Assembly (NCBI RefSeq): GCF_017308985.1
Contig: NZ_JADWPE010000002.1
Location: forward strand, 806,001 to 870,000
Reading direction: 5' to 3'
Length of the DNA stretch: 64,000 bases
Source: Lysobacter changpingensis
Lineage (GTDB): Bacteria > Pseudomonadota > Gammaproteobacteria > Xanthomonadales > Xanthomonadaceae
The position numbers and the translations under genes are program-made. This document shows, piece after piece, positions 1 through 64,000 of this stretch. The notes beneath the pieces are model-generated. The model made no database searches. It was not told where the DNA came from and was given only the letters and a program-made list of their open reading frames with translations. Each line of letters starts with the position of its first letter. Position 1 is the stretch's first letter.

Positions 1-39
1 TCGTGGAATTACGGAGCCTGCGGACAGACAGCCATCAGC

Positions 40-68
40 CTGGATCCCGGTCTTCGCCGGGATGACGG
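40..68. repeat. Dispersed palindrome family A (TCCCGG-N6-CCGGGA)
   Basis: A GGATCCCGG / CCGGGATGACG imperfect palindrome with arms at 45-50 and 57-62. Related copies occur at about 12478-12506, 46758-46784, 46831-46860 and 63489-63517, all intergenic. This is typical of REP-like elements in Xanthomonadaceae genomes. Confidence 0.7.
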
Positions 69-91
69 GAAAAGAGGTCCGGACGTTCGCT

Positions 92-154
92 CTCCCGACT
101 CCCGACTCCCGACTCCCGACTCCCGACTCCCGACTCCCGATTCCCGATTCCCCC
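92..154. repeat. 7-bp tandem repeat (CTCCCGA)n
   Basis: Seven exact copies of the heptamer CTCCCGA run from 92 to 140, followed by a TTCCCGA variant and a degenerate partial copy. The array ends seven bases before the stop codon of the ThrE-like gene. A period of seven shifts the reading frame with each unit, and no gene uses it. It looks like a slippage-prone intergenic microsatellite. Confidence 0.9.
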
Positions 155-160
155 AAGGCT

Positions 161-1411
161 TCAAAGATTCCGCCGGGCCGGCAACAACAGGTTGCCGAAC
201 AAAAGACCCGCGATCAGCGCCAGCAGGATGTTCAGTACCGCCAGGATGGCGGCCTGGCCGGCGTCGATGTCCTGTTGCTGGATCAGCGTGAGCAGGCCGC
301 GCAGGCTCACGCTGCCGGGCACCAGCATGATGATGCCGGGCACGCGCAGGATCGCGCCGGGACGGTTCCACCAGCGCGCGTACGCATTGCCGGCGGCGGT
401 CAGCACGAGCGCGGCGAGGAAGATGCCCGCCGGGCTGCCGAACGCCTGCCCGCCGAAGCGCGACACGAGGTAGCCGCCGGCCGCCGCCGCCATCACCTTC
501 GGATAGTCGCGCCACTGCGCGCGGAACAGCACCGCGAAGGCGAACGCCGCCAGCGTCAGCGCGCCCCACTCCACCCATTCCGGTTGCGGTCGCGAGGCGC
601 GCACCTGCGCGTCCAGGCCGGCGACCTTCGCCAGGTACAGCGCGATGATCGTGCCGATGGCGAGCTTGAGCACCGTCGTCACCGCACCGGCGAAACGCGC
701 CGTGCCGGACACCAGGTGCTGGCTGGTCAGCTCGTTCATCGCGTTGGTCAGCGCCATTCCGGGCAGCAGCACGATCAGCGAGGCGATGATCACCGTGTTC
801 TGGTTGAGCGGCGCGACGAACGAGGCCACCAGCAGCGTCACCAGTGCCGCGAACATCGCGGTCACCGCTTCCAGTGCTTCCTTGAAGCGCGGGTGCGATT
901 CGGACCACTGCACCAGCAGGCCGATCATCAGCCCGTTGACGCCCGCCACGCCGATGTCGAGCCACGGCAGCCGCAGCACGCCGGCGATGCCGAGCGCGGC
1001 CAGCCCGTAGGCCAGCACCTGCATCGCGCGGAAGCGGAACGTCGACGGCGTGTCCAGGGCGCTCATCTGCGCGTGCGCGTCGACCAGGCCGAGCTTGCCG
1101 GCGAGCACCTCCTCGGCGATGCGGTCGGTTTCGGCCAGCCGGTGCAGGTCGGTCTCGCCGGGTGGGAGGCGGATGACGCGCGTGGTGTCGCTCTCGCCCG
1201 GCGCGCGTTGCGGGTCGGCGAAGGTGAGGATCAGTCCCGTCGGATTCGACCACGGCTCGCATTCCAGGCGCAGGCGGTGCGCGACGGCGCTGATCGAGCC
1301 CTCCAGGCGCTGCGCCGTGGTGCCGTAGGCGTGCAGGCGCTCGGCCAGCTCGATCACGAAGTTGATGCGTGCGGCGTAAGTGGCGGCGCTGAGGGGAGGC
1401 GGATTCGACAT
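161..1411 (-). CDS. Threonine/serine exporter (ThrE) family membrane protein
   Basis: A 416-residue protein of the ThrE family, which exports threonine and serine across the inner membrane in characterised members. The N-terminal third is a soluble domain (residues about 10-115). It is followed by roughly ten hydrophobic segments in two blocks, matching the ThrE/ThrE_2 two-domain layout. The conserved stretch LPGMALTNAMNEL is present in the middle. I chose the ATG that gives MSNPPPL; a start four codons upstream (MLPRMSN) is also possible. It is divergent from mlaE across about 130 bp. The family assignment is good; the substrate is inferred only. Confidence 0.8.
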   Translation of the reverse strand: MSNPPPLSAATYAARINFVIELAERLHAYGTTAQRLEGSISAVAHRLRLECEPWSNPTGLILTFADPQRAPGESDTTRVIRLPPGETDLHRLAETDRIAEEVLAGKLGLVDAHAQMSALDTPSTFRFRAMQVLAYGLAALGIAGVLRLPWLDIGVAGVNGLMIGLLVQWSESHPRFKEALEAVTAMFAALVTLLVASFVAPLNQNTVIIASLIVLLPGMALTNAMNELTSQHLVSGTARFAGAVTTVLKLAIGTIIALYLAKVAGLDAQVRASRPQPEWVEWGALTLAAFAFAVLFRAQWRDYPKVMAAAAGGYLVSRFGGQAFGSPAGIFLAALVLTAAGNAYARWWNRPGAILRVPGIIMLVPGSVSLRGLLTLIQQQDIDAGQAAILAVLNILLALIAGLLFGNLLLPARRNL

Positions 1412-1540
1412 GCGCGGAAGCATCGCATGCGGCCGTGCCGCGTGGCAGCGGGGCGGATGCGCATGGACACCTTCGCGCCGCGTTCGCGGCGGGCGCGATA
1501 CGCAGGCTGCTATCCTCGCGCCATTGCCTTGGCCCGCCCG

Positions 1541-2659
1541 ATGACGGAATCCACCGCGCACCCGCCGCAGATCGACGCCGACGGCCCCTCGCCGTCGCGA
1601 CTGCGGCTGTCCGGGTCCTGGACGCTCGACTACGCCGGGCAGATCGGCACCGCGCTGGGCGGCGCGCCCGGTGGCGTCGAGGCGATCGACGCCACCGGCG
1701 TGGAGCGGCTGGATTCGGTCGGCGTGTTGCAACTGCTGCGCTTCGCGCGGCGCAGCAACCTCGATTTCGACGTCTTCACCTTCCACGACTCGCACCGCGC
1801 GCTGGTCAGCGCGATCGAGGACGTCGCCGACGACCGCCCGCGTCGCAAGCGCGAATACGGCGTCAGCGCGGCGCTGGCCCGCCTGGGCCGCGCGGTGCAC
1901 AACAACTGGCACGAGGCGCTGGCGCTGGTGGGCTTCCTCGGCGAGACGCAGCTGAAGCTGCTGCGCATGTTCAAGGAGCCGGCCCGCTTCCGTCCCACGG
2001 CGACCGTGCACCACATGGAACAGGTCGGCCTCGACGCCGTGCCGCTGGTCGCGCTGCTGTGCTTCCTGGTCGGCGCGGTGGTCGCGTTCCTCGGCGCGAA
2101 CATCCTGCGCGATTTCGGCGCGGTGATCTTCGTGGTCGAGCTGGTGAGCATCTCGTTCCTGCGCGAATTCGCGGTGCTGCTCACCGCGATCGTGCTCGCC
2201 GGCCGCACCGCCAGCGCGTTCACCGCGCAGATCGGCGCGATGGTCAGCCGCGAGGAAGTCGACGCGATCCGCACGCTGGGCATGGACCCGATCGACCTGC
2301 TGGTGATCCCGCGCATGCTGGCGCTGCTGGTGATGCTGCCGCTGCTGACCTTCATCGCGATGGTCTTCGGCCTGCTCGGCGGTCTTACCGTCGGCGCCTA
2401 CAGTCTCGACATCCCGCCGGAACAGTACCTCGCGCGCATGCACGAGACGATGGAGCTGCGGCATTTCCTCGTTGGCCTGGCGAAGGCGCCGGTATTCGCG
2501 CTGCTGATCAGCCTGATCGGCTGCCTGGAAGGCCTGCAGGTGGAAGGCACCGCGCAGTCGGTGGGCGAGCGCACAACCTCCAGCGTGGTGCAGTCGATCT
2601 CGATGGTGATCGTGCTCGACGCGTTCTTCGCGATCTGGTTCATGGAGATGGGCGTGTGA
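1541..2659 (+). CDS. mlaE: MlaE-type ABC permease with fused N-terminal STAS domain
   Basis: A 372-residue inner-membrane permease of the MlaE family, which works with an MCE protein and an ATPase to move phospholipids between the inner and outer membranes. Residues about 20-95 look like a STAS domain, the fold of the separate MlaB subunit in E. coli, so the MlaB role is probably built in. The permease domain (about 155-372) has hydrophobic helices and the family stretch GAMVSREEVDAIRTLGMDP, which contacts the ATPase. The next gene starts inside the stop codon, so this is the head of a four-gene operon with mlaF, mlaD and an auxiliary lipoprotein. Confidence 0.9.
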   Translation: MTESTAHPPQIDADGPSPSRLRLSGSWTLDYAGQIGTALGGAPGGVEAIDATGVERLDSVGVLQLLRFARRSNLDFDVFTFHDSHRALVSAIEDVADDRPRRKREYGVSAALARLGRAVHNNWHEALALVGFLGETQLKLLRMFKEPARFRPTATVHHMEQVGLDAVPLVALLCFLVGAVVAFLGANILRDFGAVIFVVELVSISFLREFAVLLTAIVLAGRTASAFTAQIGAMVSREEVDAIRTLGMDPIDLLVIPRMLALLVMLPLLTFIAMVFGLLGGLTVGAYSLDIPPEQYLARMHETMELRHFLVGLAKAPVFALLISLIGCLEGLQVEGTAQSVGERTTSSVVQSISMVIVLDAFFAIWFMEMGV

Positions 2660-3498
2660 GCGCGACGTCGGCTTCCCCGTCGAACGGTGCGGTGCATCCG
2701 CTCTGCCCGACCCGCGAAAGCGGCCGGCCGATCGTGCGCGTGCGCGGGCTGGTGAACCGCTTCGGCGAACAGGTCGTGCACGACGGGCTGGACCTGGAGG
2801 TGCGGCCGGGCGAAATCATCGGCATCGTCGGCGGATCCGGCACGGGCAAATCGGTGCTGATGCGGGCGATCCTCGGCCTGCGCCCGCCGCAGGCGGGCGA
2901 GATCGAGGTGCTCGGGCTGGACGCGCTCACCGACGACGCCGCGCAGCGACGCGCGATCGAGCGCAACACCGGCGTGCTGTTCCAGGACGGCGCGCTGTTC
3001 TCCTCGCTCACCGTCGGCGAGAACGTGCAGGTGCCGCTGAAGGAATACCACGCCGACCTGCCCGATTCGCTGCGTTACGAACTGGCGCTGCTGAAGGTGA
3101 AGCTCGCCGGCCTGCCGGCCGATGCGCTGAACAAGCTGCCGTCGCAACTGTCGGGCGGCATGCGCAAGCGCGCGGGCCTGGCGCGGGCACTCGCACTGGA
3201 TCCGCCGCTGCTGTTCCTCGACGAGCCAACGGCGGGACTGGATCCGATCGGCGCGGCGGCGTTCGACCGCCTGATCCGCACGCTGCAGCAGGCGCTGGGG
3301 CTGACGGTGTTCCTGATCACGCACGACCTGGACACGCTGTACGCGATCTGCGACCGCGTCGCCGTGCTCGCCGACCGCAAGGTCGTGGTGTGCGCGCCGA
3401 TACAGGAAGTGGAACGATTCGATCATCCGTGGGTGCAGGAGTATTTCCACGGTCCGCGTGCGCGCGCCGCACGCACCACCCTCGAGGCCGCGAGCTGA
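2656..3498 (+). CDS. mlaF: MlaF-type ABC transporter ATP-binding protein
   Basis: A 280-residue cytosolic ATPase of an MCE lipid transport complex. Walker A GGSGTGKS is at about residues 59-66, the signature LSGGMRKR precedes Walker B LLFLDEPTAGLDP, and the H-loop is ITHD. The LSGGMRKRAGLARAL block is characteristic of MlaF/Ttg2A rather than generic importers. The GTG start overlaps the mlaE stop by four bases (GTGA), indicating translational coupling. About 20 poorly conserved residues precede the ABC fold, so a slightly later start cannot be excluded, but the overlap favours this one. Confidence 0.92.
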   Translation: MSATSASPSNGAVHPLCPTRESGRPIVRVRGLVNRFGEQVVHDGLDLEVRPGEIIGIVGGSGTGKSVLMRAILGLRPPQAGEIEVLGLDALTDDAAQRRAIERNTGVLFQDGALFSSLTVGENVQVPLKEYHADLPDSLRYELALLKVKLAGLPADALNKLPSQLSGGMRKRAGLARALALDPPLLFLDEPTAGLDPIGAAAFDRLIRTLQQALGLTVFLITHDLDTLYAICDRVAVLADRKVVVCAPIQEVERFDHPWVQEYFHGPRARAARTTLEAAS

Positions 3499-3502
3499 CG
3501 TC

Positions 3503-4444
3503 ATGGAAACCCGGGCCAACTATGTCCTGATCGGCGCCTTCACCATCCTGGTGACGCTGGCGCTGCTGCTGTTCGCGCTGTGGGCGGCGAAGTATTCCTC
3601 CGAAAAGGAATGGCGCACCTACGCGGTGCTGTTCAACGAACCGGTGACCGGCCTGAGCGAAGGCAGCTCGGTGCAGTACAACGGCATCTCCATCGGCACC
3701 GTGCAGAACCTGAGCCTGGCGCCGGACGATCCGCGTCGCGTGATCGCGATCCTGCGCCTCCAGGCCAACGCGCCGGTCAAGACCGACACGCGCGCGAAGC
3801 TGTCGATCCAGGGCATCACCGGCAGCCCCTTCATCCAGCTCACCGGCGGCAGTCCGGGCAGCCCGATGCTGGCCGACACCGACCGCCGCGAAGTGCCGGT
3901 GATCCAGACCGAAGCCTCCGCGCTGCAGAACATCGCCGACACCGCGAACCGGCTGGTGTCGCGACTGGACCAGGTGCTGAGCGACCAGAACGTGCAGCGC
4001 GTGTCGAACACGCTGGCGAACATCGAATCGATGACCGGCTCCATCGCCGAGCAGCGCGAGGACCTGCGCGCGCTCATCGTCAACGCGCGCAAGTCCAGCG
4101 AGCAGCTCTCCGCCACGCTCGACAACACCAACCGCGCGGTGCAGAGCGTGGACCGCGAACTGGTCGCCAAGCTGCCGGGCCTGATCGCAAAGCTCGACAG
4201 CACGCTCACGCGCCTGGATTCGGCCGCCGCCAATGCCAACGGCGTGCTCACCGACAACCGCGCGGCGATCAACAGCTTCGCCAACGAAGGCCTGGCGCAG
4301 CTCGGCCCGACGCTGGCCGAACTGCGCACGCTGGTGCGCGACCTGCGCCGCATCAGCGATCGCCTCGACGGCAACCCGACGCGGTACCTGCTCGGTCGCG
4401 ACGGCCCCAAACAGTTCGACCCTTCCGAGTTCGAACCCGAATGA
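3503..4444 (+). CDS. mlaD: MCE-domain protein, MlaD family
   Basis: A 313-residue periplasmic substrate-binding component anchored in the inner membrane. A single transmembrane helix (about residues 6-26) is followed by an MCE domain (about 38-115) containing GLSEGSSVQYNGISIG and the FIQLTGG core. The remaining 190 residues are predicted helical and coiled-coil, as in longer MlaD/PqiB-like proteins. The start lies four bases after mlaF and the end overlaps the lipoprotein gene by four bases. This places it as the third subunit of the lipid transport operon. The C-terminal extension is much longer than in E. coli MlaD (183 aa). Confidence 0.9.
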   Translation: METRANYVLIGAFTILVTLALLLFALWAAKYSSEKEWRTYAVLFNEPVTGLSEGSSVQYNGISIGTVQNLSLAPDDPRRVIAILRLQANAPVKTDTRAKLSIQGITGSPFIQLTGGSPGSPMLADTDRREVPVIQTEASALQNIADTANRLVSRLDQVLSDQNVQRVSNTLANIESMTGSIAEQREDLRALIVNARKSSEQLSATLDNTNRAVQSVDRELVAKLPGLIAKLDSTLTRLDSAAANANGVLTDNRAAINSFANEGLAQLGPTLAELRTLVRDLRRISDRLDGNPTRYLLGRDGPKQFDPSEFEPE

Positions 4445-5124
4445 CCACGCGCGCCGACATGACGACGACCGCTCCGACCTTCACCCGCACCGCCCGCCTC
4501 GCGCTGGCCACCGGAATGCTGCTCGCGCTCGCCGGCTGCTCGATCCTGAGCGACAAGCCGCGCAGCACCAGCACGATCTACGCACCGGAGCCGACCGTGC
4601 AGGCCGATCCGTCGTGGCCGAAGGTCGACTGGCAGCTGGTGGTCGCCCCGCCCGCCGCACCGCGCATCGTCGACAGCCTGCGCATCGCCGTGCGCCCGAC
4701 GCCCGGCGAAGTGCAGGTCTATCGCGACGCGCAATGGGTGCGCCCGCCTTCGGACATGCTCGTGGACACCGTTCTGCGCGCGCTGGAAGACTCCGGCCGC
4801 ATCGGCGGCGTCGCACGCCAGGGCACGGGCGTCGCGTCCGAATTCAAGCTGTTCTTCGAAGTACGCCGCTTCGAATCCGACTACGCGGGCGGCGCGCTGC
4901 CGTCGGCGACGATCGAGGTCAGCGCCAAGCTGCTGCACGTGCCGCAGCAGAAGGTCGCCGCGTCGAAGGTGTTCCGCCAGGCAGTGCCGTCCTCGAGCAC
5001 GGCGGTGGCCGATGTGGCGCGCGCGTTCGAACAGGCGCTGTCGAACATCGGCGGCGACATCGCCGGCTGGACGCTGACCAGCGGCGAGGCCTACCGCCGC
5101 ACGCTTCCGCCCGCGAAACCCTGA
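4441..5124 (+). CDS. ABC-type transport auxiliary lipoprotein (PqiC/DUF330-like)
   Basis: A 227-residue lipoprotein. An N-terminal signal ends in the lipobox LALAGC, so the mature protein starts with lipidated Cys and is probably at the outer membrane. The rest, with the IRPTPGEVQVYRDAQWVRPP-like stretch, matches the auxiliary lipoproteins encoded with Pqi/MCE transporters. Start ATG overlaps the mlaD stop (ATGA); a second ATG six codons in gives a more standard signal peptide and may be the true start. It likely forms the outer-membrane end of the MCE conduit by analogy to PqiC. Confidence 0.85.
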   Translation: MTTRADMTTTAPTFTRTARLALATGMLLALAGCSILSDKPRSTSTIYAPEPTVQADPSWPKVDWQLVVAPPAAPRIVDSLRIAVRPTPGEVQVYRDAQWVRPPSDMLVDTVLRALEDSGRIGGVARQGTGVASEFKLFFEVRRFESDYAGGALPSATIEVSAKLLHVPQQKVAASKVFRQAVPSSSTAVADVARAFEQALSNIGGDIAGWTLTSGEAYRRTLPPAKP

Positions 5125-5130
5125 GCGCGT

Positions 5131-5727
5131 TCAACCGTCCGGCGCGAGGATCCGCCGGAAGGTCAGGTTGATCCGCGGTCCGATCGGCCGCGTCGTGCGC
5201 GGCAGCGCGTGGCGGTAATGGCGCTGCGTCCCGCCGGACATCACCAGCAGGCTGCCGTGGGGCAGGTCCAGCGCGAGTTTCCGGGCCGGATCGTCGCGAT
5301 GCTTCAACGCGAACCGCCGGGTCGCGCCGAGGCTGATCGAGGCGATCACAGGCTCGCGCCCGAGTTCCGGCTCGGCATCGCTGTGCCAGCCCATCGCGTC
5401 GTTTCCATCGCGATACAGGTTCGCCAGGACACTGTTGAACGCGACGCCGAGCGTACGCTCGAGTCGCTCACGCACGGGACCGAGCGACGCTGGCCACGGG
5501 TGGGGATCGAACAACGTGCCCGAATAGCGGTAGCGCGCGTCGGGATCGCCGATCCAGCAGCTCAGCCGCGGCGAATCGACTTCGCGGCCGAAGATGCGGA
5601 TGCGGTGGACCTCCCAGGGAACCTGCGCGCGCAGGGTATCCAGCAGCGCATCGGCCTCGACCGGGCCCAGCCAGTGCGGATCGAACCGCAGCTGTGCGTC
5701 GGGCAAGGGAACGGGGGCGAGGACCAT
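5131..5727 (-). CDS. alkB: AlkB-type 2-oxoglutarate/Fe(II) DNA alkylation repair dioxygenase
   Basis: A 198-residue member of the AlkB family, which removes methyl groups from N1-methyladenine and N3-methylcytosine by oxidative demethylation. The Fe(II) ligands are visible as H115-x-D117 in GWHSDAEPE and a distal His in RHALPRT. The 2-oxoglutarate-binding RINLTFR motif is near the C terminus. Length and the LYRDGNDAMGWHSD context resemble ALKBH2/3-like bacterial AlkB proteins. It is a single gene, convergent with the lipoprotein gene (six-base gap). No Ada-type regulator is adjacent. Confidence 0.88.
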   Translation of the reverse strand: MVLAPVPLPDAQLRFDPHWLGPVEADALLDTLRAQVPWEVHRIRIFGREVDSPRLSCWIGDPDARYRYSGTLFDPHPWPASLGPVRERLERTLGVAFNSVLANLYRDGNDAMGWHSDAEPELGREPVIASISLGATRRFALKHRDDPARKLALDLPHGSLLVMSGGTQRHYRHALPRTTRPIGPRINLTFRRILAPDG

Positions 5728-5878
5728 ACGCCAAGCTAGCACGCCGTATCGCGTGCGCCCGCCGGCGGATTTGGCGCGGGCGGCGCAAACCGCGACAATC
5801 ACGCCTTGCGGACTCGCCCTGGAATCCGCCCTGAAATCCGCCAGCCGCTGTACGCCAGCCCGTCTTGGAGCGCCTCCC

Positions 5879-7501
5879 ATGAGCCAACCCGATCCGAACG
5901 CCGTCGAACGCGACGTGATGGAGTACGACGTCGTCACCGTCGGTGCCGGTCCGGCCGGGCTGTCGTTCGCGATCCGCCTGAAGCAGCTCAATCCGGAGCT
6001 GTCCGTCTGCGTGATCGAGAAGGCGTCCACCATCGGCGCGCACATTTTGTCCGGCGCGGTGATCGAACCGGGCCCGCTCGACGCCCTGCTGCCCGGCTGG
6101 CGCGACAACCCGCCGCCAATCTGCGTGCCGGCGAAGGACGACGAGTTCTGGCTGCTCACGCACGAAGGCCACCGTCGCCTGCCGATTCCGCCCGGCATGC
6201 ACAACGAGGGCAATTTCATCGTCAGCCTCGGCGCGATGTGCGCGTGGCTCGCGCCGCAGGCCGAAGCGCTGGGCGTGGAGATCTACCCCGGCTTCGCCGC
6301 CGCCGAGACGTTGCACGACGACAGCGGCGCCGTCGTGGGCGTGCGCATCGGCGACATGGGCGTGGCGAAGGACGGCTCGCACAAGCCCGGCTACACGCCC
6401 GGCATCGACATCCGCGCCAAAGTCACCGTGCTCGCCGAAGGCGCGCGCGGCCATCTCACCAAGCGCCTGATCAAGCAGTTCAAGCTCGACGCCGACAGCG
6501 ATCCGCAGGGTTATTCGATCGGCATCAAGGAACTGTGGCAGGTGCCGGAAGACCGCGTGACGCCCGGCAAGATCGTGCACAGCTTCGGTTGGCCGGCCGA
6601 CAACGCCATCTACGGCGGCGGCTTCCTGTACCACCTGAACAAGGGCCGCATCGCGCTGGGCTACGTCAGCGGACTCGACTACAAGGACCCGGAATACAAA
6701 CCGTGGGAGGCCTTCCAGCAATGGAAGAACCACCCGCTGTTCAGGCCGCTGCTGGAAGGCGGCAGCATTCTTTCGGCGGGCGCGCGCGCGATCGTGACGG
6801 GCGGTTACCAGTCGCTGCCGAAGATCGAGATGCCCGGCGCGCTGCTGATCGGCGACACCGCCGGCCTGCTCAACGTGCCCAAGATCAAGGGCACGCACCA
6901 GGCGATCCGCTCCGGCATGCTCGCGGCGGAGCACCTCGTCGCTTCGCAGCTGTCGGCGCAAGGCTTCGACGCGAAGCTGCGCGGCTCGGAGATCATGGCC
7001 GAGCTGAAGAAGGTCCGGAACATCAAACCGGGCTTCAAGCGCGGACTATGGTTCGGCATCCTCAACTCGGCGTGGGAAACCGTCACCGGCGGGCTCTCGC
7101 CATGGACGCTGAAGAACAAGGCCGACTGGTGTTCGCTGGAAAAGATCGGCGAATACGAAAGTCCCAAACGCGACTACATCGACCGCCCACTCGCGCCGCG
7201 CGACCGTTTGCAGGGCGTGTACTACGCCGCCACCGAGCACGACGAGGACCAGCCCGTGCACCTGAAGGTGCGCGACACGTCCATCTGCATCACGCGTTGC
7301 GCCGAGGAATACGACAACCCCTGCACGCGCTTCTGCCCGGCGGCGGTGTACGAGATCGTGCAGGATGAAGCCGGCAAGCGCCTGCAGATCAACGCCGCCA
7401 ACTGCGTCCACTGCAAGACCTGCGACATCAAGGATCCCTACGAGATCATCGACTGGGTGACGCCGGAAGGCGGCTCGGGACCGAACTACCAGAACCTGTG
7501 A
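5879..7501 (+). CDS. Electron transfer flavoprotein-ubiquinone oxidoreductase
   Basis: A 540-residue inner-membrane-associated flavoprotein that takes electrons from reduced ETF and passes them to ubiquinone. The N-terminal FAD motif GAGPAGLSFAIRL is at about residues 21-33. The family Gly-rich and quinone-binding stretches are present (HSFGWPADNAIYGGGFLYHL). The C terminus holds the 4Fe-4S cysteines in CITRCAEEYDNPCTRFCP followed by CVHCKTCDIKDP. Length agrees with the usual 540-560. Its partner genes etfB and etfA are only 7 kb away in the same window. An upstream extension is open, but the conserved region starts just after this ATG. Confidence 0.95.
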   Translation: MSQPDPNAVERDVMEYDVVTVGAGPAGLSFAIRLKQLNPELSVCVIEKASTIGAHILSGAVIEPGPLDALLPGWRDNPPPICVPAKDDEFWLLTHEGHRRLPIPPGMHNEGNFIVSLGAMCAWLAPQAEALGVEIYPGFAAAETLHDDSGAVVGVRIGDMGVAKDGSHKPGYTPGIDIRAKVTVLAEGARGHLTKRLIKQFKLDADSDPQGYSIGIKELWQVPEDRVTPGKIVHSFGWPADNAIYGGGFLYHLNKGRIALGYVSGLDYKDPEYKPWEAFQQWKNHPLFRPLLEGGSILSAGARAIVTGGYQSLPKIEMPGALLIGDTAGLLNVPKIKGTHQAIRSGMLAAEHLVASQLSAQGFDAKLRGSEIMAELKKVRNIKPGFKRGLWFGILNSAWETVTGGLSPWTLKNKADWCSLEKIGEYESPKRDYIDRPLAPRDRLQGVYYAATEHDEDQPVHLKVRDTSICITRCAEEYDNPCTRFCPAAVYEIVQDEAGKRLQINAANCVHCKTCDIKDPYEIIDWVTPEGGSGPNYQNL

Positions 7502-7507
7502 GGCATC

Positions 7508-7536
7508 GCGCCTGCGGGGAACTTCCTCGCAGGCGC
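7508..7536. terminator. Hairpin between convergent ETF-QO and galE
   Basis: Arms GCGCCTGCGGGG and CCTCGCAGGCGC pair with one mismatch around a five-base loop. The hairpin sits in the 45-bp gap between two convergent genes. There is no long T-tract, so it is terminator-like rather than a textbook intrinsic terminator. Confidence 0.5.
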
Positions 7537-7546
7537 TTGCTGGAAA

Positions 7547-8521
7547 TCAGTAGCGCGGATTGCGATGCCAGCGCCACGCGGTGTCGATGATTCGCGCGAT
7601 GTCGGTGTAATGCGGCTGCCACCCCAGCAGGCGCCGCGCCTTTTCGCTACCTGCCACGAGGCGATCGGGATCGCCCGCGCGTCGCGGCGCGATCTCGTAG
7701 GGAATGGGCGTGCCGGCCACGTCGCCCGCGGCCTGGATCATCTGCATCACGCTGAACCCCGCGCCGTTGCCGAGGTTGAACGCGTGCGCGCCTTCGTTCG
7801 ACGCCATGAAATCCAGCGCGCGCGAATGCGCATCGGCGAGGTCGTCGACGTGCACGTAGTCGCGCACGCAGGTGCCGTCGGGCGTCGCGTAATCGTTGCC
7901 GAAGACTTTCAATGACGGCGCGTCGCCGTTGGCCGCGCGCAGCATGTTCGGGATCAGGTGCGTTTCGGGCGAATGCGACTCGCCGATGTCGCCTTGCGGC
8001 GACGCGCCCGCCGCGTTGAAGTAGCGAAGCGCGACCGAACGCAGTCCATACGCACGCGCCGCATCTTCCAGGATGATTTCCACCATCCGCTTGCTCGCGC
8101 CGTACGGATTGATCGGCCGCGTCGGATGCGACTCGTCGATCAGTTCCGATTCCGGATGGCCGAACACCGCCGCGGTGGACGAGAACACGAGCTTCCCGAC
8201 ATCGGCGTCGCGCATCGCCTGCAACAGGTTGAGCGTGCCAGCGACGTTGTTCTGGTAGTACGCGTAGGGCTCCTGCACCGATTCGCCGACCAGCGATCGC
8301 GCGCAGAAATGCATCACCGCGTCGAAGCGATGCTGCGCGAACAGATCGCGCAGCTGCGCCGCATCGAGCAGATCGCCGCGCACGAAGGCGGCGTCGCCGA
8401 TCGACTCGCGATGACCGGTGGAAAGGTTGTCGAACACGACCGTACCGACGCCGTCGCGCACGAGGCGACGCACCATGTGCGAGCCGATGTAGCCCGCACC
8501 TCCGCAAACCAGCACTTTCAT
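7547..8521 (-). CDS. galE: UDP-glucose 4-epimerase
   Basis: A 324-residue short-chain dehydrogenase-type sugar epimerase interconverting UDP-glucose and UDP-galactose (or the N-acetyl forms). The NAD-binding GGAGYIGSHM is at residues 7-16, the catalytic Ser sits in FSSTAAVFG, and YxxxK is seen in PYGASKRMVE. The C-terminal GNGAGFSVMQMI and PRRAGDPDRLVA blocks are diagnostic for GalE. It is the last gene of a run with the two CoA-transferase subunits (13-bp gap). A similar galE-CoA transferase grouping is known near the Xanthomonas LPS region, so a role in surface sugar supply is likely. Confidence 0.93.
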   Translation of the reverse strand: MKVLVCGGAGYIGSHMVRRLVRDGVGTVVFDNLSTGHRESIGDAAFVRGDLLDAAQLRDLFAQHRFDAVMHFCARSLVGESVQEPYAYYQNNVAGTLNLLQAMRDADVGKLVFSSTAAVFGHPESELIDESHPTRPINPYGASKRMVEIILEDAARAYGLRSVALRYFNAAGASPQGDIGESHSPETHLIPNMLRAANGDAPSLKVFGNDYATPDGTCVRDYVHVDDLADAHSRALDFMASNEGAHAFNLGNGAGFSVMQMIQAAGDVAGTPIPYEIAPRRAGDPDRLVAGSEKARRLLGWQPHYTDIARIIDTAWRWHRNPRY

Positions 8522-8534
8522 CGAACGCTCGATC

Positions 8535-9170
<636 letters not shown>

Positions 9171-9194
9171 GTCGTTGTTCCTGTATTCGTGGGG

Positions 9195-9914
9195 TCAGGC
9201 GGCGCGCACGGTGCGCTGCTCGATGCGCTTCTCGGGCGTGGCGTTGACGACGATGCGGTCGACGTAGATGCCCGAAAGGTGCACGTGATCGGGGTCGATC
9301 TGGCCGACTTCGACCAGTTCCTCGACTTCGACGATGCAGACGGCGCCGGCCATCGCGCAGGCCGGATTGAAGTTGCGCGCGGTCTTGCGGAACACCAGGT
9401 TGCCGGCCTTGTCGGCCTTCCACGCCTTCACCAGCGAGACGTCGGCCTTGAGCGCGGTTTCCATCACGTAATGGTGGCCGTCGAATTCGCGCGTTTCCTT
9501 GCCTTCGGCGACGACGGTGCCGTAGCCGGTGCGCGTGAAGAACGCCGGGATGCCCGCGCCGCCCGCGCGCAGGCGCTCGGCCAGCGTGCCCTGCGGGTTG
9601 AATTCCAGCTCCAGTTCGCCGGAGAGGAACTGGCGCTCGAACTCCTTGTTCTCGCCGACGTAGGACGAAATCATCTTCCTGATCTGCCGCGTCTCCAGCA
9701 GCAGGCCCAGGCCGAAGCCGTCGACGCCGGCGTTGTTGGAGATCGCGGTGAGCCCCTTGGCGCCGCTGTCGCGCAATGCGGCGATCAGCGCCTCGGGAAT
9801 CCCGCACAGGCCGAAACCGCCGACGGCGAGCGTCTGCCCGTCGGCGACGATGCCGTCGAGCGCCGCCTTCGCGCTGGGGAAAACCTTGTTCTTGCCGTTT
9901 TGCGTCGCGGCCAT
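9195..9914 (-). CDS. scoA: 3-oxoacid CoA-transferase subunit A
   Basis: The 239-residue alpha subunit of the heterodimeric CoA-transferase whose beta subunit follows 24 bp downstream. The glycine-rich [10 protein letters not shown] motif lies at about residues 32-41, and [15 protein letters not shown] follows, both typical of SCOT/AtoD alpha chains. The first gene of an apparent scoA-scoB-galE operon, divergent from the ATP-grasp gene across 135 bp. It could use acetoacetate from tyrosine breakdown or from polyhydroxybutyrate turnover; the window does not decide between them. Confidence 0.92.
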
Positions 9915-10049
9915 GACGGACTCCGTTCGGTTCTGCGCAATGGCCGGCAGTTTACCGTGGCCGCGCGACGCGCCCCACCGTACGTTCGGGCATGCGGCGG
10001 GGAGTTGCTCTCATCGCGGCCGGAGGCCGCCAGCGTCTAGACTTCGGGC

Positions 10050-10964
10050 ATGACCCGGATCGCCCTCGTGACCGCCATCGCCGCCGCAGGTGCCGACGAC
10101 GACCTGGCGCCGCTGCTCGACGCCTGCGCCCGTGCCGGCCTTGCCGCCCATGTCCGCGCCTGGGACGACCCGACCGTCGGCTGGAGCCGCTTCGATGCGG
10201 CGATCCTGCGTTCGCCCTGGGATTACGTGCCGCGGCTGCGCGAATTCCTCGCATGGAGCGCGCGCGTGTCGACGCAGACGCGGCTGATCAATCCGCTCCA
10301 CGTCATCGGCTGGAACACCGACAAGCACTATCTCGCCGACCTCGCCACGCGTGGCGCGCCGATCGTCCCGACGGTGTTCGTCGAACCGGACATGGAACCG
10401 CTGCCGGCGTTGCAGGCGTTCCTCGCCGAACATGCGGACGCGGCGGAGTTCGTCGTGAAGCCGAGCGTGGGCGCGGGCTCGAAGGATGCGCAGCGCTACG
10501 CGCGGTCGCAGGAATTCGCCGCGGCCAACCATCTCGCGCGCCTGCTCGACGCCGATCGCAGCGCGATGCTGCAGCCGTATCTCGCGTCGGTGGACGAACA
10601 CGGCGAAACCGCGCTGATGTTCTTCGCCGGCGAATTCAGCCACGCGATCCGCAAGGGCGCGCTGCTGCGGCCGGGCGAAGCGCCCACGAACCATCTGTTC
10701 GCCGCCGAAGCGATCGCGCCGCGGCTGCCGTCGCAAGAAGAATTCTCACTGGCGGATCGCGTCATGGCAGCCGCACGCGATGCGCTGGGCCTGGACGAAG
10801 CGCCGCTTTACGCGCGCGTCGACCTCATCCACGACGGTGCCGGCACGCCGCGCCTGCTCGAACTCGAGCTGTGCGAGCCGTCGCTGTTCTTCGCGCATGC
10901 GCCGGGCAGCGCGGAGCGGTTCGCGTCGTTGCTGGCGAAGCGCCTCGGCGGCGTTTCGCCCTGA
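10050..10964 (+). CDS. ATP-grasp domain protein (RimK/GshB-like ligase)
   Basis: A 304-residue single-domain ATP-grasp protein. The N-terminal third resembles the pre-ATP-grasp fold (AAILRSPWDYV). The middle has the Lys-containing FVVKPSVGAGSKD phosphate-binding region, and the C-terminal part has the Mg-binding ARVDLIHDGAGTPRLLELELCEPSLFF. Members of this superfamily join a carboxylate to an amine or thiol through an acyl-phosphate. No substrate-specific partner sits beside it. It is a monocistronic gene ending at a hairpin before the convergent manC. Family is certain, substrate unknown. Confidence 0.8.
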   Translation: MTRIALVTAIAAAGADDDLAPLLDACARAGLAAHVRAWDDPTVGWSRFDAAILRSPWDYVPRLREFLAWSARVSTQTRLINPLHVIGWNTDKHYLADLATRGAPIVPTVFVEPDMEPLPALQAFLAEHADAAEFVVKPSVGAGSKDAQRYARSQEFAAANHLARLLDADRSAMLQPYLASVDEHGETALMFFAGEFSHAIRKGALLRPGEAPTNHLFAAEAIAPRLPSQEEFSLADRVMAAARDALGLDEAPLYARVDLIHDGAGTPRLLELELCEPSLFFAHAPGSAERFASLLAKRLGGVSP

Positions 10965-10980
10965 CGGCCGCATCGTCCAA

Positions 10981-11001
10981 GGCGCCCCGGACCGGGGCGC
11001 C
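10981..11001. terminator. GC-rich palindrome between convergent genes
   Basis: The sequence GGCGCCCC-GGACC-GGGGCGCC forms an eight-bp stem with a five-base loop in the 49-bp gap between the ATP-grasp gene and manC. There is no T-tract. It probably serves both strands as a termination or 3'-end stabilising hairpin. Confidence 0.5.
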
Positions 11002-11013
11002 CTGGGGTATCGC

Positions 11014-12426
11014 TTACGAACGCCCGTACACGTCTTCCAGGCGGACGATGTCGTCCTCGCCCAGGTAGCCACCGGACTGCACTTCGATCAGCTCGACAGG
11101 TTCGGTGCCGCGGTTGCGCAGACGATGCACGCTGCCCAATGGGATGTAGGTGCTTTCGTTCTCGTGCAGGTCGAACACGCGGTCGTCGCAGGTGACCTCG
11201 GCGACGCCGGAGACGACGATCCAGTGTTCGGCGCGATGCGCGTGTTTCTGCAGGCTGAGCGCGGCGCCGGGCTTCACCATGATGCGCTTGACCTGGAAGC
11301 GCGGTCCGACACCGATGGAGTCGTAACTACCCCACGGACGGTAGACCTTGCGATGGAACAGGTGCTCCTGGCGACCGTCGGACTTCAACTTGTCGACGAT
11401 GGCCTTGACGTCCTGGACCCGGTCCTTGCGCGCCACCAGCGTGGCGTCGGGCGTATCGACGATCACCAGGTCCTCGACGCCGATCGTGGCAACCATGCGC
11501 CGCTCCGACGCACGCACGAGACTGTCGCGCGTGTCGACGGCGATCACGTCGCCTTCGTACCGATTGCCGTCTCCGTCGCGCTGCGCGACCGACCACAGCG
11601 ACGACCACGACCCGATGTCGCTCCAGCCGCAGCTCACCGGAACCACGGCAGCCCTGTCGGTTTTCTCCATCACCGCGTAGTCGATCGAGTCGCTCGGACT
11701 CGCCGCGAAGGCGTCGTGATCGACGCGGGTGAAATCGAGGTCGGCCTTCGCACCGCCCATGGCGGCGCGCGCGGCCTCCAGGATCGCCGGCGCATGGCGC
11801 CCAAGCTCGTCCAGATAGCGTTGCGCGCCGAAGAGGAACATGCCCGAATTCCAGGCGTACGTGCCCTCGGCGACATAGCGCTCGGCCGTCGCCTTGTCCG
11901 GCTTTTCGACGAAGCGCTCGACACGGAAGCCGCCTTCTCCGAGCTCGGTGCCTCGCAGGATGTAGCCGTAGCCCGTCTCGGCGTATTCGGGGCGGATGCC
12001 GAACGTGACCAGCCAGCCCTCGTGGGCCAGCCCGGTCGCGGCTTCGACGGCGGCGCGGAACGCCGCTTCGTCCTCGATGAGGTGGTCGGCCGGCATCACC
12101 AGCAACATCGCCTCCCGGTCGCGCGCCAGCGCGTGCAGCGCGGCCAGCGCGATCGCCGGGGCGGTGCTGCGCGCGGCGGGCTCCAGGAGGATGCCGCCGC
12201 TGGCGATTCCCGCGCCCTGCAGTTGTTCTCCGACCATGAACCGGTGGTCGTCGGCGCAGACGGTGATGGGCGGCTGCGCGCCGGGCAGCTTGCTCGCCCG
12301 CCGCACGGTTTCCTGATACAGCGAGTGATCGCCGACGAGCGCCAGGAACTGCTTGGGCTGGTTCTGGCGGGACAACGGCCAGAGCCGGGTTCCGCTGCCG
12401 CCGCTGAGAATGACCGGATGAAGCAT
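11014..12426 (-). CDS. manC: Mannose-1-phosphate guanylyltransferase / mannose-6-phosphate isomerase
   Basis: A 470-residue bifunctional enzyme (XanB in Xanthomonas, AlgA in Pseudomonas) supplying GDP-mannose. The N-terminal nucleotidyltransferase has GGSGTRLWPLSRQNQPKQFL at residues 8-27 and FVEKPDKATA in the middle. The C-terminal cupin (about 350-470) is a type II phosphomannose isomerase with VKPGAALSLQKHAHRAEHWIV, whose histidines bind metal. Length is the usual one for the fused form. It faces etfB divergently. Xanthomonas usually has xanA next to it and rmlBACD between it and etf; neither is present here. Confidence 0.94.
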   Translation of the reverse strand: MLHPVILSGGSGTRLWPLSRQNQPKQFLALVGDHSLYQETVRRASKLPGAQPPITVCADDHRFMVGEQLQGAGIASGGILLEPAARSTAPAIALAALHALARDREAMLLVMPADHLIEDEAAFRAAVEAATGLAHEGWLVTFGIRPEYAETGYGYILRGTELGEGGFRVERFVEKPDKATAERYVAEGTYAWNSGMFLFGAQRYLDELGRHAPAILEAARAAMGGAKADLDFTRVDHDAFAASPSDSIDYAVMEKTDRAAVVPVSCGWSDIGSWSSLWSVAQRDGDGNRYEGDVIAVDTRDSLVRASERRMVATIGVEDLVIVDTPDATLVARKDRVQDVKAIVDKLKSDGRQEHLFHRKVYRPWGSYDSIGVGPRFQVKRIMVKPGAALSLQKHAHRAEHWIVVSGVAEVTCDDRVFDLHENESTYIPLGSVHRLRNRGTEPVELIEVQSGGYLGEDDIVRLEDVYGRS

Positions 12427-12477
12427 TTGGACTCCGCCTTGGGGGGAACGAGCCCGCTGAAGGGTACCGGATCGGGC

Positions 12478-12506
12478 TGCCCCGGCCGAAGCCGGGATTC
12501 CAGACA
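12478..12506. repeat. Dispersed palindrome family A copy
   Basis: A CCCGGC-CGAA-GCCGGG hairpin (12481-12496) followed by ATTCCAG. It is the inverse orientation of the element at 40-68. It lies between the divergent manC and etfB genes, within the manC upstream region. Confidence 0.55.
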
Positions 12507-12647
12507 ATGAACGGATTGCGGCGCGCCTACCGTCCCTGCCGGACGCAGGAAGACCGATTCCATCCGCCTGCGTAGGGAGCCCCACTCGGCTAGAATCGCC
12601 GGTTCTCGGCCCGCTTTCGGCCCAGCAACCATAGGAATCCCCGCACG

Positions 12648-13394
12648 ATGAAGATCCTCGTCGGCTACAAGCGCGTGGTGGACTTCAATGTCCGCATCCA
12701 GGTCAAGCCGGACGGCTCCGGCGTGGTCACCGACGGCGTCAAGCTGTCGGCCAACCCGTTCGACGAAATCGCGCTGGAAGAAGCCCTGCGCCTGCGCGAC
12801 AAGGGCATCGCGACCGAGGTCGTGGTCGCCACCATCGCCCCGGCCGACGCCCAGGCGCACCTGCGCAACGGCCTGGCAATGGGCGCCAACCGCGCCATCC
12901 ACGTCGTGTCCGACCAGCCGATCCAGCCGCTGACCGCCGCACGCACGCTGCTCAAGCTGATCGAGAAGGAACAGCCGGACCTGGTGATCCTCGGCAAGCA
13001 GGCCATCGACGACGACGCCAACCAGACCGGCCAGATGCTCGCCACGCTGTGGGGCCGTCCGCAGGCGACGTTCGCCTCGAAGCTGGAGGTGGAAGGCGGC
13101 AAGGCCACGGTCACGCGCGAAGTCGATGCCGGACTGGAAACGCTCGAAGTCGACCTGCCGGCGGTCGTCACCACCGACCTGCGCCTGAACGAGCCGCGCT
13201 TCATCAAGCTGCCGGACATCATGAAGGCCAAGAGCAAGCCGCTGGAAACCGTGCAGTTCGCCGATCTCGGCGTCGATGCCGGCGAAGGCCTCAAGACCAC
13301 GCACTACGCCGCGCCGGCCAAGCGCAGCAAGGGCGTGATGGTGAAGGACGCGGCCGAACTGGTCGCCGCACTCAAGCAGAAGGGGCTGCTGTAA
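12648..13394 (+). CDS. etfB: Electron transfer flavoprotein beta subunit
   Basis: A 248-residue AMP-binding subunit of ETF, which collects electrons from acyl-CoA and related dehydrogenases. The start MKILVGYKRVVDFNVRI is the classical EtfB N terminus. The family signature with VATIAPADAQAHLRNGLAMGANRAI and the recognition-loop KAKSKPLE region are present. Its stop codon overlaps the etfA start by one base (TAATG), so the subunits are translationally coupled. An AGGA ribosome site lies upstream. In Xanthomonas this gene marks one edge of the LPS locus. Confidence 0.96.
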   Translation: MKILVGYKRVVDFNVRIQVKPDGSGVVTDGVKLSANPFDEIALEEALRLRDKGIATEVVVATIAPADAQAHLRNGLAMGANRAIHVVSDQPIQPLTAARTLLKLIEKEQPDLVILGKQAIDDDANQTGQMLATLWGRPQATFASKLEVEGGKATVTREVDAGLETLEVDLPAVVTTDLRLNEPRFIKLPDIMKAKSKPLETVQFADLGVDAGEGLKTTHYAAPAKRSKGVMVKDAAELVAALKQKGLL

Positions 13395-14341
13395 TGAGCA
13401 AGGTACTCATCGTCGCCGAACACCTGGACGGCAAGCTCAACGCCTCCACCGCCAAGTGCGTTTCCGCTGCCCAGGCGCTGAAACCCGAGTCCATCGACAT
13501 CGTGGTGCTGGCCGCCGATCCGTCGGCCGTTGCCTCCGAAGCCGCGCAGATCGCCGGCGTCGGCAAGGTGCTGACGGTCGCCAACGCGGCCAACGCGAAC
13601 GCCATCGCGCAGATCCTGGCACCGCAGGTGGCGAAGATCGCCGCCGGTTACACCCACGTCTTCGGCCCGAGCACCACCTTCGGCAAGGACCTGATGCCGT
13701 GCGTCGCCGCGCTGCTGGGCGTGTCGCAGGTGTCCGACGTCATGGCCGCGGAAGGCAGCCACACCTTCAAGCGCCCGATCTACGCGGGCAACGCGATCAT
13801 CACCGTCGAAGCGCCGGCCGGACAGACCGTGGTCGCCACCGTGCGCACGGCCTCGTGGCCGGAAGCGGCGAGGGGCGGCAATGCGGCGGTCGAAGCCGCC
13901 AGCGTCGACGCCGCCCTGCCCTCGCACACGCGCTTCGTCGGCCTGGCGGCCGGCAAGTCGGATCGCCCGGACCTGCAGTCGGCGCGCCGCGTCGTCTCCG
14001 GTGGTCGCGGCGTCGGATCGGCGGAGAACTTCAAGGTCATCTACGCGCTGGCCGACAAGCTCGGCGCCGCCGTCGGCGCATCGCGCGCCGCGGTCGACGC
14101 GGGCTACGTGCCGAACGAACTGCAGGTCGGCCAGACCGGCAAGATCATCGCGCCGGAGCTCTACATCGCCGTCGGCATCAGCGGCGCGATCCAGCACCTG
14201 ACCGGCATCAAGGACGCCGGCACCATCGTGGCGATCAACAAGGACGGCGACGCGCCGATCTTCGAGATCGCGGATATCGGGCTGGTGGGGGATCTGTTCA
14301 GCCTTCTCCCTGAACTTACGACTGCCCTACAGTCCGGTTAG
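13394..14341 (+). CDS. etfA: Electron transfer flavoprotein alpha subunit
   Basis: A 315-residue FAD-carrying ETF subunit. The C-terminal FAD domain has [31 protein letters not shown] and [17 protein letters not shown], the diagnostic EtfA motifs. It starts within the etfB stop codon. The O-antigen island begins only 17 bp after its stop on the same strand, so read-through into the first island gene is possible. Electrons from ETF would pass to the ETF-QO encoded at 5879. Confidence 0.96.
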
Positions 14342-14358
14342 TATCGGGCTCCCCTCGG

Positions 14359-15894
14359 ATGGGCTCCGATATGCACGAACTGTATCTGTCCAGTGACAGC
14401 CATATCGAGGTCGAGGCCGGAGCGGCGCCTCCTCCCAGCAGATGGATGACCATCGGCCATAGCGGCGTCGCCCGCCCCGCCCTGCTGCTGCTCGCGGGCG
14501 AGCGGGTGCGGCTGGGTTCCATCACGATCTCCAGTGGGCAGCGGATGGCCGTGCGCTACGGCGCTGCCCACGGCAACCTGAGCCGGGACGGCGCCGAGCT
14601 CTTCATCGAACTGATCGACGACAAGGGCGGTACCCATCGCATCGGCGCCTTGAAGGTGCCGTACGGGGAATTCGGGCTCGCTCCCCGCCATGCGTACTTC
14701 GACCTGAGCCCTTGGATGGGTGCGCAGTTCACCGTCCGCCTGGTCTGCGGCGCGGGCGATGCGAACGATCCGCGCGGCGACTGGATCGCGATCTACGACC
14801 TGGCGGTCGGCAGCGAGGAGCGCATGGGCGCGTTGCGTGCGATGGCGTTCCGCAAGGAGCGCATCGCGAACGAGATCGCGCATTTTTCCAGCGTCTACGA
14901 TCATTCGATGTACCAGGGCTCGCTGGACCGGTCCGGGAGCGCGGTCCCGCCCGCCGAATGCATCCCCCTGCATGAGCTGCTGGCGAACGCGCGGGCGACG
15001 CAGCAGCAGCCGGCACCGCCCGGCAGGCCCGAGTTTCCGTTCCCGCATCAGCTGGCCCGGTTCCCTTCCGGCGCCTACGAGTACGCACACCACCTGCTTG
15101 GAAGCACGCTGCAGGCGACGGCGCCGGACTTCGGCGAACGGCTGGTGCGCGCCGCGGAACGCCTGCAGGCCACGCCCAACAAGCCCGTGCGGATCCTTTC
15201 GCTCTGCGCGGGAGCGGCCAGGATCGAGGCGCAGTTCGCATCGCGCGTCGGCGATCGCGCACGGTGGACGCTGCTCGACATCAGCCGCGACCTGCTGAAG
15301 AGCGCGGCGCTGAACTTCCCGCCGGACCAGCAACCGCGGCTGATCCTGGCCGACGTCAACGAGATCCGGGACTTCGGCGAGCAGTACGACATCGTGATGT
15401 GCGTCTCGGCACTGCACCACGTCGTCGAACTGGAGGGCGTGCTGAACTTCATTCGCGATGCCCTCACCGATGACGGCGAGTTCTGGAGCATCGGCGAAGC
15501 CATCGGTCGCAGCGGCAACCGCCTGTTCGACGAGGACTACCGGGTCGGCAACTCGGTCTTCCGTGCGCTTCCCGAGCGGTATCGTCGCAACCGCAACACC
15601 GGTCGTGTCGACGAAGATCTGCCCAACGTCGATTTCTCGGACGCGACGTTCGAGGGAATCCGCAGCGACGAGATCGAACCACTGCTGCTCCATCGCTTCG
15701 AACCCATCGCGGTGTATCGGCGCAACTGCTTCCTGTGGCGCCTCGTCGACCTGGCCTATTCCGACAACTACGATCTTTCGCGAGAGGGGGATGTCCTGCG
15801 CATCCATTCCCTCGTCGAACAGGAACTCGCGCATTTCAGGAACGGCGGTCGCCCGACCGAGCTCCATGGCACGTTCCGCAAGCGCGCTCTTTGA
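14359..15894 (+). CDS. Class I SAM-dependent methyltransferase with large N-terminal domain
   Basis: A 511-residue two-part protein. The C-terminal half (about 230-400) is a class I methyltransferase: ILSLCAGAARIEAQF is motif I, DISRDLLKSA follows as the acidic beta-2 end, and DIVMCVSALHHVVELEGVLNFI is motif IV. The N-terminal 170 residues are rich in beta-strand-like sequence (YFDLSPWMGAQFTVRLVCG) and could be a glycan-binding beta-sandwich, but I recognise no family. It sits 17 bp after etfA and 22 bp before wecB, at the edge of the O-antigen locus, so methylation of a surface sugar is a fair inference. An ATG four codons later is an alternative start. Confidence 0.75.
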   Translation: MGSDMHELYLSSDSHIEVEAGAAPPPSRWMTIGHSGVARPALLLLAGERVRLGSITISSGQRMAVRYGAAHGNLSRDGAELFIELIDDKGGTHRIGALKVPYGEFGLAPRHAYFDLSPWMGAQFTVRLVCGAGDANDPRGDWIAIYDLAVGSEERMGALRAMAFRKERIANEIAHFSSVYDHSMYQGSLDRSGSAVPPAECIPLHELLANARATQQQPAPPGRPEFPFPHQLARFPSGAYEYAHHLLGSTLQATAPDFGERLVRAAERLQATPNKPVRILSLCAGAARIEAQFASRVGDRARWTLLDISRDLLKSAALNFPPDQQPRLILADVNEIRDFGEQYDIVMCVSALHHVVELEGVLNFIRDALTDDGEFWSIGEAIGRSGNRLFDEDYRVGNSVFRALPERYRRNRNTGRVDEDLPNVDFSDATFEGIRSDEIEPLLLHRFEPIAVYRRNCFLWRLVDLAYSDNYDLSREGDVLRIHSLVEQELAHFRNGGRPTELHGTFRKRAL

Positions 15895-15916
15895 ACCAGC
15901 ATCTCCACGGGAATAA

Positions 15917-17044
15917 ATGAATCAACGCAGCAAGAAAGTCCTGGTGGCCTTCGGCACCAGGCCAGAGGCGATCAAGATGGCGCCGGTCATCAAGGCACTC
16001 GCCGCAGCGCCCGCCGTCGAGCCGATCGTGGTGGTGACCGCCCAGCACCGGCAGATGCTCGACCAGGTCCTGGACCTGTTCGGCATCACGCCCGACGACG
16101 ACCTCAACGTGATGGAGCCGGGGCAGACCTTGCCGGGCCTGTTCGGCAAGATCGTCTCCGGCATGAGCGAAGTCATCGGCAGGCACAAGCCGGACCTTGT
16201 GCTCGTGCATGGCGACACGAGCACGACGCTGGCCTCCGCCCTTGCGGCCTTCTACAACCGCACGCCGGTCGGCCATGTCGAAGCGGGATTGCGGACGGGC
16301 AACCTCTATGCGCCATGGCCTGAAGAGGGCAACCGCTGCATGACGGCTCCTCTGGCCAGCCTGCACTTCGCACCAACCGCGACCGCGCGCGACAACCTGC
16401 TGCGCGAAGGCGTTGCGGACGGGAAGATCCTGGTGACCGGCAACACCGTGATCGACGCGCTGCTTGAAGTCATCGGCAAGATCGAAGCCTCGCCAGAGCT
16501 GCAGGCTTCGCTGTCCGCGCAGTTCCCGTTCCTCGAGGAGGGCAAGCGGCTGATCCTGGTGACCGGTCATCGCCGCGAGAACTTCGGTGGCGGATTCGAG
16601 CAGATCTGCCTGGCGCTCAAGGCCATCGCCGACCGGGGCGACACCCAGGTCGTGTATCCGGTGCACCTCAATCCGAACGTGCAGGAACCGGTCAACCGCA
16701 TCCTCGCCAACCACCCTGGCGTCACGCTGATCCCGCCGCTGGACTACCTGCCGTTCGTGTACCTGATGTCGCGCGCCTACCTGATCATCACCGACTCCGG
16801 TGGCGTGCAGGAGGAGGCTCCGTCGCTCGGCAAGCCGGTCCTGGTGATGCGCGATACCACCGAGCGCCCGGAAGCGGTCGAGGCCGGCACGGTGGTGCTG
16901 GTGGGCACCGACAGCCGGAAGATCGTCGCCGAAGCGAACCGCCTGCTGGATGAGCCGTCTGCCTACGAGCAGTTCGCACGCGCCCACAATCCCTACGGGG
17001 ACGGGCAGGCCTCCAGGCGGATCGTCGAACGCATCCTGGCCTGA
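15917..17044 (+). CDS. wecB: UDP-N-acetylglucosamine 2-epimerase (non-hydrolysing)
   Basis: A 375-residue enzyme converting UDP-GlcNAc to UDP-ManNAc, a precursor for ManNAc or ManNAcA in surface polysaccharides. The motifs [39 protein letters not shown] and [20 protein letters not shown] are all intact and typical of the WecB/MnaA family. It follows the methyltransferase gene by 22 bp. No UDP-ManNAc dehydrogenase (wecC) is next to it, so ManNAc itself may be the product used, or the dehydrogenase may lie elsewhere. Confidence 0.95.
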
Positions 17045-17056
17045 CGGCGCTTTAGA

Positions 17057-17084
17057 ACAGGGCGGCGCATCCGCTTCGCCCTGT
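17057..17084. terminator. Hairpin after wecB
   Basis: Eight-bp arms ACAGGGCG and CGCCCTGT flank a twelve-base spacer in the gap between wecB and the convergent phosphoglycerol transferase-like gene. No T-tract follows. It is possibly a shared 3'-end structure. Confidence 0.4.
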
Positions 17085-17132
17085 GGGCGCTGGGCCTTTC
17101 ATAGGGGCGAGCATCAGCCTGCCCCGCATCGC

Positions 17133-19235
17133 CTACGGGCTGGCGGTGACCACGAAGGTGCCGACCGAAACTTCACCGGCTTCATCCTCGCAGCGGTACT
17201 TGACCGGGTACTCACCGGGCGCCGTGAGGAATTGCGGATTGTCGAAGCCGGCCGACGCGATGTTTCCCGCCAGGGTCACGCGGACCTCGTCCTCGCCGAT
17301 CATCAGGATGGGCGTGCCCCGGCCTTCCGTCACTTTCAGCCAGATCGCATTGGAACCATCGGGCTGGACGTTGAAGCCCTTTCCGCTCGATGCCGTGCGG
17401 GGCCCCCAGTTCTGCACGCCCAGCTTGCAGGCCCCGTAGGGCAGGTTCTGCTGCATGGCGACGGGCTTCGCGAGCCACGCCTGGTTGGCGGCGTGCAGGA
17501 ACTGCTGTTTGCCCTGGATGAGATCCTTGCGCAGCATCTTGGTCTGCTCGAGCTGCTTCGACGCCTTCCTGCAATCAGGCGTGTCGGTCGTGCAGGCGTC
17601 CCAGCCTCGATTCTTCCTCGCAAGGAAGGCCCCGAGGAAGATTCGGCTGCGCGCATCGCCCGTGACCTGCGCGTAAGGCAACTTAGGCGCGCCGGGGCCC
17701 AGCAGCGCGAGCACGCGGGAAGGCAGTGCGTACAGCGGGATCTGACCCATGTCCGCCGCGCCCTTCTGTCCATCGATTACCAGCAGGGGCGTGGAACTCA
17801 TCTGCACCAGGCCGGATCGACCCGCCCCCGCCTCGCCCTTCAAGCCCGAGACGACGTAGGGATCAGGATTGGCTCCCAGCACGGGGGCGTGGTCGCCGAA
17901 CAGCACGATGATGGCGTCGGGATCCAGTTCGCGAACGGCTTCGATGTAATCCATCATCGCCGCGGTCGAATACGCCACCGCGTTCGCGTACGCCTGCAAC
18001 AGGTCCGCCTGGGGCGAGACCGTGACCAGGTCGGGGCGCTTGGCGCGATCGCGATCGTAGGGGAAATGCGAACTCAGGCTGACCACGTAAGCGAAGTACG
18101 GGCGCTGGGGATCGAACTTGTTCAGCCGATCCAGCGTCTGGAAATACATGGAGCGGTCGTTGAGGAACGCACCGTCCATGTCGTCCAGCCGGTAGGCGCC
18201 ACTGGGGTTGTACTGCTCGAAGCCGACCTTCGGATACGCCTCGTCGCGGGACCAGAACTTGGCCTTGTAGGGATGGTTGGCGACCGTCAGGTAACCGCGC
18301 TCGCGCAACATGCGTGGCAGGCACGGCACCGTATTGTCCAATCCGTCTTCGAAGACGACGCGGTCGGGATACGCGGGCAGGCCGCACAACGCCTCGAATT
18401 CCGCGTTGGCGGTAACGCCTCCGAAGGTCGGACTCAGGACGGTCGAACGCCCGCCCTGCTCCCATAGGCGCCGGAAACGCGGATCCCACGGGTCGCGCGA
18501 GAACTTGTAGGTCTCCAGGCGGAGCGGATCCCACAATCCCTCCATCAGCAGCAGGTGGACGTTGCGCTTCCTGAAGTCCCCACCCAGGGACTCGCGCCCG
18601 CGGTGTCCAGCGGCGAGCGCGTCGATCTTCGCCTCATCGACGGACGACCATCTCTCCCGCCATCCCTGCGCCAGGTCGGCGAATACGAACGTGAGGCTTC
18701 CGTGTTCGCCGACGACGGATGCGCTGGACGCTCCTTCCGAACGGGGCCCGGCCAGCGATGCCAGGCCGTACGCCAGCAGCGGAAGGCAGGCAATGTAGGC
18801 GAGGAGTGCCGGCAGCGCGTACCACCTCGCCTTGCGGAACCGCAGCGCCCATGCCAGCAGGAGAACCGCGACCACGCACCCGGCTAGCGCGAACACGAGG
18901 TGCGCCCCATGCAGCACGCGGATCAGCTGGACGCCGGAGACGATGTCGCCGAACGTGATCGGCAAGGCCATCAGCGAAATCTTGGCCGACTGCCCGAGCA
19001 CGAAGACGCCGGCGATGACCGTCGCGAACACCCATGTCGACGAACGGCCCGGCGCCATCCAGCCGATGAGCCAAACGGCAGGCCAGAGCAGCAACGTGTC
19101 GATGACCACGGCAAGGATGCCGTAGGTGAATCCGAACAGAAACTTCGACAGGAGCGCGCACGACACCACGATCACGGCGGAGATCGCCATGGTTCGCAGT
19201 GGCAGCGACACGGCCGTCCCCTTGGAATCCTTCAA
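17133..19235 (-). CDS. LTA synthase/OpgB-like sulfatase-fold phosphoglycerol transferase
   Basis: A 700-residue inner-membrane protein. Five hydrophobic segments occupy the first 170 residues, followed by an alkaline-phosphatase/sulfatase-fold periplasmic domain of the LtaS family. Catalytic features visible are LLLMEGLWDP (metal-binding Glu), GGVTANAEFEALCGLP with the nucleophilic Thr, and LFGDHAPVLG (metal-binding Asp-His). The family moves glycerol-phosphate or ethanolamine-phosphate onto glycans or lipids. The last 120 residues look like an extra beta-rich domain. Its place in the O-antigen locus suggests phosphoglycerol decoration of a surface or periplasmic glycan; substrate is inferred. 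Confidence 0.82.
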   Translation of the reverse strand: MKDSKGTAVSLPLRTMAISAVIVVSCALLSKFLFGFTYGILAVVIDTLLLWPAVWLIGWMAPGRSSTWVFATVIAGVFVLGQSAKISLMALPITFGDIVSGVQLIRVLHGAHLVFALAGCVVAVLLLAWALRFRKARWYALPALLAYIACLPLLAYGLASLAGPRSEGASSASVVGEHGSLTFVFADLAQGWRERWSSVDEAKIDALAAGHRGRESLGGDFRKRNVHLLLMEGLWDPLRLETYKFSRDPWDPRFRRLWEQGGRSTVLSPTFGGVTANAEFEALCGLPAYPDRVVFEDGLDNTVPCLPRMLRERGYLTVANHPYKAKFWSRDEAYPKVGFEQYNPSGAYRLDDMDGAFLNDRSMYFQTLDRLNKFDPQRPYFAYVVSLSSHFPYDRDRAKRPDLVTVSPQADLLQAYANAVAYSTAAMMDYIEAVRELDPDAIIVLFGDHAPVLGANPDPYVVSGLKGEAGAGRSGLVQMSSTPLLVIDGQKGAADMGQIPLYALPSRVLALLGPGAPKLPYAQVTGDARSRIFLGAFLARKNRGWDACTTDTPDCRKASKQLEQTKMLRKDLIQGKQQFLHAANQAWLAKPVAMQQNLPYGACKLGVQNWGPRTASSGKGFNVQPDGSNAIWLKVTEGRGTPILMIGEDEVRVTLAGNIASAGFDNPQFLTAPGEYPVKYRCEDEAGEVSVGTFVVTASP

Positions 19236-19266
19236 GACATCCCCCTTACGACCGACCCGTGAAGCC

Positions 19267-19288
19267 GACGCGGCACCCCTGCCGCGTC
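19267..19288 (-). terminator. Hairpin overlapping the fusion gene stop codon
   Basis: Nine-bp arms GACGCGGCA and TGCCGCGTC flank a CCCC loop. The upstream arm on the minus strand overlaps the stop codon of the 1124-residue glycosyltransferase gene. It could end or attenuate the wzm-wzt-glycosyltransferase transcript before the phosphoglycerol transferase-like gene. Confidence 0.45.
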
Positions 19289-22200
19289 ATGCCTTCTGAC
19301 GATAGCAATGGGGCTTCCACTCGCCCCACTTCTCTTCGTAAATCGCCTTGTTCTTTTCGAACAGGGCCTGGCGCACGCCCGTGTCGAGCGCACCGAAACT
19401 CGCCGACAGCTGGTGATGCACGAAGACGTCCTCGGCACAGAGGATGCGGAAGCCTTCGATCGCCAGGCGCCGACAGTAGTCGTCGTCCTCGAAGAAGCCG
19501 ATGCCGAACCGCTCATCCAGCCCGCCAACCGCGGTGTACGCGGCGCGGCTCAGCATGACGCAGAAGAACGCGGCGGTTTCCAGCGGGAACGACCTGCCCA
19601 CGCGCGCGCGGGTGTACGCGCCGGCCGCCTCGATCATTTCGGGCATGCCGGAGTACTGGATGTCGATCTTCGCTTCGTTGCCGATGTTGTTGGTCACCGG
19701 CCCGACGAGGCCGACGCTGGCGTCGCGCCGGAAGTGGGAGATCATGGTCCTGATCCAACCCGGCGTGACGTACGTGTCGTTGTTGAGGATCACCAGGTAA
19801 TCGCCGGACGCGACGGCCAGCCCGATGTTGTTGCCGGCCGAAAAGCCCGAGTTCACCTCGTTCGCGATGAAGCGTCGGTCTTCGCCGCGCGCGGCCCATT
19901 CGCGCAGGTAGTCCTGGCTGCCGTCGCTGGATGCGTTGTCGACGACGATCACTTCCATGTTGGGGTAATCGCTGTAGCGTTCCAGGCTTTCCAGGCACGC
20001 CTTCGTATAGTCGAGCTTGTTGTAGGTCAGCACCACGACGCTGACGCGCGGCTCGCTGATGCTGGCCAACGCGTCATCGAGCGCCTGCGCCCGATGTGCC
20101 CAGGTTTGACGCGCGGCGAACTCCCTGCGGAGTTCGGCCGAGGAAGCGCCATCGGTCTGGTCGACCAGTACCTTGCCCACTTCATCCACGAACGAATCGG
20201 CGTCGCCAGCCAGCGCGACCAAGTCTTCGAACTGGGCCAGCTCCGGCAGGTCGACAGACACCACAGGCTTGCCCGCACTCAGGTATTCGTAAACCTTCAC
20301 GGGATTCGTCGCCAATGTCAGCGGAATCACCTTGAACGGCAGCAGGCAGACGTCGAACCCGTAGAGCCAGTACGGCAACTCGGCATACGGTACTTCGCCG
20401 GTCATCCGCACGTTGGCCAGGTCGGCAAGCTCTGCGGCGACGCCAGCCGTGTCGCGACCGACCAGCAGGACCAGAGCGTCAGGGTGTGCGAGCGCGACAC
20501 GCCGGACCAGCTCGGCGTCGAACCATTCGGCGATCGCACCGTAGTAGCCGATTACTTTGCGTCCATGTTCGTCGCGGAATACCGAGGCGGGCGCGCGACT
20601 GAAGTGGTCGAACTCCGTTGCGTTGCGGATAAGCGCGATCTTCCGCCCTTCGCCGGAAAGCTCATCCTCCAGCCACTGGGAGGTCACGATCAACAAGTCA
20701 CAGGCGTTGATCAGCGCACGCTCGCCTTCGAGAATCGATGACGCGTTATTCTCGAATCCACCGTGATGGTCCATACAATCGTAGACCAGCTGCGCATTCG
20801 GCAGACATTGCGCCGGATCGAGCCAGAACGGGTGCTGGACGAATGAAACACACTTCGTGGATCTGGTCCACTCCAGTAACGTGCACAGACTCCCGCGGAT
20901 GCTTTCGACCTGGCTTCTGGTAGGCATGTCAGAATAGATCTGGGGAGCCCCTGAAACATTCAGATTGACTTGGAAGAGCCTGTCGCTCCCCTCGATTGCC
21001 TCCACCGAAAAGCCAGGAACCTCTGAGTCCACAAAATTGTTAGAGATATAAAAAACGCGATGCCCCTTCTTCGCCATCGCTGTTGCAAGGTGCTGAGGGC
21101 GCTGGGTGCGGAAGTTCCAGTCGATCACCGCCCACACGAACACATCGCCAACGCCGTCGGCAACGCCAGCCAGCTTAGGAAGTCTGGAAAAGTCACTATG
21201 CTTGAGCCGCTTGACCGCTCGCGAGCGGATCATGGACATCACACGTGCCCGATCGGAGGGATCGATCCGCCGCGCCTTCAAGGTGCGCCTGGCGAACCTC
21301 AGCCCGGAGGCGATGCGCCGCTTCCAGGCGGCCACTTCCCGCGACTGCCCGCCCAGCCCGCGCACGCATAACCGCGCCACATACTTCGTCGTTTCAAGCG
21401 GGCGACTCATAAACCGCCGCAGCAACCGCAAAGGACGAGTGATCTGCCAGGACGTACTGGCATAGACTGCACTCAGCTCCGCTTGGTAGCTGGCTGCTTG
21501 GTTGTTCTGCGCCTTTAGCGACGCATACATAACCTCGATCTCTCTCAATGCTTCCAGAGATTGCTTCTGCTCCGCCTCTACGACGCGCTGCCAGCGCTCA
21601 GCTTCGGCGCACTCGCGTTCGTACAACCTCTTCCACAGCTCCATGTCCTGAATTGCTTTAGCTGCGATCTCATCTGCCGACGCCAGCTTCTCTCGGAGTC
21701 CACTGACCGCTTCAGTCTCGCCGACCAATGGCACCAAGGCGTTGAGCGCAGACGAAAGCTCGATCGCGTGCCGCTGGTCCCGGGCCACTTGCTCGAAGTG
21801 CCACGCCGGCGCAGCACTTTGCTTTTGGGATTGACGCACTGCAAGCCAGTGCATGAGTGCATTGCGCAGTCGCTGGGCGTCATCCGCACGATCGGGTCTA
21901 GATTCGGCGAGGGCGTTGAGGGTCGTCCCCAGGTCGGAAACCAGACTCTCGACATCCGAGCGCAGCCCAGCCACGGTGCTGGACGGTTCGACTTCGAACC
22001 GAACATCGTTGACCCGCAGCGACAACGAGTCCAACCACGCCGGATCGGCCCATACGAGCATGACTTGCTCACCCGGCCAATAGCACGGCTGGTCAGCGCT
22101 GGTATCCCGCACTTGCACATGCACCAGTACTTTGCCGCCCGGAAGCGTGATCGGCACGTTCGAAGGATCGAACGACGCGTGATGCTCATCAATCAAGCGT

Positions 22201-22661
22201 CGCTCGCGGAAAGGCAACAGCATCGCGACGGCATAGCGCGCGTGCGATGCCACCCGCTCAAGAATCGCCCACGGCTCGTGAAAGTGCTCAAGCGTGTTGG
22301 AACTGAAGACCACGTCGTACAACGAGGCTTCGGCACTGCCATTCGTCCAATCCTGGACAACGAAGTTCTGGGCAGGGTAGGCCGTCATCGCCGATTTAAT
22401 AGCGACCGGTGAGAAGTCGATGCCCGTTATCGGCACGCCGCTCAGGCCCAATGCGAGCTCGTTCGTGCCGTCGCCCAAGGCACATCCCCAGTCGCACCAG
22501 CTCAATGGTAGCCTGCGCGATGCTTGCTTCAGCCAATCGGGCAGCATCTGCAGTGCAAGCGCGCCGAAAAACCGTGATTGCTCGCGGCCGTGAAGCGCCT
22601 CCCAGTCTTCGTCGAAGCGGCCGTCCCAGTAATCCTGAGAGTTGATCGAATCACCTGACAC
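19287..22661 (-). CDS. Methyltransferase / coiled-coil / GT4-like / GT2 fusion glycosyltransferase
   Basis: A 1124-residue multidomain cytosolic enzyme for surface polysaccharide assembly. Residues about 1-210 form a SAM methyltransferase (WCDWGCALGDGTNELA, then GIDFSP, then SSNTLEHFHEPW). Residues about 310-400 are strongly helical and charged, a likely coiled coil, ending in the TSWQITRPLRLLRRF stretch common in LPS glycosyltransferases. About 500-800 is a GT-B glycosyltransferase (DVFVWAVIDWNFRTQRPQHLA, then NPVKVYEYLSAGKPVVSVD). About 830-1110 is a GT-A family 2 enzyme (SVVVLTYNKLDYT, VVDNASSDGS, NNDTYV). Its start overlaps the wzt stop by 11 bp, so it belongs to the wzm-wzt operon. Confidence 0.88.
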   Translation of the reverse strand: MSGDSINSQDYWDGRFDEDWEALHGREQSRFFGALALQMLPDWLKQASRRLPLSWCDWGCALGDGTNELALGLSGVPITGIDFSPVAIKSAMTAYPAQNFVVQDWTNGSAEASLYDVVFSSNTLEHFHEPWAILERVASHARYAVAMLLPFRERRLIDEHHASFDPSNVPITLPGGKVLVHVQVRDTSADQPCYWPGEQVMLVWADPAWLDSLSLRVNDVRFEVEPSSTVAGLRSDVESLVSDLGTTLNALAESRPDRADDAQRLRNALMHWLAVRQSQKQSAAPAWHFEQVARDQRHAIELSSALNALVPLVGETEAVSGLREKLASADEIAAKAIQDMELWKRLYERECAEAERWQRVVEAEQKQSLEALREIEVMYASLKAQNNQAASYQAELSAVYASTSWQITRPLRLLRRFMSRPLETTKYVARLCVRGLGGQSREVAAWKRRIASGLRFARRTLKARRIDPSDRARVMSMIRSRAVKRLKHSDFSRLPKLAGVADGVGDVFVWAVIDWNFRTQRPQHLATAMAKKGHRVFYISNNFVDSEVPGFSVEAIEGSDRLFQVNLNVSGAPQIYSDMPTRSQVESIRGSLCTLLEWTRSTKCVSFVQHPFWLDPAQCLPNAQLVYDCMDHHGGFENNASSILEGERALINACDLLIVTSQWLEDELSGEGRKIALIRNATEFDHFSRAPASVFRDEHGRKVIGYYGAIAEWFDAELVRRVALAHPDALVLLVGRDTAGVAAELADLANVRMTGEVPYAELPYWLYGFDVCLLPFKVIPLTLATNPVKVYEYLSAGKPVVSVDLPELAQFEDLVALAGDADSFVDEVGKVLVDQTDGASSAELRREFAARQTWAHRAQALDDALASISEPRVSVVVLTYNKLDYTKACLESLERYSDYPNMEVIVVDNASSDGSQDYLREWAARGEDRRFIANEVNSGFSAGNNIGLAVASGDYLVILNNDTYVTPGWIRTMISHFRRDASVGLVGPVTNNIGNEAKIDIQYSGMPEMIEAAGAYTRARVGRSFPLETAAFFCVMLSRAAYTAVGGLDERFGIGFFEDDDYCRRLAIEGFRILCAEDVFVHHQLSASFGALDTGVRQALFEKNKAIYEEKWGEWKPHCYRQKA

Positions 22662-24030
22662 CCGACGCCTCCCGGAAGCGGTGCTTCATACTCGGCTGAT
22701 AGACCCCAGAAAAGCGCCTCGGAGTCAACGATGAAAAGTATCGTGCCCCTTCAACATACTCATAGTATTCAATCGATGTGCCATGTCGCCGCTCAAGTGC
22801 GGCCACCAGGAAATATTTCCCTTCGACGAGACCATTCTCGAAGTCGAACTCGACTTCTACCTCGTCGCCAGCACGCCAGTTGGGATATCGAGCCTCGCCT
22901 GCATCGTGCGTGCTGGACACGATGATGTCCGACCCGCGCAGATCCTTGATAGAAAAGGCCACGCCGAATGTATCCGGCGAATAGCTCTCCGGAAGCACGA
23001 AACGAATCCGCACTCGACAGACGTCGCCCCAATAGATGAGGTCGACGGGCTGGCCATTGACGTCCAGAACGTTTGCAGAGCGTATTAGACCGACCTCTTC
23101 GCCCCAGTGAGCGACCGGGCGCGCATCCAAAGCCACGTCGGCGATCTTGGGCGCCTTGATGCCGTCCTCCGCCACCCTCACGTTGTGCACAGATGTGGCA
23201 GCCTCGGATTCGGCAACGCCGGGCATTCCGGTACCGATGCCCCCTACCTCTGCCGCTGCTTCCGGATCATCGGCGAATATCGACTCCATGTAACGGGAGG
23301 TGACCTGGAGGACCGGTCCCAGCGCCCGCGCCCGCCCCCCATCCAGCCATAGAGCGCGCTGACACAACGCGCGTACCGCCGAGACATCGTGACTGACAAA
23401 CAACACCGAGGCGCCACGGTCTTGAATCTGCCGTAGCCGTTTCATGCAGCGCGCCTGAAAGCGAGCATCGCCCACGGCAAGCGCCTCATCGATGATGAGA
23501 ACGTCCGCATTCACCGACGTCGCCACGGCGAACGCCAATCGAACGAACATGCCACTGGAGTAGGTCTTGGCAGGCTCATCGATGTACTGTCCGATATCTG
23601 CGAACGCGGCAATATCGTCGAAGCGCTGCTCGATTTCTTCCCGCTGTAGTCCGAGCAGCATGCCGCTGAGGAACACATTTTCGCGTCCGCTGAACTCCGG
23701 ATTGAATCCGGCACCCAACTCCAACAGCGCGGCCACTCGTCCATCAACGAAAACATGGCCTTCGGTCGGATTGACCGTGCCGCATAGCATCTGCAGAAGA
23801 GTGCTCTTGCCCGATCCATTGCGGCCGATTACACCAAGCGTCTCCCCGCGTTCGACTTCGAAGTCCACGCCACGCAGGGCCCACACCTCCCGACCACGCG
23901 CGCGCGGTTCGCGGCCGAGCGCTCTCGTAAGCGGAGTCTCGACCAGTTGCATCAACCTATCAGCAGGACTCGCGAAGATTTCATATCGTTTGCCAAGACC
24001 CGATGCCCGGATTACGACTTCAGATGACAT
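22651..24030 (-). CDS. wzt: O-antigen ABC exporter ATPase with Wzt C-terminal domain
   Basis: A 459-residue ATPase of an ABC-2 polysaccharide exporter. Walker A is GRNGSGKST (69-77), the signature is YSSGMFVRLAFAVA, Walker B is VLIIDEALAVGD and the H-loop is SHDVSAV. Residues about 280-459 form a separate beta-rich domain matching the Wzt C-terminal carbohydrate-binding domain, which in E. coli O8/O9a reads the chain-terminal modification. The start MSSEVV is inside the end of wzm (11-bp overlap), so an upstream extension is unlikely. The base composition is clearly lower in GC than flanking housekeeping genes. Confidence 0.94.
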   Translation of the reverse strand: MSSEVVIRASGLGKRYEIFASPADRLMQLVETPLTRALGREPRARGREVWALRGVDFEVERGETLGVIGRNGSGKSTLLQMLCGTVNPTEGHVFVDGRVAALLELGAGFNPEFSGRENVFLSGMLLGLQREEIEQRFDDIAAFADIGQYIDEPAKTYSSGMFVRLAFAVATSVNADVLIIDEALAVGDARFQARCMKRLRQIQDRGASVLFVSHDVSAVRALCQRALWLDGGRARALGPVLQVTSRYMESIFADDPEAAAEVGGIGTGMPGVAESEAATSVHNVRVAEDGIKAPKIADVALDARPVAHWGEEVGLIRSANVLDVNGQPVDLIYWGDVCRVRIRFVLPESYSPDTFGVAFSIKDLRGSDIIVSSTHDAGEARYPNWRAGDEVEVEFDFENGLVEGKYFLVAALERRHGTSIEYYEYVEGARYFSSLTPRRFSGVYQPSMKHRFREASGVR

Positions 24031-24826
24031 CGGCAAACCCCTTGCGCACGAACCGGAACCACCACAATCCGAGCGAAGCAATGGTCAACGCTGCCACGTA
24101 TTGCCAAGCAAGAACGCTCAGGTCAGGCAACCTTCCGAAGATGAGGACTTCTCGCACACCTTCCACGACACCGGTAATGGGATTGAGCTCGACGATGCGC
24201 CGAAACTTTTCCGGAACTGCAGTGATTGGATAGAAAATGGGCGAAAGAAAGAGCAGCATCGTCGAGACGAGCGGCATGACCTGCGTCAGATCACGCAGGT
24301 ATACGCCTGAGGCCGCGATGAACCAGGTGATGCCTAGCGTCGCAAACGCCAGCGGAAGGAAAACGAACGGGAACATCAGCGCCGTTGCCGGAATCCACCC
24401 CTGGACCAGCAACATCGCGGCAAACAACACCAGCAATCCGACGACCATATGGAAAGTAGCCGCGAGGACGCATGAGACAGGGAGCACTTCCAATGGAAAT
24501 ACCACCTTCTTCACGAACTGGATATTCGCAGTAATCAGCGCTGGTGCTTTGATCAGGCATTCAGAGAACATGCCGTATACGATCAACCCAGCAAAAAGTA
24601 TCAATGCAAACTCAGACGTAGGCAGGTTTCCGGCATCGGCGCTCCAGCGAGAGCGGAAAATTACGCCGAAGACGAACGTATAGACCCCAAGCATCAAGAC
24701 CGGGTAGAAGAACGACCAAGCAAGCCCTGCCACAGATCCTTGATAGCGCGAGTAGACTTCGCGCTTGGCCATTTCCCACGCGAGCGCGCGTTGAATCCAG
24801 AACGAGGCTGTTGACTGCCGATTCAT
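24020..24826 (-). CDS. wzm: O-antigen ABC exporter permease
   Basis: A 268-residue integral membrane permease of the ABC-2/Wzm family that carries undecaprenyl-linked O-polysaccharide across the inner membrane. About six hydrophobic segments are visible, with the amphipathic N terminus WEMAKREVYSRYQGS and the family stretch YLRDLTQVMPLVSTMLLFLSPIFYP. The start overlaps the metB stop by four bases and the end overlaps wzt by 11, so metB-wzm-wzt-glycosyltransferase may be one transcript. GC is low here: 27 of 60 bases in 24541-24600, against 42 of 60 in metB at 25201-25260. Confidence 0.94.
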   Translation of the reverse strand: MNRQSTASFWIQRALAWEMAKREVYSRYQGSVAGLAWSFFYPVLMLGVYTFVFGVIFRSRWSADAGNLPTSEFALILFAGLIVYGMFSECLIKAPALITANIQFVKKVVFPLEVLPVSCVLAATFHMVVGLLVLFAAMLLVQGWIPATALMFPFVFLPLAFATLGITWFIAASGVYLRDLTQVMPLVSTMLLFLSPIFYPITAVPEKFRRIVELNPITGVVEGVREVLIFGRLPDLSVLAWQYVAALTIASLGLWWFRFVRKGFADVI

Positions 24827-26010
24827 CCGAGCAGCCCCAGAGCTTGGCCCAGGTCATTGCGCAGGTCGGCCAGATCCTCCACCCCCACGCTCAACCGCAC
24901 CAGGTTGTCCGAAATCCCCAGCGCGGCGCGGCGCTCGGCGGGCACCGAGGCATGCGTCATGATCGCCGGGTGGTTGATGAGGCTTTCCACGCCGCCGAGC
25001 GATTCGGCGACGGTGAAGTATTCGCAACGCTCCATCATGCGGCGCGCGGCGGCTTCGCCACCCTTGACGCAGATGCTCAGCATGCCGCCGAAGCCGTGCA
25101 TCTGGCGCTTGGCCAGTTCGTGCTGCGGGTGCGACTTCAGGCCGGGGTAGATGACCTTTTCGATCTGCGGGTGCTGCTCCAGCCATTCGGCCAGTGCCTG
25201 CGCGTTCTCGCAGTGCGCCTTCATGCGCAGGTGCAGCGTCTTCAGGCCGCGCAGCGCGAGGAAGCTGTCGAACGGGCCCTGCACGCCGCCGACGGCGTTC
25301 TGCAGGAAGGCCATGCGATCGGCGATCTCGGCGTCGTCGCCGACCACCGCCATACCGCCGACGATATCGGAATGGCCGTTGAGGTACTTGGTCGCCGAAT
25401 GCATGACGATGTGCGCGCCCAGTTCGAGCGGGCGCTGCAGGATTGGCGAGCAGAACGTGTTGTCGACCACGACAATGAGGCCGCGCTTGCGCGCGATCTG
25501 TGCGATCTGCGCGATGTCGACCAGCTTGAGCAGCGGGTTGGTCGGTGTTTCGATCCAGACCATCTTCGTTTCGGGTCGGATCGCCGCTTCGAATGCAGCC
25601 GCGTCGCTCAGGTCGACCCAGCTGAAGTCCAGGCCGGCGGAGCGGCGTCGCACGCGCTCGAACAGGCGGTACGTACCGCCGTAGACGTCGTCCATCGCGA
25701 TGACGTGGCTGCCCGAATCCAGCAGCTCGAGGATCGTCGAGGTCGCCGCCAGTCCGGAAGCGAACGCGAAGCCGCGCGTGCCGCCTTCCAGGCCGGCGAC
25801 GCAGCGCTCGTACGCGAACCGGGTCGGGTTGTGACTGCGCGAGTACTCGAAGCCCTGGTGCACGCCCGGGCTGCTCTGTGCGTAGGTCGAGGTCGCGTAG
25901 ATCGGCGTCATCACCGCCCCGGTGGTCGGGTCGGGCGCCTGGCCGGCGTGGATCGCGAGGGTACCAAGGCCAGGCTTCCCCGCCCTGCCGTCGGCATGTC
26001 GTTCAGTCAT
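24823..26010 (-). CDS. metB: Cystathionine gamma-synthase/lyase family PLP enzyme
   Basis: A 395-residue Cys/Met-metabolism PLP enzyme. The PLP lysine lies in HSATKYLNGHSD, the phosphate-binding region is FASGLAATS, and the tail ESLGGVESLINHPAIMTHASVP is typical of cystathionine gamma-synthase and gamma-lyase. Sequence alone does not separate MetB (synthase) from gamma-lyase; the Xanthomonas homologue has been studied as a gamma-lyase. The paired CBS gene at 28036 suggests transsulfuration toward cysteine. In Xanthomonas this gene is the conserved border of the LPS locus opposite etfA, exactly as here. A GGAAGGA ribosome site precedes the ATG. Confidence 0.92.
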   Translation of the reverse strand: MTERHADGRAGKPGLGTLAIHAGQAPDPTTGAVMTPIYATSTYAQSSPGVHQGFEYSRSHNPTRFAYERCVAGLEGGTRGFAFASGLAATSTILELLDSGSHVIAMDDVYGGTYRLFERVRRRSAGLDFSWVDLSDAAAFEAAIRPETKMVWIETPTNPLLKLVDIAQIAQIARKRGLIVVVDNTFCSPILQRPLELGAHIVMHSATKYLNGHSDIVGGMAVVGDDAEIADRMAFLQNAVGGVQGPFDSFLALRGLKTLHLRMKAHCENAQALAEWLEQHPQIEKVIYPGLKSHPQHELAKRQMHGFGGMLSICVKGGEAAARRMMERCEYFTVAESLGGVESLINHPAIMTHASVPAERRAALGISDNLVRLSVGVEDLADLRNDLGQALGLLG

Positions 26011-26031
26011 TACGTCCTTCCGTCTTTTTTA

Positions 26032-26047
26032 GCTAGTCCGCGCTAGC
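26032..26047. promoter_or_regulatory. Small palindrome in the metB divergent promoter region
   Basis: A GCTAG-TCCGCG-CTAGC inverted repeat lies 22 bp upstream of the metB start in the short divergent gap to the sulfotransferase-like gene. It could be an operator, but nothing identifies a cognate regulator. Confidence 0.3.
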
Positions 26048-26076
26048 ATGGGCGGCCGACGATTCTAGCACCGCAC

Positions 26077-27090
26077 ATGAGCCCACCCAGGCGTTTGCCG
26101 CCGGACTTCAGCCGCAGTGCAGCGTATCCGCTGTTCGCGTTCGATGCGGCGCAAAACCGGGCCTGGGTGCTGCATTTCGAGGCCGGGGATTACCGGCGGG
26201 CGAGCTTCCTCGACCAGCGTTCGCTGGGCCGCCGCGAGGTGTCCGGCTGGACCCTCGACCGGGCCGAACTCGACGCGGCGCTCGGGCCGTCGCCGCCCCT
26301 GCGCGACGTCCACTGGCTGTTCCATGTCGGCCACTGCGGTTCCTCGCTGGTGAGCCGGCTGCTGGACCTGGTGCCGGGCGTGCTCGGCCTGCGCGAACCC
26401 CTGCCCCTGCTCGCCCTCGCCCACGGCCGCGAGGACCCGGCCGTACGCGCGTGGGAGGCGCCGGTGCTGGCCCTGCTCGCGCGGGGATTCCCCGACAGCC
26501 GGGCGGTCGTGGTGAAGCCGACCAGCGTGGTGACCACCCTCGCCGACCGCCTGCTGCCGCCCACCGGCCGTGGCTGCCTGTTGTGGGTCGACCTGCAGAC
26601 CTGGCTGGCGACGATGCTCCGCGACCCGGGCCTCATCGAGGGCGTCCTCGCCACCGAGCCGCTGCGGCTGGCGCGCCAGCCCGCGCTGCCGCGTGCGGAA
26701 CTGACCGGCGCCCGGCTCGCCCGCGCATGGCTGGTCGAGCAGCTGCGCTGGCGAACGCTGTCCGCCGACCCGGCCCTGGCCGGGCGCCTGATCGACCTGG
26801 ATTTCGCCGACGTCCTGCGCGACCCCGCACCGGCGACGGCACGGCTGGCGGCGCATTACGGCCTCGCGGTGCCCGACGACTGGGCGCAGCGCATCAAGGC
26901 GTCCGAACTGCTGAGCCGCTACGCGAAGGACGGTGGCGCGCATTTCGATGCGAACGCGCGCCGGCGCGAACTCGCCGCCGCAGCGGAGAAACACGCCGAC
27001 GGCATCGGCGACGGAATGGAATGGGCACAGGCCGCGCTGGACGCGATCGGCACCGCCGACCTGGCGCCGCGCCTGCGTCCTCGCGGTTGA
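26077..27090 (+). CDS. Sulfotransferase-like P-loop protein
   Basis: A 337-residue protein with a P-loop-like segment VGHCGSSLVSRLLDLVPG (about residues 84-101), resembling the 5'-phosphosulfate loop of PAPS-dependent sulfotransferases. VKPTSVVTTLADRLLP follows, as expected for the second structural element. The remaining sequence is Arg/Ala-rich and weakly conserved. It ends one base before the convergent 2-oxoglutarate oxygenase gene. Sulfotransferase-like proteins are often neighbours of Fe(II) oxygenases in this family, but the substrate is unknown and a kinase-like P-loop role is possible. Confidence 0.6.
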   Translation: MSPPRRLPPDFSRSAAYPLFAFDAAQNRAWVLHFEAGDYRRASFLDQRSLGRREVSGWTLDRAELDAALGPSPPLRDVHWLFHVGHCGSSLVSRLLDLVPGVLGLREPLPLLALAHGREDPAVRAWEAPVLALLARGFPDSRAVVVKPTSVVTTLADRLLPPTGRGCLLWVDLQTWLATMLRDPGLIEGVLATEPLRLARQPALPRAELTGARLARAWLVEQLRWRTLSADPALAGRLIDLDFADVLRDPAPATARLAAHYGLAVPDDWAQRIKASELLSRYAKDGGAHFDANARRRELAAAAEKHADGIGDGMEWAQAALDAIGTADLAPRLRPRG

Positions 27091-27091
27091 A

Positions 27092-28036
27092 TCAGGCCAG
27101 GAACGTGGTCATCGCGTAACGCGTGCCGCGTTCGACCGGCAGCACTTCATGCAGCAGCGAGCACGAGAACACCAGCGCCGCACCGGTCGGCGGCGAGAAC
27201 AGGTGCGGGCCGAATTCCGGATAGCGGAACTCGCCGCCGACGTAGTCGCCCTGGTTGAGGTTCACCGACAGCGCGAAGCGCCGGTGCGCGACGTCGGGCG
27301 ACTCGTTGTCGCGATGCGCGCGGAAATAGCCCGCGCGTTCCGGATACGCCAGCAGCTTGAACGGATCGCGCCGCCGCACTTCGAAATTGAACACGCGCGC
27401 GATCTCCGGCAGCGCGCGACGCATCAGCCGCTCGTGCATGCGCGCTTCGAGCTGCGCGTCGCGCGGAATCGTCTCGCGCCGCTGCTTGATGTCCGGATCG
27501 ACCTGCATCCGCCGTTCGCCGTCCTGCATCACCATCACCGCGGACACGTCGCCGCCGCCGCAGTCGACTTCGAGATGACGGATCAATTCGGCGCAGAACC
27601 CGGGCTCGAACACGCCCGGGATCTGCAGCACCGGCGCGATCGGAAACGTGCGCTCACCCGTCAACGGCTCGATCGGATGCGCTATTGCAGGCGGCGCCCG
27701 CTGCGGCAACGCGAGCGACGCGCACAGGCGCAGGTTCGCGTCGACCAGCCACAGCAGGCCGGTGCCGACGCCGGCGCACCAGCGCGCATCGGCGGCGAAC
27801 GCGCGCCAGCCTTGCGGTGCGCCGACCGGCGCCTGCGGACCCACGCACAGCGCGAACGTGCCGGACGGCGGCTGCGGAAGCCGCGCGGCGTCCTGCGCAT
27901 CGGCCGGCGTTGCGAGCCACAACGGAGCGCCGGCGAATTCGGCGTGCAGCGTGCAGTTCGTTCCGTCGGCAGCGCGCAGGCGCACGTCGGGCAACCGGTC
28001 GCCCGGCAGCCAGTGCGCGGACGCCGCGGCGTTCAT
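27092..28036 (-). CDS. 2-oxoglutarate/Fe(II) oxygenase with N-terminal thioredoxin-like region
   Basis: A 314-residue protein whose C-terminal half (about 130-314) is a prolyl-4-hydroxylase-like 2OG-Fe(II) oxygenase. The H-x-D pair is in YFRAHRDNES, the distal His in SCSLLHEVLPVERG, and the 2OG-binding Arg in RGTRYAMTTF. Residues about 10-120 resemble a peroxiredoxin/thioredoxin-like fold but lack a CxxC pair, so they are unlikely to be redox active. The start codon overlaps the CBS stop by one base (TAATG), making it translationally coupled to cystathionine beta-synthase. The hydroxylation target is unknown. Confidence 0.82.
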   Translation of the reverse strand: MNAAASAHWLPGDRLPDVRLRAADGTNCTLHAEFAGAPLWLATPADAQDAARLPQPPSGTFALCVGPQAPVGAPQGWRAFAADARWCAGVGTGLLWLVDANLRLCASLALPQRAPPAIAHPIEPLTGERTFPIAPVLQIPGVFEPGFCAELIRHLEVDCGGGDVSAVMVMQDGERRMQVDPDIKQRRETIPRDAQLEARMHERLMRRALPEIARVFNFEVRRRDPFKLLAYPERAGYFRAHRDNESPDVAHRRFALSVNLNQGDYVGGEFRYPEFGPHLFSPPTGAALVFSCSLLHEVLPVERGTRYAMTTFLA

Positions 28037-29412
28037 TACTGCACGCGCCTGCGCAGGTAGTTGAGCAGGTCGATGCGCGTGATCAGGCCGATGAACTTCT
28101 CGCCGTCCACGACGATCGCGACATGCCCGCGATCGAACACCGGCAGCAGCGATTCGATCGGCGAACGCACGTCGATCTTGTCGAGCTTGCTCACCATCGC
28201 GGTCGACACCGGATCGCGGAAGCGCGATTCGTCGCCGTACACGTGCAGCAGCACGTCGCTCTCGTCGACGATGCCGACGATGTTGTCGCCGTCCATCACG
28301 GGAAGCTGCGAGACGTCGTACAGCTTCATGCGCTGGTACGCGGTGACCAGCAGGTCGTTCGGGCCGACGACCACCGTGTCGCGCTGCGAGAACGGACGCA
28401 GGATCAGGTCGCGCAGGTCGCCCGTGGACTGGCGCGCGAGGAAGCCGTTGTCCAGCATCCAGTAGTCGTTGTACATCTTCGACAGGTACTTGTTGCCGGT
28501 GTCGCACACCAGCGTCAGCACCTTCTTCGGCGTGGTCTGTTCGCGGCAGTATTTCAGCGCCGCGGCGAGCAGCGTGCCGGTGGACGAACCGCCGAGGATG
28601 CCTTCCTTCTCCAGCAGTTCGCGCGCGGTGAGGAAGCTTTCCTTGTCGCTGATCGCGTAGGCCTTCTTCACCCGGGTGAAGTCGGAGATCGGCGGCAGGA
28701 AATCCTCGCCGATGCCTTCGACCATCCAGCTCGCCGACTTGTCCGACAGCGTGCCGCGGTTGATGTATTCCTCGAGGATCGAACCGACGGGATCGGCGAG
28801 GATCAGTTCGGTATCCGGCGATTCCTTCGCGAAGTAGCGCGACAGGCCGGTCATCGTGCCCGAGCTGCCGCAGCCGAAGACGATCGCGTCGAGCCCGCCG
28901 ACGTCGCCCATCTGCCGCAGGATTTCCGGGCCGGTGACGAATTCGTGCGCGGCCGGGTTGTCCGGGTTCCCGAACTGGTTGATGAAGTACGCGCCGGGCG
29001 TTTCGCGCGCGAGGCGTTCGGCCAGATCCTGGTAGTAGTCGGGATGGCCCTTGGCGACGTCCGAACGCGTGAGCACGACCTGCGCGCCCATCGCCTTGAG
29101 GTTGAAGATCTTCTCGCGGCTCATCTTGTCGGGCACGACGAGGATGAGCTTGTAGCCCTTCTGCTGCGCGACCAGCGCCAGGCCGATGCCGGTGTTGCCG
29201 GCGGTGCCTTCCACCAGCGTGTCGCCGGGGCGGATTCGCCCCGCCTTCTCGGCCGCTTCGATCATCGACAGGCCGATGCGGTCCTTGATGGAGCCGCCCG
29301 GGTTCTGCGATTCGAGCTTGAGATAGAGCTCGCAGACGCCGGTGTCCAGGCGCTGCGCCTTGATGATCGGCGTGTCGCCGATCAATTCGAGTACGGATTG
29401 ATGGATGCTCAT
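28036..29412 (-). CDS. cbs: Cystathionine beta-synthase
   Basis: A 458-residue PLP enzyme joining homocysteine and serine to cystathionine. The PLP lysine is K43 in NPGGSIKDR, the substrate loop is EGTAGNTGIGLA, and the phosphate-binding loop is GCGSSGTMTG. Two tandem CBS domains fill residues about 335-458 (DVSQLPVMDGDNIVGIVDES and VAIVVDGEKFIGLITRIDLL). There is no N-terminal haem domain. I chose MSIHQSVLELIGDTP as the start; upstream in-frame codons are Arg/Pro-rich and not family-like. The AdoMet or nucleotide responsiveness of the CBS pair cannot be judged from sequence. Confidence 0.93.
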   Translation of the reverse strand: MSIHQSVLELIGDTPIIKAQRLDTGVCELYLKLESQNPGGSIKDRIGLSMIEAAEKAGRIRPGDTLVEGTAGNTGIGLALVAQQKGYKLILVVPDKMSREKIFNLKAMGAQVVLTRSDVAKGHPDYYQDLAERLARETPGAYFINQFGNPDNPAAHEFVTGPEILRQMGDVGGLDAIVFGCGSSGTMTGLSRYFAKESPDTELILADPVGSILEEYINRGTLSDKSASWMVEGIGEDFLPPISDFTRVKKAYAISDKESFLTARELLEKEGILGGSSTGTLLAAALKYCREQTTPKKVLTLVCDTGNKYLSKMYNDYWMLDNGFLARQSTGDLRDLILRPFSQRDTVVVGPNDLLVTAYQRMKLYDVSQLPVMDGDNIVGIVDESDVLLHVYGDESRFRDPVSTAMVSKLDKIDVRSPIESLLPVFDRGHVAIVVDGEKFIGLITRIDLLNYLRRRVQ

Positions 29413-29548
29413 CCGGGCAGTGTAAAAGCCCGGCGTGAAGCGCGGAAAGGCCGGATGGACGTCGCGGCGCCGCCGGGGCCGCGATTCGCGGCGCGCCAGG
29501 GGGCGCCCGGCCATGCGGGCGCCATCGGGGAGGGGAAGTTCCTTCGCA

Positions 29549-29579
29549 CCGGGGCGGCTGCTGGGCGCAGCCGCCCCGG
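29549..29579 (-). terminator. Strong GC hairpin downstream of the YdcH-like gene
   Basis: Thirteen-bp perfect arms CCGGGGCGGCTGC and GCAGCCGCCCCGG flank a five-base loop, in the 235-bp gap between the YdcH-like gene and cbs (both on the minus strand). No T-tract follows. It probably separates the two transcription units. Confidence 0.5.
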
Positions 29580-29647
29580 CTCTTCGGAGACGCGGGCGGA
29601 GAGACCGACGAGGAAGTCGCCGCCCGCGGCGAGGAAAGGGGTGGACG

Positions 29648-29866
29648 TCAGTGGTGTTGCAGGTCGTACATGCGGACCAGTCGGTCCTTCGCAGCCAGCT
29701 TCTCGCGCTTCATCTGCGCCAGGGTGATGTCGTCGATCGGTAGCACGCCCAGTTCGGCATCCATCACTCTCTTGTCGAGATCCTTGTGGCGCTGGTAGAG
29801 CTGCTTGAATTCCGGGTTGGCCTTCATCAGCGCCTCGATCTCCGGCTGCGGTCGTTCTTCGAACAT
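29648..29866 (-). CDS. YdcH family small helical protein (DUF465)
   Basis: A 72-residue protein, mostly two helices: EIEALMKANPEFKQLYQRHKDLDKRV, then IDDITLAQMKREKLAAKDRLVRMY. The end pattern LKREKLxxKD is the hallmark of the YdcH/DUF465 family, short coiled-coil proteins of unknown function that are widespread in proteobacteria. A GGAGG ribosome site sits seven bases before the ATG. The gene stands alone and is probably monocistronic. No function can be assigned. Confidence 0.85.
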   Translation of the reverse strand: MFEERPQPEIEALMKANPEFKQLYQRHKDLDKRVMDAELGVLPIDDITLAQMKREKLAAKDRLVRMYDLQHH

Positions 29867-30255
29867 GTAGAGCCTCCTTCAGCGGGTATGGAAGCCCGGG
29901 CGCGAGGCCCGGGCCCGTGCGGAAGGCCCCGCAAACGAAAACGCCCCAGCCGTCCTCGGGCCAGGGCGTTGCGCGGGGTCGTGGAAGAGCCGGTCGGGGC
30001 GGCGGCCTCACAAGGACCGGCCCCGTACTGACGTGGGGCGGCGGGGTCCTGCGAGAGGGGCGTTGACGTCATCGACCGGGCTCATCGCCAAGCGGAAAAC
30101 AGGCCGCTTGGAGTACCGACCCTACTCCTCCCTCCAGCGGTCGGCAAGGGCGTCGAGGGCGGCTTGTGAGCACCGTCGCGAAGGTCGCGACGAACGGAAG
30201 GCGGTCTGCGCCGCGCTTCCGCGCATTCAGCGTAACTGATTGTTTTCGCTCAGAT
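29867..30255. other. 389-bp gene-free stretch
   Basis: No reading frame here has a ribosome site or recognisable protein. It holds a hairpin at 29894-29914 (arms GCCCGGGC, loop GCGAG), just upstream of the YdcH-like gene, and further GC-rich self-complementary stretches around 29940-30060. It must contain the promoter of the YdcH-like gene and the 3' end of the OmpA-like transcript. Confidence 0.6.
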
Positions 30256-31140
30256 TTACTTGGACTGAACGACGACTTCGGCGCGATCGCCCTTGCCGGC
30301 GCGACCGGTCACCTGCACCTGGCCCTGCGGCCAGCCGCCGGCCACGAGCGCGTCGCGGACGGCCTCGGCGCGACGCTGCGCGAGTTGGGCATCGGCGGCG
30401 GTCACCTCGACCCGGACGCCCGGCGAGGACGAGGCCTGCGCGTAGGCGGCGATGGTCCTGGCGGTGGTCTGGGCGCCATCGCTGAGGCTGGCCTTGCCGG
30501 AACCGAAGGTGCCCTTGCCCAGCGCGAACACTTCGCCGCGATTGTCGCGCTTGGCGGCCGGCAGCTTGCCGCCGGTCACCAGTTCGGCTTCCTCGCGGGC
30601 GAGCTTGGCCTGGCGTTCGCGGGCGGCGTTCAGGCGCGCGGTCTGGGCGCCGGCCACGCCCTTCAGCGCGGTCTCGACGTCCTGCATCGCGGCGGCGTCG
30701 GCCTCGCTCTGCAGGCGCAGGCGTTCGGCTTCCTCGGCCTGCATCTGGGCCTGCAGGCGCAGGCGCTCGTTCTCGGCGCGGGCGCGCGCGGCGTCACGCT
30801 GGCTGGCCTCGACCAGCAGCTCGGCGCGCTCGCGCTCCAGCTGGTCGGCCTGGCGCTGCATGGCCTGCGTGCGCGCGGCGGATTCGGCGATCGCGACGCG
30901 GCGCTCGGCGACGTACAGCGCGCCCGGACGATCGCGCTTGGCGGCCTGATCGAGGACGCCGATCGCCTGCCGTGCCTGCAGGCGCTCGTAGGCGGCGAAG
31001 GTGTTCAGGGTCGAATCGGCGTCGAGCGCGGTCAGGCGCTGCGACAGGCGGGCCGTATCGGGGTTGTCGGCCGCATGGGCCTGCGTGGCGGCGAAGGCCG
31101 CGGCCAGCGCGAGGGTCAGGAGCATCGGGCGGATGGTCAC
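30256..31140 (-). CDS. DUF4398/OmpA-like envelope protein
   Basis: A 294-residue exported protein. A signal peptide (MTIRPMLLTLALAAAFAATQAHA) is followed by a DUF4398-like helical segment. A long Ala/Glu/Arg-rich coiled coil (about 85-190) comes next, then a C-terminal OmpA/MotB-like peptidoglycan-binding fold (QLAQRRAEAVRDALVAGGWP). It overlaps the upstream lipoprotein gene by four bases, and both share the DUF4398-type repeat character. The likely role is linking the outer membrane to peptidoglycan. The C-terminal domain lacks some of the canonical OmpA residues, so family placement is good but peptidoglycan binding is inferred. Confidence 0.75.
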   Translation of the reverse strand: MTIRPMLLTLALAAAFAATQAHAADNPDTARLSQRLTALDADSTLNTFAAYERLQARQAIGVLDQAAKRDRPGALYVAERRVAIAESAARTQAMQRQADQLERERAELLVEASQRDAARARAENERLRLQAQMQAEEAERLRLQSEADAAAMQDVETALKGVAGAQTARLNAARERQAKLAREEAELVTGGKLPAAKRDNRGEVFALGKGTFGSGKASLSDGAQTTARTIAAYAQASSSPGVRVEVTAADAQLAQRRAEAVRDALVAGGWPQGQVQVTGRAGKGDRAEVVVQSK

Positions 31141-31514
31141 GGCTGGGCCTCCTGCAGGCGGCTGCGCAGCTCGGCGACTTCCGCGCGGCGCTGGTTGAGT
31201 TCGGCCGTGGCCAGCGCCTCGCGGCTCTTCGCGTATGCCAGGTCGGCGTCGGCGGCGGACGCGAGCGAGAGGCGCCGCGCCTCGTCGTCGTCGCCGGCGC
31301 TCATCGCGGCCTGGGCCTGCGACAGCCCGGTCCGGGCGGTGCCCAGTTCCTGCGGCGCGTACTGGTCGGCGTCGGCGTCCTCGGCGCGGGTCACGGCCTG
31401 CCGGGCCGCGGCCAGCTCGCCCGTCGGCGGTGGCAGCGAAGCGCAGGAGCAGAGTGCGGAAGCGAGAACTGCAGCCAGCAGCGGAAATCGGAATTGTGCG
31501 AAGCTTGGACGCAT
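31137..31514 (-). CDS. DUF4398 domain lipoprotein
   Basis: A 125-residue lipoprotein. The signal ends at the lipobox LASALCSC with Cys as the lipidated residue. The mature part is an Ala-rich helical hairpin (ELAAARQAVTRAEDADADQYAPQEL) characteristic of DUF4398. The stop overlaps the start of the OmpA-like gene by four bases, so the pair is translationally coupled. I chose the ATG giving MRPSFAQF because upstream codons precede a non-signal-like stretch. It is divergent from pilU across about 110 bp. Confidence 0.8.
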   Translation of the reverse strand: MRPSFAQFRFPLLAAVLASALCSCASLPPPTGELAAARQAVTRAEDADADQYAPQELGTARTGLSQAQAAMSAGDDDEARRLSLASAADADLAYAKSREALATAELNQRRAEVAELRSRLQEAQP

Positions 31515-31623
31515 TGGGGAGGCCGTGCCTGAGTTAGGTACCCGGCCATTGTCGTAAAGCCGCCGCCGCGCTTGCAACGGGACCGTTCCGGGGCGTGACG
31601 GCGCAAGAATAGGGGTTGCTTGC

Positions 31624-32736
31624 ATGGACATCGGCTATTTCCTGAAGCTGATGACGGAAAAGAACGCGTCGGACATGTTCCTGACGACCGGCGCACCTGT
31701 GTACATCAAGGTCGAAGGCAAGCTCTACCCCCTGGGCAACACCGGCCTGCCTCCGGGCATGGTCAAGAAGATCGCCTATTCCCTGATGGACGAGGGACAG
31801 GTTCCGCTTTTCGAGCGTGACCTTGAACTGAACATGGCGCTCGCGCTCCCCGAAGCGGGCCGATTCCGCATCAATGTGTTCAAGCAGCGCGGCGAAGTCG
31901 GCATGGTGATCCGCGCGATCCGCAGCGTGATCCCGTCGATCGAGGAACTGCAGCTGCCGCAGGTGCTCAAGGACATCATCATGGCCCCGCGCGGCCTGGT
32001 GCTGATCGTCGGCTCCACCGGCTCGGGCAAGTCGACGACGCTGGCGTCGATGATCGACTACCGCAACAGCAACATCTCGGGCCACATCCTCACCATCGAG
32101 GACCCGATCGAATACCTGCACAAGCACAAGAAGTCGATCGTGAACCAGCGCGAGGTCGGCCTGGACACGCACGCCTTCCACAACGCGCTCAAGAACGCGA
32201 TGCGCGAGGCGCCGGACGTCATCCTCATCGGCGAAATCCTCGACGCGACCACGATGGAGGCGGCCATCGCCTTCGCCGAAACCGGCCACCTGTGCCTGGC
32301 GACGCTGCACTCCAACAACGCCGACCAGACGCTGGAACGCATCCTCAACTTCTTCCCGGAAGCGGCGCACAAGAACGTGCTGATGAACCTCGCGCTCAAC
32401 CTGCGCGCGGTGGTCAGCCAGCGCCTGGTGGTCGGCACCGATGGCCGCCGTTTGCCGGCGGCGGAAGTGCTGATCAACACGCCGCACATCCGCGACCTGA
32501 TGCGTCGTGGCCAGGTGCACGAGATCAAGCAGGCGATGGAGGAATCGCTGGAGGAAGGCATGGAGTCGTTCGACCAGTGCCTGTTCCGCCTGCACAAGGA
32601 AGGCCGCATCGACATGGAGGAGGCGCTGAAGGCCGCCGACTCCCGCGAAGGCCTGGCGCTCAAGTTCCGCCTCTCGGAAGGCTCCACTGGCGAACACGAT
32701 CCGTACGCGGATATCTACGATTCGGCCACCCAGTAA
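31624..32736 (+). CDS. pilU: Type IV pilus retraction ATPase, PilU type
   Basis: A 370-residue cytoplasmic hexameric ATPase that assists PilT in retracting type IV pili. MDIGYFLKLMTEKNASDMFLTTGAPVYIK is the PilU N terminus. Walker A is GSTGSGKSTTLASM, His-box AFHNALKNAMREAPDV and LCLATLHSNNADQTLERI follow. In the Walker B/Asp-box region it reads LIGEILDATTM, where secretion ATPases usually have GE-(I/M)-R-D. Length is about right for PilU (usually 370-380). No pilT is adjacent in this window. Confidence 0.92.
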   Translation: MDIGYFLKLMTEKNASDMFLTTGAPVYIKVEGKLYPLGNTGLPPGMVKKIAYSLMDEGQVPLFERDLELNMALALPEAGRFRINVFKQRGEVGMVIRAIRSVIPSIEELQLPQVLKDIIMAPRGLVLIVGSTGSGKSTTLASMIDYRNSNISGHILTIEDPIEYLHKHKKSIVNQREVGLDTHAFHNALKNAMREAPDVILIGEILDATTMEAAIAFAETGHLCLATLHSNNADQTLERILNFFPEAAHKNVLMNLALNLRAVVSQRLVVGTDGRRLPAAEVLINTPHIRDLMRRGQVHEIKQAMEESLEEGMESFDQCLFRLHKEGRIDMEEALKAADSREGLALKFRLSEGSTGEHDPYADIYDSATQ

Positions 32737-32792
32737 TCCTCGGGCGCCCTCCATCGGACCACGTCAGCGCCTGCGTAGCAGGCCGCGCTGTT

Positions 32793-32828
32793 GAGCCCTC
32801 TCCCTCCGGGAGAGGGGTTGGGCCGAGG
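32793..32828. repeat. Dispersed palindrome family B (CCCTCTCCC-N3-GGGAGAGGG)
   Basis: A nine-bp-arm hairpin (32796-32804 / 32808-32816) followed by GTTGGGCCGAGGG. The same element recurs at 61106-61144 and, inverted, at 61508-61546. It is intergenic, downstream of pilU. Confidence 0.75.
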
Positions 32829-32896
32829 GACGGACGTGCGGTCGCCTCGGCGCCCGCGATGCTTCGTGTGATAACGCTCCGAACGCAAGCACGGCG

Positions 32897-32940
32897 GCCC
32901 CCGGTGCGCTTCGCTTCCCGGGGCTACAAAAGCCCCGGCT
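32897..32940. repeat. Dispersed palindrome family C, degenerate copy
   Basis: The block CCGGTGCGCTTCGCTTCCCGG, then GGCTACAAAAGCCCCGG, is a half-copy of the element that forms a perfect palindrome at 63316-63392. It sits between pilU and maiA. Confidence 0.65.
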
Positions 32941-32949
32941 CAGCGCCAT

Positions 32950-33615
32950 CTATGTCACCGGCGCATCCGGCTGCTTCTCCGGCCGCGCGGCTTCGAACGC
33001 CGGCAACGCCAGGCACGCCTTCTCGATGCGGGTGATCGTCGGGTACTCCGACAGATCCACCGCGAAGCGCCGCGCGTTGTAGACCTGCGGCACGAGGCAG
33101 CAGTCGGCCAGCGTCGGCGAATCGCCTTCGCAGAACATGCCGGTCGAGGGATGGTCGGCGAGCATTGCCTCCAGCGCGGTGAATCCCTCGTGGATCCAGT
33201 GCTGCACCCACGCGTCGCGCTCGGGCTGCGGAACATGCCATGCGCGATCGAAATGCTGCAGCACGCGCAGGTTGTTCAGCGGATGGATGTCGCAGGCGAT
33301 CGTTTGCGCCAGCGCACGCACGCGCTGGCGATCGCGCGCCGCGGCGGGCAGCAGCGGCGGCTCGGGCCAGGTTTCGTCCAGGTATTCCAGGATCGCGACC
33401 GACTGCCGCATCACGCGATCGCCATGCTGAAGCACCGGCACCAGTTCCTGCGGATTGATCTGCCGGTAGGCATCCGAATGCTGCTCGCCGCCGTCGCGCA
33501 CCAGGTGCACGGGCACCGTCTCGTACGGCAGCGATTTCAGGTTCAGCCCGATGCGCACGCGATACGCCGCGCTCGATCGCCAATACGAGTACAACCGCAG
33601 ATGCTCAGCCGCCAT
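32950..33615 (-). CDS. maiA: Maleylacetoacetate isomerase (zeta-class GST)
   Basis: A 221-residue glutathione transferase of the zeta class that isomerises maleylacetoacetate to fumarylacetoacetate in tyrosine degradation. The N-terminal motif LYSYWRSSAAYRVRIGLNLK contains the SSxxYRVRI signature of the class, with the catalytic Ser pair. QELVPVLQHGDRVMRQSVAILEYLDE binds glutathione. SPTLADCCLVPQVYNARRF is the C-terminal helix signature. It follows fahA by 62 bp on the same strand; both serve the pathway begun by hppD and hmgA 26 kb away. Confidence 0.92.
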   Translation of the reverse strand: MAAEHLRLYSYWRSSAAYRVRIGLNLKSLPYETVPVHLVRDGGEQHSDAYRQINPQELVPVLQHGDRVMRQSVAILEYLDETWPEPPLLPAAARDRQRVRALAQTIACDIHPLNNLRVLQHFDRAWHVPQPERDAWVQHWIHEGFTALEAMLADHPSTGMFCEGDSPTLADCCLVPQVYNARRFAVDLSEYPTITRIEKACLALPAFEAARPEKQPDAPVT

Positions 33616-33677
33616 GCCGTTCCCCGCGAAGCTGTGTCGATCCGCGCACGGCGCGAGGCCATGCGCGGCGTGATGCG

Positions 33678-34667
33678 TCAGGCGTTGCCGCCCTTCTCGA
33701 TGCGCTGCTCGATCGCGCCGAAGACGCTCGCGCCATCGCGCGAAAGCATCTCGATGCGCACTGTGTCGCCGAAGCTCATGAACGGCGTGATCGGCTTGCC
33801 GGTTTCCAGCGTCTCGACCGTGCGCCTTTCCGCGAAGCACGATGCGCCCAGCGACGTGTCCTGGTTGGCGACGGTGCCGGAGCCCACGATCGTGCCGGCC
33901 GAGAGCGGACGCGTCTTCGCCGCGTGGGCGACGAGCTGCGCGAAATCGAACTGCATGTCGACGCCCGCTTCCGGCGCACCGAACCACTCGCCGTTGATGT
34001 GCGTGGTCAGCGCCAGGTGCACCTTGTTGCCCTGCCATGCGTCGCCGAGTTCGTCCGGCGTGACGAACACCGGGCTCAGCGCCGAACGCGGCTTGGACTG
34101 CAGGAAACCGAAGCCCTTGGCGAGTTCGTTCGGAATGAGGTTGCGCAGCGACACGTCGTTGACGAGGCCGACGAGCTGGATGTGCAAGGCCGCTTCCGCG
34201 GGCGTGACGGCCATCGGCACGTCGTCGGTGACCACGACCACTTCCGCTTCCAGGTCGATGCCGTACTCCTCGCTCGGCACGCGCACCGGATCGCGCGGCC
34301 CATAGAAGCCGGCGCTCACCGCCTGGTACATCAGCGGATCGGTGTAGAAGCTCTCCGGCACTTCGGCGCCGCGCGCGCGGCGCACGCGCTCGACGTGCGG
34401 CAGGTACGCCGAGCCATCGACGAATTCGTACGCGCGCGGCAGCGGCGCGGCGAGTGCGGTCATGTCGAGATCGAACGCGCCTTCGGCATTGCCTTCATTG
34501 AGCGCGTCGTACAGCGCGTTGAGGCGCGGCGCGGTGTTCGACCAGTCTTCCAGCGCGCGCTGCAGCGTGTCGGCGATGCCGGTGGCGCGCACGCCGCGCG
34601 AAAGATCGCGCGAAACCACGATCAACGTGCCGTCGCGACCGCCTTCCTTCAGTGAACCAAGCTTCAT
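33678..34667 (-). CDS. fahA: Fumarylacetoacetate hydrolase family protein
   Basis: A 329-residue enzyme cleaving fumarylacetoacetate to fumarate and acetoacetate. Metal-binding residues are seen in YGIDLEAEVVVVTDDVP and LVNDVSLRN. The catalytic region includes SFGDTVRIEMLSRDG near the C terminus. It belongs to the shorter bacterial FAH form rather than the 420-residue eukaryotic type. Start MKLGSLKEGG has the expected N-terminal block. It is the first gene of a fahA-maiA operon, and acetoacetate produced could be activated by the CoA transferase at 8535-9914. Confidence 0.92.
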   Translation of the reverse strand: MKLGSLKEGGRDGTLIVVSRDLSRGVRATGIADTLQRALEDWSNTAPRLNALYDALNEGNAEGAFDLDMTALAAPLPRAYEFVDGSAYLPHVERVRRARGAEVPESFYTDPLMYQAVSAGFYGPRDPVRVPSEEYGIDLEAEVVVVTDDVPMAVTPAEAALHIQLVGLVNDVSLRNLIPNELAKGFGFLQSKPRSALSPVFVTPDELGDAWQGNKVHLALTTHINGEWFGAPEAGVDMQFDFAQLVAHAAKTRPLSAGTIVGSGTVANQDTSLGASCFAERRTVETLETGKPITPFMSFGDTVRIEMLSRDGASVFGAIEQRIEKGGNA

Positions 34668-34849
34668 CGAAACTCCCGGATTCCAGCGCTGCCGCGCGAT
34701 GGTTTCAATTGTAACGACTGCGCGCGGCGTGGCGAGACATGAACGAGAACGCAAAACACCGGCGCATTCTGACAGCGCGGGCGGCGGCTCGCCGCCGTGG
34801 TGCCGCGAGACGCGTCACGTATCGGAGCCATGGAATCGCAGGCAACAAA

Positions 34850-34880
34850 AAACCCGCCTTGCGGCGGGTTTCTTGTTTTG
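34850..34880 (-). terminator. Intrinsic terminator after tRNA-Gln
   Basis: A nine-bp stem AAACCCGCC/GGCGGGTTT with a TTGC loop, flanked by an A-rich tract on one side (T-rich on the minus strand) and a T-rich tract on the other. It lies just past the 3' end of tRNA-Gln on the minus strand and looks bidirectional. Confidence 0.8.
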
Positions 34881-34882
34881 TC

Positions 34883-34957
34883 TGGCAGCCCCGGATGGAT
34901 TCGAACCACCGAATGTCTGAGTCAGAGTCAGATGCCTTACCGCTTGGCGACGGGGCT
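34883..34957 (-). tRNA. tRNA-Gln (anticodon CTG)
   Basis: A 75-nt cloverleaf including an encoded CCA. Acceptor stem AGCCCCG pairs with CGGGGCT; the D arm is GCCAAGCGGTAAGGC. The anticodon stem TCTGA/TCAGA closes the loop CTCTGAC, giving anticodon CTG (reads CAG). The T arm contains TTCGAAT. The fold and the GCCAAGCGGTAAGGCA stretch match gammaproteobacterial tRNA-Gln. It starts 27 bp after the rpsI stop on the same strand, suggesting a shared rplM-rpsI-tRNA transcript. Confidence 0.93.
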
Positions 34958-34984
34958 ATGGGACAGATTGTAACCCAAAAACGA

Positions 34985-35377
34985 TTAGCGCTTCGAGAAC
35001 TGCGTAGCGCGGCGGGCCTTGTGCAGACCGACCTTCTTACGCTCGACTTCACGCGCGTCGCGGGTCATGAAGCCGGCCTTGCGCAGCTCGGTCTTCAGGG
35101 TTTCGTCGTACTCGACCAGCGCGCGGGCGATGCCCAGGCGGATCGCACCGGCCTGGCCGGTGATGCCGCCGCCAGCGACGGTGACGACGACGTCGAACTT
35201 GTCGGTCGACTGGGTGAGTTCGAGCGGCTGGCGCACGATCATGCGCGCGGTTTCGCGACCGAAGAACTCATCCAGCGGACGCTGGTTGACGGTGATGTTG
35301 CCAGCGCCCTTGCGCAGGAAAACGCGGGCGGTGGAGGACTTGCGGCGGCCGGTGCCGTAGTTCTGCTGGAGTGCCAT
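34985..35377 (-). CDS. rpsI: 30S ribosomal protein S9
   Basis: A 130-residue small-subunit protein. The N terminus [15 protein letters not shown] and the basic C-terminal tail [11 protein letters not shown], which reaches toward the P-site tRNA, are diagnostic. [19 protein letters not shown] is the family core. The start is 27 bp after the rplM stop, the usual two-gene arrangement in proteobacteria. Length is standard. Confidence 0.98.
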
Positions 35378-35404
35378 GGGATGTCTCTAAGAATAGGGTC
35401 CGAA

Positions 35405-35833
35405 TCAGAAGTCCAGCGGCTGCGGCTGCTGGGCGGCGTGCGGGTGCTCGGAGCCCTTGTAGACCTTGAGCTTGCGGTACATGGCGCGGCCGAGCGGATT
35501 CTTCGGCAGCATGCCCTTCACGGCGATCTCGATGACGCGCTCCGGATGGCGCTCAAGCGCCTGGGCCAGGGTCTCGGTCTTGAGGTTGCCGATGTAGCCG
35601 GTGAAGCGGTGGTACTGCTTGTCCTGCAGCTTCTTGCCGGTGACGGCCACCTTCTCGGCATTGATCACGATGAGGTAGTCACCCGTGTCGACGTGCGGGG
35701 TGAACACCGGCTTGTGCTTGCCGCGCAGACGGCGGGCGAGTTCGGAAGCGAGGCGGCCGAGGGTCTTGCCTTCGGCGTCTACGACGTACCAGTCACGCTG
35801 GACGGTCTCGTTCTTGGCGGTAAAAGTCTTCAT
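35405..35833 (-). CDS. rplM: 50S ribosomal protein L13
   Basis: A 142-residue large-subunit protein. [29 protein letters not shown] at the start and [22 protein letters not shown] near the end match L13. It heads the rplM-rpsI operon. The 170 bp upstream (to the divergent Fe-S protein gene) must hold its promoter; I saw no recognisable ribosomal-protein leader there. Confidence 0.98.
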
Positions 35834-36004
35834 GACTGGTCTTTGATGGTGTTCCGGTCGGGCTGGTTCCGTACTCGTTTCCGGCAGGGCCGGACCGGCG
35901 GAACTTCGCCACGCGTTGTAGAGGGGGTAAAACGAAGAGGCGGAATGATAGCCGGCCCGGGACGGCGCCGCAAGTCGCCCGGCCCGCCCGGCTAGAATTG
36001 CGCC

Positions 36005-37201
36005 ATGCCGCCCGCCGCCCCGCTCCGACCCACCGCCCCGGATCCGCTGGTGGCCCTGGCCGACCGCTGCGTGCAGTGCGGATTATGCCTGCCAGCGTGC
36101 CCGACCTACGCCGAATCCCGGCTGGAAACCGAGTCGCCGAGGGGCCGCATCGCCCTGGCCCGAGCCTGGGCGCTTGGCACTCTCGAGCCGACGCCGGTCG
36201 GCGAGGCGCACCTGGACCATTGCCTGGGCTGCCGCAGCTGCGAGGCGGTCTGTCCGGCCGGGGTCCGGTACGGCACCCTGCTCGTCCAGGCGCGGACACG
36301 CCAGCGCGAGCGTCGGCCGGCTGGACTGGGCCAGCGCGCGATCGAAGCGCTCGTCGAGCGCCCCGCCCTGCTTGGCCTGGTGCTGCGGACCTATGGACGG
36401 CTGCATCCGTGGTTGCCGGCCCGCTGGCGGCCGTTGCCGCCGCCGGCGCCCGCTCCGAGCCGCCGGATAGCGGTCGAATCGGCGGAAGCCCGCATCGCCC
36501 TGTTCGTCGGCTGCGCTGCGGGGACGTACGAAGCCGGCCTGCGCGATGCGCTGTCGCGATGCCTCGCCGTGCTCGGGATCGGCGTCGACATCCCTTCCGG
36601 CCAGACGTGCTGCGGAAGCGTTCACGCGCACGCGGGCAATACAGCAGGTGCGGACGAACTGGCCCGCCGCAACCACGACGCATTCGGCGGCGCGAGCATC
36701 GTGCTGACGCTTGCCAGCGGCTGCCACGAAGCCGTCTCACGGGCCGTCGACGAGGGTCCGGAGCGCCGCACCGTCGACGCCCTCGACTACCTCTCGCGGC
36801 AGCTCACCGTCCGCCCCGATCGCTGGCGATGGCGAGCGATGCCCGAGCGCATCGCGCTGCATTTGCCGTGCACACAGCGCAACGTCGTGCGCTCGGCTGG
36901 CGCCTTGCGCGCGCTGCTGGCGTCGGTGCCCGGGCTGGAGATCGTCGAGCTCGACGCCTCCGGCTGCTGCGGGGCCTCGGGCACGCAGATGCTGGAGGAT
37001 CCCGCCCGCGCCGCCGCGTTCCGCGCGCCGTTGCTGCGCCAGCTCGAGGCAAGCAGCGCGACGCGGCTGCTCAGCGCGAACCTCGGCTGCCGTCTCCACT
37101 TCGCCAACGGCACGGCGGTGCCGGTGCAGCATCCACTCGAATTCCTGGCCGAACGCCTCGAAGCGGCGCCTTCACCGCGGACCGTTCCGGCCGGCGCGTA
37201 A
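36005..37201 (+). CDS. GlcF-like (Fe-S)-binding oxidoreductase subunit
   Basis: A 398-residue protein with two 4Fe-4S motifs, [12 protein letters not shown] (C22, C25, C28, C32) and [15 protein letters not shown]. Two CCG-type cysteine-rich domains follow ([13 protein letters not shown] with its partner CHEA, and [12 protein letters not shown]). This is the layout of glycolate oxidase iron-sulfur subunit GlcF and related electron-transfer subunits. The flavin subunits GlcD and GlcE are not next to it, so it may partner with proteins elsewhere. It precedes coq7 by 9 bp. Confidence 0.82.
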
Positions 37202-37210
37202 ACTGCCGGC

Positions 37211-37855
37211 ATGGATACGCACCGCCAGCTCACGCCCCTCGACCGTTTCCTCACCGACACCCAGCGCGCGCTCGACACCGTCTTCGGCGCGCCCGGCGCG
37301 CAGCGACCGAATCCCGCGCGCGACGTCGCGCAGATCGAACTCGATGAAGACGAACGTCGTCACGCCAGCGGTCTGATGCGCATCAACCATGTGGGCGAAG
37401 TCTGCGCGCAGGCGCTGTATTGCGGGCAGGCGGCGATCGCGCAGGACGAGGCCACGCGCGCGCACCTGCTCGCCGCCGCGCAGGAAGAGACCGACCATCT
37501 GGCCTGGTGCGCGGATCGCCTTCGCGAACTCGACAGCCGCCCCAGTCTGCTCAATCCGCTCTGGTACGCCGGCAGCTTCGCGATCGGTACGCTCGCCGGC
37601 CTGCGCGGCGATGGCTGGAACCTGGGCTTCGTGGTGGAGACCGAGCGCCAGGTCGAGGCGCACATCGACGAACACCTCGACTCCCTGCCCGCCGCCGATG
37701 CGCGCAGCCGCGCGATCCTGGAAGTGATGAAGGCCGACGAAGCCCGCCACGCCGATCACGCCGAGGCCGCGGGCGCGCGCGTGCTGCCCCCGCCGGTGCC
37801 GTCGCTGATGGCGATGGCGTCGAAGGTGATGAAGACCGTCGCGTATCGCATCTGA
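37211..37855 (+). CDS. coq7: 2-polyprenyl-3-methyl-6-methoxy-1,4-benzoquinol hydroxylase
   Basis: A 214-residue di-iron hydroxylase (Coq7/CAT5) catalysing a late ring hydroxylation in ubiquinone synthesis. The carboxylate-His ligands are visible as [39 protein letters not shown] and DEARHADHA. Coq7 replaces UbiF in Xanthomonadaceae. It starts nine bases after the GlcF-like gene, so the two may be co-transcribed, and it ends at an intrinsic terminator. The quinone it makes is the acceptor for the ETF-QO in this window. Confidence 0.94.
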
Positions 37856-37878
37856 CGGTTCGCACGACAGCAACAAAA

Positions 37879-37905
37879 AAGGCCCGCAAGCGCGGGCCTT
37901 TTCGT
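37879..37905. terminator. Bidirectional intrinsic terminator
   Basis: A nine-bp stem AAGGCCCGC/GCGGGCCTT with an AAGC loop. An A-run precedes it and TTCGTT follows, so it has a T-rich side on both strands. It sits between convergent coq7 and speD. Confidence 0.85.
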
Positions 37906-37924
37906 TCAGGACGACAGCCCGGCC

Positions 37925-38719
37925 TCAATCGGCCAGGTTGCGCCCGTGATAAAGCTCCTCGATCTCCCGCTTCAGGCGCGCCTCGATCTTCATGCGCTCC
38001 TTGAACGACAGGTTCTTGGCCTTTTCCTCGAACAGGTACGTGTCGAGGTCGAACTCCTTCAGGTGCATCTTCGTGTGGAAGATGTTCTCCTGGTAGACGT
38101 TCACGTCGAGCATCTCGTAGCGCGACTTGATGTTCTTCGCCAGGTAGTCCTGGATCGAATTGATCTTGTGGTCGATGTAGTGCTTCTTGCCCTTGATGTC
38201 GCGGGTGAAGCCGCGCACGCGGTAGTCCATCACCACGATGTCGGACTCGAAGCTCTCGATCAGGTAGTTCAACGCCTTCAGCGGCGAGATCACGCCGCAG
38301 GTGGCCACGTCGATGTCGGCGCGGAAGGTCGCGATGCCGTTGTCCGGATGCGTCTCCGGATACGTGTGCACCGTGATGTGCGACTTGTCCATGTGCGCCA
38401 CGACCGCGTCGGAGATGATCTCCTTGCCGGCATCCTTCTTGTCGATCACCGGTTCCTCGGAGATGAGGATGGTCACCGACGCGCCCTGCGGGTCGTAGTC
38501 CTGGCGGGCGATGTTGAGGATGTTGGCGCCGATGATCTCGGCGACGTCGGTCAGGATCTGGGTCAGGCGATCGGCGTTGTACGCCTCGTCGATGTACTCG
38601 ATGTAGCGACGACGCTCGTCCTCCGACGCCGCGAAGCAGACGTCGTAAATATTGAACGAGAGGGCCTTGGTGAGGTTGTTGAAACCTTGCAACCTCAGGC
38701 GAGGCAACGGCTTGACCAC
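37925..38719 (-). CDS. speD: S-adenosylmethionine decarboxylase proenzyme
   Basis: A 264-residue pyruvoyl enzyme producing decarboxylated SAM for spermidine synthesis. The self-cleavage site is [12 protein letters not shown], with S113 becoming the pyruvoyl group, as in E. coli SpeD (264 aa). The start is GTG. It is divergent from clp, the conserved arrangement in Xanthomonas. No speE is adjacent. Confidence 0.96.
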
Positions 38720-38948
38720 GGCAGTGAGATCCCGGTAGGGCGGCGAGGGCCGCGATTATGCGGCACAAACCCCCACGGGGGAACGCGTGCGGTCCGGAAA
38801 CCGCCCAGCGGGGGCTTCCGCGCCGACCCGGGGCTGAACCTGATTGCCGTCACAGGTTAGAGTTCACACGGAGTGACGCGCTAGGGCGGATATTTGCCCA
38901 ACGCGTTACTTCGTCCTAAGCTCGACCGATCACAAAACTTTCACGCCC

Positions 38949-39638
38949 ATGTCCGCAAATCCGGCTGCCTCCTCGTCCGTCATGCGTCGCACCAACAGCC
39001 CGCTGCTGCCGGACGGTGCCACCATCGAACGCTTCCTGGCCCACTGCCACCGCCGCCGTTACCCCTCGCGGACGGATGTGTTCCGTCCGGGCGACCCGGC
39101 CAGCACGCTGTACTACATCGTGTCCGGCTCGGTCAGCATCATCACCGAGGAGGAAGACGGCCGCGAACTGGTGCTGGGCTACTTCGGCCCCGGCGAGTTC
39201 GTCGGCGAGCTGGGCCTGTTCATCGCCAGCGACCAGCGGGAAGTGATCCTGCGCACGCGCAGCACCTGCGAGCTGGCAGAGATCGGCCACGAGCGCCTCT
39301 ACGACCTGCTGCTGACCCGCCTGTCGCTGGACGCGCCGAAGCTGCTGTACGCCATCGGCGCGCAGATCTCCCGTCGTTTACTGGACACCAGCAGGAAGGC
39401 CGGCCGCCTGGCGTTCCTCGACGTGACCGACCGCATCGTCCGCGCCCTGCACGACCTCGCCCGCGAGCCGGAGGCGATGAGCCACCCGCAGGGCACGCAG
39501 ATCCGCGTCTCGCGCCAGGAGCTGTCGCGCCTGGTCGGCTGCTCGCGCGAGATGGCCGGCCGCGTGCTCAAGAAGCTGCAGGCCGACGGCAAGCTGCACG
39601 CGCGCGGCAAGACCGTCGTCCTGTACGGCACGCGCTGA
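38949..39638 (+). CDS. clp: Clp: CRP/FNR-family global regulator
   Basis: A 229-residue CRP homologue. The cyclic-nucleotide-binding domain is at about residues 25-135 (YYIVSGSVSIITEEEDGRELVLGYFGPGEFVGELGLF) and the helix-turn-helix at about 185-210 (VSRQELSRLVGCSREMAGRVLKKL), nearly identical in character to Xanthomonas Clp. In Xanthomonas, Clp is inhibited by c-di-GMP and controls exopolysaccharide and extracellular enzymes. Position beside speD and close to the trp genes agrees with orthology. About 230 bp separate it from speD and should hold both promoters. Confidence 0.94.
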   Translation: MSANPAASSSVMRRTNSPLLPDGATIERFLAHCHRRRYPSRTDVFRPGDPASTLYYIVSGSVSIITEEEDGRELVLGYFGPGEFVGELGLFIASDQREVILRTRSTCELAEIGHERLYDLLLTRLSLDAPKLLYAIGAQISRRLLDTSRKAGRLAFLDVTDRIVRALHDLAREPEAMSHPQGTQIRVSRQELSRLVGCSREMAGRVLKKLQADGKLHARGKTVVLYGTR

Positions 39639-39641
39639 CGC

Positions 39642-40106
39642 GTGGCCCGCGCCGGCGCACCCGATGAAGCCGTGACGGCCCGGGTGCGCCAGGCCGAACT
39701 GGGCGACGCCAGCGACGTCGCCCGCCTGCTCGGCGAGCTCGGCTATCCCTGCTCTCGCGACGAAGCCGCCGAACGCATCGCCGTCGTCCGCCACGACCCG
39801 CGCCAGCACCTGCTGCTGGCGGAAATCGACGGCGATGCCTGCGGGCTGATTTCCCTCTACACGCTCTACTCGGTCGTGCACGGTCATGAGCTGGGCCGCA
39901 TCACCGGCCTGGTCGTCCTGCCCGAAGAACAAGGAAAAGGCGTCGGCAGGCGCCTGTTGCGCGAAGTCGAGTCGATCTGCCGCCGCTACGGCGTGCGCCG
40001 GATCGAAGTCACCAGCAACGCCAGCCGCACCGAGGCGCACGCGTTCTACCGCCAGTGCGGGTATCTGGACGGGTCGATGCGGTTCGTGAAGGCGCTGGGC
40101 GACTAG
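39642..40106 (+). CDS. GNAT family N-acetyltransferase
   Basis: A 154-residue acetyltransferase. The acetyl-CoA-binding motif A is visible as VVLPEEQGKGVGRRLLREVE, and the C-terminal part EVTSNASRTEAHAFYRQCGY is typical of GNAT proteins. The GTG start lies three bases after the clp stop, so the two genes are probably co-transcribed; a second GTG ten codons on is an alternative. Substrate unknown. It converges on the HAD gene. Confidence 0.82.
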   Translation: MARAGAPDEAVTARVRQAELGDASDVARLLGELGYPCSRDEAAERIAVVRHDPRQHLLLAEIDGDACGLISLYTLYSVVHGHELGRITGLVVLPEEQGKGVGRRLLREVESICRRYGVRRIEVTSNASRTEAHAFYRQCGYLDGSMRFVKALGD

Positions 40107-40189
40107 TCCGCCATCGAAAGCGTCACCCTCGGCGAGCGGTTACGCCGCCACCGCCCCGCCCTCCCCGGCGTGAGAGGGCTTGAGTCTCC

Positions 40190-40981
40190 TCACGGCGCGA
40201 CGGGATCCCCGCCGCGCTCCTTGCAACCCCAGTTGAGGATCGGCGTGCCCGGTGGCAGCACGCGGCGGAACATCGCCACGCGGCGGCGCTTCGGATTGAC
40301 CACCACCGGCTTGCGCGCGGCCTTGAGCAGCGGCAGGTCGGCGCTGCTGTCGGAGTACGCGACGGCGATCTGGTCGTAGCCCGCGTCCCAGATCATCCGC
40401 ATCTTGTTCTCGTGATGGCAGTGTTCGACGGTGATCATGCCGCCGAGGAACGGGCCGCCGATGCTGCCGATCACCGGCAGGTCCTCGTGCGCGACGAAGT
40501 CCAGGATCGCGCGCGCCAGCTCCGGCGAGGCGCCGGTGGCGATGATCACGCGATCGCCCGCGTCGCGGTGCTTCTGCAGCACCTTCAGCGCGGTCGGCAG
40601 CAGGCGCGCGCGGATCTCCTTCGCATGCTTGCGCACGTACAGGTCGATCAGGCGGTCCATGTCGTGGCGCCGGTGCGTGCCCAGCGTCGCGATCCACAGG
40701 TAGACCGAAATCGCGTGACGGCGCGTCGGCAGCCACGCGATCAGCGGCAGCAGCAGCGGCGACAGCGCGATCGCCGCCGCCACGCGCGCCCAATCGCGCC
40801 TGATCAGCCACAACACCAGGTGGCTGCCCGAATCGCCGTCGTACAGCGTGTGGTCGAAGTCGAACACGACCAGCGGCGCGTACGGGCGTTCGCCCGGCTT
40901 GTCCTCGCCCGTCGTCTGCACGGCCGCCGCGCCCGGCAGGTGCTCGACGCCTTCGGGCATGTTCGCCTTGTGCGTGCTCAT
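40190..40981 (-). CDS. HAD-IB family phosphatase
   Basis: A 263-residue HAD-superfamily hydrolase. The nucleophile motif is [12 protein letters not shown] (D41, D43), motif II is [12 protein letters not shown], and motif III/IV follows as [14 protein letters not shown]. The insert [26 protein letters not shown] is hydrophobic, as in PgpC/SerB-like HAD-IB membrane-associated enzymes. The start overlaps the trpC stop by four bases (ATGA), so it is the last gene of the trp operon. A role in tryptophan synthesis is not expected; phosphoserine or lipid phosphate are possible substrates. Confidence 0.8.
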
Positions 40982-41769
40982 GCGACGAACAGCCGCTGCA
41001 GGGCGACGCCGGGCTCGGCCTCGCGCATGAACGATTCGCCGACCAGGAAGGTCTGCACGCCGGCCTCGCGCATCTTGGCGACGTCCGCCTGCGTGGCGAT
41101 GCCGCTTTCGGTCACCAGCGTGCGGTCGCGCGGCACCGCGTCCTTCAGCGCGAGCGTGGTGTCGAGCGAGACCTCGAACGTGCGCAGGTTGCGGTTGTTG
41201 ACGCCGATGAGTTCGCAGTCGGTCTGCAACGCGCGCTCGAGCTCGTCGATGTCGTGCACTTCCACCAGCACGTCCATGCCCAGTTCCATGGCGAGGTTGG
41301 CCATTTCCACCAGCGGACCGTCTTCCAGCGCGGCGACGATCAGCAGGATCGCGTCGGCGCCGATCACGCGCGCCTCGTACACCTGGTACGGATCGATGGT
41401 GAAGTCCTTGCGCAGCACCGGCAGCGAACACGCCGCGCGCGCTTCGCCCAGGTACAGATTGCTGCCCTGGAAGAAATCGACGTCGGTCAGCACCGACAGG
41501 CACGCAGCGCCGCCGGCTTCGTAGCTGCGCGCGATCTGCGCAGGATCGAAGTCCTTGCGGATCAGCCCCTTCGACGGGCTGGCCTTCTTCACTTCGGCGA
41601 TCACCGCCGCCTCGCCCGCGGCATGCCTGCGACGGATGGCATCGGCGAATCCGCGCGTGGGTGGCTGCTGCAGCGCGCGCGCGCGCAGGTCTTCGAGCGG
41701 CCGTACGCGGCTGCGCTGCTGGATCTCCTCGGCCTTGCGGGCGAGGATCGTGTCGAGGATGTCGCTCAT
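40978..41769 (-). CDS. trpC: Indole-3-glycerol phosphate synthase
   Basis: A 263-residue TIM-barrel enzyme closing the indole ring in tryptophan synthesis. [13 protein letters not shown] contains the substrate Lys, [23 protein letters not shown] and [11 protein letters not shown] follow, and LVTESGI is near the end. It is the monofunctional form without fused TrpF. It is separated from the upstream ABM gene by 70 bp carrying a perfect 18-bp inverted repeat, and overlaps the HAD gene by four bases. Confidence 0.96.
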
Positions 41770-41786
41770 GACAGGAACGGGTGGAA

Positions 41787-41837
41787 AGGAACGAGAAACG
41801 AGTGCGGGGTGTTGCCTCCCACTCGTTTCTCGTTCCT
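41787..41837. repeat. Perfect 18-bp inverted repeat upstream of trpC
   Basis: Arms AGGAACGAGAAACGAGTG (41787-41804) and CACTCGTTTCTCGTTCCT (41820-41837) are perfect complements around a 15-base loop. It lies between the ABM gene stop and the trpC start inside the trpGDC operon. It could act as an RNA processing or stability hairpin, or be a mobile repeat. Confidence 0.85.
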
Positions 41838-41839
41838 CT

Positions 41840-42181
41840 TCAGCGTTTTCTCTCCTTTCCGTACGCGCGTTCGACTTTCGCCACGCGCAGCTCGAAGTGT
41901 TCGTACCAGTGCACGCGACCGTGCGCGCGCGTGGCGGCATGTTCGGCGTGCTGGCGCCAGGCGGCGATCGCGGCCTCGCTGTCCCAGTACGAGACGGTGA
42001 TGCCGAAGCCGTCCGCGCCGCGCGTGGATTCCACGCCGAGGAAGCCCGGCATCGTGGCGGCGAGTTCGACCATGCGTTGCGCCGCCTCGCCGTAGCCGGC
42101 GTTGTCCTCGCCGTTGCGGCGCGAGGAGAAGATCACCGCGTAATACGGCGGGGCCGGCAGGCGGGCGAACGCGTCGTCCAT
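41840..42181 (-). CDS. Antibiotic biosynthesis monooxygenase (ABM) domain protein
   Basis: A 113-residue ferredoxin-like-fold protein. [40 protein letters not shown], then [19 protein letters not shown], is the classical ABM/DUF3291-like pattern with the conserved W-x-x-x-x-EH. Such proteins include small oxygenases and haem-degrading enzymes. The start overlaps the trpD stop by one base (TGATG), so it is an integral part of the trp operon in this organism. No link to tryptophan synthesis is known; function open. Confidence 0.82.
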
Positions 42182-43227
42182 CAGGCGCCCACCGCTTCGC
42201 CGGCGAGTTCGCGCGTGATCGCGACGAATTCCTCCAGCTTGCGCTTCGCCGCGCCGGAGGCCAGCGCCGCGCGCGCGCGTTCGATGCCTTCGGCGATGCT
42301 GTCGGCCACGCCGGCGGCATAGATCGCGGCGCCCGCGTTGAGCGCGACGATCTCGCGCGGCAGGCAGGCTTCGTCGTTCAACGCCTGCATCAGCAGGACC
42401 TTGGATTCGGCCGCGTCGTTCACGCGCAGGTTGCGGCTGGCGGCCATGGCGATGCCGAAGTCTTCCGGATGCACTTCGTACTCGCGCACGACGCCGTCGC
42501 GGAGTTCGCCGACAAGGCTGCCGGCACCGAGCGACAGCTCGTCCATGCCGTCGCGTCCCCACACCACCAGTGCACGCTGCGCGCCGAGTTCCTGCAGCAC
42601 GCGCACCTGGATGCCGACCAGGTCCGGATGGAACACGCCCATCAGGATGCTCGGCGCATCGGCCGGGTTGGTCAGCGGCCCGAGGATGTTGAACATCGTG
42701 CGCACGCCCATCTCGCGGCGCACGGGCGCCACGACCTTCATCGCCGGGTGGTGGATCGGCGCGAACATGAAGCCGATGCCGCAGCGTTCGATGCAGCGCG
42801 CGACCTGCCCGGGCTGGAGTTCGATCGCCGCGCCCAGCGCTTCCAGCGCGTCCGCGCTGCCGGATTTGGACGACACGCTGCGATTGCCGTGCTTGGCGAC
42901 CTTCGCGCCGGCGGCGGCGACCACGAACATGCTCGCCGTCGAGATGTTGAAGGTGTGCGCACCGTCGCCGCCGGTGCCGACGATGTCGACCAGGTGGGTG
43001 CGATCGGCGACGTCCACCGGCCGCGCGAACTCGCGCAGCACCGTTGCCGCGCCGGCGATCTCGCCGACGGTTTCCTTCTTCACGCGAAGGCCGGTGAGGA
43101 TCGCCGCGGTCATCGTCGGCGAGACCTCGCCGCGCATGATCATGCGCATCAGCTCGACCATCTCGTCGTGGAAGATTTCACGATGCTCGATGGTGCGTTG
43201 CAGGGCTTCTTGCGGGGTGATGGGCAT
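42181..43227 (-). CDS. trpD: Anthranilate phosphoribosyltransferase
   Basis: A 348-residue enzyme attaching phosphoribose to anthranilate. The PRPP-binding [14 protein letters not shown] and the [21 protein letters not shown] stretch are intact. GPLTNPADA and GMDELSLG follow as usual. Start [18 protein letters not shown] matches the family N terminus. It lies 116 bp after trpG and is coupled to the ABM gene downstream. Confidence 0.96.
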
Positions 43228-43343
43228 GGCGGCGGCGGGCGTGGCGGACGGGAAGCGGGTCTCGGGCGGGTGAGAGCGGAACGATAGCAGCTGGCGCGCG
43301 GGCACCGGGGCGTTTCGCAACCGGCGCTTGGCGTGGGAGCCGG

Positions 43344-43934
43344 TCATCGCTCGAGGAAGTTCTTCAGCAGCGCATGGCCGTGTTCGGTGAGGATCGACTC
43401 GGGGTGGAACTGCACGCCCTCGACCGGATGCTCGCGATGGCGCAGGCCCATGATCTCGTCGAAGGCCGGCGCGCCGTTTTCGCCCTCCACTTCGGTCCAG
43501 GCGGTGATTTCGAGGCAATCGGGCAGCGTGTCTCGGGAGACGACCAGCGAGTGGTAGCGCGTGGCCTCGTAACCGTCGGGCAGGCCAGCGAACACGCCGC
43601 GCCCCTCGTGACGGATGCGCGAGGTCTTGCCGTGCATGATCCGCTTGGCACGGACGACGTCGCCGCCGTACGCCTGCCCCAGGCTCTGGTGCCCCAGGCA
43701 CACGCCGAACACCGGGATGCGCGGGCCGAGTTCGCGGATCACGTCCACCGACACGCCCGCCTCGTTCGGCGTGCACGGGCCCGGGGAGACGACGATGCGC
43801 TCAGGCGCGAGCGCCTCGATCTGCGCCACGCCGAGCTCGTCGTTGCGGATCACCTTCACCTCGGCGCCCAGCGCCTGCAGGTACTGCACGAGGTTGTAGG
43901 TGAAGCTGTCGTAGTTGTCGATCATCAACAGCAT
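43344..43934 (-). CDS. trpG: Anthranilate synthase glutamine amidotransferase component
   Basis: A 196-residue class I amidotransferase delivering ammonia to TrpE. The start [18 protein letters not shown], catalytic Cys in [12 protein letters not shown], and the His-Glu pair in [13 protein letters not shown] are all present. A GTG two codons upstream is an alternative start. It is the first structural gene of a trpG-trpD-ABM-trpC-HAD unit. A Trp-rich leader frame lies upstream at 44052-44177. Its partner trpE is about 5 kb away at 47809. Confidence 0.96.
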
Positions 43935-44051
43935 CGGCACGGGCTCGGGTTCGATGTGGACGCAACGCGATTATCCCGCGCGGCGGCGGGCCGGCGGGGG
44001 CATCGGTGCGAAGGGGATGTGCGGGACGCGGCCGGTGCGTCCGGCGGAAGG

Positions 44052-44177
44052 TCAGTGCGTGGGGCGGGAAACACTCGGCAGTTCCTTGGACGACGAAGAC
44101 GGGCGGACGGCAGCCAACGGCCACCATCGCCAACCCTGGTCGGCTTTTCGGAACTGTGGGGAGCGACGCACGATCAT
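44052..44177 (-). CDS. Putative tryptophan leader peptide of the trpG operon
   Basis: A 41-codon frame (MIVRRSP...DQGWRWWPLAA...) whose codons 16, 18 and 19 are all Trp (GWRWW). It ends 117 bp before trpG. Trp is rare in proteins, so three Trp codons in four in this position suggest a leader peptide sensing charged tRNA-Trp. The ATG lies six bases after a TACAGT hexamer shared with the trpE leader, and no Shine-Dalgarno is visible, which fits a leaderless start. I found no U-tract terminator, so the control mechanism is open. The assignment is inferred. Confidence 0.5.
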   Translation of the reverse strand: MIVRRSPQFRKADQGWRWWPLAAVRPSSSSKELPSVSRPTH

Positions 44178-44183
44178 GGGCCT

Positions 44184-44212
44184 ACTGTAACGGCTCGGCC
44201 GGCGCGATGCGA
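44184..44212 (-). promoter_or_regulatory. Shared trp promoter-like element upstream of the trpG leader
   Basis: On the minus strand TCGCATCGCG (44212-44203), a 13-base spacer, then TACAGT (44189-44184), then six bases to the leader ATG. The same blocks precede the trpE leader with a 14-base spacer. TACAGT fits a -10 element and TCGCAT a weak -35 at about 17 bp. Confidence 0.45.
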
Positions 44213-44221
44213 CCCGCCGGC

Positions 44222-45598
44222 TCAGGCAGGCGGCAGGATCACCCGCACGCGCAGGCCGGGCCCGCGGTCGAGGAGTTCGATCCGCCCGCCATGGCGCAGC
44301 GCGATGGCCCGCGCCAGGCTCAGCCCCAGGCCACTGCCGGGCGTGCCGCGATGGGATTCCAGGCGCTGGAAGCGGTCGAACACGCGCTCGCGATCGGCGT
44401 CCGGAATGCCGGGGCCTTCATCGTCGACGCACAGCACGACGGCCTCGCCCGCATGCAGCGACAGGCCCACCTGGCTGCCTTCGGGCGCGTACTTGAGCGC
44501 GTTGTCGAGCAGGTTCACCAGCAACTGGAACAGCTGGTCGCGATCGCCGCGCACGCGCGCCGGCGAGAGGTCCACGCGCAGCCGCACGCCGCGTTCGGCG
44601 CCGATCGGCGTGTACAGCTCGGCGGCGTCGGCGGCCAGCGCGGAAAGGTCGAGCAACGGCCCCTCGCCCGCCGGCGGCTGCGCTTCGATCCGCGCGAGCC
44701 GCAGCAGCGCGCCGAACGTGGTGAGCAGCTGGTCGGTCTCCTGCACGGCGCCGTCGAGCGCGGCGCGTTCGGCGGGCGTGGCGTCGGCACGGTGGCGCAG
44801 GTCTTCCAGCCGGTTGCGAAGGCGGGTGAGCGGCGTGCGCAGGTCGTGGGCGATATGGTCGGTCGCGTGGCGCACGCCGCCGAGCAGCTCCTCGATGCGG
44901 TCGAGCATCGCGTTGAAGCGCCGCCCGAGCCGGTCGAACGCATCGCCGCTGCCGTCCAGCGGCACGCGCAGGCCAAGTTCGCCGCGGCCCACGCGCGCGG
45001 CCGTGCGATCGAGATGCTCCAGCCGGTGCGACACCCAGCGCGAGGTCAGCCAGCCGGCAAGCGCGCCGAGCGTCGCCGCCACCGCCAGCGCCACCAGCGC
45101 CGTGCGCAGCATCAGCGCGAGGAAGCGGTCCTGCGATTGCAGCCGCAGTCCGGTCAGCAGCGTGTCGCCGCCGGGCAGCGGCTGCAGTTGCGCGAGCACG
45201 CGGCGCGACTGCGCACCGATGCCGGGCGCCTGCGCGTCGGCGAGTTCGAACGTGACCCAGCGCGCGCCGCGGCCGGTCCGCATCGCCCGCGCGCCCATCG
45301 ACGGCACATCGCCCACTTCGACGCGGCCGCTCGCGGCGATCAGCGCGTGCACGGCGTCCGGATCGTCCGGCGCTTCCACGCGATCGCGCAGTTCCTGCAC
45401 CAGCGCGGCACGGCCGCCGTCGCGGTGCAACTGCATCAGTCCGGCGGCGTCTGTGCGCACGAGTTCGCGCGTGTCCTGCAGCAGCAGCGTGGAGACCGCG
45501 ACGTACACGCCCGTGCCGAGCAGCACGAAGGCAAGCAGGAACGCACCCATCACCGCGAGCGCGAGGCGCGTGCTCGTGGAGCGCAGCGGCCGCGTCAT
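44222..45598 (-). CDS. Two-component sensor histidine kinase
   Basis: A 458-residue membrane kinase. An N-terminal TM helix (about 12-35), a periplasmic loop and a second TM (about 165-190) lead to a HAMP domain. The phospho-His is in HIAHDLRTPLTRLRNRLEDL, the N box is LLVNLLDNALKYAP, and G boxes are VDDEGPGIPD and GSGLGLSLA. The start overlaps the response regulator stop by four bases. The signal is unknown. The periplasmic loop of about 130 residues has no recognised sensor fold. Confidence 0.9.
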   Translation of the reverse strand: MTRPLRSTSTRLALAVMGAFLLAFVLLGTGVYVAVSTLLLQDTRELVRTDAAGLMQLHRDGGRAALVQELRDRVEAPDDPDAVHALIAASGRVEVGDVPSMGARAMRTGRGARWVTFELADAQAPGIGAQSRRVLAQLQPLPGGDTLLTGLRLQSQDRFLALMLRTALVALAVAATLGALAGWLTSRWVSHRLEHLDRTAARVGRGELGLRVPLDGSGDAFDRLGRRFNAMLDRIEELLGGVRHATDHIAHDLRTPLTRLRNRLEDLRHRADATPAERAALDGAVQETDQLLTTFGALLRLARIEAQPPAGEGPLLDLSALAADAAELYTPIGAERGVRLRVDLSPARVRGDRDQLFQLLVNLLDNALKYAPEGSQVGLSLHAGEAVVLCVDDEGPGIPDADRERVFDRFQRLESHRGTPGSGLGLSLARAIALRHGGRIELLDRGPGLRVRVILPPA

Positions 45599-46272
45599 TC
45601 GCCCAGCCGGTAGCCGGCGCCGCGCACGGTGTGCAGCAGCGGCCGTTCGAAACCGTGGTCGATCTTCTGCCGCAGGCGGCTGATGTGCACGTCGATGACG
45701 TTGGTCTGCGGATCGAAGTGGTAGTCCCACACCGCTTCCAGCAGCATCGTGCGCGTGACGACGCGACCGGCCTGGCGCATCAGGTATTCGAGCAGGCGGA
45801 ATTCGCGCGGTTGCAGTTCGATGCGCTTGCCGGCGCGGCGCGCGTCGCGGGCGAGCAGGTCCAGTTCGAGTTCGCCCACCGACAGGCGCGTCGGTTCGCG
45901 CTGCGTGTCCTCGCGCTGCCGGCGCACGATGCTGTCCAGCCGCGCGCCCAGTTCCGAATACGCGAAGGGTTTGACGAGGTAATCGTCGGCGCCGGCGCGC
46001 AGGCCTTCGACGCGATGGTCCACCTCGCCCAGTGCGGTGAGCAGCAGCAGCGGCGTACGGTTTCCGGCGCCGCGCAGAGTCTGCAGCAGCACCAGGCCAT
46101 CGAGCGCGGGCAGCATGCGGTCGAGCACGATGGCGTCGAAATTTTCCGTCGTCGCGAGGAACAGGCCCTGCCTGCCGTCGCCGGCATGTTCGACGGTGTG
46201 CCCGTCCTCGCGCAGACCCTTGCCGATGAAGGCCGCGGTGTGGGGATCGTCTTCGATCAGCAGGACGCGCAT
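45595..46272 (-). CDS. OmpR/PhoB-type response regulator
   Basis: A 225-residue regulator. The receiver domain (1-115) has IEDD, the phospho-acceptor in AIVLDRMLP and the Lys in YLVKPFAYSEL. The winged-helix output domain (about 130-225) has EFRLLEYLMRQAGRVVTRTMLLEAVWDYHFDP and VIDVHISRLRQKID. It is coupled to the kinase gene downstream. I took MRVLLIEDD as the start; MPSGVAMRV six codons earlier is possible. A small secreted protein gene lies directly upstream behind a strong terminator. Confidence 0.92.
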   Translation of the reverse strand: MRVLLIEDDPHTAAFIGKGLREDGHTVEHAGDGRQGLFLATTENFDAIVLDRMLPALDGLVLLQTLRGAGNRTPLLLLTALGEVDHRVEGLRAGADDYLVKPFAYSELGARLDSIVRRQREDTQREPTRLSVGELELDLLARDARRAGKRIELQPREFRLLEYLMRQAGRVVTRTMLLEAVWDYHFDPQTNVIDVHISRLRQKIDHGFERPLLHTVRGAGYRLGE

Positions 46273-46288
46273 GGCAACTCCGGAAGGC

Positions 46289-46328
46289 AAAAAAGGATAC
46301 CCCGACGGTGCTCACCGCCGGGGTATCC
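46289..46328 (-). terminator. Intrinsic terminator of the small secreted-protein gene
   Basis: A ten-bp stem GGATACCCCG/CGGGGTATCC with an inner CGGTG/CACCG hairpin, followed on the minus strand by six T residues. It sits between the small secreted-protein gene and the response regulator gene, so the small gene has its own transcript. Confidence 0.85.
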
Positions 46329-46365
46329 GCCCGCGTTGCACGGGCTCCGGGGACGTTGAAGGGGA

Positions 46366-46560
46366 TCAGCTCTTCTTCGCGTCGCTCTTGCTGGCGGGGG
46401 CGGCGGCCTTCTTGCCGGCGTGCTTGTGCTTGGAGATCGTGTGCTTGGCCGGGGCGGTCGACGCGGTCGGGGAGGCGGGCGCGGTGCTCGGCGGCGCGGC
46501 CAGGGCGGAACCGGCCAGCGCGGTCAGGGCGACGGCGAACAGGGACTTGCGCAGGTTCAT
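46366..46560 (-). CDS. Small secreted Ala/Pro/Lys/His-rich protein
   Basis: A 64-residue protein. A signal peptide (MNLRKSLFAVALTALAGSALA) is followed by a low-complexity tail rich in Ala, Pro, Thr, Ser, then Lys and His (KHTISKHKHAGKKAAAP). Composition and layout resemble the acid-shock protein Asr of enterobacteria, but it is shorter and has no clear repeats, so this is a comparison only. A perfect AAGGAG ribosome site lies seven bases before the ATG and an intrinsic terminator follows, both supporting a real gene. It precedes a two-component system, as asr is controlled by RstBA elsewhere. Confidence 0.75.
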   Translation of the reverse strand: MNLRKSLFAVALTALAGSALAAPPSTAPASPTASTAPAKHTISKHKHAGKKAAAPASKSDAKKS

Positions 46561-46757
46561 GGGTGACTCCTTGGTAAGACGCGGGATGACTCGGACGAGG
46601 ATCTTTGCCGGCCGGGACTGTCTTCCCGGTCGCAGGATCAGACTGCGCCGACGCGGCTCACCACGGGATTTCCGCTGGATTAACGATCGGTAATGTTGTG
46701 CGCGCCGATGGACGTCATCCCCGCCGATCCGTCCTCCTGGAATTCGTCACAACCCAT

Positions 46758-46784
46758 CATCCCGGCGAAGGCCGGGATCCAGGC
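46758..46784. repeat. Dispersed palindrome family A copy
   Basis: ATCCCGGC-GAAG-GCCGGGAT, an eight-bp stem with a tetraloop, followed by CCAGGCTGG. It is oriented opposite to the copy at 40-68. Confidence 0.75.
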
Positions 46785-46830
46785 TGGTAGCGGAGCTACG
46801 TGCGGTGCGCGCTTCTTCCGGACGACGTGA

Positions 46831-46860
46831 CGGCCAGGGTCCCGGCCTACGCCGGGACGA
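46831..46860. repeat. Dispersed palindrome family A copy
   Basis: GTCCCGGC-CTAC-GCCGGGAC, an eight-bp stem with a tetraloop followed by GACGG. It lies 46 bp from the previous copy and in the reverse orientation to it, so the two form a small inverted pair. Confidence 0.75.
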
Positions 46861-46919
46861 CGGTACGGGTGGGGTCGACGCGACCGACCTTCCAGCAGCG
46901 AACCAACGGCGAATCGCCC

Positions 46920-47621
46920 CTATGCCACGCCGCTCCCCCGCCGCAGCGGCACCGGTGCCGTCGCGATGCGCGCCTTCAGGTCCGCCATGGTCCCCGGCAA
47001 CACGACGAGGTAGGTGATCAGCTGCTCGGCCAGTTCCAGCAGCAGTTCCGCGTTGGCCTTGTCGATCGTCGTCTCGTCCTCGAACTGCCGTCCGAACGTG
47101 CCGCTGGGCGCAAGCAGTTGCGCGATGTCCTGCAACGGACGCGACAGGTCCACGTCGTTCGGCAAGGCTTCGAGCTTGCGCGTGAGCGACAGCTCGGCTT
47201 TCTCGTCGGGCAGCATGCGCGCCGTGAGCCCGCCGAGCAGGTGCCGCACGATCAGTGAACTCGCGCCCCATTCGGCATGGTTGTACAGCTTCAGCGCCGA
47301 TTCGTAGCTGCGCGCCAGCGGCGCCGACATCGCGTGCAGGTGTTCGACGCCGGCCATCGTCTCGCGTCCGCCGGGGCCGGGATGGCAGAACAGTCCGGAA
47401 GGCTTGTTGGTCCCGTCGGCTTCGAGCAGCTGCACGAACAGCACCGTGTGTTCGCAGCGCGCACATTCGAGTTCGCTCGCCGCCAGTTGTCGTCCGTGTT
47501 CCTGCCAGGGCCGCGCTTCGAACAGCGCTTCCTTGAGGCAATGGGGGCAGAGGATTTCCACCGTGCGCGGGAACGTATTGGAGAAACGCGACTGGACGTG
47601 TGAGTCGTGGACGAGCTGCAT
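46920..47621 (-). CDS. Zinc-ribbon plus DUF4145-like protein
   Basis: A 233-residue soluble protein. A zinc-ribbon is suggested by C25-x-x-C28 (ILCPHCLKEA) and C53-x-x-C56 (LECARCEHTV). The rest (about 95-225) is helical, with SYESALKLYNHAEWGASSLIVRHLLGGLTARMLP, resembling DUF4145, a HEPN-like fold found alone and inside some restriction or defence proteins. The catalytic HEPN R-x4-6-H motif is not obvious. It lies 187 bp downstream of trpE on the same strand but behind a strong hairpin, so it probably has its own promoter. Function unknown. Confidence 0.7.
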   Translation of the reverse strand: MQLVHDSHVQSRFSNTFPRTVEILCPHCLKEALFEARPWQEHGRQLAASELECARCEHTVLFVQLLEADGTNKPSGLFCHPGPGGRETMAGVEHLHAMSAPLARSYESALKLYNHAEWGASSLIVRHLLGGLTARMLPDEKAELSLTRKLEALPNDVDLSRPLQDIAQLLAPSGTFGRQFEDETTIDKANAELLLELAEQLITYLVVLPGTMADLKARIATAPVPLRRGSGVA

Positions 47622-47772
47622 GGCCGTCTCCTTCCCGCGTTGTCGGTGCCGCGATGACACCGTCCCGGCAGTGAAACCCGGTGTTTGTGAATAAAACGTT
47701 GTTGGCGCGCGCAGTCGGCCGCCACCCCGCGCGAAGTGAACGCGGCGTGAGAAAGGAACCGTGATTCGCATC

Positions 47773-47800
47773 GCATCGCGGCGCCGGTGCGCCGCGATGC
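47773..47800 (-). terminator. Hairpin immediately after trpE
   Basis: Twelve-bp perfect arms GCATCGCGGCGC/GCGCCGCGATGC flank a CGGT loop, starting eight bases past the trpE stop on the minus strand. T-rich sequence follows only after about 15 bases. It is a likely trpE terminator. Confidence 0.6.
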
Positions 47801-47808
47801 CCGGGCCA

Positions 47809-49305
47809 TCAAAGCCCGCGGGCCGCCTGCGCGACGGCGCGGAACAGCGCGCGCCCCTTGTTCATCGTCTCCTCCCATTCCATCGCCGGATCGGAGTCGT
47901 AGACGATGCCCGCGCCGGCCTGCACGTACAGGCGGCCGTCCTGGATGACGGCGGTGCGGATCGCGATGGCGGTGTCGGCGTCGCCGCTGCGACCGGGTTC
48001 GCCCCAGCCGAGGTAGCCGATCGAACCGGCGTACACGTTGCGCTTGATCGGTTCGAGCTCGCGGATCACTTCCAGCGCGCGGATCTTCGGCGCGCCGCTG
48101 ACGGTGCCGGCGGGGAACGTCGCGCGCAGCACGTCGGCGTAGCTCAGGCCCGGCTTCAGCGTGCCGGTGACTTCGCTGACGATGTGCATGACGTGGCTGT
48201 AGCGTTCGATCACGAACTGCTCGCCGACCTCGACCGTGCCCGCCTCCGAGACGCGGCCGACGTCGTTGCGGCCGAGGTCGATCAGCATCAGGTGCTCGGC
48301 GCGCTCCTTCGGATCGGCGAGCAGTTCGGCTTCCAGTTCCGCATCGCGCTCGGGCGTGTCGCCACGCGGGCGCGTGCCGGCGATCGGGCGCACGGTGACC
48401 TTGCCGTCCTGCAGGCGCACGAGGATTTCCGGCGACGAACCCACCACCTGCGTGCCGCCGACGTCGAGGTAGTACATGTACGGCGACGGGTTCAACGCAC
48501 GCAGGGCGCGATACACGTCGACCGGGCGCGCCTTGAACGGTACCGACAGCCGCTGGCTCAGCACGACCTGGAAGATGTCGCCGGCGCGGATGTATTCCTT
48601 CGACTTCTCCACCGCGTCGATGAAGCCCTCGCGCGTGAAGCCGGACACGAAATCGGCCTCGTCCAGCAGGCGGCCTTCCAGCGTCTCCGGATACCCCGGC
48701 CCGCCCTGTCGAAGGCGATGCACCAGCTCGTCCAGGCGGCGGTTCGCGCGCGCCATAGCGCGCGGTTCGGATGGATCGGCGTGCACGATCAGGTACAGCC
48801 GGCCCTTGAGGTTGTCGAACACCGCCAGCTCATCGCTCTGCATCAGCAGGATGTCGGGCGTGCCGAGCTCGTCTTCCTTTTCGCCAGCGGCGAAGCGCGG
48901 CTCGATGTACTGGATCGACTCGAAACCGAACCAGCCCACCAGCCCGCCGGTGAAGCCGGGCAGGCCCGGGATCGTCGGCACGCTGTGCACGGCGCGCAGG
49001 CGTTCGACTTCGGCGAACGGATCCTCGACGACGCGGCTTTCGACCAGCTCGCCGTCCTCGGTGACGAACAGCGTGTGGCCGGCGAACGCGTACACGCGAC
49101 GCGCCGGCAGGCCGATGATCGAATAACGGCCGAAACGCTCGCCGCCTTCGACCGATTCGAACAGGTAGGTGTGCGGGCCGTCGGCGAGCTTGAGGTAGAC
49201 CGACAGCGGCGTGTCGAGATCGCTCAGGACCTCGCGCACGACGGGGACGAGGGTATGGCGGTCGGCACCCGCCGCGGGGGCGGGCTGGAAAGGATCGGAG
49301 GTCAC
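47809..49305 (-). CDS. trpE: Anthranilate synthase component I
   Basis: A 498-residue chorismate-binding enzyme making anthranilate with TrpG. The N-terminal regulatory stretch [16 protein letters not shown] resembles the Trp feedback-site region. The catalytic C-terminal half has [51 protein letters not shown] and [12 protein letters not shown]. The start is GTG with an AGGGA ribosome site. A Trp-rich leader frame lies 55 bp upstream. The gene is separated from trpG by about 4 kb of unrelated genes. Confidence 0.96.
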
Positions 49306-49360
49306 GGGGCAAATCCCTGGATGTGTCAGGCGGTGGCGGAAGGCGGTCGCGGCATGCGCG

Positions 49361-49432
49361 TCACCATCGCCATCCCGCCTCGACGGTCGGGAAATGCGGG
49401 TTCGACAGGTGCGTGTCCGGCACGGGAATCAT
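49361..49432 (-). CDS. Putative tryptophan leader peptide of trpE
   Basis: A 23-residue frame (MIPVPDTH...VEAGWRW) ending in Trp-Arg-Trp directly before the stop codon, 55 bp upstream of trpE. Two Trp codons in the last three are unlikely by chance and fit a classical trp leader peptide. The GG-N-TGG-CGA-TGG-TG core is identical to that in the trpG leader. The ATG follows TACAGT by six bases and has no Shine-Dalgarno, suggesting a leaderless message. GGCGATGGTG over the Trp codons can pair with CGCCACCGCC just downstream (one mismatch, one wobble). No U-tract terminator was found. Confidence 0.55.
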
Positions 49433-49438
49433 GCCGGT

Positions 49439-49468
49439 ACTGTAGCCGCTCAACGGGCCGCGATGCGA
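49439..49468 (-). promoter_or_regulatory. Shared trp promoter-like element upstream of the trpE leader
   Basis: On the minus strand TCGCATCGCG (49468-49459), a 14-base spacer, then TACAGT (49444-49439), six bases before the leader ATG. It overlaps the last codons of the lipid kinase gene, so the conservation with the trpG copy is not explained by intergenic drift alone. Confidence 0.45.
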
Positions 49469-50403
49469 GCGTGGGCGAGCAACGGGCAATGCGCGGGCAG
49501 GTGCATGCGCAGGCGCGCCGGGACGCAGGCGATGGCGAACCGCCGCGCCTGCACCGGCTCGCCGTCGAGGTTGAGCGTCATCGGCGCGTCCGCTTCCACG
49601 CGCACCTCGCGCATGCGCCCGCGTTCGCCGACGTGGTCCAGCGCGGCGATGCGGCCCTCGCGGATCCAGGTGGCGACGGTGGTCGCCAGCTCGCCGGAGA
49701 GTTCCGGGACGATGGTGAGGTCGAGCAGCCCGTCGTCGATGCGTGCCTCCGGGCACAGCAGTTGCCCGCCGCCCGCCTGCCGCCCGTTGCCGATGCCGAG
49801 CGCGATGAAGTCGCCGCGCCAGTCGAAGCCGTCGCCGTGCACGCGCGCGACGATCGGCTCGATGCGCCCCATCCGCGCCACGCCGGTGACGAGGTACGCG
49901 ACGCCGCCGAGCAGCCGCTTCAGTCCATCGTCGGTCTCGACCGTCACCTCGGTGCCGAAACCGCCGCTTGCCAGGTTGATGCACCAGTGGCGCGCGCCGT
50001 CGGCGTCGACGCGCAGCACGTCGATCGCGTGCGGCGACGTGTCGGCGATCAGTTGCAGCGCTTCGTGCGGCTCCATCGGGATCGTCGCCGCGGTGGCGAA
50101 ATCGTTCGCGGTGCCGAGCGGCATCGCACCGAGCGCCGGCAGCGCATCGGCGTCTTCCGCGCGCTGCGCGAGCGCGCCGGCGATTTCGCCCAGCGTGCCA
50201 TCGCCGCCGCCGGCGATCACGCAGCGCACGCCATCCGCGATGGCTTCGTCGACGTAGCGCTTCGCATCGCCGCGTTCCCAGGTCACACGCACGTCCAGCG
50301 TCACGCCGGACGCGCGCATCGCTTCGACCGCGGCGCGCACGGCATCGTTGCCCGCGGATTTTCCGTTGAGGATCAGGCGCCAGTGCGTCGCCATCGTCGT
50401 CAT
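49450..50403 (-). CDS. YegS/DgkB-like lipid kinase
   Basis: A 317-residue diacylglycerol kinase catalytic-domain protein. The nucleotide-binding [17 protein letters not shown] is at about residues 65-81, and [10 protein letters not shown] follows, both typical of the YegS/DAGK family. The C-terminal half has [27 protein letters not shown]. It phosphorylates a lipid such as phosphatidylglycerol or diacylglycerol by family. Start choice lies between MTTMATHW and MATHW. Its 3' end overlaps the trpE promoter-like element. Confidence 0.9.
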
Positions 50404-50479
50404 GATCGTGAGCCCGATGCGCAGGCTAAACAGCGCGGGCGTGAGCGTTCGTGAACAGGCAAGACGTACGCGTCGCGTC

Positions 50480-50597
50480 ACATGCCCGTCATCGAACGTC
50501 CGGAGAATCGGAATCCATTCTCAAGGACGACGGGCGGAGGGGGGATTGCCTCCAAGTATTCCGGAGCAGGCCAGCGATGGCCTGCTCCTTTGTTTTG
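50480..50597 (+). ncRNA. Candidate small RNA ending in a strong plus-strand terminator
   Basis: Both flanking genes run on the minus strand, yet this gap carries an intrinsic terminator on the plus strand. Upstream of it is a GGAGG/CCTCC mini-hairpin with a G-rich loop (about 50536-50553). The 5' end is a guess and no convincing promoter was found. Confidence 0.25.
50563..50596 (+). terminator. Intrinsic terminator on the plus strand
   Basis: An eleven-bp stem GGAGCAGGCCA/TGGCCTGCTCC with a GCGA tetraloop, followed by TTTGTTTT. Polarity requires a plus-strand transcript, but no plus-strand gene is present here. Confidence 0.65.
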
Positions 50598-50625
50598 CCG
50601 ATCCGACCGTGGCGGCCAGCGCGAG

Positions 50626-51099
50626 TCAGCGCAGGTCGGTATCGGCGAGAACCACGCCGTCCTCGTCCGCGCACAGCCAGTCGCCCGGACGGATGCGCAC
50701 GCCACCGAATTCCACCTCCACGTCGCGCTCGCCCGCGCCGAGCTTGTCGGTCTTGCGCGGACAGGTGCCCAGCGCCTTCACGCCGATCGGGATCGTGGCG
50801 ATCGCATCGCTGTCGCGGATCGCGCCGAACACGACGATGCCCGCCCAGCCGTTTTCGGCGGCCTTGCCCGCGAGCAGGTCGCCGATCATCGCGCGGCGCA
50901 TCGATCCCGCGCCGTCGATCACCAGCACGCGGCCCAGCCCCGGCTGGTCCACCGCTTCGCGCACGCGCGAGTTGTCCTCGAACGCGCGCACCGTGCTGAC
51001 CGGGCCGTTGAACGCGATGCGCCCGCCGAAATCGCGGAACGCAAGCTCGATCACGCGCACCTGCGCGTCGTGGAGATCGCACAGGTCGCAGGTCTTCAT
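50626..51099 (-). CDS. rraA: RraA family protein
   Basis: A 157-residue ring-shaped-trimer protein. [45 protein letters not shown] matches the RraA core. Some members inhibit RNase E; others are 4-hydroxy-4-methyl-2-oxoglutarate aldolases, for which G-D-L-L-A and R-D/A-D residues are needed and present here. Both functions remain possible. It overlaps the rpe gene by four bases (ATGA). Confidence 0.9.
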
Positions 51100-51770
51100 C
51101 CGCGTGCCTTCGCGACCGCGTCCTTCATGCGGCCGATGACGTCCGCGTAGTCAGGCGCATTGAAGATCGCCGAGCCGGCGACGAAGGTATCCGCACCGGC
51201 AGCGGCGATCTCGCCGATGTTGTCGGCCTTCACGCCGCCGTCAATTTCGAGCCGGATCGGTTTGCCGCTCGCGTCGATCATCTCGCGCACGCGACGCAGC
51301 TTCGCCAGTGCGGACGGAATGAAGCCCTGCCCGCCGAAGCCGGGGTTCACCGACATCAGCAGCACCATGTCGAGGTCTTCGAGCACCCACTCGAGCACGT
51401 CGACCGGCGTGGCGGGATTGAGCACCAGGCCCGCCTGGCAGCCGTGGGACTTGATCAGCTGGATCGTACGATGCACGTGCGCGCTGGCTTCGGGATGGAA
51501 GCTGATCAGCGTGGCGCCGGCCTTGGCGAAGTCGGGGACGATGCGGTCCACCGGTTCGACCATCAGGTGCACGTCGATCGGCGCGGTGACGCCATGCTTG
51601 CGCAGCGCCTCGCAGACCATCGGGCCGATGGTGAGGTTGGGGACGTAGTGGTTGTCCATCACGTCGAAATGCACCCAGTCGGCGCCGGCCTTGAGCACGT
51701 TGTCGACCTCCTCGCCGAGCCGGGCGAAGTTGGCCGAAAGGATGGAAGGGGCGATGACGGTGGATTGCAT
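51096..51770 (-). CDS. rpe: Ribulose-phosphate 3-epimerase
   Basis: A 224-residue TIM-barrel enzyme interconverting ribulose 5-phosphate and xylulose 5-phosphate. [53 protein letters not shown] and LEIDGGV are the signature stretches including the metal-binding His and Asp. It is coupled to rraA. Proximity to trpE is seen in other proteobacteria too. Confidence 0.96.
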
Positions 51771-51854
51771 GGGAATTCCTGTTGCTGGAAACGGATGGAC
51801 CGGAAGAGTCCGGGACGAGCGCCTCGCTCCTTACCCGTTCCTCTTCGCTGGTTC

Positions 51855-52190
51855 CTAGGCCTTGCGCCTGAGCGTCTTGATCCGGTCGTAGGCCTGGTTG
51901 ATCTCCCGGGCCCGCGCCTCGGCCTGCTCGCGCAGTTCGGCGGCGGCGCCGGCGAGGCGGTCCGGGTGGTACTGGGATATCAGGCGGCGGTAGGCCTGGT
52001 CGACTTCGGCGTCGGTCGCGTCGGAGGTCAGGCCCAGCGCGGCATACGGGTTGTCCCGGCGCAGCTTGAACCAGTCGGTGTCGAAGGCGTGGCCGATCAG
52101 GAGCCCGACCAGGGCCCCGAACAGCGGGTTGGTGCGGAACAGCGCGGCTCCCGCCAAGAAGCCCAGCAGCTTGCCGTACCAGCGTTTCAT
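51855..52190 (-). CDS. Membrane-anchored J-domain protein
   Basis: A 111-residue protein. A short hydrophobic N-terminal segment with Gly motifs (LLGFLAGAALF, then LFGALVGLLIG) precedes a J domain (about 45-108) with the HPD motif in SQYHPDRL. This is the layout of DjlA-like proteins without the central TerB domain. It should stimulate DnaK ATPase near the membrane. Monocistronic, divergent from purC. Confidence 0.82.
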   Translation of the reverse strand: MKRWYGKLLGFLAGAALFRTNPLFGALVGLLIGHAFDTDWFKLRRDNPYAALGLTSDATDAEVDQAYRRLISQYHPDRLAGAAAELREQAEARAREINQAYDRIKTLRRKA

Positions 52191-52350
52191 CGTCCTCCCC
52201 GCGGGTCCGCGGTCGCCCGTTTAGGTCCGGCGACAGTGTACCTGCACGCCGTCGCCGGCCGGCGTACACTGGCCGGCCCTGTCGCGCACGCGCGCGAGGC
52301 AAGGCGAGCGTCGGGCGGGGACTCCATCGCACCCATTGGGGACTCCTGCG

Positions 52351-53271
52351 TTGTCCACGACCCTGCTCCAGTCCGATCTCCCCGGCCTCCACCTGCGCCA
52401 TCGCGGCAAGGTCCGCGACGTCTTCGACCTGCCCGCCGACCGCCTGCCCGCCAACGCCGGCGAATGCCTGCTGATGGTCGCCACCGACCGGCTCTCGGCC
52501 TTCGACGTGGTGCTGCCCGATCCGATCCCCGGCAAGGGCGAGATGCTCTGCCAGATCAGCAATTTCTGGTTCGGCAAGACCGAGCACATCATCCGCAACC
52601 ACCTCACCGGCATCGACGTCGCCTCGGTGCTGCCCGAGGGCGTGGACGCATCGCTGTACGGCAAGCGCGCGGTGGTGACGAAGAAGCTCAAGCCGGTGCC
52701 GGTGGAATGCATCGCGCGCGGTTACCTCATCGGCAGCGGCTGGAAGGATTACCAGCGAACCGGACGCGTCAGCGGCATCGCCCTGCCCGATGGCCTGCGC
52801 CAGGCCGAGCAGCTCGCCGAACCGATCTTCACGCCCTCGACCAAGGCCGCGGTGGGCGACCACGACGAGAACATCGACTTCGACACGGCCGTGCGCACGG
52901 TCGGCGCGGACCTGGCCGAACAGGTGCGCGACGCGACGCTGCGGCTGTACAAGTTCGCGCGCGACTACGCGGCGCAGCGCGGCATCATCCTGGCCGACAC
53001 CAAGTTCGAGTTCGGCCTGGACGCCGACGGCCGCCTGCACGTGATGGACGAGATGCTCACGCCCGATTCCTCGCGCTACTGGCCGGCCGACGAGTACCAG
53101 GTCGGCACCAGCCCGCCGAGCTACGACAAGCAGTTCGTCCGCGACTACCTGGAAACGCTGGCCTGGGACAAGACGCCGCCCGGCCCGAACCTGCCGGCCG
53201 AGGTGATCGACCGCACCCGCGCGAAGTACGCCGAGGCGCTGATGAAGCTGGCGGGGATTTCGGTCGACTGA
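52351..53271 (+). CDS. purC: Phosphoribosylaminoimidazole-succinocarboxamide synthase
   Basis: A 306-residue SAICAR synthase of purine biosynthesis. [11 protein letters not shown], the ATP-binding block [32 protein letters not shown], and [20 protein letters not shown] are diagnostic. [30 protein letters not shown] ends the active site. Start codon is an uncommon TTG, chosen because GGGGA lies eight bases upstream and [13 protein letters not shown] matches the family N terminus; a TTG five codons earlier lacks a site. The 306-residue length is the larger type. Confidence 0.94.
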
Positions 53272-53280
53272 AGGCGGCGC

Positions 53281-53417
53281 GGCCCGGGTAAGCGCAGCGC
53301 ACCGCGCCCCCGGGTAATACAGGCGTCATGGTCGATGACCACGCCGCAGCGCGTTGCATCGATGAAGCCGCGATTCTTCTGGCGATCGGGACCCGGGTGC
53401 GCTGCGCTTGCCGGGCT
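53281..53417. repeat. Dispersed palindrome family C, inverted pair
   Basis: GCCCGGGTAAGCGCAGCGCA at about 53282 and the inverse TGCGCTGCGCTTGCCGGGC ending at about 53417 flank about 90 bp. They are degenerate copies of the palindrome at 63316-63392. The pair occupies the purC to Mpo1-like intergenic region. Confidence 0.65.
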
Positions 53418-53510
53418 ACAAAGGCCGGGTCTGCGCCTCCCCTTCGATCCCGCTATCCTCCCTACACCCGCGCATCGAGCGCGGGCCGTCATGCGCCTTG
53501 GAGGGTCGCC

Positions 53511-54017
53511 ATGAACACCGCCGCCGAATCTTCGCAGCACGCCACGCAGCGCCCGATCGACCGCTGGTTCGCGCACTACTCCGCCGATCATCGCAACCAG
53601 ACCAACCAGCGCATCCACGTGATCTGCGTGCCGGCGATCCTGTGGAGCGTGATCGCGCTGCTGTGGTGCATCCCGACGCCGGCCTCGTGGATGAACTCCG
53701 GCTTCTGGGCCGGCGTGGCGATGCTCGCCACGGTGCTGTTCTACTACCGCGCCTCGCGCATGCTCGGCCTGGGCATGCTGGCGGTCTACGTGCTGATGGG
53801 CCTGCTGACCAAGTGGATTTACGACAGCCACGGCGCCAGCACGCTGCTGTGGCTGGCGATCGGCGTGTTCGTGGTCGCGTGGATCGGCCAGTTCATCGGC
53901 CACAGCGCGCGCTTCGAGAACAAGCGCCCGAGCTTCCTCACCGATCTCACCTACCTGCTGATCGGCCCGGCCTGGGTGCTGTCGAAGCTCTATCGCAAGA
54001 TCGGCCTGCGCTACTGA
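53511..54017 (+). CDS. Mpo1-like/DUF962 membrane protein
   Basis: A 168-residue membrane protein. The N-terminal WFAHYSADHRNQTNQRIHVICVP carries the conserved His residues of the Mpo1/YGL010w family, and about four hydrophobic segments follow. WIGQFIGHSARFENKRPSFLTDLTYLLIGP is the C-terminal signature with another His. Yeast Mpo1 is an Fe(II)-dependent dioxygenase in fatty acid alpha-oxidation; the bacterial role is unproven. A GGAGG-like site precedes the ATG. Confidence 0.85.
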   Translation: MNTAAESSQHATQRPIDRWFAHYSADHRNQTNQRIHVICVPAILWSVIALLWCIPTPASWMNSGFWAGVAMLATVLFYYRASRMLGLGMLAVYVLMGLLTKWIYDSHGASTLLWLAIGVFVVAWIGQFIGHSARFENKRPSFLTDLTYLLIGPAWVLSKLYRKIGLRY

Positions 54018-54035
54018 GCGATCACGGCCTGCACC

Positions 54036-54803
54036 TCACAGCCTGTAGTGCTCGGGGCCGATCAGGTCCACGCCGCACTCCAGCCGTTCGATCCAGTCGA
54101 GGAAACGCTCCATCGCCTCGCCGCGCATGGGCAGGCCGTGCTGCGGCACGATCATCGACGGCGCGAGTTCGCGCACCATCCGCGCCCACAACCGCGTGGC
54201 GCGGTTGGAGGCCATGTAGCGTCGATGGAATCCTTCCATGCGCGGCACGTGCGCGTCGAAATCCTGCACGAACGCGTACGGCGTTCGGCTGGGCACCATC
54301 GACGCGCCGACGTCGCCGGAGAACAGGATCCCGCTCACCGGATCGTGGAAGCTGAAATTCCCCACCGAATGCATGAAGTGCGCCGGCAGCGCGCGCACGA
54401 CGCTGTCGCCCATCGGCACGTGCCCGCCCTCGTCGGGCAGCAGCAGGTAGCGATCGCTCCCGGCATTGCGCAGATAGCCCGGCACGACGTGCGGCACGAA
54501 GCGGCCCCATAGCTTCGAACACACCACCGTGGTGTTGGTGTACAGCAGCCACTTGTCGACCGAACCGATGATGTCCGGGTCCTGGTGGGAGCACAGCAGC
54601 CAGGTGACGTCGGTCGGCGCGACGAACTCGCCCATCGCCAGGATCAGCGGGTTGTAGAGCAGCGCGCCGCCGGGATCGAGCAGCGCGCTCCTGTCGCCAT
54701 GCTGGATCAGGAACTGGTTCGCCTGCACGCCGTCGTCGCCGCGCACCAGGTCGCTGAAGGCGATGCAGTGATGGCCGGGCTGCTCGAACAGGATCGTCGC
54801 CAT
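54036..54803 (-). CDS. ODP-type metallo-beta-lactamase-fold protein
   Basis: A 255-residue MBL-fold protein. SHQDPDIIGSVDKW provides the H-x-D/E-x-D di-iron motif. HSVGNFSFHDPVSGILFSGDVGAS gives the next His and Asp ligands, and PQHGLPM a late His. This is the ODP domain of flavodiiron proteins but without the flavodoxin domain, so it probably acts as an oxygen-binding sensor or stand-alone di-iron protein. Convergent with the Mpo1-like gene. Confidence 0.8.
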   Translation of the reverse strand: MATILFEQPGHHCIAFSDLVRGDDGVQANQFLIQHGDRSALLDPGGALLYNPLILAMGEFVAPTDVTWLLCSHQDPDIIGSVDKWLLYTNTTVVCSKLWGRFVPHVVPGYLRNAGSDRYLLLPDEGGHVPMGDSVVRALPAHFMHSVGNFSFHDPVSGILFSGDVGASMVPSRTPYAFVQDFDAHVPRMEGFHRRYMASNRATRLWARMVRELAPSMIVPQHGLPMRGEAMERFLDWIERLECGVDLIGPEHYRL

Positions 54804-54960
54804 GGTTTTTCCCTTTGCACGAGCGGGCGACTTTAGGAACGCGGGCGGCACGCGCGCTTGAGCCGGATCAAACGATGCGTGCGCCGTCTGGCCGCGCTCA
54901 CGGCGAAACGACGACAATGGCCGGGCCGGACGCCTCCTCCACCCGCGTCCGTGGAGTGCC

Positions 54961-55848
54961 ATGTCTCCCCGCGATCTCCTGCTGGTCCTGCTCGTCGTCG
55001 TGGCGTGGGCCGTGAACTTCCTGACTTCCGCGCTGGCGATGCGCGAGATCCCGCCGTTCCTGTTCACCGCGCTGCGTTTCGCGCTGCTCGCGCTGCCGCT
55101 GGCGTGGCTGGTGAAGCGGCCCGCGCCCGGACAGTGGCCGCGGCTGCTCGCGGTGTGCCTGTGCATCGGCGTGCTGCACTTCGGTCTGAGCTTCACCGCG
55201 CTGAAGCTCGCTGGCGATCTCTCCTCACCCGCCATCGTCATGCAGAGTTATGTGCCGATGACGACGCTGCTCGCATGGTGGTGGCTGGGCGAGCGGTTCG
55301 CGTGGCGCACGGGCCTGGCGATCGCGATCAGCTTCGCCGGCGTGCTGGTGCTCGGGCTGGACCCGACGGTGATGGACCATCCGATGTCGCTGGTGCTGAT
55401 GCTGATTTCGGCGGCGTTCCTCGCCGTCGGCACGGTGCTGATGAAGGGCCTGCGCGGCATGGACGCCTACAGCCAGCAGGGCTGGACGGCGCTGATCGCG
55501 GTGCTGCCGCTGCTGGCGATCAGCGCGGTGCTGGAGCCCGGTGCGATCGCGACGCTGCCGCGCTGGAGCTGGGTCGCCTGGGCCGGTGCGCTCTATGCGG
55601 CGTTCGTGTCCTCGCTGCTCGGCCACGGCCTGTACTACGTGCTGGTGCAACGCCACCCGGTGGCGCGCGTCATGCCGTGGCTGCTGCTGGTGCCGGTGCT
55701 CGCGATGGGACTGGGCATCGCGTTCTGGGGCGATCGTCCGGGACCGCGATTGCTGATCGGCGGCGCCATGGTGCTCGGCGGCGTGCTGCTGATCGCGATG
55801 CGCGCATTGAGCCGCCAGCGCCCTGCGCCGGCCGCCGAGGAAATCTGA
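54961..55848 (+). CDS. EamA/DMT superfamily transporter
   Basis: A 295-residue inner-membrane protein with about ten hydrophobic segments in two EamA repeats. The first carries NFLTSALAMREIPPFLFTALRF and the second GWTALIAVLPLLAISAVLEPG. GERFAWRTGLAIAISFAGVLVLG marks the repeat junction. Members export amino acids or metabolites, for example YdcZ/RhtA-like proteins. Substrate unknown. It converges with the NAD-epimerase gene with a one-base gap. Confidence 0.85.
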   Translation: MSPRDLLLVLLVVVAWAVNFLTSALAMREIPPFLFTALRFALLALPLAWLVKRPAPGQWPRLLAVCLCIGVLHFGLSFTALKLAGDLSSPAIVMQSYVPMTTLLAWWWLGERFAWRTGLAIAISFAGVLVLGLDPTVMDHPMSLVLMLISAAFLAVGTVLMKGLRGMDAYSQQGWTALIAVLPLLAISAVLEPGAIATLPRWSWVAWAGALYAAFVSSLLGHGLYYVLVQRHPVARVMPWLLLVPVLAMGLGIAFWGDRPGPRLLIGGAMVLGGVLLIAMRALSRQRPAPAAEEI

Positions 55849-55849
55849 C

Positions 55850-56722
55850 TCAGCCTTCCCCGCTTCGCGGCTGGAACATCTTCGCGTTCGGACGGAACGG
55901 GCGCGGCGCGTAGCCGAAATCGCGTTGCGCGGGCCCGATGTCGAAGGTGAGATCGCTGCGCATGCGACGCACTGCCGCTTCGCCCAGGCCGGTCGCGCGA
56001 CCGGTCAGCTGCGCGACGAACAACGCCGCGTTGAACATCGGCGACGGCAGTTCGATCAGGGTCGGCGGCGGCGTCAGCGAGGCGAGCACGCGCGCGACCA
56101 TATCGCGATAGGTCAGCGTTTCGCCGCCGGGCAGCGCGTAGGTCTGTCCCTGCGTGGCCGGCGTGTTGGCGCAGGCGAACGCCGCCGCCGCGAGATCGTC
56201 CGCATGCACCGGCTGGCGAAGGCCGTTCGCGCCGCGCGGCAGCGGGAAACGGCCCCAGCGGCGCGCGAGCTGCGCGATGCGCGTGAGCGTGGCGTCCCGC
56301 CCCGCGCCGTAGATGAGCGTCGGACGCAGCAGGGTCGCGGTCGCGCTGCGCTTGGCGGCGGTGGCGAACACGAGCTCCTCGCCTTCGCGCAGGCGACGCG
56401 CGACGTCGCGTTCGGCCGCGTCCGCCGAACCGCGCTTCACCTCCACGCTGGTCGAACCGAACGCGATCACGCGCGCACATTCGATCGGCGCCTGCGCGTA
56501 CCACGCGGCGAATCCGTCGAGCGGCCCGCAGCTGAAGATCGCATCCACGCGCGCAGGCAGCCCCTGCGCGGCGGGAAGTTCGCCGCGAAGCCAATGCAGG
56601 CCGGGCTCGTCGGTGTGTTCCGACCGCGACAGCGCGGTCACCCGCCAGCCGTCGCCCTGCAGCATGCCGAGCAGGGGGAATCCGATCTGCCCGGTCGCGC
56701 CGAACACCAGTGCGTGGCGCAT
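55850..56722 (-). CDS. NAD(P)-dependent atypical SDR epimerase/reductase
   Basis: A 290-residue Rossmann-fold protein. GATGQIGFPLLGML is the dinucleotide-binding motif at residues 8-21. AFGSTSVEV and RPTLIYGAGRDATL align with the extended/atypical SDR core, and HADDLAAAAFACA is the substrate-domain entry. The YxxxK pair is not clear, so it may be an atypical SDR. It lies four bases after nhaA on the same strand, suggesting an operon. Confidence 0.8.
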   Translation of the reverse strand: MRHALVFGATGQIGFPLLGMLQGDGWRVTALSRSEHTDEPGLHWLRGELPAAQGLPARVDAIFSCGPLDGFAAWYAQAPIECARVIAFGSTSVEVKRGSADAAERDVARRLREGEELVFATAAKRSATATLLRPTLIYGAGRDATLTRIAQLARRWGRFPLPRGANGLRQPVHADDLAAAAFACANTPATQGQTYALPGGETLTYRDMVARVLASLTPPPTLIELPSPMFNAALFVAQLTGRATGLGEAAVRRMRSDLTFDIGPAQRDFGYAPRPFRPNAKMFQPRSGEG

Positions 56723-56726
56723 GCCG

Positions 56727-57968
56727 TCAATCCGCCTTCGCGGTGGCCGGCAGGGTCGCGCGCAGCCACAGCCAGCCGAGCACCGCCGACAGCAGCGAGG
56801 CGAGCAGCACGCCCAGCACCGCTTCGCCGTAGGCGTCCGAGTCGTGATAGGCGAGCGAGGCGATGAACAGGCTCATCGTGAAGCCGATGCCGCACATCAA
56901 GCCCAAGCCGATCATCGCGCGCAGGTCCATGCCGGCCGGGAAGCGCGCCCAGCCCAGCGCGCGCATCAGGACCGCCGCGCTCACGATGCCGATCGGCTTG
57001 CCGACGACCAGGCCCAGCACGACGCCCATCGGCAGCGGCGCGAGCAGTTCGTCCAGATGCATGCCGGCAAGCACGCGTCCGGCATTGGCGAACGCGAACA
57101 GCGGCAGGATCGCGTAGGCGACCCACGGATGCAGCGAGTGCTCGAGCGATTCCAGCGGCGAATGCACGTGCTCCGCCCCGTCCCGCGCGTCGGCGACATT
57201 GCGCCGGTGGGGAATCATCAGGCCGGTCAGCACGCCGGCGAACGTCGCGTGCACGCCCGACTTCAGCACGCACACCCACAGCACCACGCCCAGCAGCAGG
57301 TACGGCGCCAGCCGCATCACGCCACGGCGGTTGAGCAGCCACATGCCGGCGACGGCGGCCGCCGCCCACACCAGCGCGGTGACCGAAAGCCCGTGCGAAT
57401 AGAAGAACGCGATGATCAGGATCGCGATGAGGTCGTCGACCACCGCGATGGTCGACAGCAGCAGCTTCATGCCGCTGGGCACGCGCGACCCCAGCAGCGC
57501 GAGCACGCCCAGCGCGAAGGCGATGTCGGTCGCCGTCGGCACCGCCCAGCCGCGCATCGCCTGCGCATCGTGGTGGTTCAACGCGATGAACAGCACCGCT
57601 GGCACCGCCACGCCGGCGGCGGCGCACACCAGCGGCAGCACCAGCTGCGAGCGGCTGGCGAGCTGGCCGCTCAGTGCCTCGCGCTTGATCTCCAGCGCGA
57701 CCAGCAGGAAGAACACCGCCATCAGGCCGTCGTTGATCCACAGCAGCAGCGGCTTGGCGATCTCGAACGCACCGATGCGCACCTGCACCGGCAGCTCGCG
57801 GAATCCCTCGTAGACCGAGACCAGCGGCGAGTTCGCCGCGACCATCGCCAGCAGCGCGGCGGCGATCAGCACGATGCCGCCGGCCGCTTCGAGCCGGAAG
57901 AACTCGGCCAGCAGCCGCAGCGCGCGCGGGGAAGAACGGTCGGTGGTGTGCATCGGGGATTGCGTCAT
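56727..57968 (-). CDS. nhaA: Na+/H+ antiporter NhaA
   Basis: A 413-residue inner-membrane antiporter exchanging one Na+ for two H+. The twin-Asp ion site is visible as LSTIAVVDDLIAILIIAFFY, and the unwound-helix region as VPTATDIAFALGVLALLG. C-terminal DLRAMIGLGLMCGIGFTMSLFIASLAY is the family signature. About twelve TM segments. It precedes the SDR gene by four bases. Confidence 0.95.
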   Translation of the reverse strand: MTQSPMHTTDRSSPRALRLLAEFFRLEAAGGIVLIAAALLAMVAANSPLVSVYEGFRELPVQVRIGAFEIAKPLLLWINDGLMAVFFLLVALEIKREALSGQLASRSQLVLPLVCAAAGVAVPAVLFIALNHHDAQAMRGWAVPTATDIAFALGVLALLGSRVPSGMKLLLSTIAVVDDLIAILIIAFFYSHGLSVTALVWAAAAVAGMWLLNRRGVMRLAPYLLLGVVLWVCVLKSGVHATFAGVLTGLMIPHRRNVADARDGAEHVHSPLESLEHSLHPWVAYAILPLFAFANAGRVLAGMHLDELLAPLPMGVVLGLVVGKPIGIVSAAVLMRALGWARFPAGMDLRAMIGLGLMCGIGFTMSLFIASLAYHDSDAYGEAVLGVLLASLLSAVLGWLWLRATLPATAKAD

Positions 57969-58026
57969 GCCACGAGTATATCGGGCGCGGCGAGACGCAT
58001 CCGGCGAGGCCGCGGCCGGGCGGGAG

Positions 58027-58980
58027 TCAATGCATCGTCAGCAGTTCGAACGCGACCCACGCCAGGAACGCGATCAGCAGCCCGGCGCCCTCGCCCTTGC
58101 TGATGTGCAGGTCGCCGCGCAGCATCGGATAGAGCATCAGCGCGAACACGCACGCCGCCGGCAGTTCGAACGTCACGAACGACGCCGGGAACGCGAGCGA
58201 ACCGCCGACCGCCGCGATGCCGCCGACCACCACGAGCAGGTTGAACAGGCTCGATCCGATCACGTGCCCCACCACCATGTCGCCGTGGCCCTTGCGCGCG
58301 GCGGAGACGGCCGCGGCCATTTCCGGCAGCGCGGTGCCGATGGCGACCGGCAGCAGGCCGGTCAGCAGCGGCGCCATGCCGATCCCTTCGCCGATCGTCG
58401 GCGCGCTGCGCACGATCATGCGCGAACCGAAATACAGCAGCACCGCGGCGATGCCGAAGCGGATCAGGTTGAGCCACAGGTCGGTGCTGGTGCGCGCGAA
58501 GGCGGAGATCGCGTCCTGCAGTTCGGGCGATTCGCGCCGCGTCCGCAGCCCGGCGTACACCACCACGACGAGGAATGCGACGAGCAGGATTGCGCCTTCC
58601 ACGCGCGTGAGTTCGCCATCGGAGCCGAGCATCATCGTCAGCAGCGTGCCCAGCAGCAGCGCCAGCAGCAGCGGCGCCAACGCGCGCCAGCGCACCGTCA
58701 GCGGCGCGATCAGCGCCGCCGCGCCGAGGGTCAGGCCGATGTTGGCGACGTTGCTGCCGACCGCGTTGCCCAGCGCCAGCATCGGCTGGTCGCGCACGAC
58801 CGCCTGCAGGTTGACCGCCAGTTCCGGCAGCGAGGTGCCGAAGGCCACCAGCACCAGCCCGGCGACGAAGGGCGATGCGCCCAGCCGCTGCGCCAGCCCG
58901 GAGGCGCCTTTCACGATCGAGTCGCCGCCCAGCGCGAGCAGCACCAATCCCAGTACGAACCACCCGATGGCCTCGAGCAT
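58027..58980 (-). CDS. Calcium/sodium antiporter (YrbG/CaCA family)
   Basis: A 317-residue inner-membrane exchanger with two inverted alpha repeats, FGTSLPELAVNL...GNAVGSNVANIG and IGTALPEMAAAV...GHVIGSSLFNLL. These are the G-T-S-x-P-E and G-x-x-x-G-S-N ion-binding motifs of the CaCA family. I took MLEAIGWFVLG as the start; an ATG seven codons earlier is possible. Same strand as nhaA but with a 58-bp gap. Confidence 0.92.
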   Translation of the reverse strand: MLEAIGWFVLGLVLLALGGDSIVKGASGLAQRLGASPFVAGLVLVAFGTSLPELAVNLQAVVRDQPMLALGNAVGSNVANIGLTLGAAALIAPLTVRWRALAPLLLALLLGTLLTMMLGSDGELTRVEGAILLVAFLVVVVYAGLRTRRESPELQDAISAFARTSTDLWLNLIRFGIAAVLLYFGSRMIVRSAPTIGEGIGMAPLLTGLLPVAIGTALPEMAAAVSAARKGHGDMVVGHVIGSSLFNLLVVVGGIAAVGGSLAFPASFVTFELPAACVFALMLYPMLRGDLHISKGEGAGLLIAFLAWVAFELLTMH

Positions 58981-59059
58981 CGTGTCCCCTCCACGCCTCA
59001 ATCCCTGGATTCTATGCCCGTGGCACCGCGCGGCGTACAGGACGAGCGCATGGCCTGCC

Positions 59060-59704
59060 TCAGGAACAACCTTCCACGTAGTCCACCTGCGGCGGCTCGC
59101 CGATGCGCCACTCGGTCACGCGGCCGTCCGCATCGGTCTCGAACAGCACCACGCCCGGCCCGCCACCGGGGTTCGGGATGCGCAGGTAATGGCCGCCTTC
59201 GACGTATTTGTGGTTCTGCACCTGGACGTGACCGGCGTAGAGGCGCTGGATGTCCTGCGTCGTCATGCCGATGCGGCCACCGCCCGGGGCCTCGATGTCG
59301 TCGGCATCGACGTCCATGCGCACGAAGCGCTGGTCCTCGAACATGAAACCGATGCGGTAGCCGCGCTGCGTGCGCGGCTGCGGCATGAGGTAGTAGCAGC
59401 CGGCCGGCGTGTCGGGCGTCGGACCCGCGAGGTCCTTGCCCCACGCCATGCGCACCTCTTCCTCGGTCGCGCCGAACGGCGCCGGGCCGAAGCCGGCGTA
59501 GCCGATCGCACCCGGCGCGGGCATCGCGCCGGCCGGTGCGGGCGGAGGAGTCGGCGCCGGAGGGGCGGGCGCGGGCTGCGCGGGTACGGCGGGGGCCGTG
59601 GATGCGGACGACGGCGGCGATGCGGGCCCCGGCGGGCGCGACGGTTCGCGTTCGCCGCAGGCCGACAACGCCAGCAGCAGCACCGTCGCAAACGCCATCC
59701 TCAT
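59060..59704 (-). CDS. Proline-rich lipoprotein of unknown function
   Basis: A 214-residue lipoprotein. The signal ends in LLALSAC, with Cys lipidated. Residues about 20-65 are a Pro/Ala linker, expected to span the periplasm or peptidoglycan. The C-terminal domain (about 70-214) has FGPAPFGATEEEVRMAWGKDL, a pattern seen in small periplasmic proteins of unknown role, and a single Cys pair (AGCYYLMP, VEGCS) that may form a disulfide. I recognise no family. Confidence 0.72.
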   Translation of the reverse strand: MRMAFATVLLLALSACGEREPSRPPGPASPPSSASTAPAVPAQPAPAPPAPTPPPAPAGAMPAPGAIGYAGFGPAPFGATEEEVRMAWGKDLAGPTPDTPAGCYYLMPQPRTQRGYRIGFMFEDQRFVRMDVDADDIEAPGGGRIGMTTQDIQRLYAGHVQVQNHKYVEGGHYLRIPNPGGGPGVVLFETDADGRVTEWRIGEPPQVDYVEGCS

Positions 59705-59778
59705 CGACCCGCTCCCTCGACCACGGCTGGCCCGCAGCCTACTCCGGAGCGCCGTCAACGTCGCGCAAACGCACGGCC

Positions 59779-61086
59779 TCACGCCTTCGCGTCGAAGTGC
59801 TTCTTCAGGCCTGCCCAGCACGCCTGGTAATCGCGCTGGCGATGCGCGGCGTCCAGCGCCTGCTTCGTCGGGCGGATCACGGCGCGCGTTTCGAACATGA
59901 AGGCCATCGTGTCGCGGATGACGTCCGGCTTCGACAGGTCGGCCGCGCTCGCCTTCTCGAAGGTCGCCGCATCCGGGCCGTGGCCGGTCATCGAGTTGTG
60001 CAGCGATGCACCGCCCGGGACGAACCCTTCGGCCTTCGCGTCGTACGCGCCGTGCACCAGGCCCATGAACTCGCTGGCGATGTTGCGGTGGAACCACGGC
60101 GGACGGAACGTGTCCTGCGCCACGAGCCAGCGCGGCGGGAAGATCACGAAATCCATGTTGCTCGTGCCGGCGGTGTCGCTGGGCGAATGCAGCACGAGGA
60201 AGATCGACGGATCGGGATGGTCGTAGCTGATGGATCCGATCGTGTTGAAGTGGCGCAGGTCGTATTTGTACGGCGCGTAGTTGCCGTGCCATGCGACCAC
60301 GTCGATCGGCGAATGGTTGATCGTCGCGCGCCACAGGTGGCCCTGGAACTTGGCGATCAATTCGAACTCGCCTTCGACGTCCTCGTACGCGGCATTGGGC
60401 GCGAGGAAATCGCGCGGATTCGCCAGGCCGTTGCTGCCGATCGGCCCGAGGTCGGGCAAGCGCAGCATCGCGCCGAAGTTCTCGCACACATAGCCGCGCG
60501 CTTCGCCATCGGGCAGCGTCACCGCGAAGCGGATGCCGCGCGGAATCACCGCGATTTCCTGCGGTTCGACGTCGAGCACGCCCAGCTCGGTTTCGATATG
60601 CAGCCGGCCCTGCTGCGGCACGATCAGCAGTTCGCCGTCCGCGTCGTAGAACCAGCGGCCGTGCATGTCGCGATTGGCGGCATACACGTGGATGCCGACG
60701 CCGTGCTGCGACACGGGCGAACCGTTGCCGGCCATGGTGAAGAGGCCGTCGACGAAATCGATGCCGTTGGCGGGCATCGGCAACGGGCTCCAGCGCAGCT
60801 GGTCGGGCGAGACCGGGCCGTCGCCGAACTCGTTGTGGAAGGTCGCCTTCGCCTGCGCGTAAGGCGCGAAGCTTCCGTGCATCGCCGCCGGGCGGATGCG
60901 GTAGAGCCAGCTGCGCCGGTTCGCATGGCGCGGCGCGGTGAATGCGGTGCCGGAGATCTGCTCGGCATACAAGCCGTGCGCGACACGCTGCGGCGAGTTG
61001 CGCCCGACCGGCAGCGAGCCGGCCACGGCCTCCGTCGCGAACTCGTTGCCGAAACCGGATTGGTAGCCGTTGGGGGTGATGGTCAT
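59779..61086 (-). CDS. hmgA: Homogentisate 1,2-dioxygenase
   Basis: A 435-residue Fe(II) ring-cleavage enzyme of tyrosine catabolism, opening homogentisate to maleylacetoacetate. The N-terminal [14 protein letters not shown] block is diagnostic. Iron ligands are expected in [18 protein letters not shown] and [14 protein letters not shown]. Length is standard. Its ATG overlaps the stop of the DUF559 gene upstream by four bases. It was probably next to hppD before the DUF559 cassette came between them. Confidence 0.96.
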
Positions 61087-61496
61087 GACGGGTCCGCCTT
61101 TGCTTGTAGCCCCTCTCCCTCCGGGAGAGGGGTTGGGGTGAGGGTCGGGGTGTCCAGATGGTTCCAGATCGCCTCGATCACCGCGTCCAGTTGCTGGAGA
61201 ACTTCATTGCTTGCGAAGCGGAGGATCGCAATTCCGCGCGAATGGAGGAAGGCGTCCCGCGCCGCATCCGATACGGCCGTGTGCTGCGAGCCATCCACCT
61301 CTACCGCCAACCGCGCACGCTCGCAGTAGAAGTCCACGATGTACGGGGGCACTGGATGTTGGCGACGAAACTTGAAGCCACCGAGCTGGCTTGCACGCAA
61401 CCGTTGCCACAGCACGCGCTCCGAGTCCGTCATGCCGCCACGCAACCGTTTCGCATGCGCGTGGGTTCGTGTCGGCAATGGCGGCTTGGACGACAT
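61083..61496 (-). CDS. DUF559 (VSR-like PD-(D/E)XK) endonuclease domain protein
   Basis: A 137-residue protein. [27 protein letters not shown], then [21 protein letters not shown], is the DUF559 pattern, with D in IVDFYC and E-V-D forming a restriction-type nuclease site. The last 20 residues ([15 protein letters not shown] region) are encoded by a family B repeat, so the C terminus was added by repeat insertion. A second, inverted copy lies just upstream of the gene at 61508. It overlaps hmgA by four bases. Start MSSKPPLP chosen; MRVGKP six codons earlier possible. Confidence 0.85.
61106..61144. repeat. Dispersed palindrome family B, left copy at DUF559
   Basis: A ten-bp stem CCCCTCTCCC/GGGAGAGGGG followed by TTGGGGTGAGGG. 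It lies inside the 3' coding end of the DUF559 gene. It matches the copy at 61508-61546 in inverse orientation with one loop difference. Confidence 0.85.
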
Positions 61497-61507
61497 GGGC
61501 TTCCCTA

Positions 61508-61546
61508 CCCTCACCCCAACCCCTCTCCCGGTGGGAGAGGGGCTAA
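61508..61546. repeat. Dispersed palindrome family B, right copy at DUF559
   Basis: CCCTCACCCCAA, then CCCCTCTCCC-GGT-GGGAGAGGGG. It is the inverse of the copy at 61106-61144 and lies 12 bases upstream of the DUF559 start. The two copies bracket the gene. Confidence 0.85.
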
Positions 61547-61598
61547 AAGCCCGTGGGCTACGAAGACATCGTCTCCGCCTAAACGGTCTTCGCGCTAC

Positions 61599-62693
61599 TT
61601 ACAACACTCCGCGCCGCATCTGATCCCGCTCGATGCTCTCGAACAGCGCCTGGAAGTTGCCTTCGCCGAAGCCTTCGTTGCCCTTGCGCTGGATGATCTC
61701 GAAGAAGATCGGGCCGATCGCGTTCTGGGTGAAGATCTGCAGCAGCTTGCGCTGGTGCGTTTCCGGGTCGGCGTCGATCAGGATCTTGTTCTTCTGCAGG
61801 CGCGCGACGTCCTCGTTGTGGCCCGGCACGCGCTGGTCGATCACCTCGAAGTACGTGTCCGGCGTGTCGAGGAATTCGACCCCCTGCTCGCGCATCGCCT
61901 CGACCGTGTCGTAGATGTTGTCGGTGAAGCAGGCGATGTGCTGGATGCCCTCGCCCTTGTACGCGTCCAGATATTCGTTGATCTGCGACTTGGGGTCGTT
62001 CGACTCGTTCAGCGGGATGCGCACGATGCCGTCCGGCGCGGTCATCGCCTTGGACACCAGGCCGGTCTTGACGCCCTTGATGTCGAAATAGCGGATCTCG
62101 CGGAAATTGAACAGGCGCTCGTAGTAGTCCGACCACTTCTGCATGTTGCCGAAGTAGAGGTTGTGCGTGAGGTGGTCGATGAAGGTCAGGCCGAATCCCT
62201 TCGGATTGGCGTCCGCGCCCTGCACCGGCAGGTAGTCGCCGTCGTAGATCGAACCGGCGGCGCCGTAGCGGTCGACCAGGTACAGCATGCAGTCGCCAAT
62301 GCCCTTCACCACCGGTGCGGCGACGGCGCGCGTTTCGGCCTTGTCGACGATGGCTTCGCCGCCGTTGTTGACGACGGTGTCGAACACCTTCGACGAGGGC
62401 TCCTTGAAGCGGATCGCGAAGCCACATGCGCTCGGGCCGTGCTTGGCGGCGAAGTCGGCGGCGAAGCTGTCCGGTTCCTCGTTGACCAGGAAGTTCACGT
62501 CGCCCTGGCGGTAGACGGTGATCGCACGCGTCTTGTGGCGCAGCACGGCGGTGAAGCCGAGCTTGCGGAAATAATCGTGCAGGGCCTCGCCCTGGCCGGC
62601 GGGGGCGGCGAATTCGACGAACTCGAAACCGTCGATGCCGAGCGGGTTCTCGAACGTGGTGACCTGCATGCCGAGGTTGGGCTGTGCATTCAT
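61599..62693 (-). CDS. hppD: 4-hydroxyphenylpyruvate dioxygenase
   Basis: A 364-residue Fe(II) enzyme converting 4-hydroxyphenylpyruvate to homogentisate. Two VOC-type halves are visible; the iron ligands are expected in LTFIDHLTHNLYFG, GIQHIACFTDNI and GPIFFEIIQRKG. The start MNAQPNLGMQVTTFENPLG is typical. It is divergent from a MarR regulator with a palindromic operator between them. Downstream, a DUF559 cassette separates it from hmgA. Confidence 0.96.
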   Translation of the reverse strand: MNAQPNLGMQVTTFENPLGIDGFEFVEFAAPAGQGEALHDYFRKLGFTAVLRHKTRAITVYRQGDVNFLVNEEPDSFAADFAAKHGPSACGFAIRFKEPSSKVFDTVVNNGGEAIVDKAETRAVAAPVVKGIGDCMLYLVDRYGAAGSIYDGDYLPVQGADANPKGFGLTFIDHLTHNLYFGNMQKWSDYYERLFNFREIRYFDIKGVKTGLVSKAMTAPDGIVRIPLNESNDPKSQINEYLDAYKGEGIQHIACFTDNIYDTVEAMREQGVEFLDTPDTYFEVIDQRVPGHNEDVARLQKNKILIDADPETHQRKLLQIFTQNAIGPIFFEIIQRKGNEGFGEGNFQALFESIERDQMRRGVL

Positions 62694-62760
62694 GGCATTG
62701 TTCTCAGATGGCGACCCGGCTGTGGGGACGGACTTCCGGCCGGGTCATTCGGAAACGAAC

Positions 62761-62786
62761 GTTATAGTTTCACCTGAAACCATAAT
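62761..62786. promoter_or_regulatory. Palindromic MarR-type operator between hppD and marR
   Basis: GTTATAGTTTCA (62761-62772), CC, TGAAACCATAAT (62775-62786). The arms match at 10 of 12 positions. It is 16 bp upstream of the MarR ATG and about 70 bp from the hppD ATG. Size, symmetry and AT-richness against a GC-rich background fit a MarR dimer site. Confidence 0.75.
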
Positions 62787-62802
62787 CAAGGCACATCGCA
62801 TC

Positions 62803-63309
62803 ATGAATGCGCGCGACCCCGGATTCCCAAGGCTCGGACAACCCCTGCCCGGCCACGCCCAGCTCGATCTGGAGCATTTCCTTCCCTATCGGCTGTCGGT
62901 GCTGAGCAACCGCGTGAGCGGCACCATCGCGCGCATCTACACCGAGCGATTCCAGCTCAGCATCACCGAATGGCGGGTGATGGCGGTGTTGGGTCGATAC
63001 CCGGGCCTGTCGGCCAACGAGGTCGCGCAGCGCACCGCGATGGACAAGGTGGCCGTGAGTCGCGCGGTGGCCCGCCTGCTCGATGCAGGGCGGCTGGATC
63101 GCGAGATCCATGGCGACGACCGGCGGCGTTCGGTCCTTAAACTGTCCGAGGGCGGGTATCGCATCTACGACGAGGTGGCGCCGCTGGCGCTGGAGTTCGA
63201 GCGGCGGTTGCTCGACGGGATCGACGACCAGGAACGGGCGGTGTTGTTCCGGTTGCTGGACAAGCTGGATGAGCTGGAGTTGCGGGCTGAGGCGGAAGGG
63301 ATGTCGTGA
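62803..63309 (+). CDS. MarR family transcriptional regulator (HmgR/HpaR-like)
   Basis: A 168-residue winged-helix regulator. YRLSVLSNRVSGTIARIYTERFQLSITEWRVMAVLGRYPGLSANEVAQRTAMDKVAVSRAVARLLDAGRLDREIHGDDRRRSVLKLSEGG contains the complete MarR DNA-binding core with the R-x-D/G wing. It is divergent from hppD, with a near-perfect palindrome between them. It probably represses hppD and itself, released by a tyrosine-pathway intermediate such as homogentisate or 4-hydroxyphenylpyruvate. Confidence 0.9.
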   Translation: MNARDPGFPRLGQPLPGHAQLDLEHFLPYRLSVLSNRVSGTIARIYTERFQLSITEWRVMAVLGRYPGLSANEVAQRTAMDKVAVSRAVARLLDAGRLDREIHGDDRRRSVLKLSEGGYRIYDEVAPLALEFERRLLDGIDDQERAVLFRLLDKLDELELRAEAEGMS

Positions 63310-63315
63310 AGGTTC

Positions 63316-63392
63316 TTGTAGCCCGGGTAAGCGAAGCGCACCCGGGGGCTGTCATGCCCGACCCGGGTGCGCTTCGCTTACCCGGGCTACAA
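63316..63392. repeat. Perfect 31-bp inverted repeat, family C
   Basis: Two 31-bp arms (63316-63346 and 63362-63392), each reading TAGCCCGGGTAAGCGAAGCG and onward, are exact complements around a 15-base spacer. Degenerate copies occur at 32897 and 53281-53417. It lies seven bases after the marR stop and may serve as its terminator. Confidence 0.9.
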
Positions 63393-63421
63393 AGGCTCGT
63401 AGTGTTTCAACGTGACCATTC

Positions 63422-63456
63422 AAAAAAACAACGGCGACCTTGAGGTCGCCGTTGTT
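63422..63456 (-). terminator. Intrinsic terminator of the POT transporter gene
   Basis: A thirteen-bp stem AACAACGGCGACC/GGTCGCCGTTGTT with a TTGA loop. On the minus strand it is followed by a run of seven T residues. Located downstream of the POT gene. Confidence 0.9.
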
Positions 63457-63488
63457 CGTGAAGCATCGCGATCTGCCAGGCTGCGGGC

Positions 63489-63517
63489 CTGGATCCCGGC
63501 TCTCACCGGGACGGCGA
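63489..63517. repeat. Dispersed palindrome family A copy
   Basis: GGATCCCGG...CCGGGACGGCGA with TCCCGG-CTCTCA-CCGGGA as the core. Same orientation as the copy at 40-68. A second hairpin with ten-bp arms CCGCTCGCGC/GCGCGAGCGG and AAA loop follows at about 63529-63551. Confidence 0.7.
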
Positions 63518-63559
63518 TCCGGCAAAGCCGCTCGCGCAAAGCGCGAGCGGGCCGGATCG

Positions 63560-64000
63560 TCACTTCACCCCATGCATCAATCGCTGCACGAGCGGCGCGA
63601 TGAGGAACAGCAGCACGCCCGGGATCACCAGCGCCCAGAAGCCGAACGTGTAGCCCGACAGCGCCGACTGCACGTTCATGCCGGTCTCGCCCGACACGTG
63701 GCTGGCGAAGATGCCCGACAGGTTGTTGCCGATGCCGGTCGAGAGAAACCAGCCGCCCATGCCGAAGCCGACCAGGCGCACCGGCGCCAGCTTGGTCACC
63801 ATCGACAGGCCGATCGGCGACAGGCACAGCTCGCCGATGGACTGGATCCAGTACACCGCGAACAGCGTCCAGAACGGGATCTTCAGCGTCTGCGGGTTCA
63901 CCAGCGACGACAGCGCGAACATCAGCAGCAGGAACGCCAGGCCGTTGAAGATCAGGCCCAGGCTGAACTTGCGCGGGATCGACGGGTTGTTGCGGCCCAT
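63560..64000 (-). CDS. Proton-dependent oligopeptide (POT) transporter, C-terminal part
   Basis: The C-terminal 146 residues of a POT/PTR2-family peptide transporter; the gene runs off the window edge. Hydrophobic helices with PFWTLFAVYWIQSIGELCLSPIGLSMVTKLAP form the conserved C-terminal half. The motif GELCLSPIGLS is characteristic of bacterial DtpT-like proteins. MGRNNP at the edge is internal. It ends in a strong terminator. Confidence 0.9.
   Translation of the reverse strand: MGRNNPSIPRKFSLGLIFNGLAFLLLMFALSSLVNPQTLKIPFWTLFAVYWIQSIGELCLSPIGLSMVTKLAPVRLVGFGMGGWFLSTGIGNNLSGIFASHVSGETGMNVQSALSGYTFGFWALVIPGVLLFLIAPLVQRLMHGVK

Follow-up and report, generated by a model that had tools for sequence, protein, structure and literature searches.

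Organization of the two trp loci

Two separate trp loci reside on the minus strand of the window, i.e., the whole 64-kb stretch of DNA that was analysed, to which all positions given here refer. The first comprises trpC for IGPS (enclosing frame 40978..41940, Pfam), trpD (42181..43269, start approximate, Pfam run on 42262-43269) and the GATase gene trpG (43344..43940), for which the ATG at 43934 and not the GTG at 43940 was taken as the start. Ahead of trpG, a leader frame (44052..44177) encodes a peptide of 41 aa, MIVRRSPQFRKADQGWRWWPLAAVRPSSSSKELPSVSRPTH, with a Trp-Arg-Trp-Trp motif whose codons (44121..44132) fold into the 5' arm of an inner hairpin (44131-44102). Downstream of these codons lie a Shine-Dalgarno (SD) sequence, AAGGAA (44082..44087), which according to fold and comparison resembles the one at the trpE start of relatives, and sORF2 (43925..44074), a frame of 49 codons identified by comparison that starts with GTG and ends with a TGA overlapping the trpG start. 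The hexamer GATAAT (43970..43975), located within GCGGGATAATCGCG, may be a second trpG promoter, as suggested by its conservation in the genus: GCGGGATAAT is present ahead of trpG in nine of 12 genus genomes and the entire 14-mer in six of them.

At the second locus, trpE (47809..49305, Pfam) encodes anthranilate synthase component I. Its SD, AGGGA (49314..49318, from sequence and fold), is preceded by a predicted leaderless leader frame of 23 aa (49361..49432) that ends with GWRW and then TGA, the Trp-Arg-Trp codons occupying 49364..49372 of the sequence. A DAGK/YegS gene (49450-50481, Pfam) is situated upstream of the trpE leader.

A shared promoter type probably places the transcription start at the leader start codon

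Both leader frames are preceded by the same two elements, detected by pattern match and relative comparison. On the trpG side, TCGCATCGCG (44203..44212) and a -10 hexamer TACAGT (44184..44189) form a TCGCATCGCG-N13-TACAGT module at 44212-44184 (minus strand), in which the TCGCAT contained in TCGCATCGCG occupies the -35 position with a spacer of 17 bases and a conserved G stands two bases before the hexamer. The trpE-side module, TCGCATCGCG-N14-TACAGT at 49468-49439 (minus strand), consists of TCGCATCGCG at 49459..49468 and TACAGT at 49439..49444. In either case the leader frame opens with ATGAT, its ATG beginning six bases past TACAGT, that is, after A plus five (44177 for trpG, where the A is the predicted transcription start, and 49432 for trpE). 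The sequence-only reading had described two such modules, each ahead of a leader frame, and had asked for a genome-wide motif search; both modules are exact matches at these positions, and the motif is not widespread. Throughout the 4.06-Mb genome, TCGCATCGCGN{10,17}TACAGT matches just the two trp sites, with no match for the reversed control and none in 100 shuffles of the window. TACAGTA is found in the window at the two trp places only (expected 0.25), with two or more copies in two of 100 shuffles. The relaxed pattern TANAGTNNNNNNATG showed no genome-wide enrichment, with eight matches, both trp sites included, versus seven for the reversed control. TCGCATCGCG by itself is frequent, with 95 genome copies versus four of the reversed word and four window copies versus 1.9 expected.

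The survey of relatives yielded 68 Trp-codon leaders in 115 upstream stretches; 54 of them belong to trpE, while no leader of this kind was found in 24 of the 78 stretches upstream of trpE. An element of the TANAGT type was detected six or seven bases before the leader start in 66 of the 68 leaders (52/54 for trpE, 14/14 for trpG), the script allowing gaps of 5-8 bases and its scoring favouring ...AGT, so that conservation of the hexamer is partly built in. In 51 of the 54 trpE promoters a G stands two bases ahead of the hexamer. At -26..-20 before the -10 element, TCGC occurs in 22 of 52 trpE promoters, against an average of 3.4 and a maximum of 9 in control windows, and in 11 of 12 trpG promoters. 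The complete TCGCATCGCG occupies this -35-like place in only three of 52 trpE and three of 12 trpG promoters, and in none of the control windows. Scanning 43300-49700 with the sigma-70 consensus revealed no promoter, so the -35 element must be weak. In the 66 leaders the -10 spacing would set the transcription start at the start codon and leave no room for an SD. Because -10-type elements sit at this distance with such regularity, the leader peptides are likely translated from leaderless mRNA, the 5' end being deduced from the -10 spacing. The earlier proposals of a leaderless leader and of a common promoter type thus both gain support from the comparison, and the motif search in relatives bears out the positional conservation of the TCGC core while the exact 10-mer proved rare.

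The possibility that the upstream blocks are alike by chance and that merely ordinary promoters are present finds some backing in the abundance of TCGCATCGCG in the genome and in the location of its trpE-side copy within coding sequence. Two exact, correctly spaced matches against none in the controls, together with the position of TCGC in relatives, which already disfavours this reading, make it extremely improbable. The overlap of the trpE copy with the end of another gene, which had been taken to render chance similarity less likely, is real, as the DAGK/YegS gene contains the 10-mer at its 3' end; being coding sequence, it is weak evidence for a shared regulator.

Candidate DNA-binding regulators

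A common regulator, TrpR or another protein, acting on TCGCATCGCG or on the surroundings of the -10 element would be in keeping with the conserved G before the hexamer and with TCGC at a -35-like position. The rarity of the exact 10-mer in relatives speaks against it. The genome encodes a single TrpR-family protein (PF01371), whose gene is located directly before hisG. In all 11 genus genomes looked at, this gene bears the palindrome TGTATTAACGCGTTAATACA or a slightly altered version of it; in the window, the palindrome was not found with up to three mismatches. Because the sole TrpR-family gene precedes hisG and has a palindrome of its own, a TrpR site at the trp promoters is unlikely, and TrpR operators at the trp leaders were discarded. 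The shared regulator site envisaged by the sequence-only reading was not corroborated, and we consider regulation by any such protein very unlikely. TCGCATCGCG was likewise rejected as a conserved operator: TCGCATCGCN{11,18}TACAGT is present in three of 197 genomes, the window genome included, with only TCGC kept by position. The matches in the other two genomes (G058 and G167) were not traced to any trp leader. Nor did a wider regulon emerge, as AGCCGCTACAGTAGGC with up to three mismatches gave 39 genome matches versus 318 for the reversed control, i.e., no excess.

Predicted pairing of the downstream SD with the leader segment ahead of the Trp codons

Beyond what had been claimed before, the leader RNA is predicted to fold such that the segment preceding the Trp codons pairs with the downstream SD, and it does so better within than between species. 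On the trpG side, the anti-SD arm CAGUUCC (44150..44156) pairs with GGAACUG at 44085-44079, as seen in folds, arm mixing and covariation. On the trpE side, GCAUUUCCC (49389..49397) pairs with GGGAUUUGC at 49317-49309, forming seven pairs that flank a 2x2 loop. Compared with the other leaders, the trpE leader of the window is unusual: a stop codon directly follows WRW, the SD reads AGGGA and the outer stem is not continuous. In the minimum-energy fold, 60 of 67 leaders have at least three of four SD bases paired with the segment preceding the Trp codons, compared with 31.5 leaders expected when the codons of this segment are shuffled; in the remaining seven, fewer than three SD bases are paired upstream. 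By computation, the downstream SD is thus predicted to pair with a segment that a stalled ribosome would cover or open, as in a translational attenuator.

When arms were mixed across genomes (62 of the 67 leaders), native combinations reached a mean of -12.0 kcal/mol and mixed ones -9.7, with 0 of 5000 permutations as low, although for 15 of the 62 leaders the native pairing does not surpass the average of the mixed combinations. Restriction to one trpE leader per genus (29 genera) gave -12.4 versus -10.1 (0/5000). As a MAFFT alignment of all 62 leaders is gappy, arm mixing was complemented by a plain MAFFT alignment of 27 rows chosen by us from the 62, comprising 11 trpG and 10 trpE leaders from the window's and nearby genera and six others that align without large gaps. 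Here, the covariation score of the outer helix was 0.160 versus 0.074 in shuffled alignments (0/500), and 83.7% of its cells are paired versus 18-48% when the helix is slid, the tested pairs being drawn from the fold of one included sequence and the sequences being related, both of which inflate these controls. One position of the helix is represented by UA in 10 rows, GC in nine, AU in two, GU in one and other combinations in five. Pairs changed on both sides numbered three in the 27 rows versus 2.2 after shuffling. The 62-row alignment showed no excess of changes on both sides (6 versus 6.3 shuffled) or of further pair types (29 versus 30.6), and RNAalifold recovered from it just five pairs of the inner stem.

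Terminator-based control

Clustered Trp codons in the leader peptides (WRWW and WRW in the window, and the 68 leaders of the survey) together with strong hairpins could point to classical ribosome-mediated transcription attenuation of the E. coli trpL type, in which charged tRNA leads to formation of a terminator hairpin before the structural gene. None of 67 leaders contains five T in six positions after the Trp codons and ahead of the following start, a simple terminator scan detected nothing resembling a terminator in the two window leaders, and these two results led us to dismiss a Rho-independent terminator in the leaders. Furthermore, in 48 of 51 cases the leader frame runs without a stop to the trpE start and overlaps it, and therefore there is no room for a terminator behind the frame. 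Rfam, applied to the whole window at the gathering threshold, matched no leader family, a tRNA being the sole match. In sum, transcription attenuation appears unlikely.

A model of translational attenuation with a relay to trpG

Promoter spacing, leader frames, SD/anti-SD pairing, the lack of a U-run and the sORF2 frame were established by sequence and comparison. The explanation that fits best is translational attenuation on leaderless trp leaders with sORF2 as a relay at trpG, and we regard it as probable; its 5' end, ribosome stalling, direction of switching and coupling are the parts that we infer. Both trp transcripts would begin at the leader ATG or within one base of it, and the leader peptide would be read leaderless. 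The leader RNA is predicted to form one long hairpin. In its outer stem, a UUCC-type stretch that precedes the Trp codons would be paired with the SD of the following frame, while the inner stem would carry the Trp codons in its 5' arm. With plentiful charged tRNA-Trp, ribosomes would clear the Trp codons and the hairpin would re-form behind them; in most relatives examined, ribosomes past the Trp codons would also traverse the trpE start. With the SD hidden or crossed, synthesis would be low. When Trp-tRNA is scarce, a ribosome would stall on WRW(W) and hold the 5' arm open, leaving the SD free. The freed SD would serve trpE directly on one side and, on the other, sORF2, which would hand translation over to trpG.

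Ribosome traffic alone might have a similar outcome if finishing ribosomes covered the trpE start and stalling upstream cleared it, with the hairpin playing no role. The prevailing overlap of the leader frame with the trpE start would suit such a mechanism. It is at odds with the three leaders whose frame ends ahead of this start (G000, G026 and G096, the window genome being among them) and with the arm-mixing and covariation results, and we judge it to be quite unlikely.

An SD and a start codon are kept in the trpG leader, although trpG itself begins 137-386 bases further downstream. In 13 of 15 genomes sORF2 terminates within the trpG start, which suggests that sORF2 is a translational relay into trpG. 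In 13 of 14 genomes of the leader survey, the 18 bases that precede the trpG ATG contain none of AGGA, GAGG, GGAG, AGGG and GGGA. Counter to the relay, G090 and G116, from a second genus, have GAGG six bases before this ATG. The trpG leader retains the Trp hairpin along with an SD and a GTG resembling those of the trpE start, and the idea of a duplicated cassette, raised earlier on the basis of the promoter modules, is thus supported by evidence of another kind. Tentatively, trpG may have parted from trpE and the whole trpE control unit, consisting of the leaderless Trp leader, the SD-hiding hairpin, the SD and the start codon, may have been copied ahead of it. The trpE body would have been replaced by a relay frame whose sole job is to bring Trp-controlled ribosomes to the trpG start, placing both anthranilate synthase subunits under one translational switch. 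We rate this scenario as possible, though somewhat less than probable. If true, the copied unit and relay frame would keep control of the two subunits in step after separation of their genes.

Comparison with known systems

Leaders with a usable SD were found in 29 genera. Visual inspection also revealed such leaders at named loci of Xanthomonas and Stenotrophomonas. If the model holds, many genera of the Lysobacteraceae control trpE by leaderless translational attenuation and not by the textbook terminator. Among the titles returned by literature searches, none concerned a trp leader in this family.

The E. coli trp leader likewise has adjacent Trp codons before trpE; unlike the leaders described here, it is terminator-based and has an Rfam family. 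At Bacillus subtilis rtpA, a T-box acts as well, and the rtpA leader is not known to have a leaderless start. According to PMC11255114, stalling on the Trp-codon leader of rtpA governs translation of the next gene, as proposed here. The target is anti-TRAP in B. subtilis and trpE and trpG in the present case. For erm-type attenuators, the signal is the macrolide-bound ribosome, while it would be uncharged tRNA at the trp leaders. According to PMC5118997, a ribosome stalled in the leader is presumed to unfold an inhibitory stem-loop ahead of the downstream gene, which matches the mechanism put forward here. The trpL-trpE(G) operon of Sinorhizobium meliloti is, according to PMC7298713, not under transcription repression, and its attenuator involves a transcription terminator that yields the sRNA rnTrpL (PMC7298713), whereas the present leaders lack a U-run and have a paired SD, and there are two of them. 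Leaderless leader peptides are described for Streptomyces lividans LeuL1, LeuL2, metL and thrL (PMC8079986); a typical Rho-independent terminator is absent from LeuL1, metL and thrL, as it is from the leaders studied here. These cases concern other bacteria and other amino acids, and SD pairing is not described in the consulted passages of PMC8079986.

Locus and genome sample

The gene order on the minus strand is a DAGK/YegS gene (49450-50481), trpE (47809-49305), a frame with no hit in Pfam, a response regulator, a histidine kinase, trpG, trpD and trpC. Among 80 TrpE relatives retained out of 595, the closest named ones come from Lysobacter species, two of them with 87% identity; L. xinjiangensis, among the nearest, is now classed as Cognatilysobacter. 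The genome has a size of 4.06 Mb and is counted in the genus comparison set of 12 genomes. By eye, a GC-rich inverted repeat (CCCGGCGAAGGCCGGGATCC ... GGTCCCGGCCTACGCCGGGAC) resembling an interspersed repeat lies between genes at 46747-46870. A strong terminator-like hairpin followed by six T (46295-46328, minus strand) directly precedes the response-regulator start and would terminate the small gene upstream of it.

Promoter elements of the leaders

The two motif copies with adjoining leader starts described in the sequence-only reading are both present, ahead of the trpE leader (49361-49432, minus strand) and the trpG leader (44052-44177, minus strand), and a search of the whole genome finds the spaced motif, TCGCATCGCG-N13/14-TACAGT, at just these two sites. 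TCGCATCGCG by itself is frequent in this genome. A consensus sigma-70 scan of 43300-49700 returned zero promoters. The comparison took in the DNA ahead of trpE from 78 genomes and that ahead of trpG from 37; one trpG stretch truncated at a contig boundary was excluded. When a leader is taken as TANNNT, a gap of 5-8, a start codon and then clustered Trp or WRW-like codons, 54 of the 78 trpE and 14 of the 37 trpG stretches contain one; the script favoured hexamers ending in AGT, so that hexamer conservation is partly built in while gap and flanks are unaffected. The gap between hexamer and start codon is 6 or 7 in 52/54 trpE and 14/14 trpG leaders, the start codon is ATG in 43 and GTG in 11 trpE leaders and ATG in all 14 trpG leaders, and a G two bases 5' of the hexamer is conserved in 51/54 trpE promoters. 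TCGC occurs at -26 to -20 in 22/52 trpE promoters (control mean 3.4 per window, maximum 9) and in 11/12 trpG promoters (in the twelfth, the available stretch was too short to tell); four rows (trpE G089 and G200, trpG G093 and G200) were left out of this count. Exact TCGCATCGCG occupies the -35-like place in 3/52 trpE and 3/12 trpG promoters and TCGCNTCGCG in 5/52 and 3/12, with none of either in control windows. As TCGC is frequent but the full TCGCATCGCG or TCGCNTCGCG is found in few promoters, the block is, judged by this comparison, an element in the -35 position: its first four bases are conserved widely, and its remainder is common to few genomes. By eye, it lies within the coding end of the gene preceding trpE in several genus mates too. 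Several family genomes (L242-L258) lack the leaderless-type Trp leader; TGGCATACT often stands close upstream of trpE there (by eye) and is perhaps another promoter type.

Of the possible shared regulator sites, one for TrpR is unlikely to be present at the trp leaders. PF01371 proteins, the candidates for such a regulator, occur once per genome in 12/12 genus genomes, and the next frame after the gene in this genome is hisG; the protein is most naturally read as a histidine-type regulator. The palindrome TGTATTAACGCGTTAATACA or a near variant lies just upstream of the PF01371 gene in 11/11 genus genomes compared (L259-L269; G200 left out) and is likely the putative histidine regulator's own operator; it was not found in the window with up to 3 mismatches allowed.

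Predicted pairing within the leader RNA

Sixty-seven leaders (54 trpE, 13 trpG) were folded from their start codon to the next start. In 60/67 folds, at least three of the four Shine-Dalgarno (SD) bases of the next frame pair with the leader segment 5' of the Trp codons, against 31.5 expected on codon shuffling of that segment; the fold energy z averages -1.9 and lies below -2 in 30/67. Typical arm pairs are GCAUUUCC/GGAAAUGC, CAGUUCC/GGAACUG and GCGAUUC/GAAUCGC. When arms were mixed between genomes (62/67 leaders; trpE G079, G089 and G200 and trpG G093 and G200 dropped), native pairing reached -12.0 versus -9.7 (0/5000 permutations), and native arms were better than the mixed mean in 47/62. 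The same held for one trpE leader per genus (29 genera; -12.4 versus -10.1, 0/5000) and for the ATG class only (21; -12.0 versus -10.2, 0/5000). Covariation, whose controls are inflated by kinship of the sequences and by pairs drawn from one sequence's fold, scored 0.160 versus 0.074 for this outer helix (0/500 shuffles; 83.7% of cells paired) and 0.172 versus 0.130 with the inner helix added (both on 27 chosen leaders), and 0.170 versus 0.150 for the whole structure on 62 leaders (0/500). Counter to these scores, two-sided pair changes were without clear excess (3 versus 2.2 in 27 leaders, 6 versus 6.3 in 62), as were further pair types (29 versus 30.6 in 62).

With a ribosome sitting on the Trp codons, the 5' arm would stay open and the SD free, and ribosomes past them would allow the hairpin to close; we infer that stalling opens the SD and passage closes it. 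A T-run scan of the 67 leaders speaks against a terminator: none has five T in six between Trp codons and next start, and the longest run is four, in one leader. The leader frame has no stop ahead of the trpE start in 48/51 cases (exceptions this genome, G026 and G096), trpE starts having been placed by script, some off by a few bases. Where visible, the stop lies 23-65 bases inside trpE; the remaining stretches ended before any stop.

The trpG copy and sORF2

DNA matches to the trpG leader occur in 24/119 family genomes and 14/54 genera, 28 in total, of which 10 lie before trpG (genera g1, g16, g27 and g52), 16 before trpE and 2 elsewhere (G082, G106). SD and start codon are retained in the trpG leaders though trpG starts 137-386 bases downstream. 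The small frame beginning there, sORF2 (43925-44074, minus strand), starts at the retained GTG (TTG in one) and is open, and its end lies 10-13 bases inside trpG in 9/11 genomes; G096 runs in frame into trpG and G105 is in the third frame. Of the 14 trpG leaders, three do not enter this count: the SD search found nothing in G065, and G093 was dropped together with the near copy G200. sORF2 ends at the same depth inside trpG in 4/4 additional genomes of another genus, for which the SD pattern was widened in the case of G015; both G015 and G062 were scored as lacking a trpG leader among the 37 stretches because their stretch was too short. Its length varies widely, yet the frame relation to trpG is maintained; the genomes are related, hence no probability is given. 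The peptide is not conserved (by eye), which fits a translational relay rather than a protein. The 18 bases 5' of the trpG ATG contain no SD-like 4-mer in 13/14 genomes, and G165 has GGGA. GAGG is present in this interval in G090 and G116, where trpG could start translation independently, which slightly weakens the relay reading. GCGGGATAAT before trpG (43968-43982) recurs in 9/12 genus genomes and doubles as sORF2 codons; it may be a second, leader-free trpG promoter.

Comparison with known systems

A search of a literature collection found no account of such an arrangement in Xanthomonadaceae, which is no proof that none exists. Known relatives are the leaderless Streptomyces leaders, some of them without terminators, and Sinorhizobium trpL, which is leaderless as the leaders here are predicted to be. 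A further known relative of the proposed stalling on Trp codons is the tRNA-dependent ribosome stalling described for rtpA.
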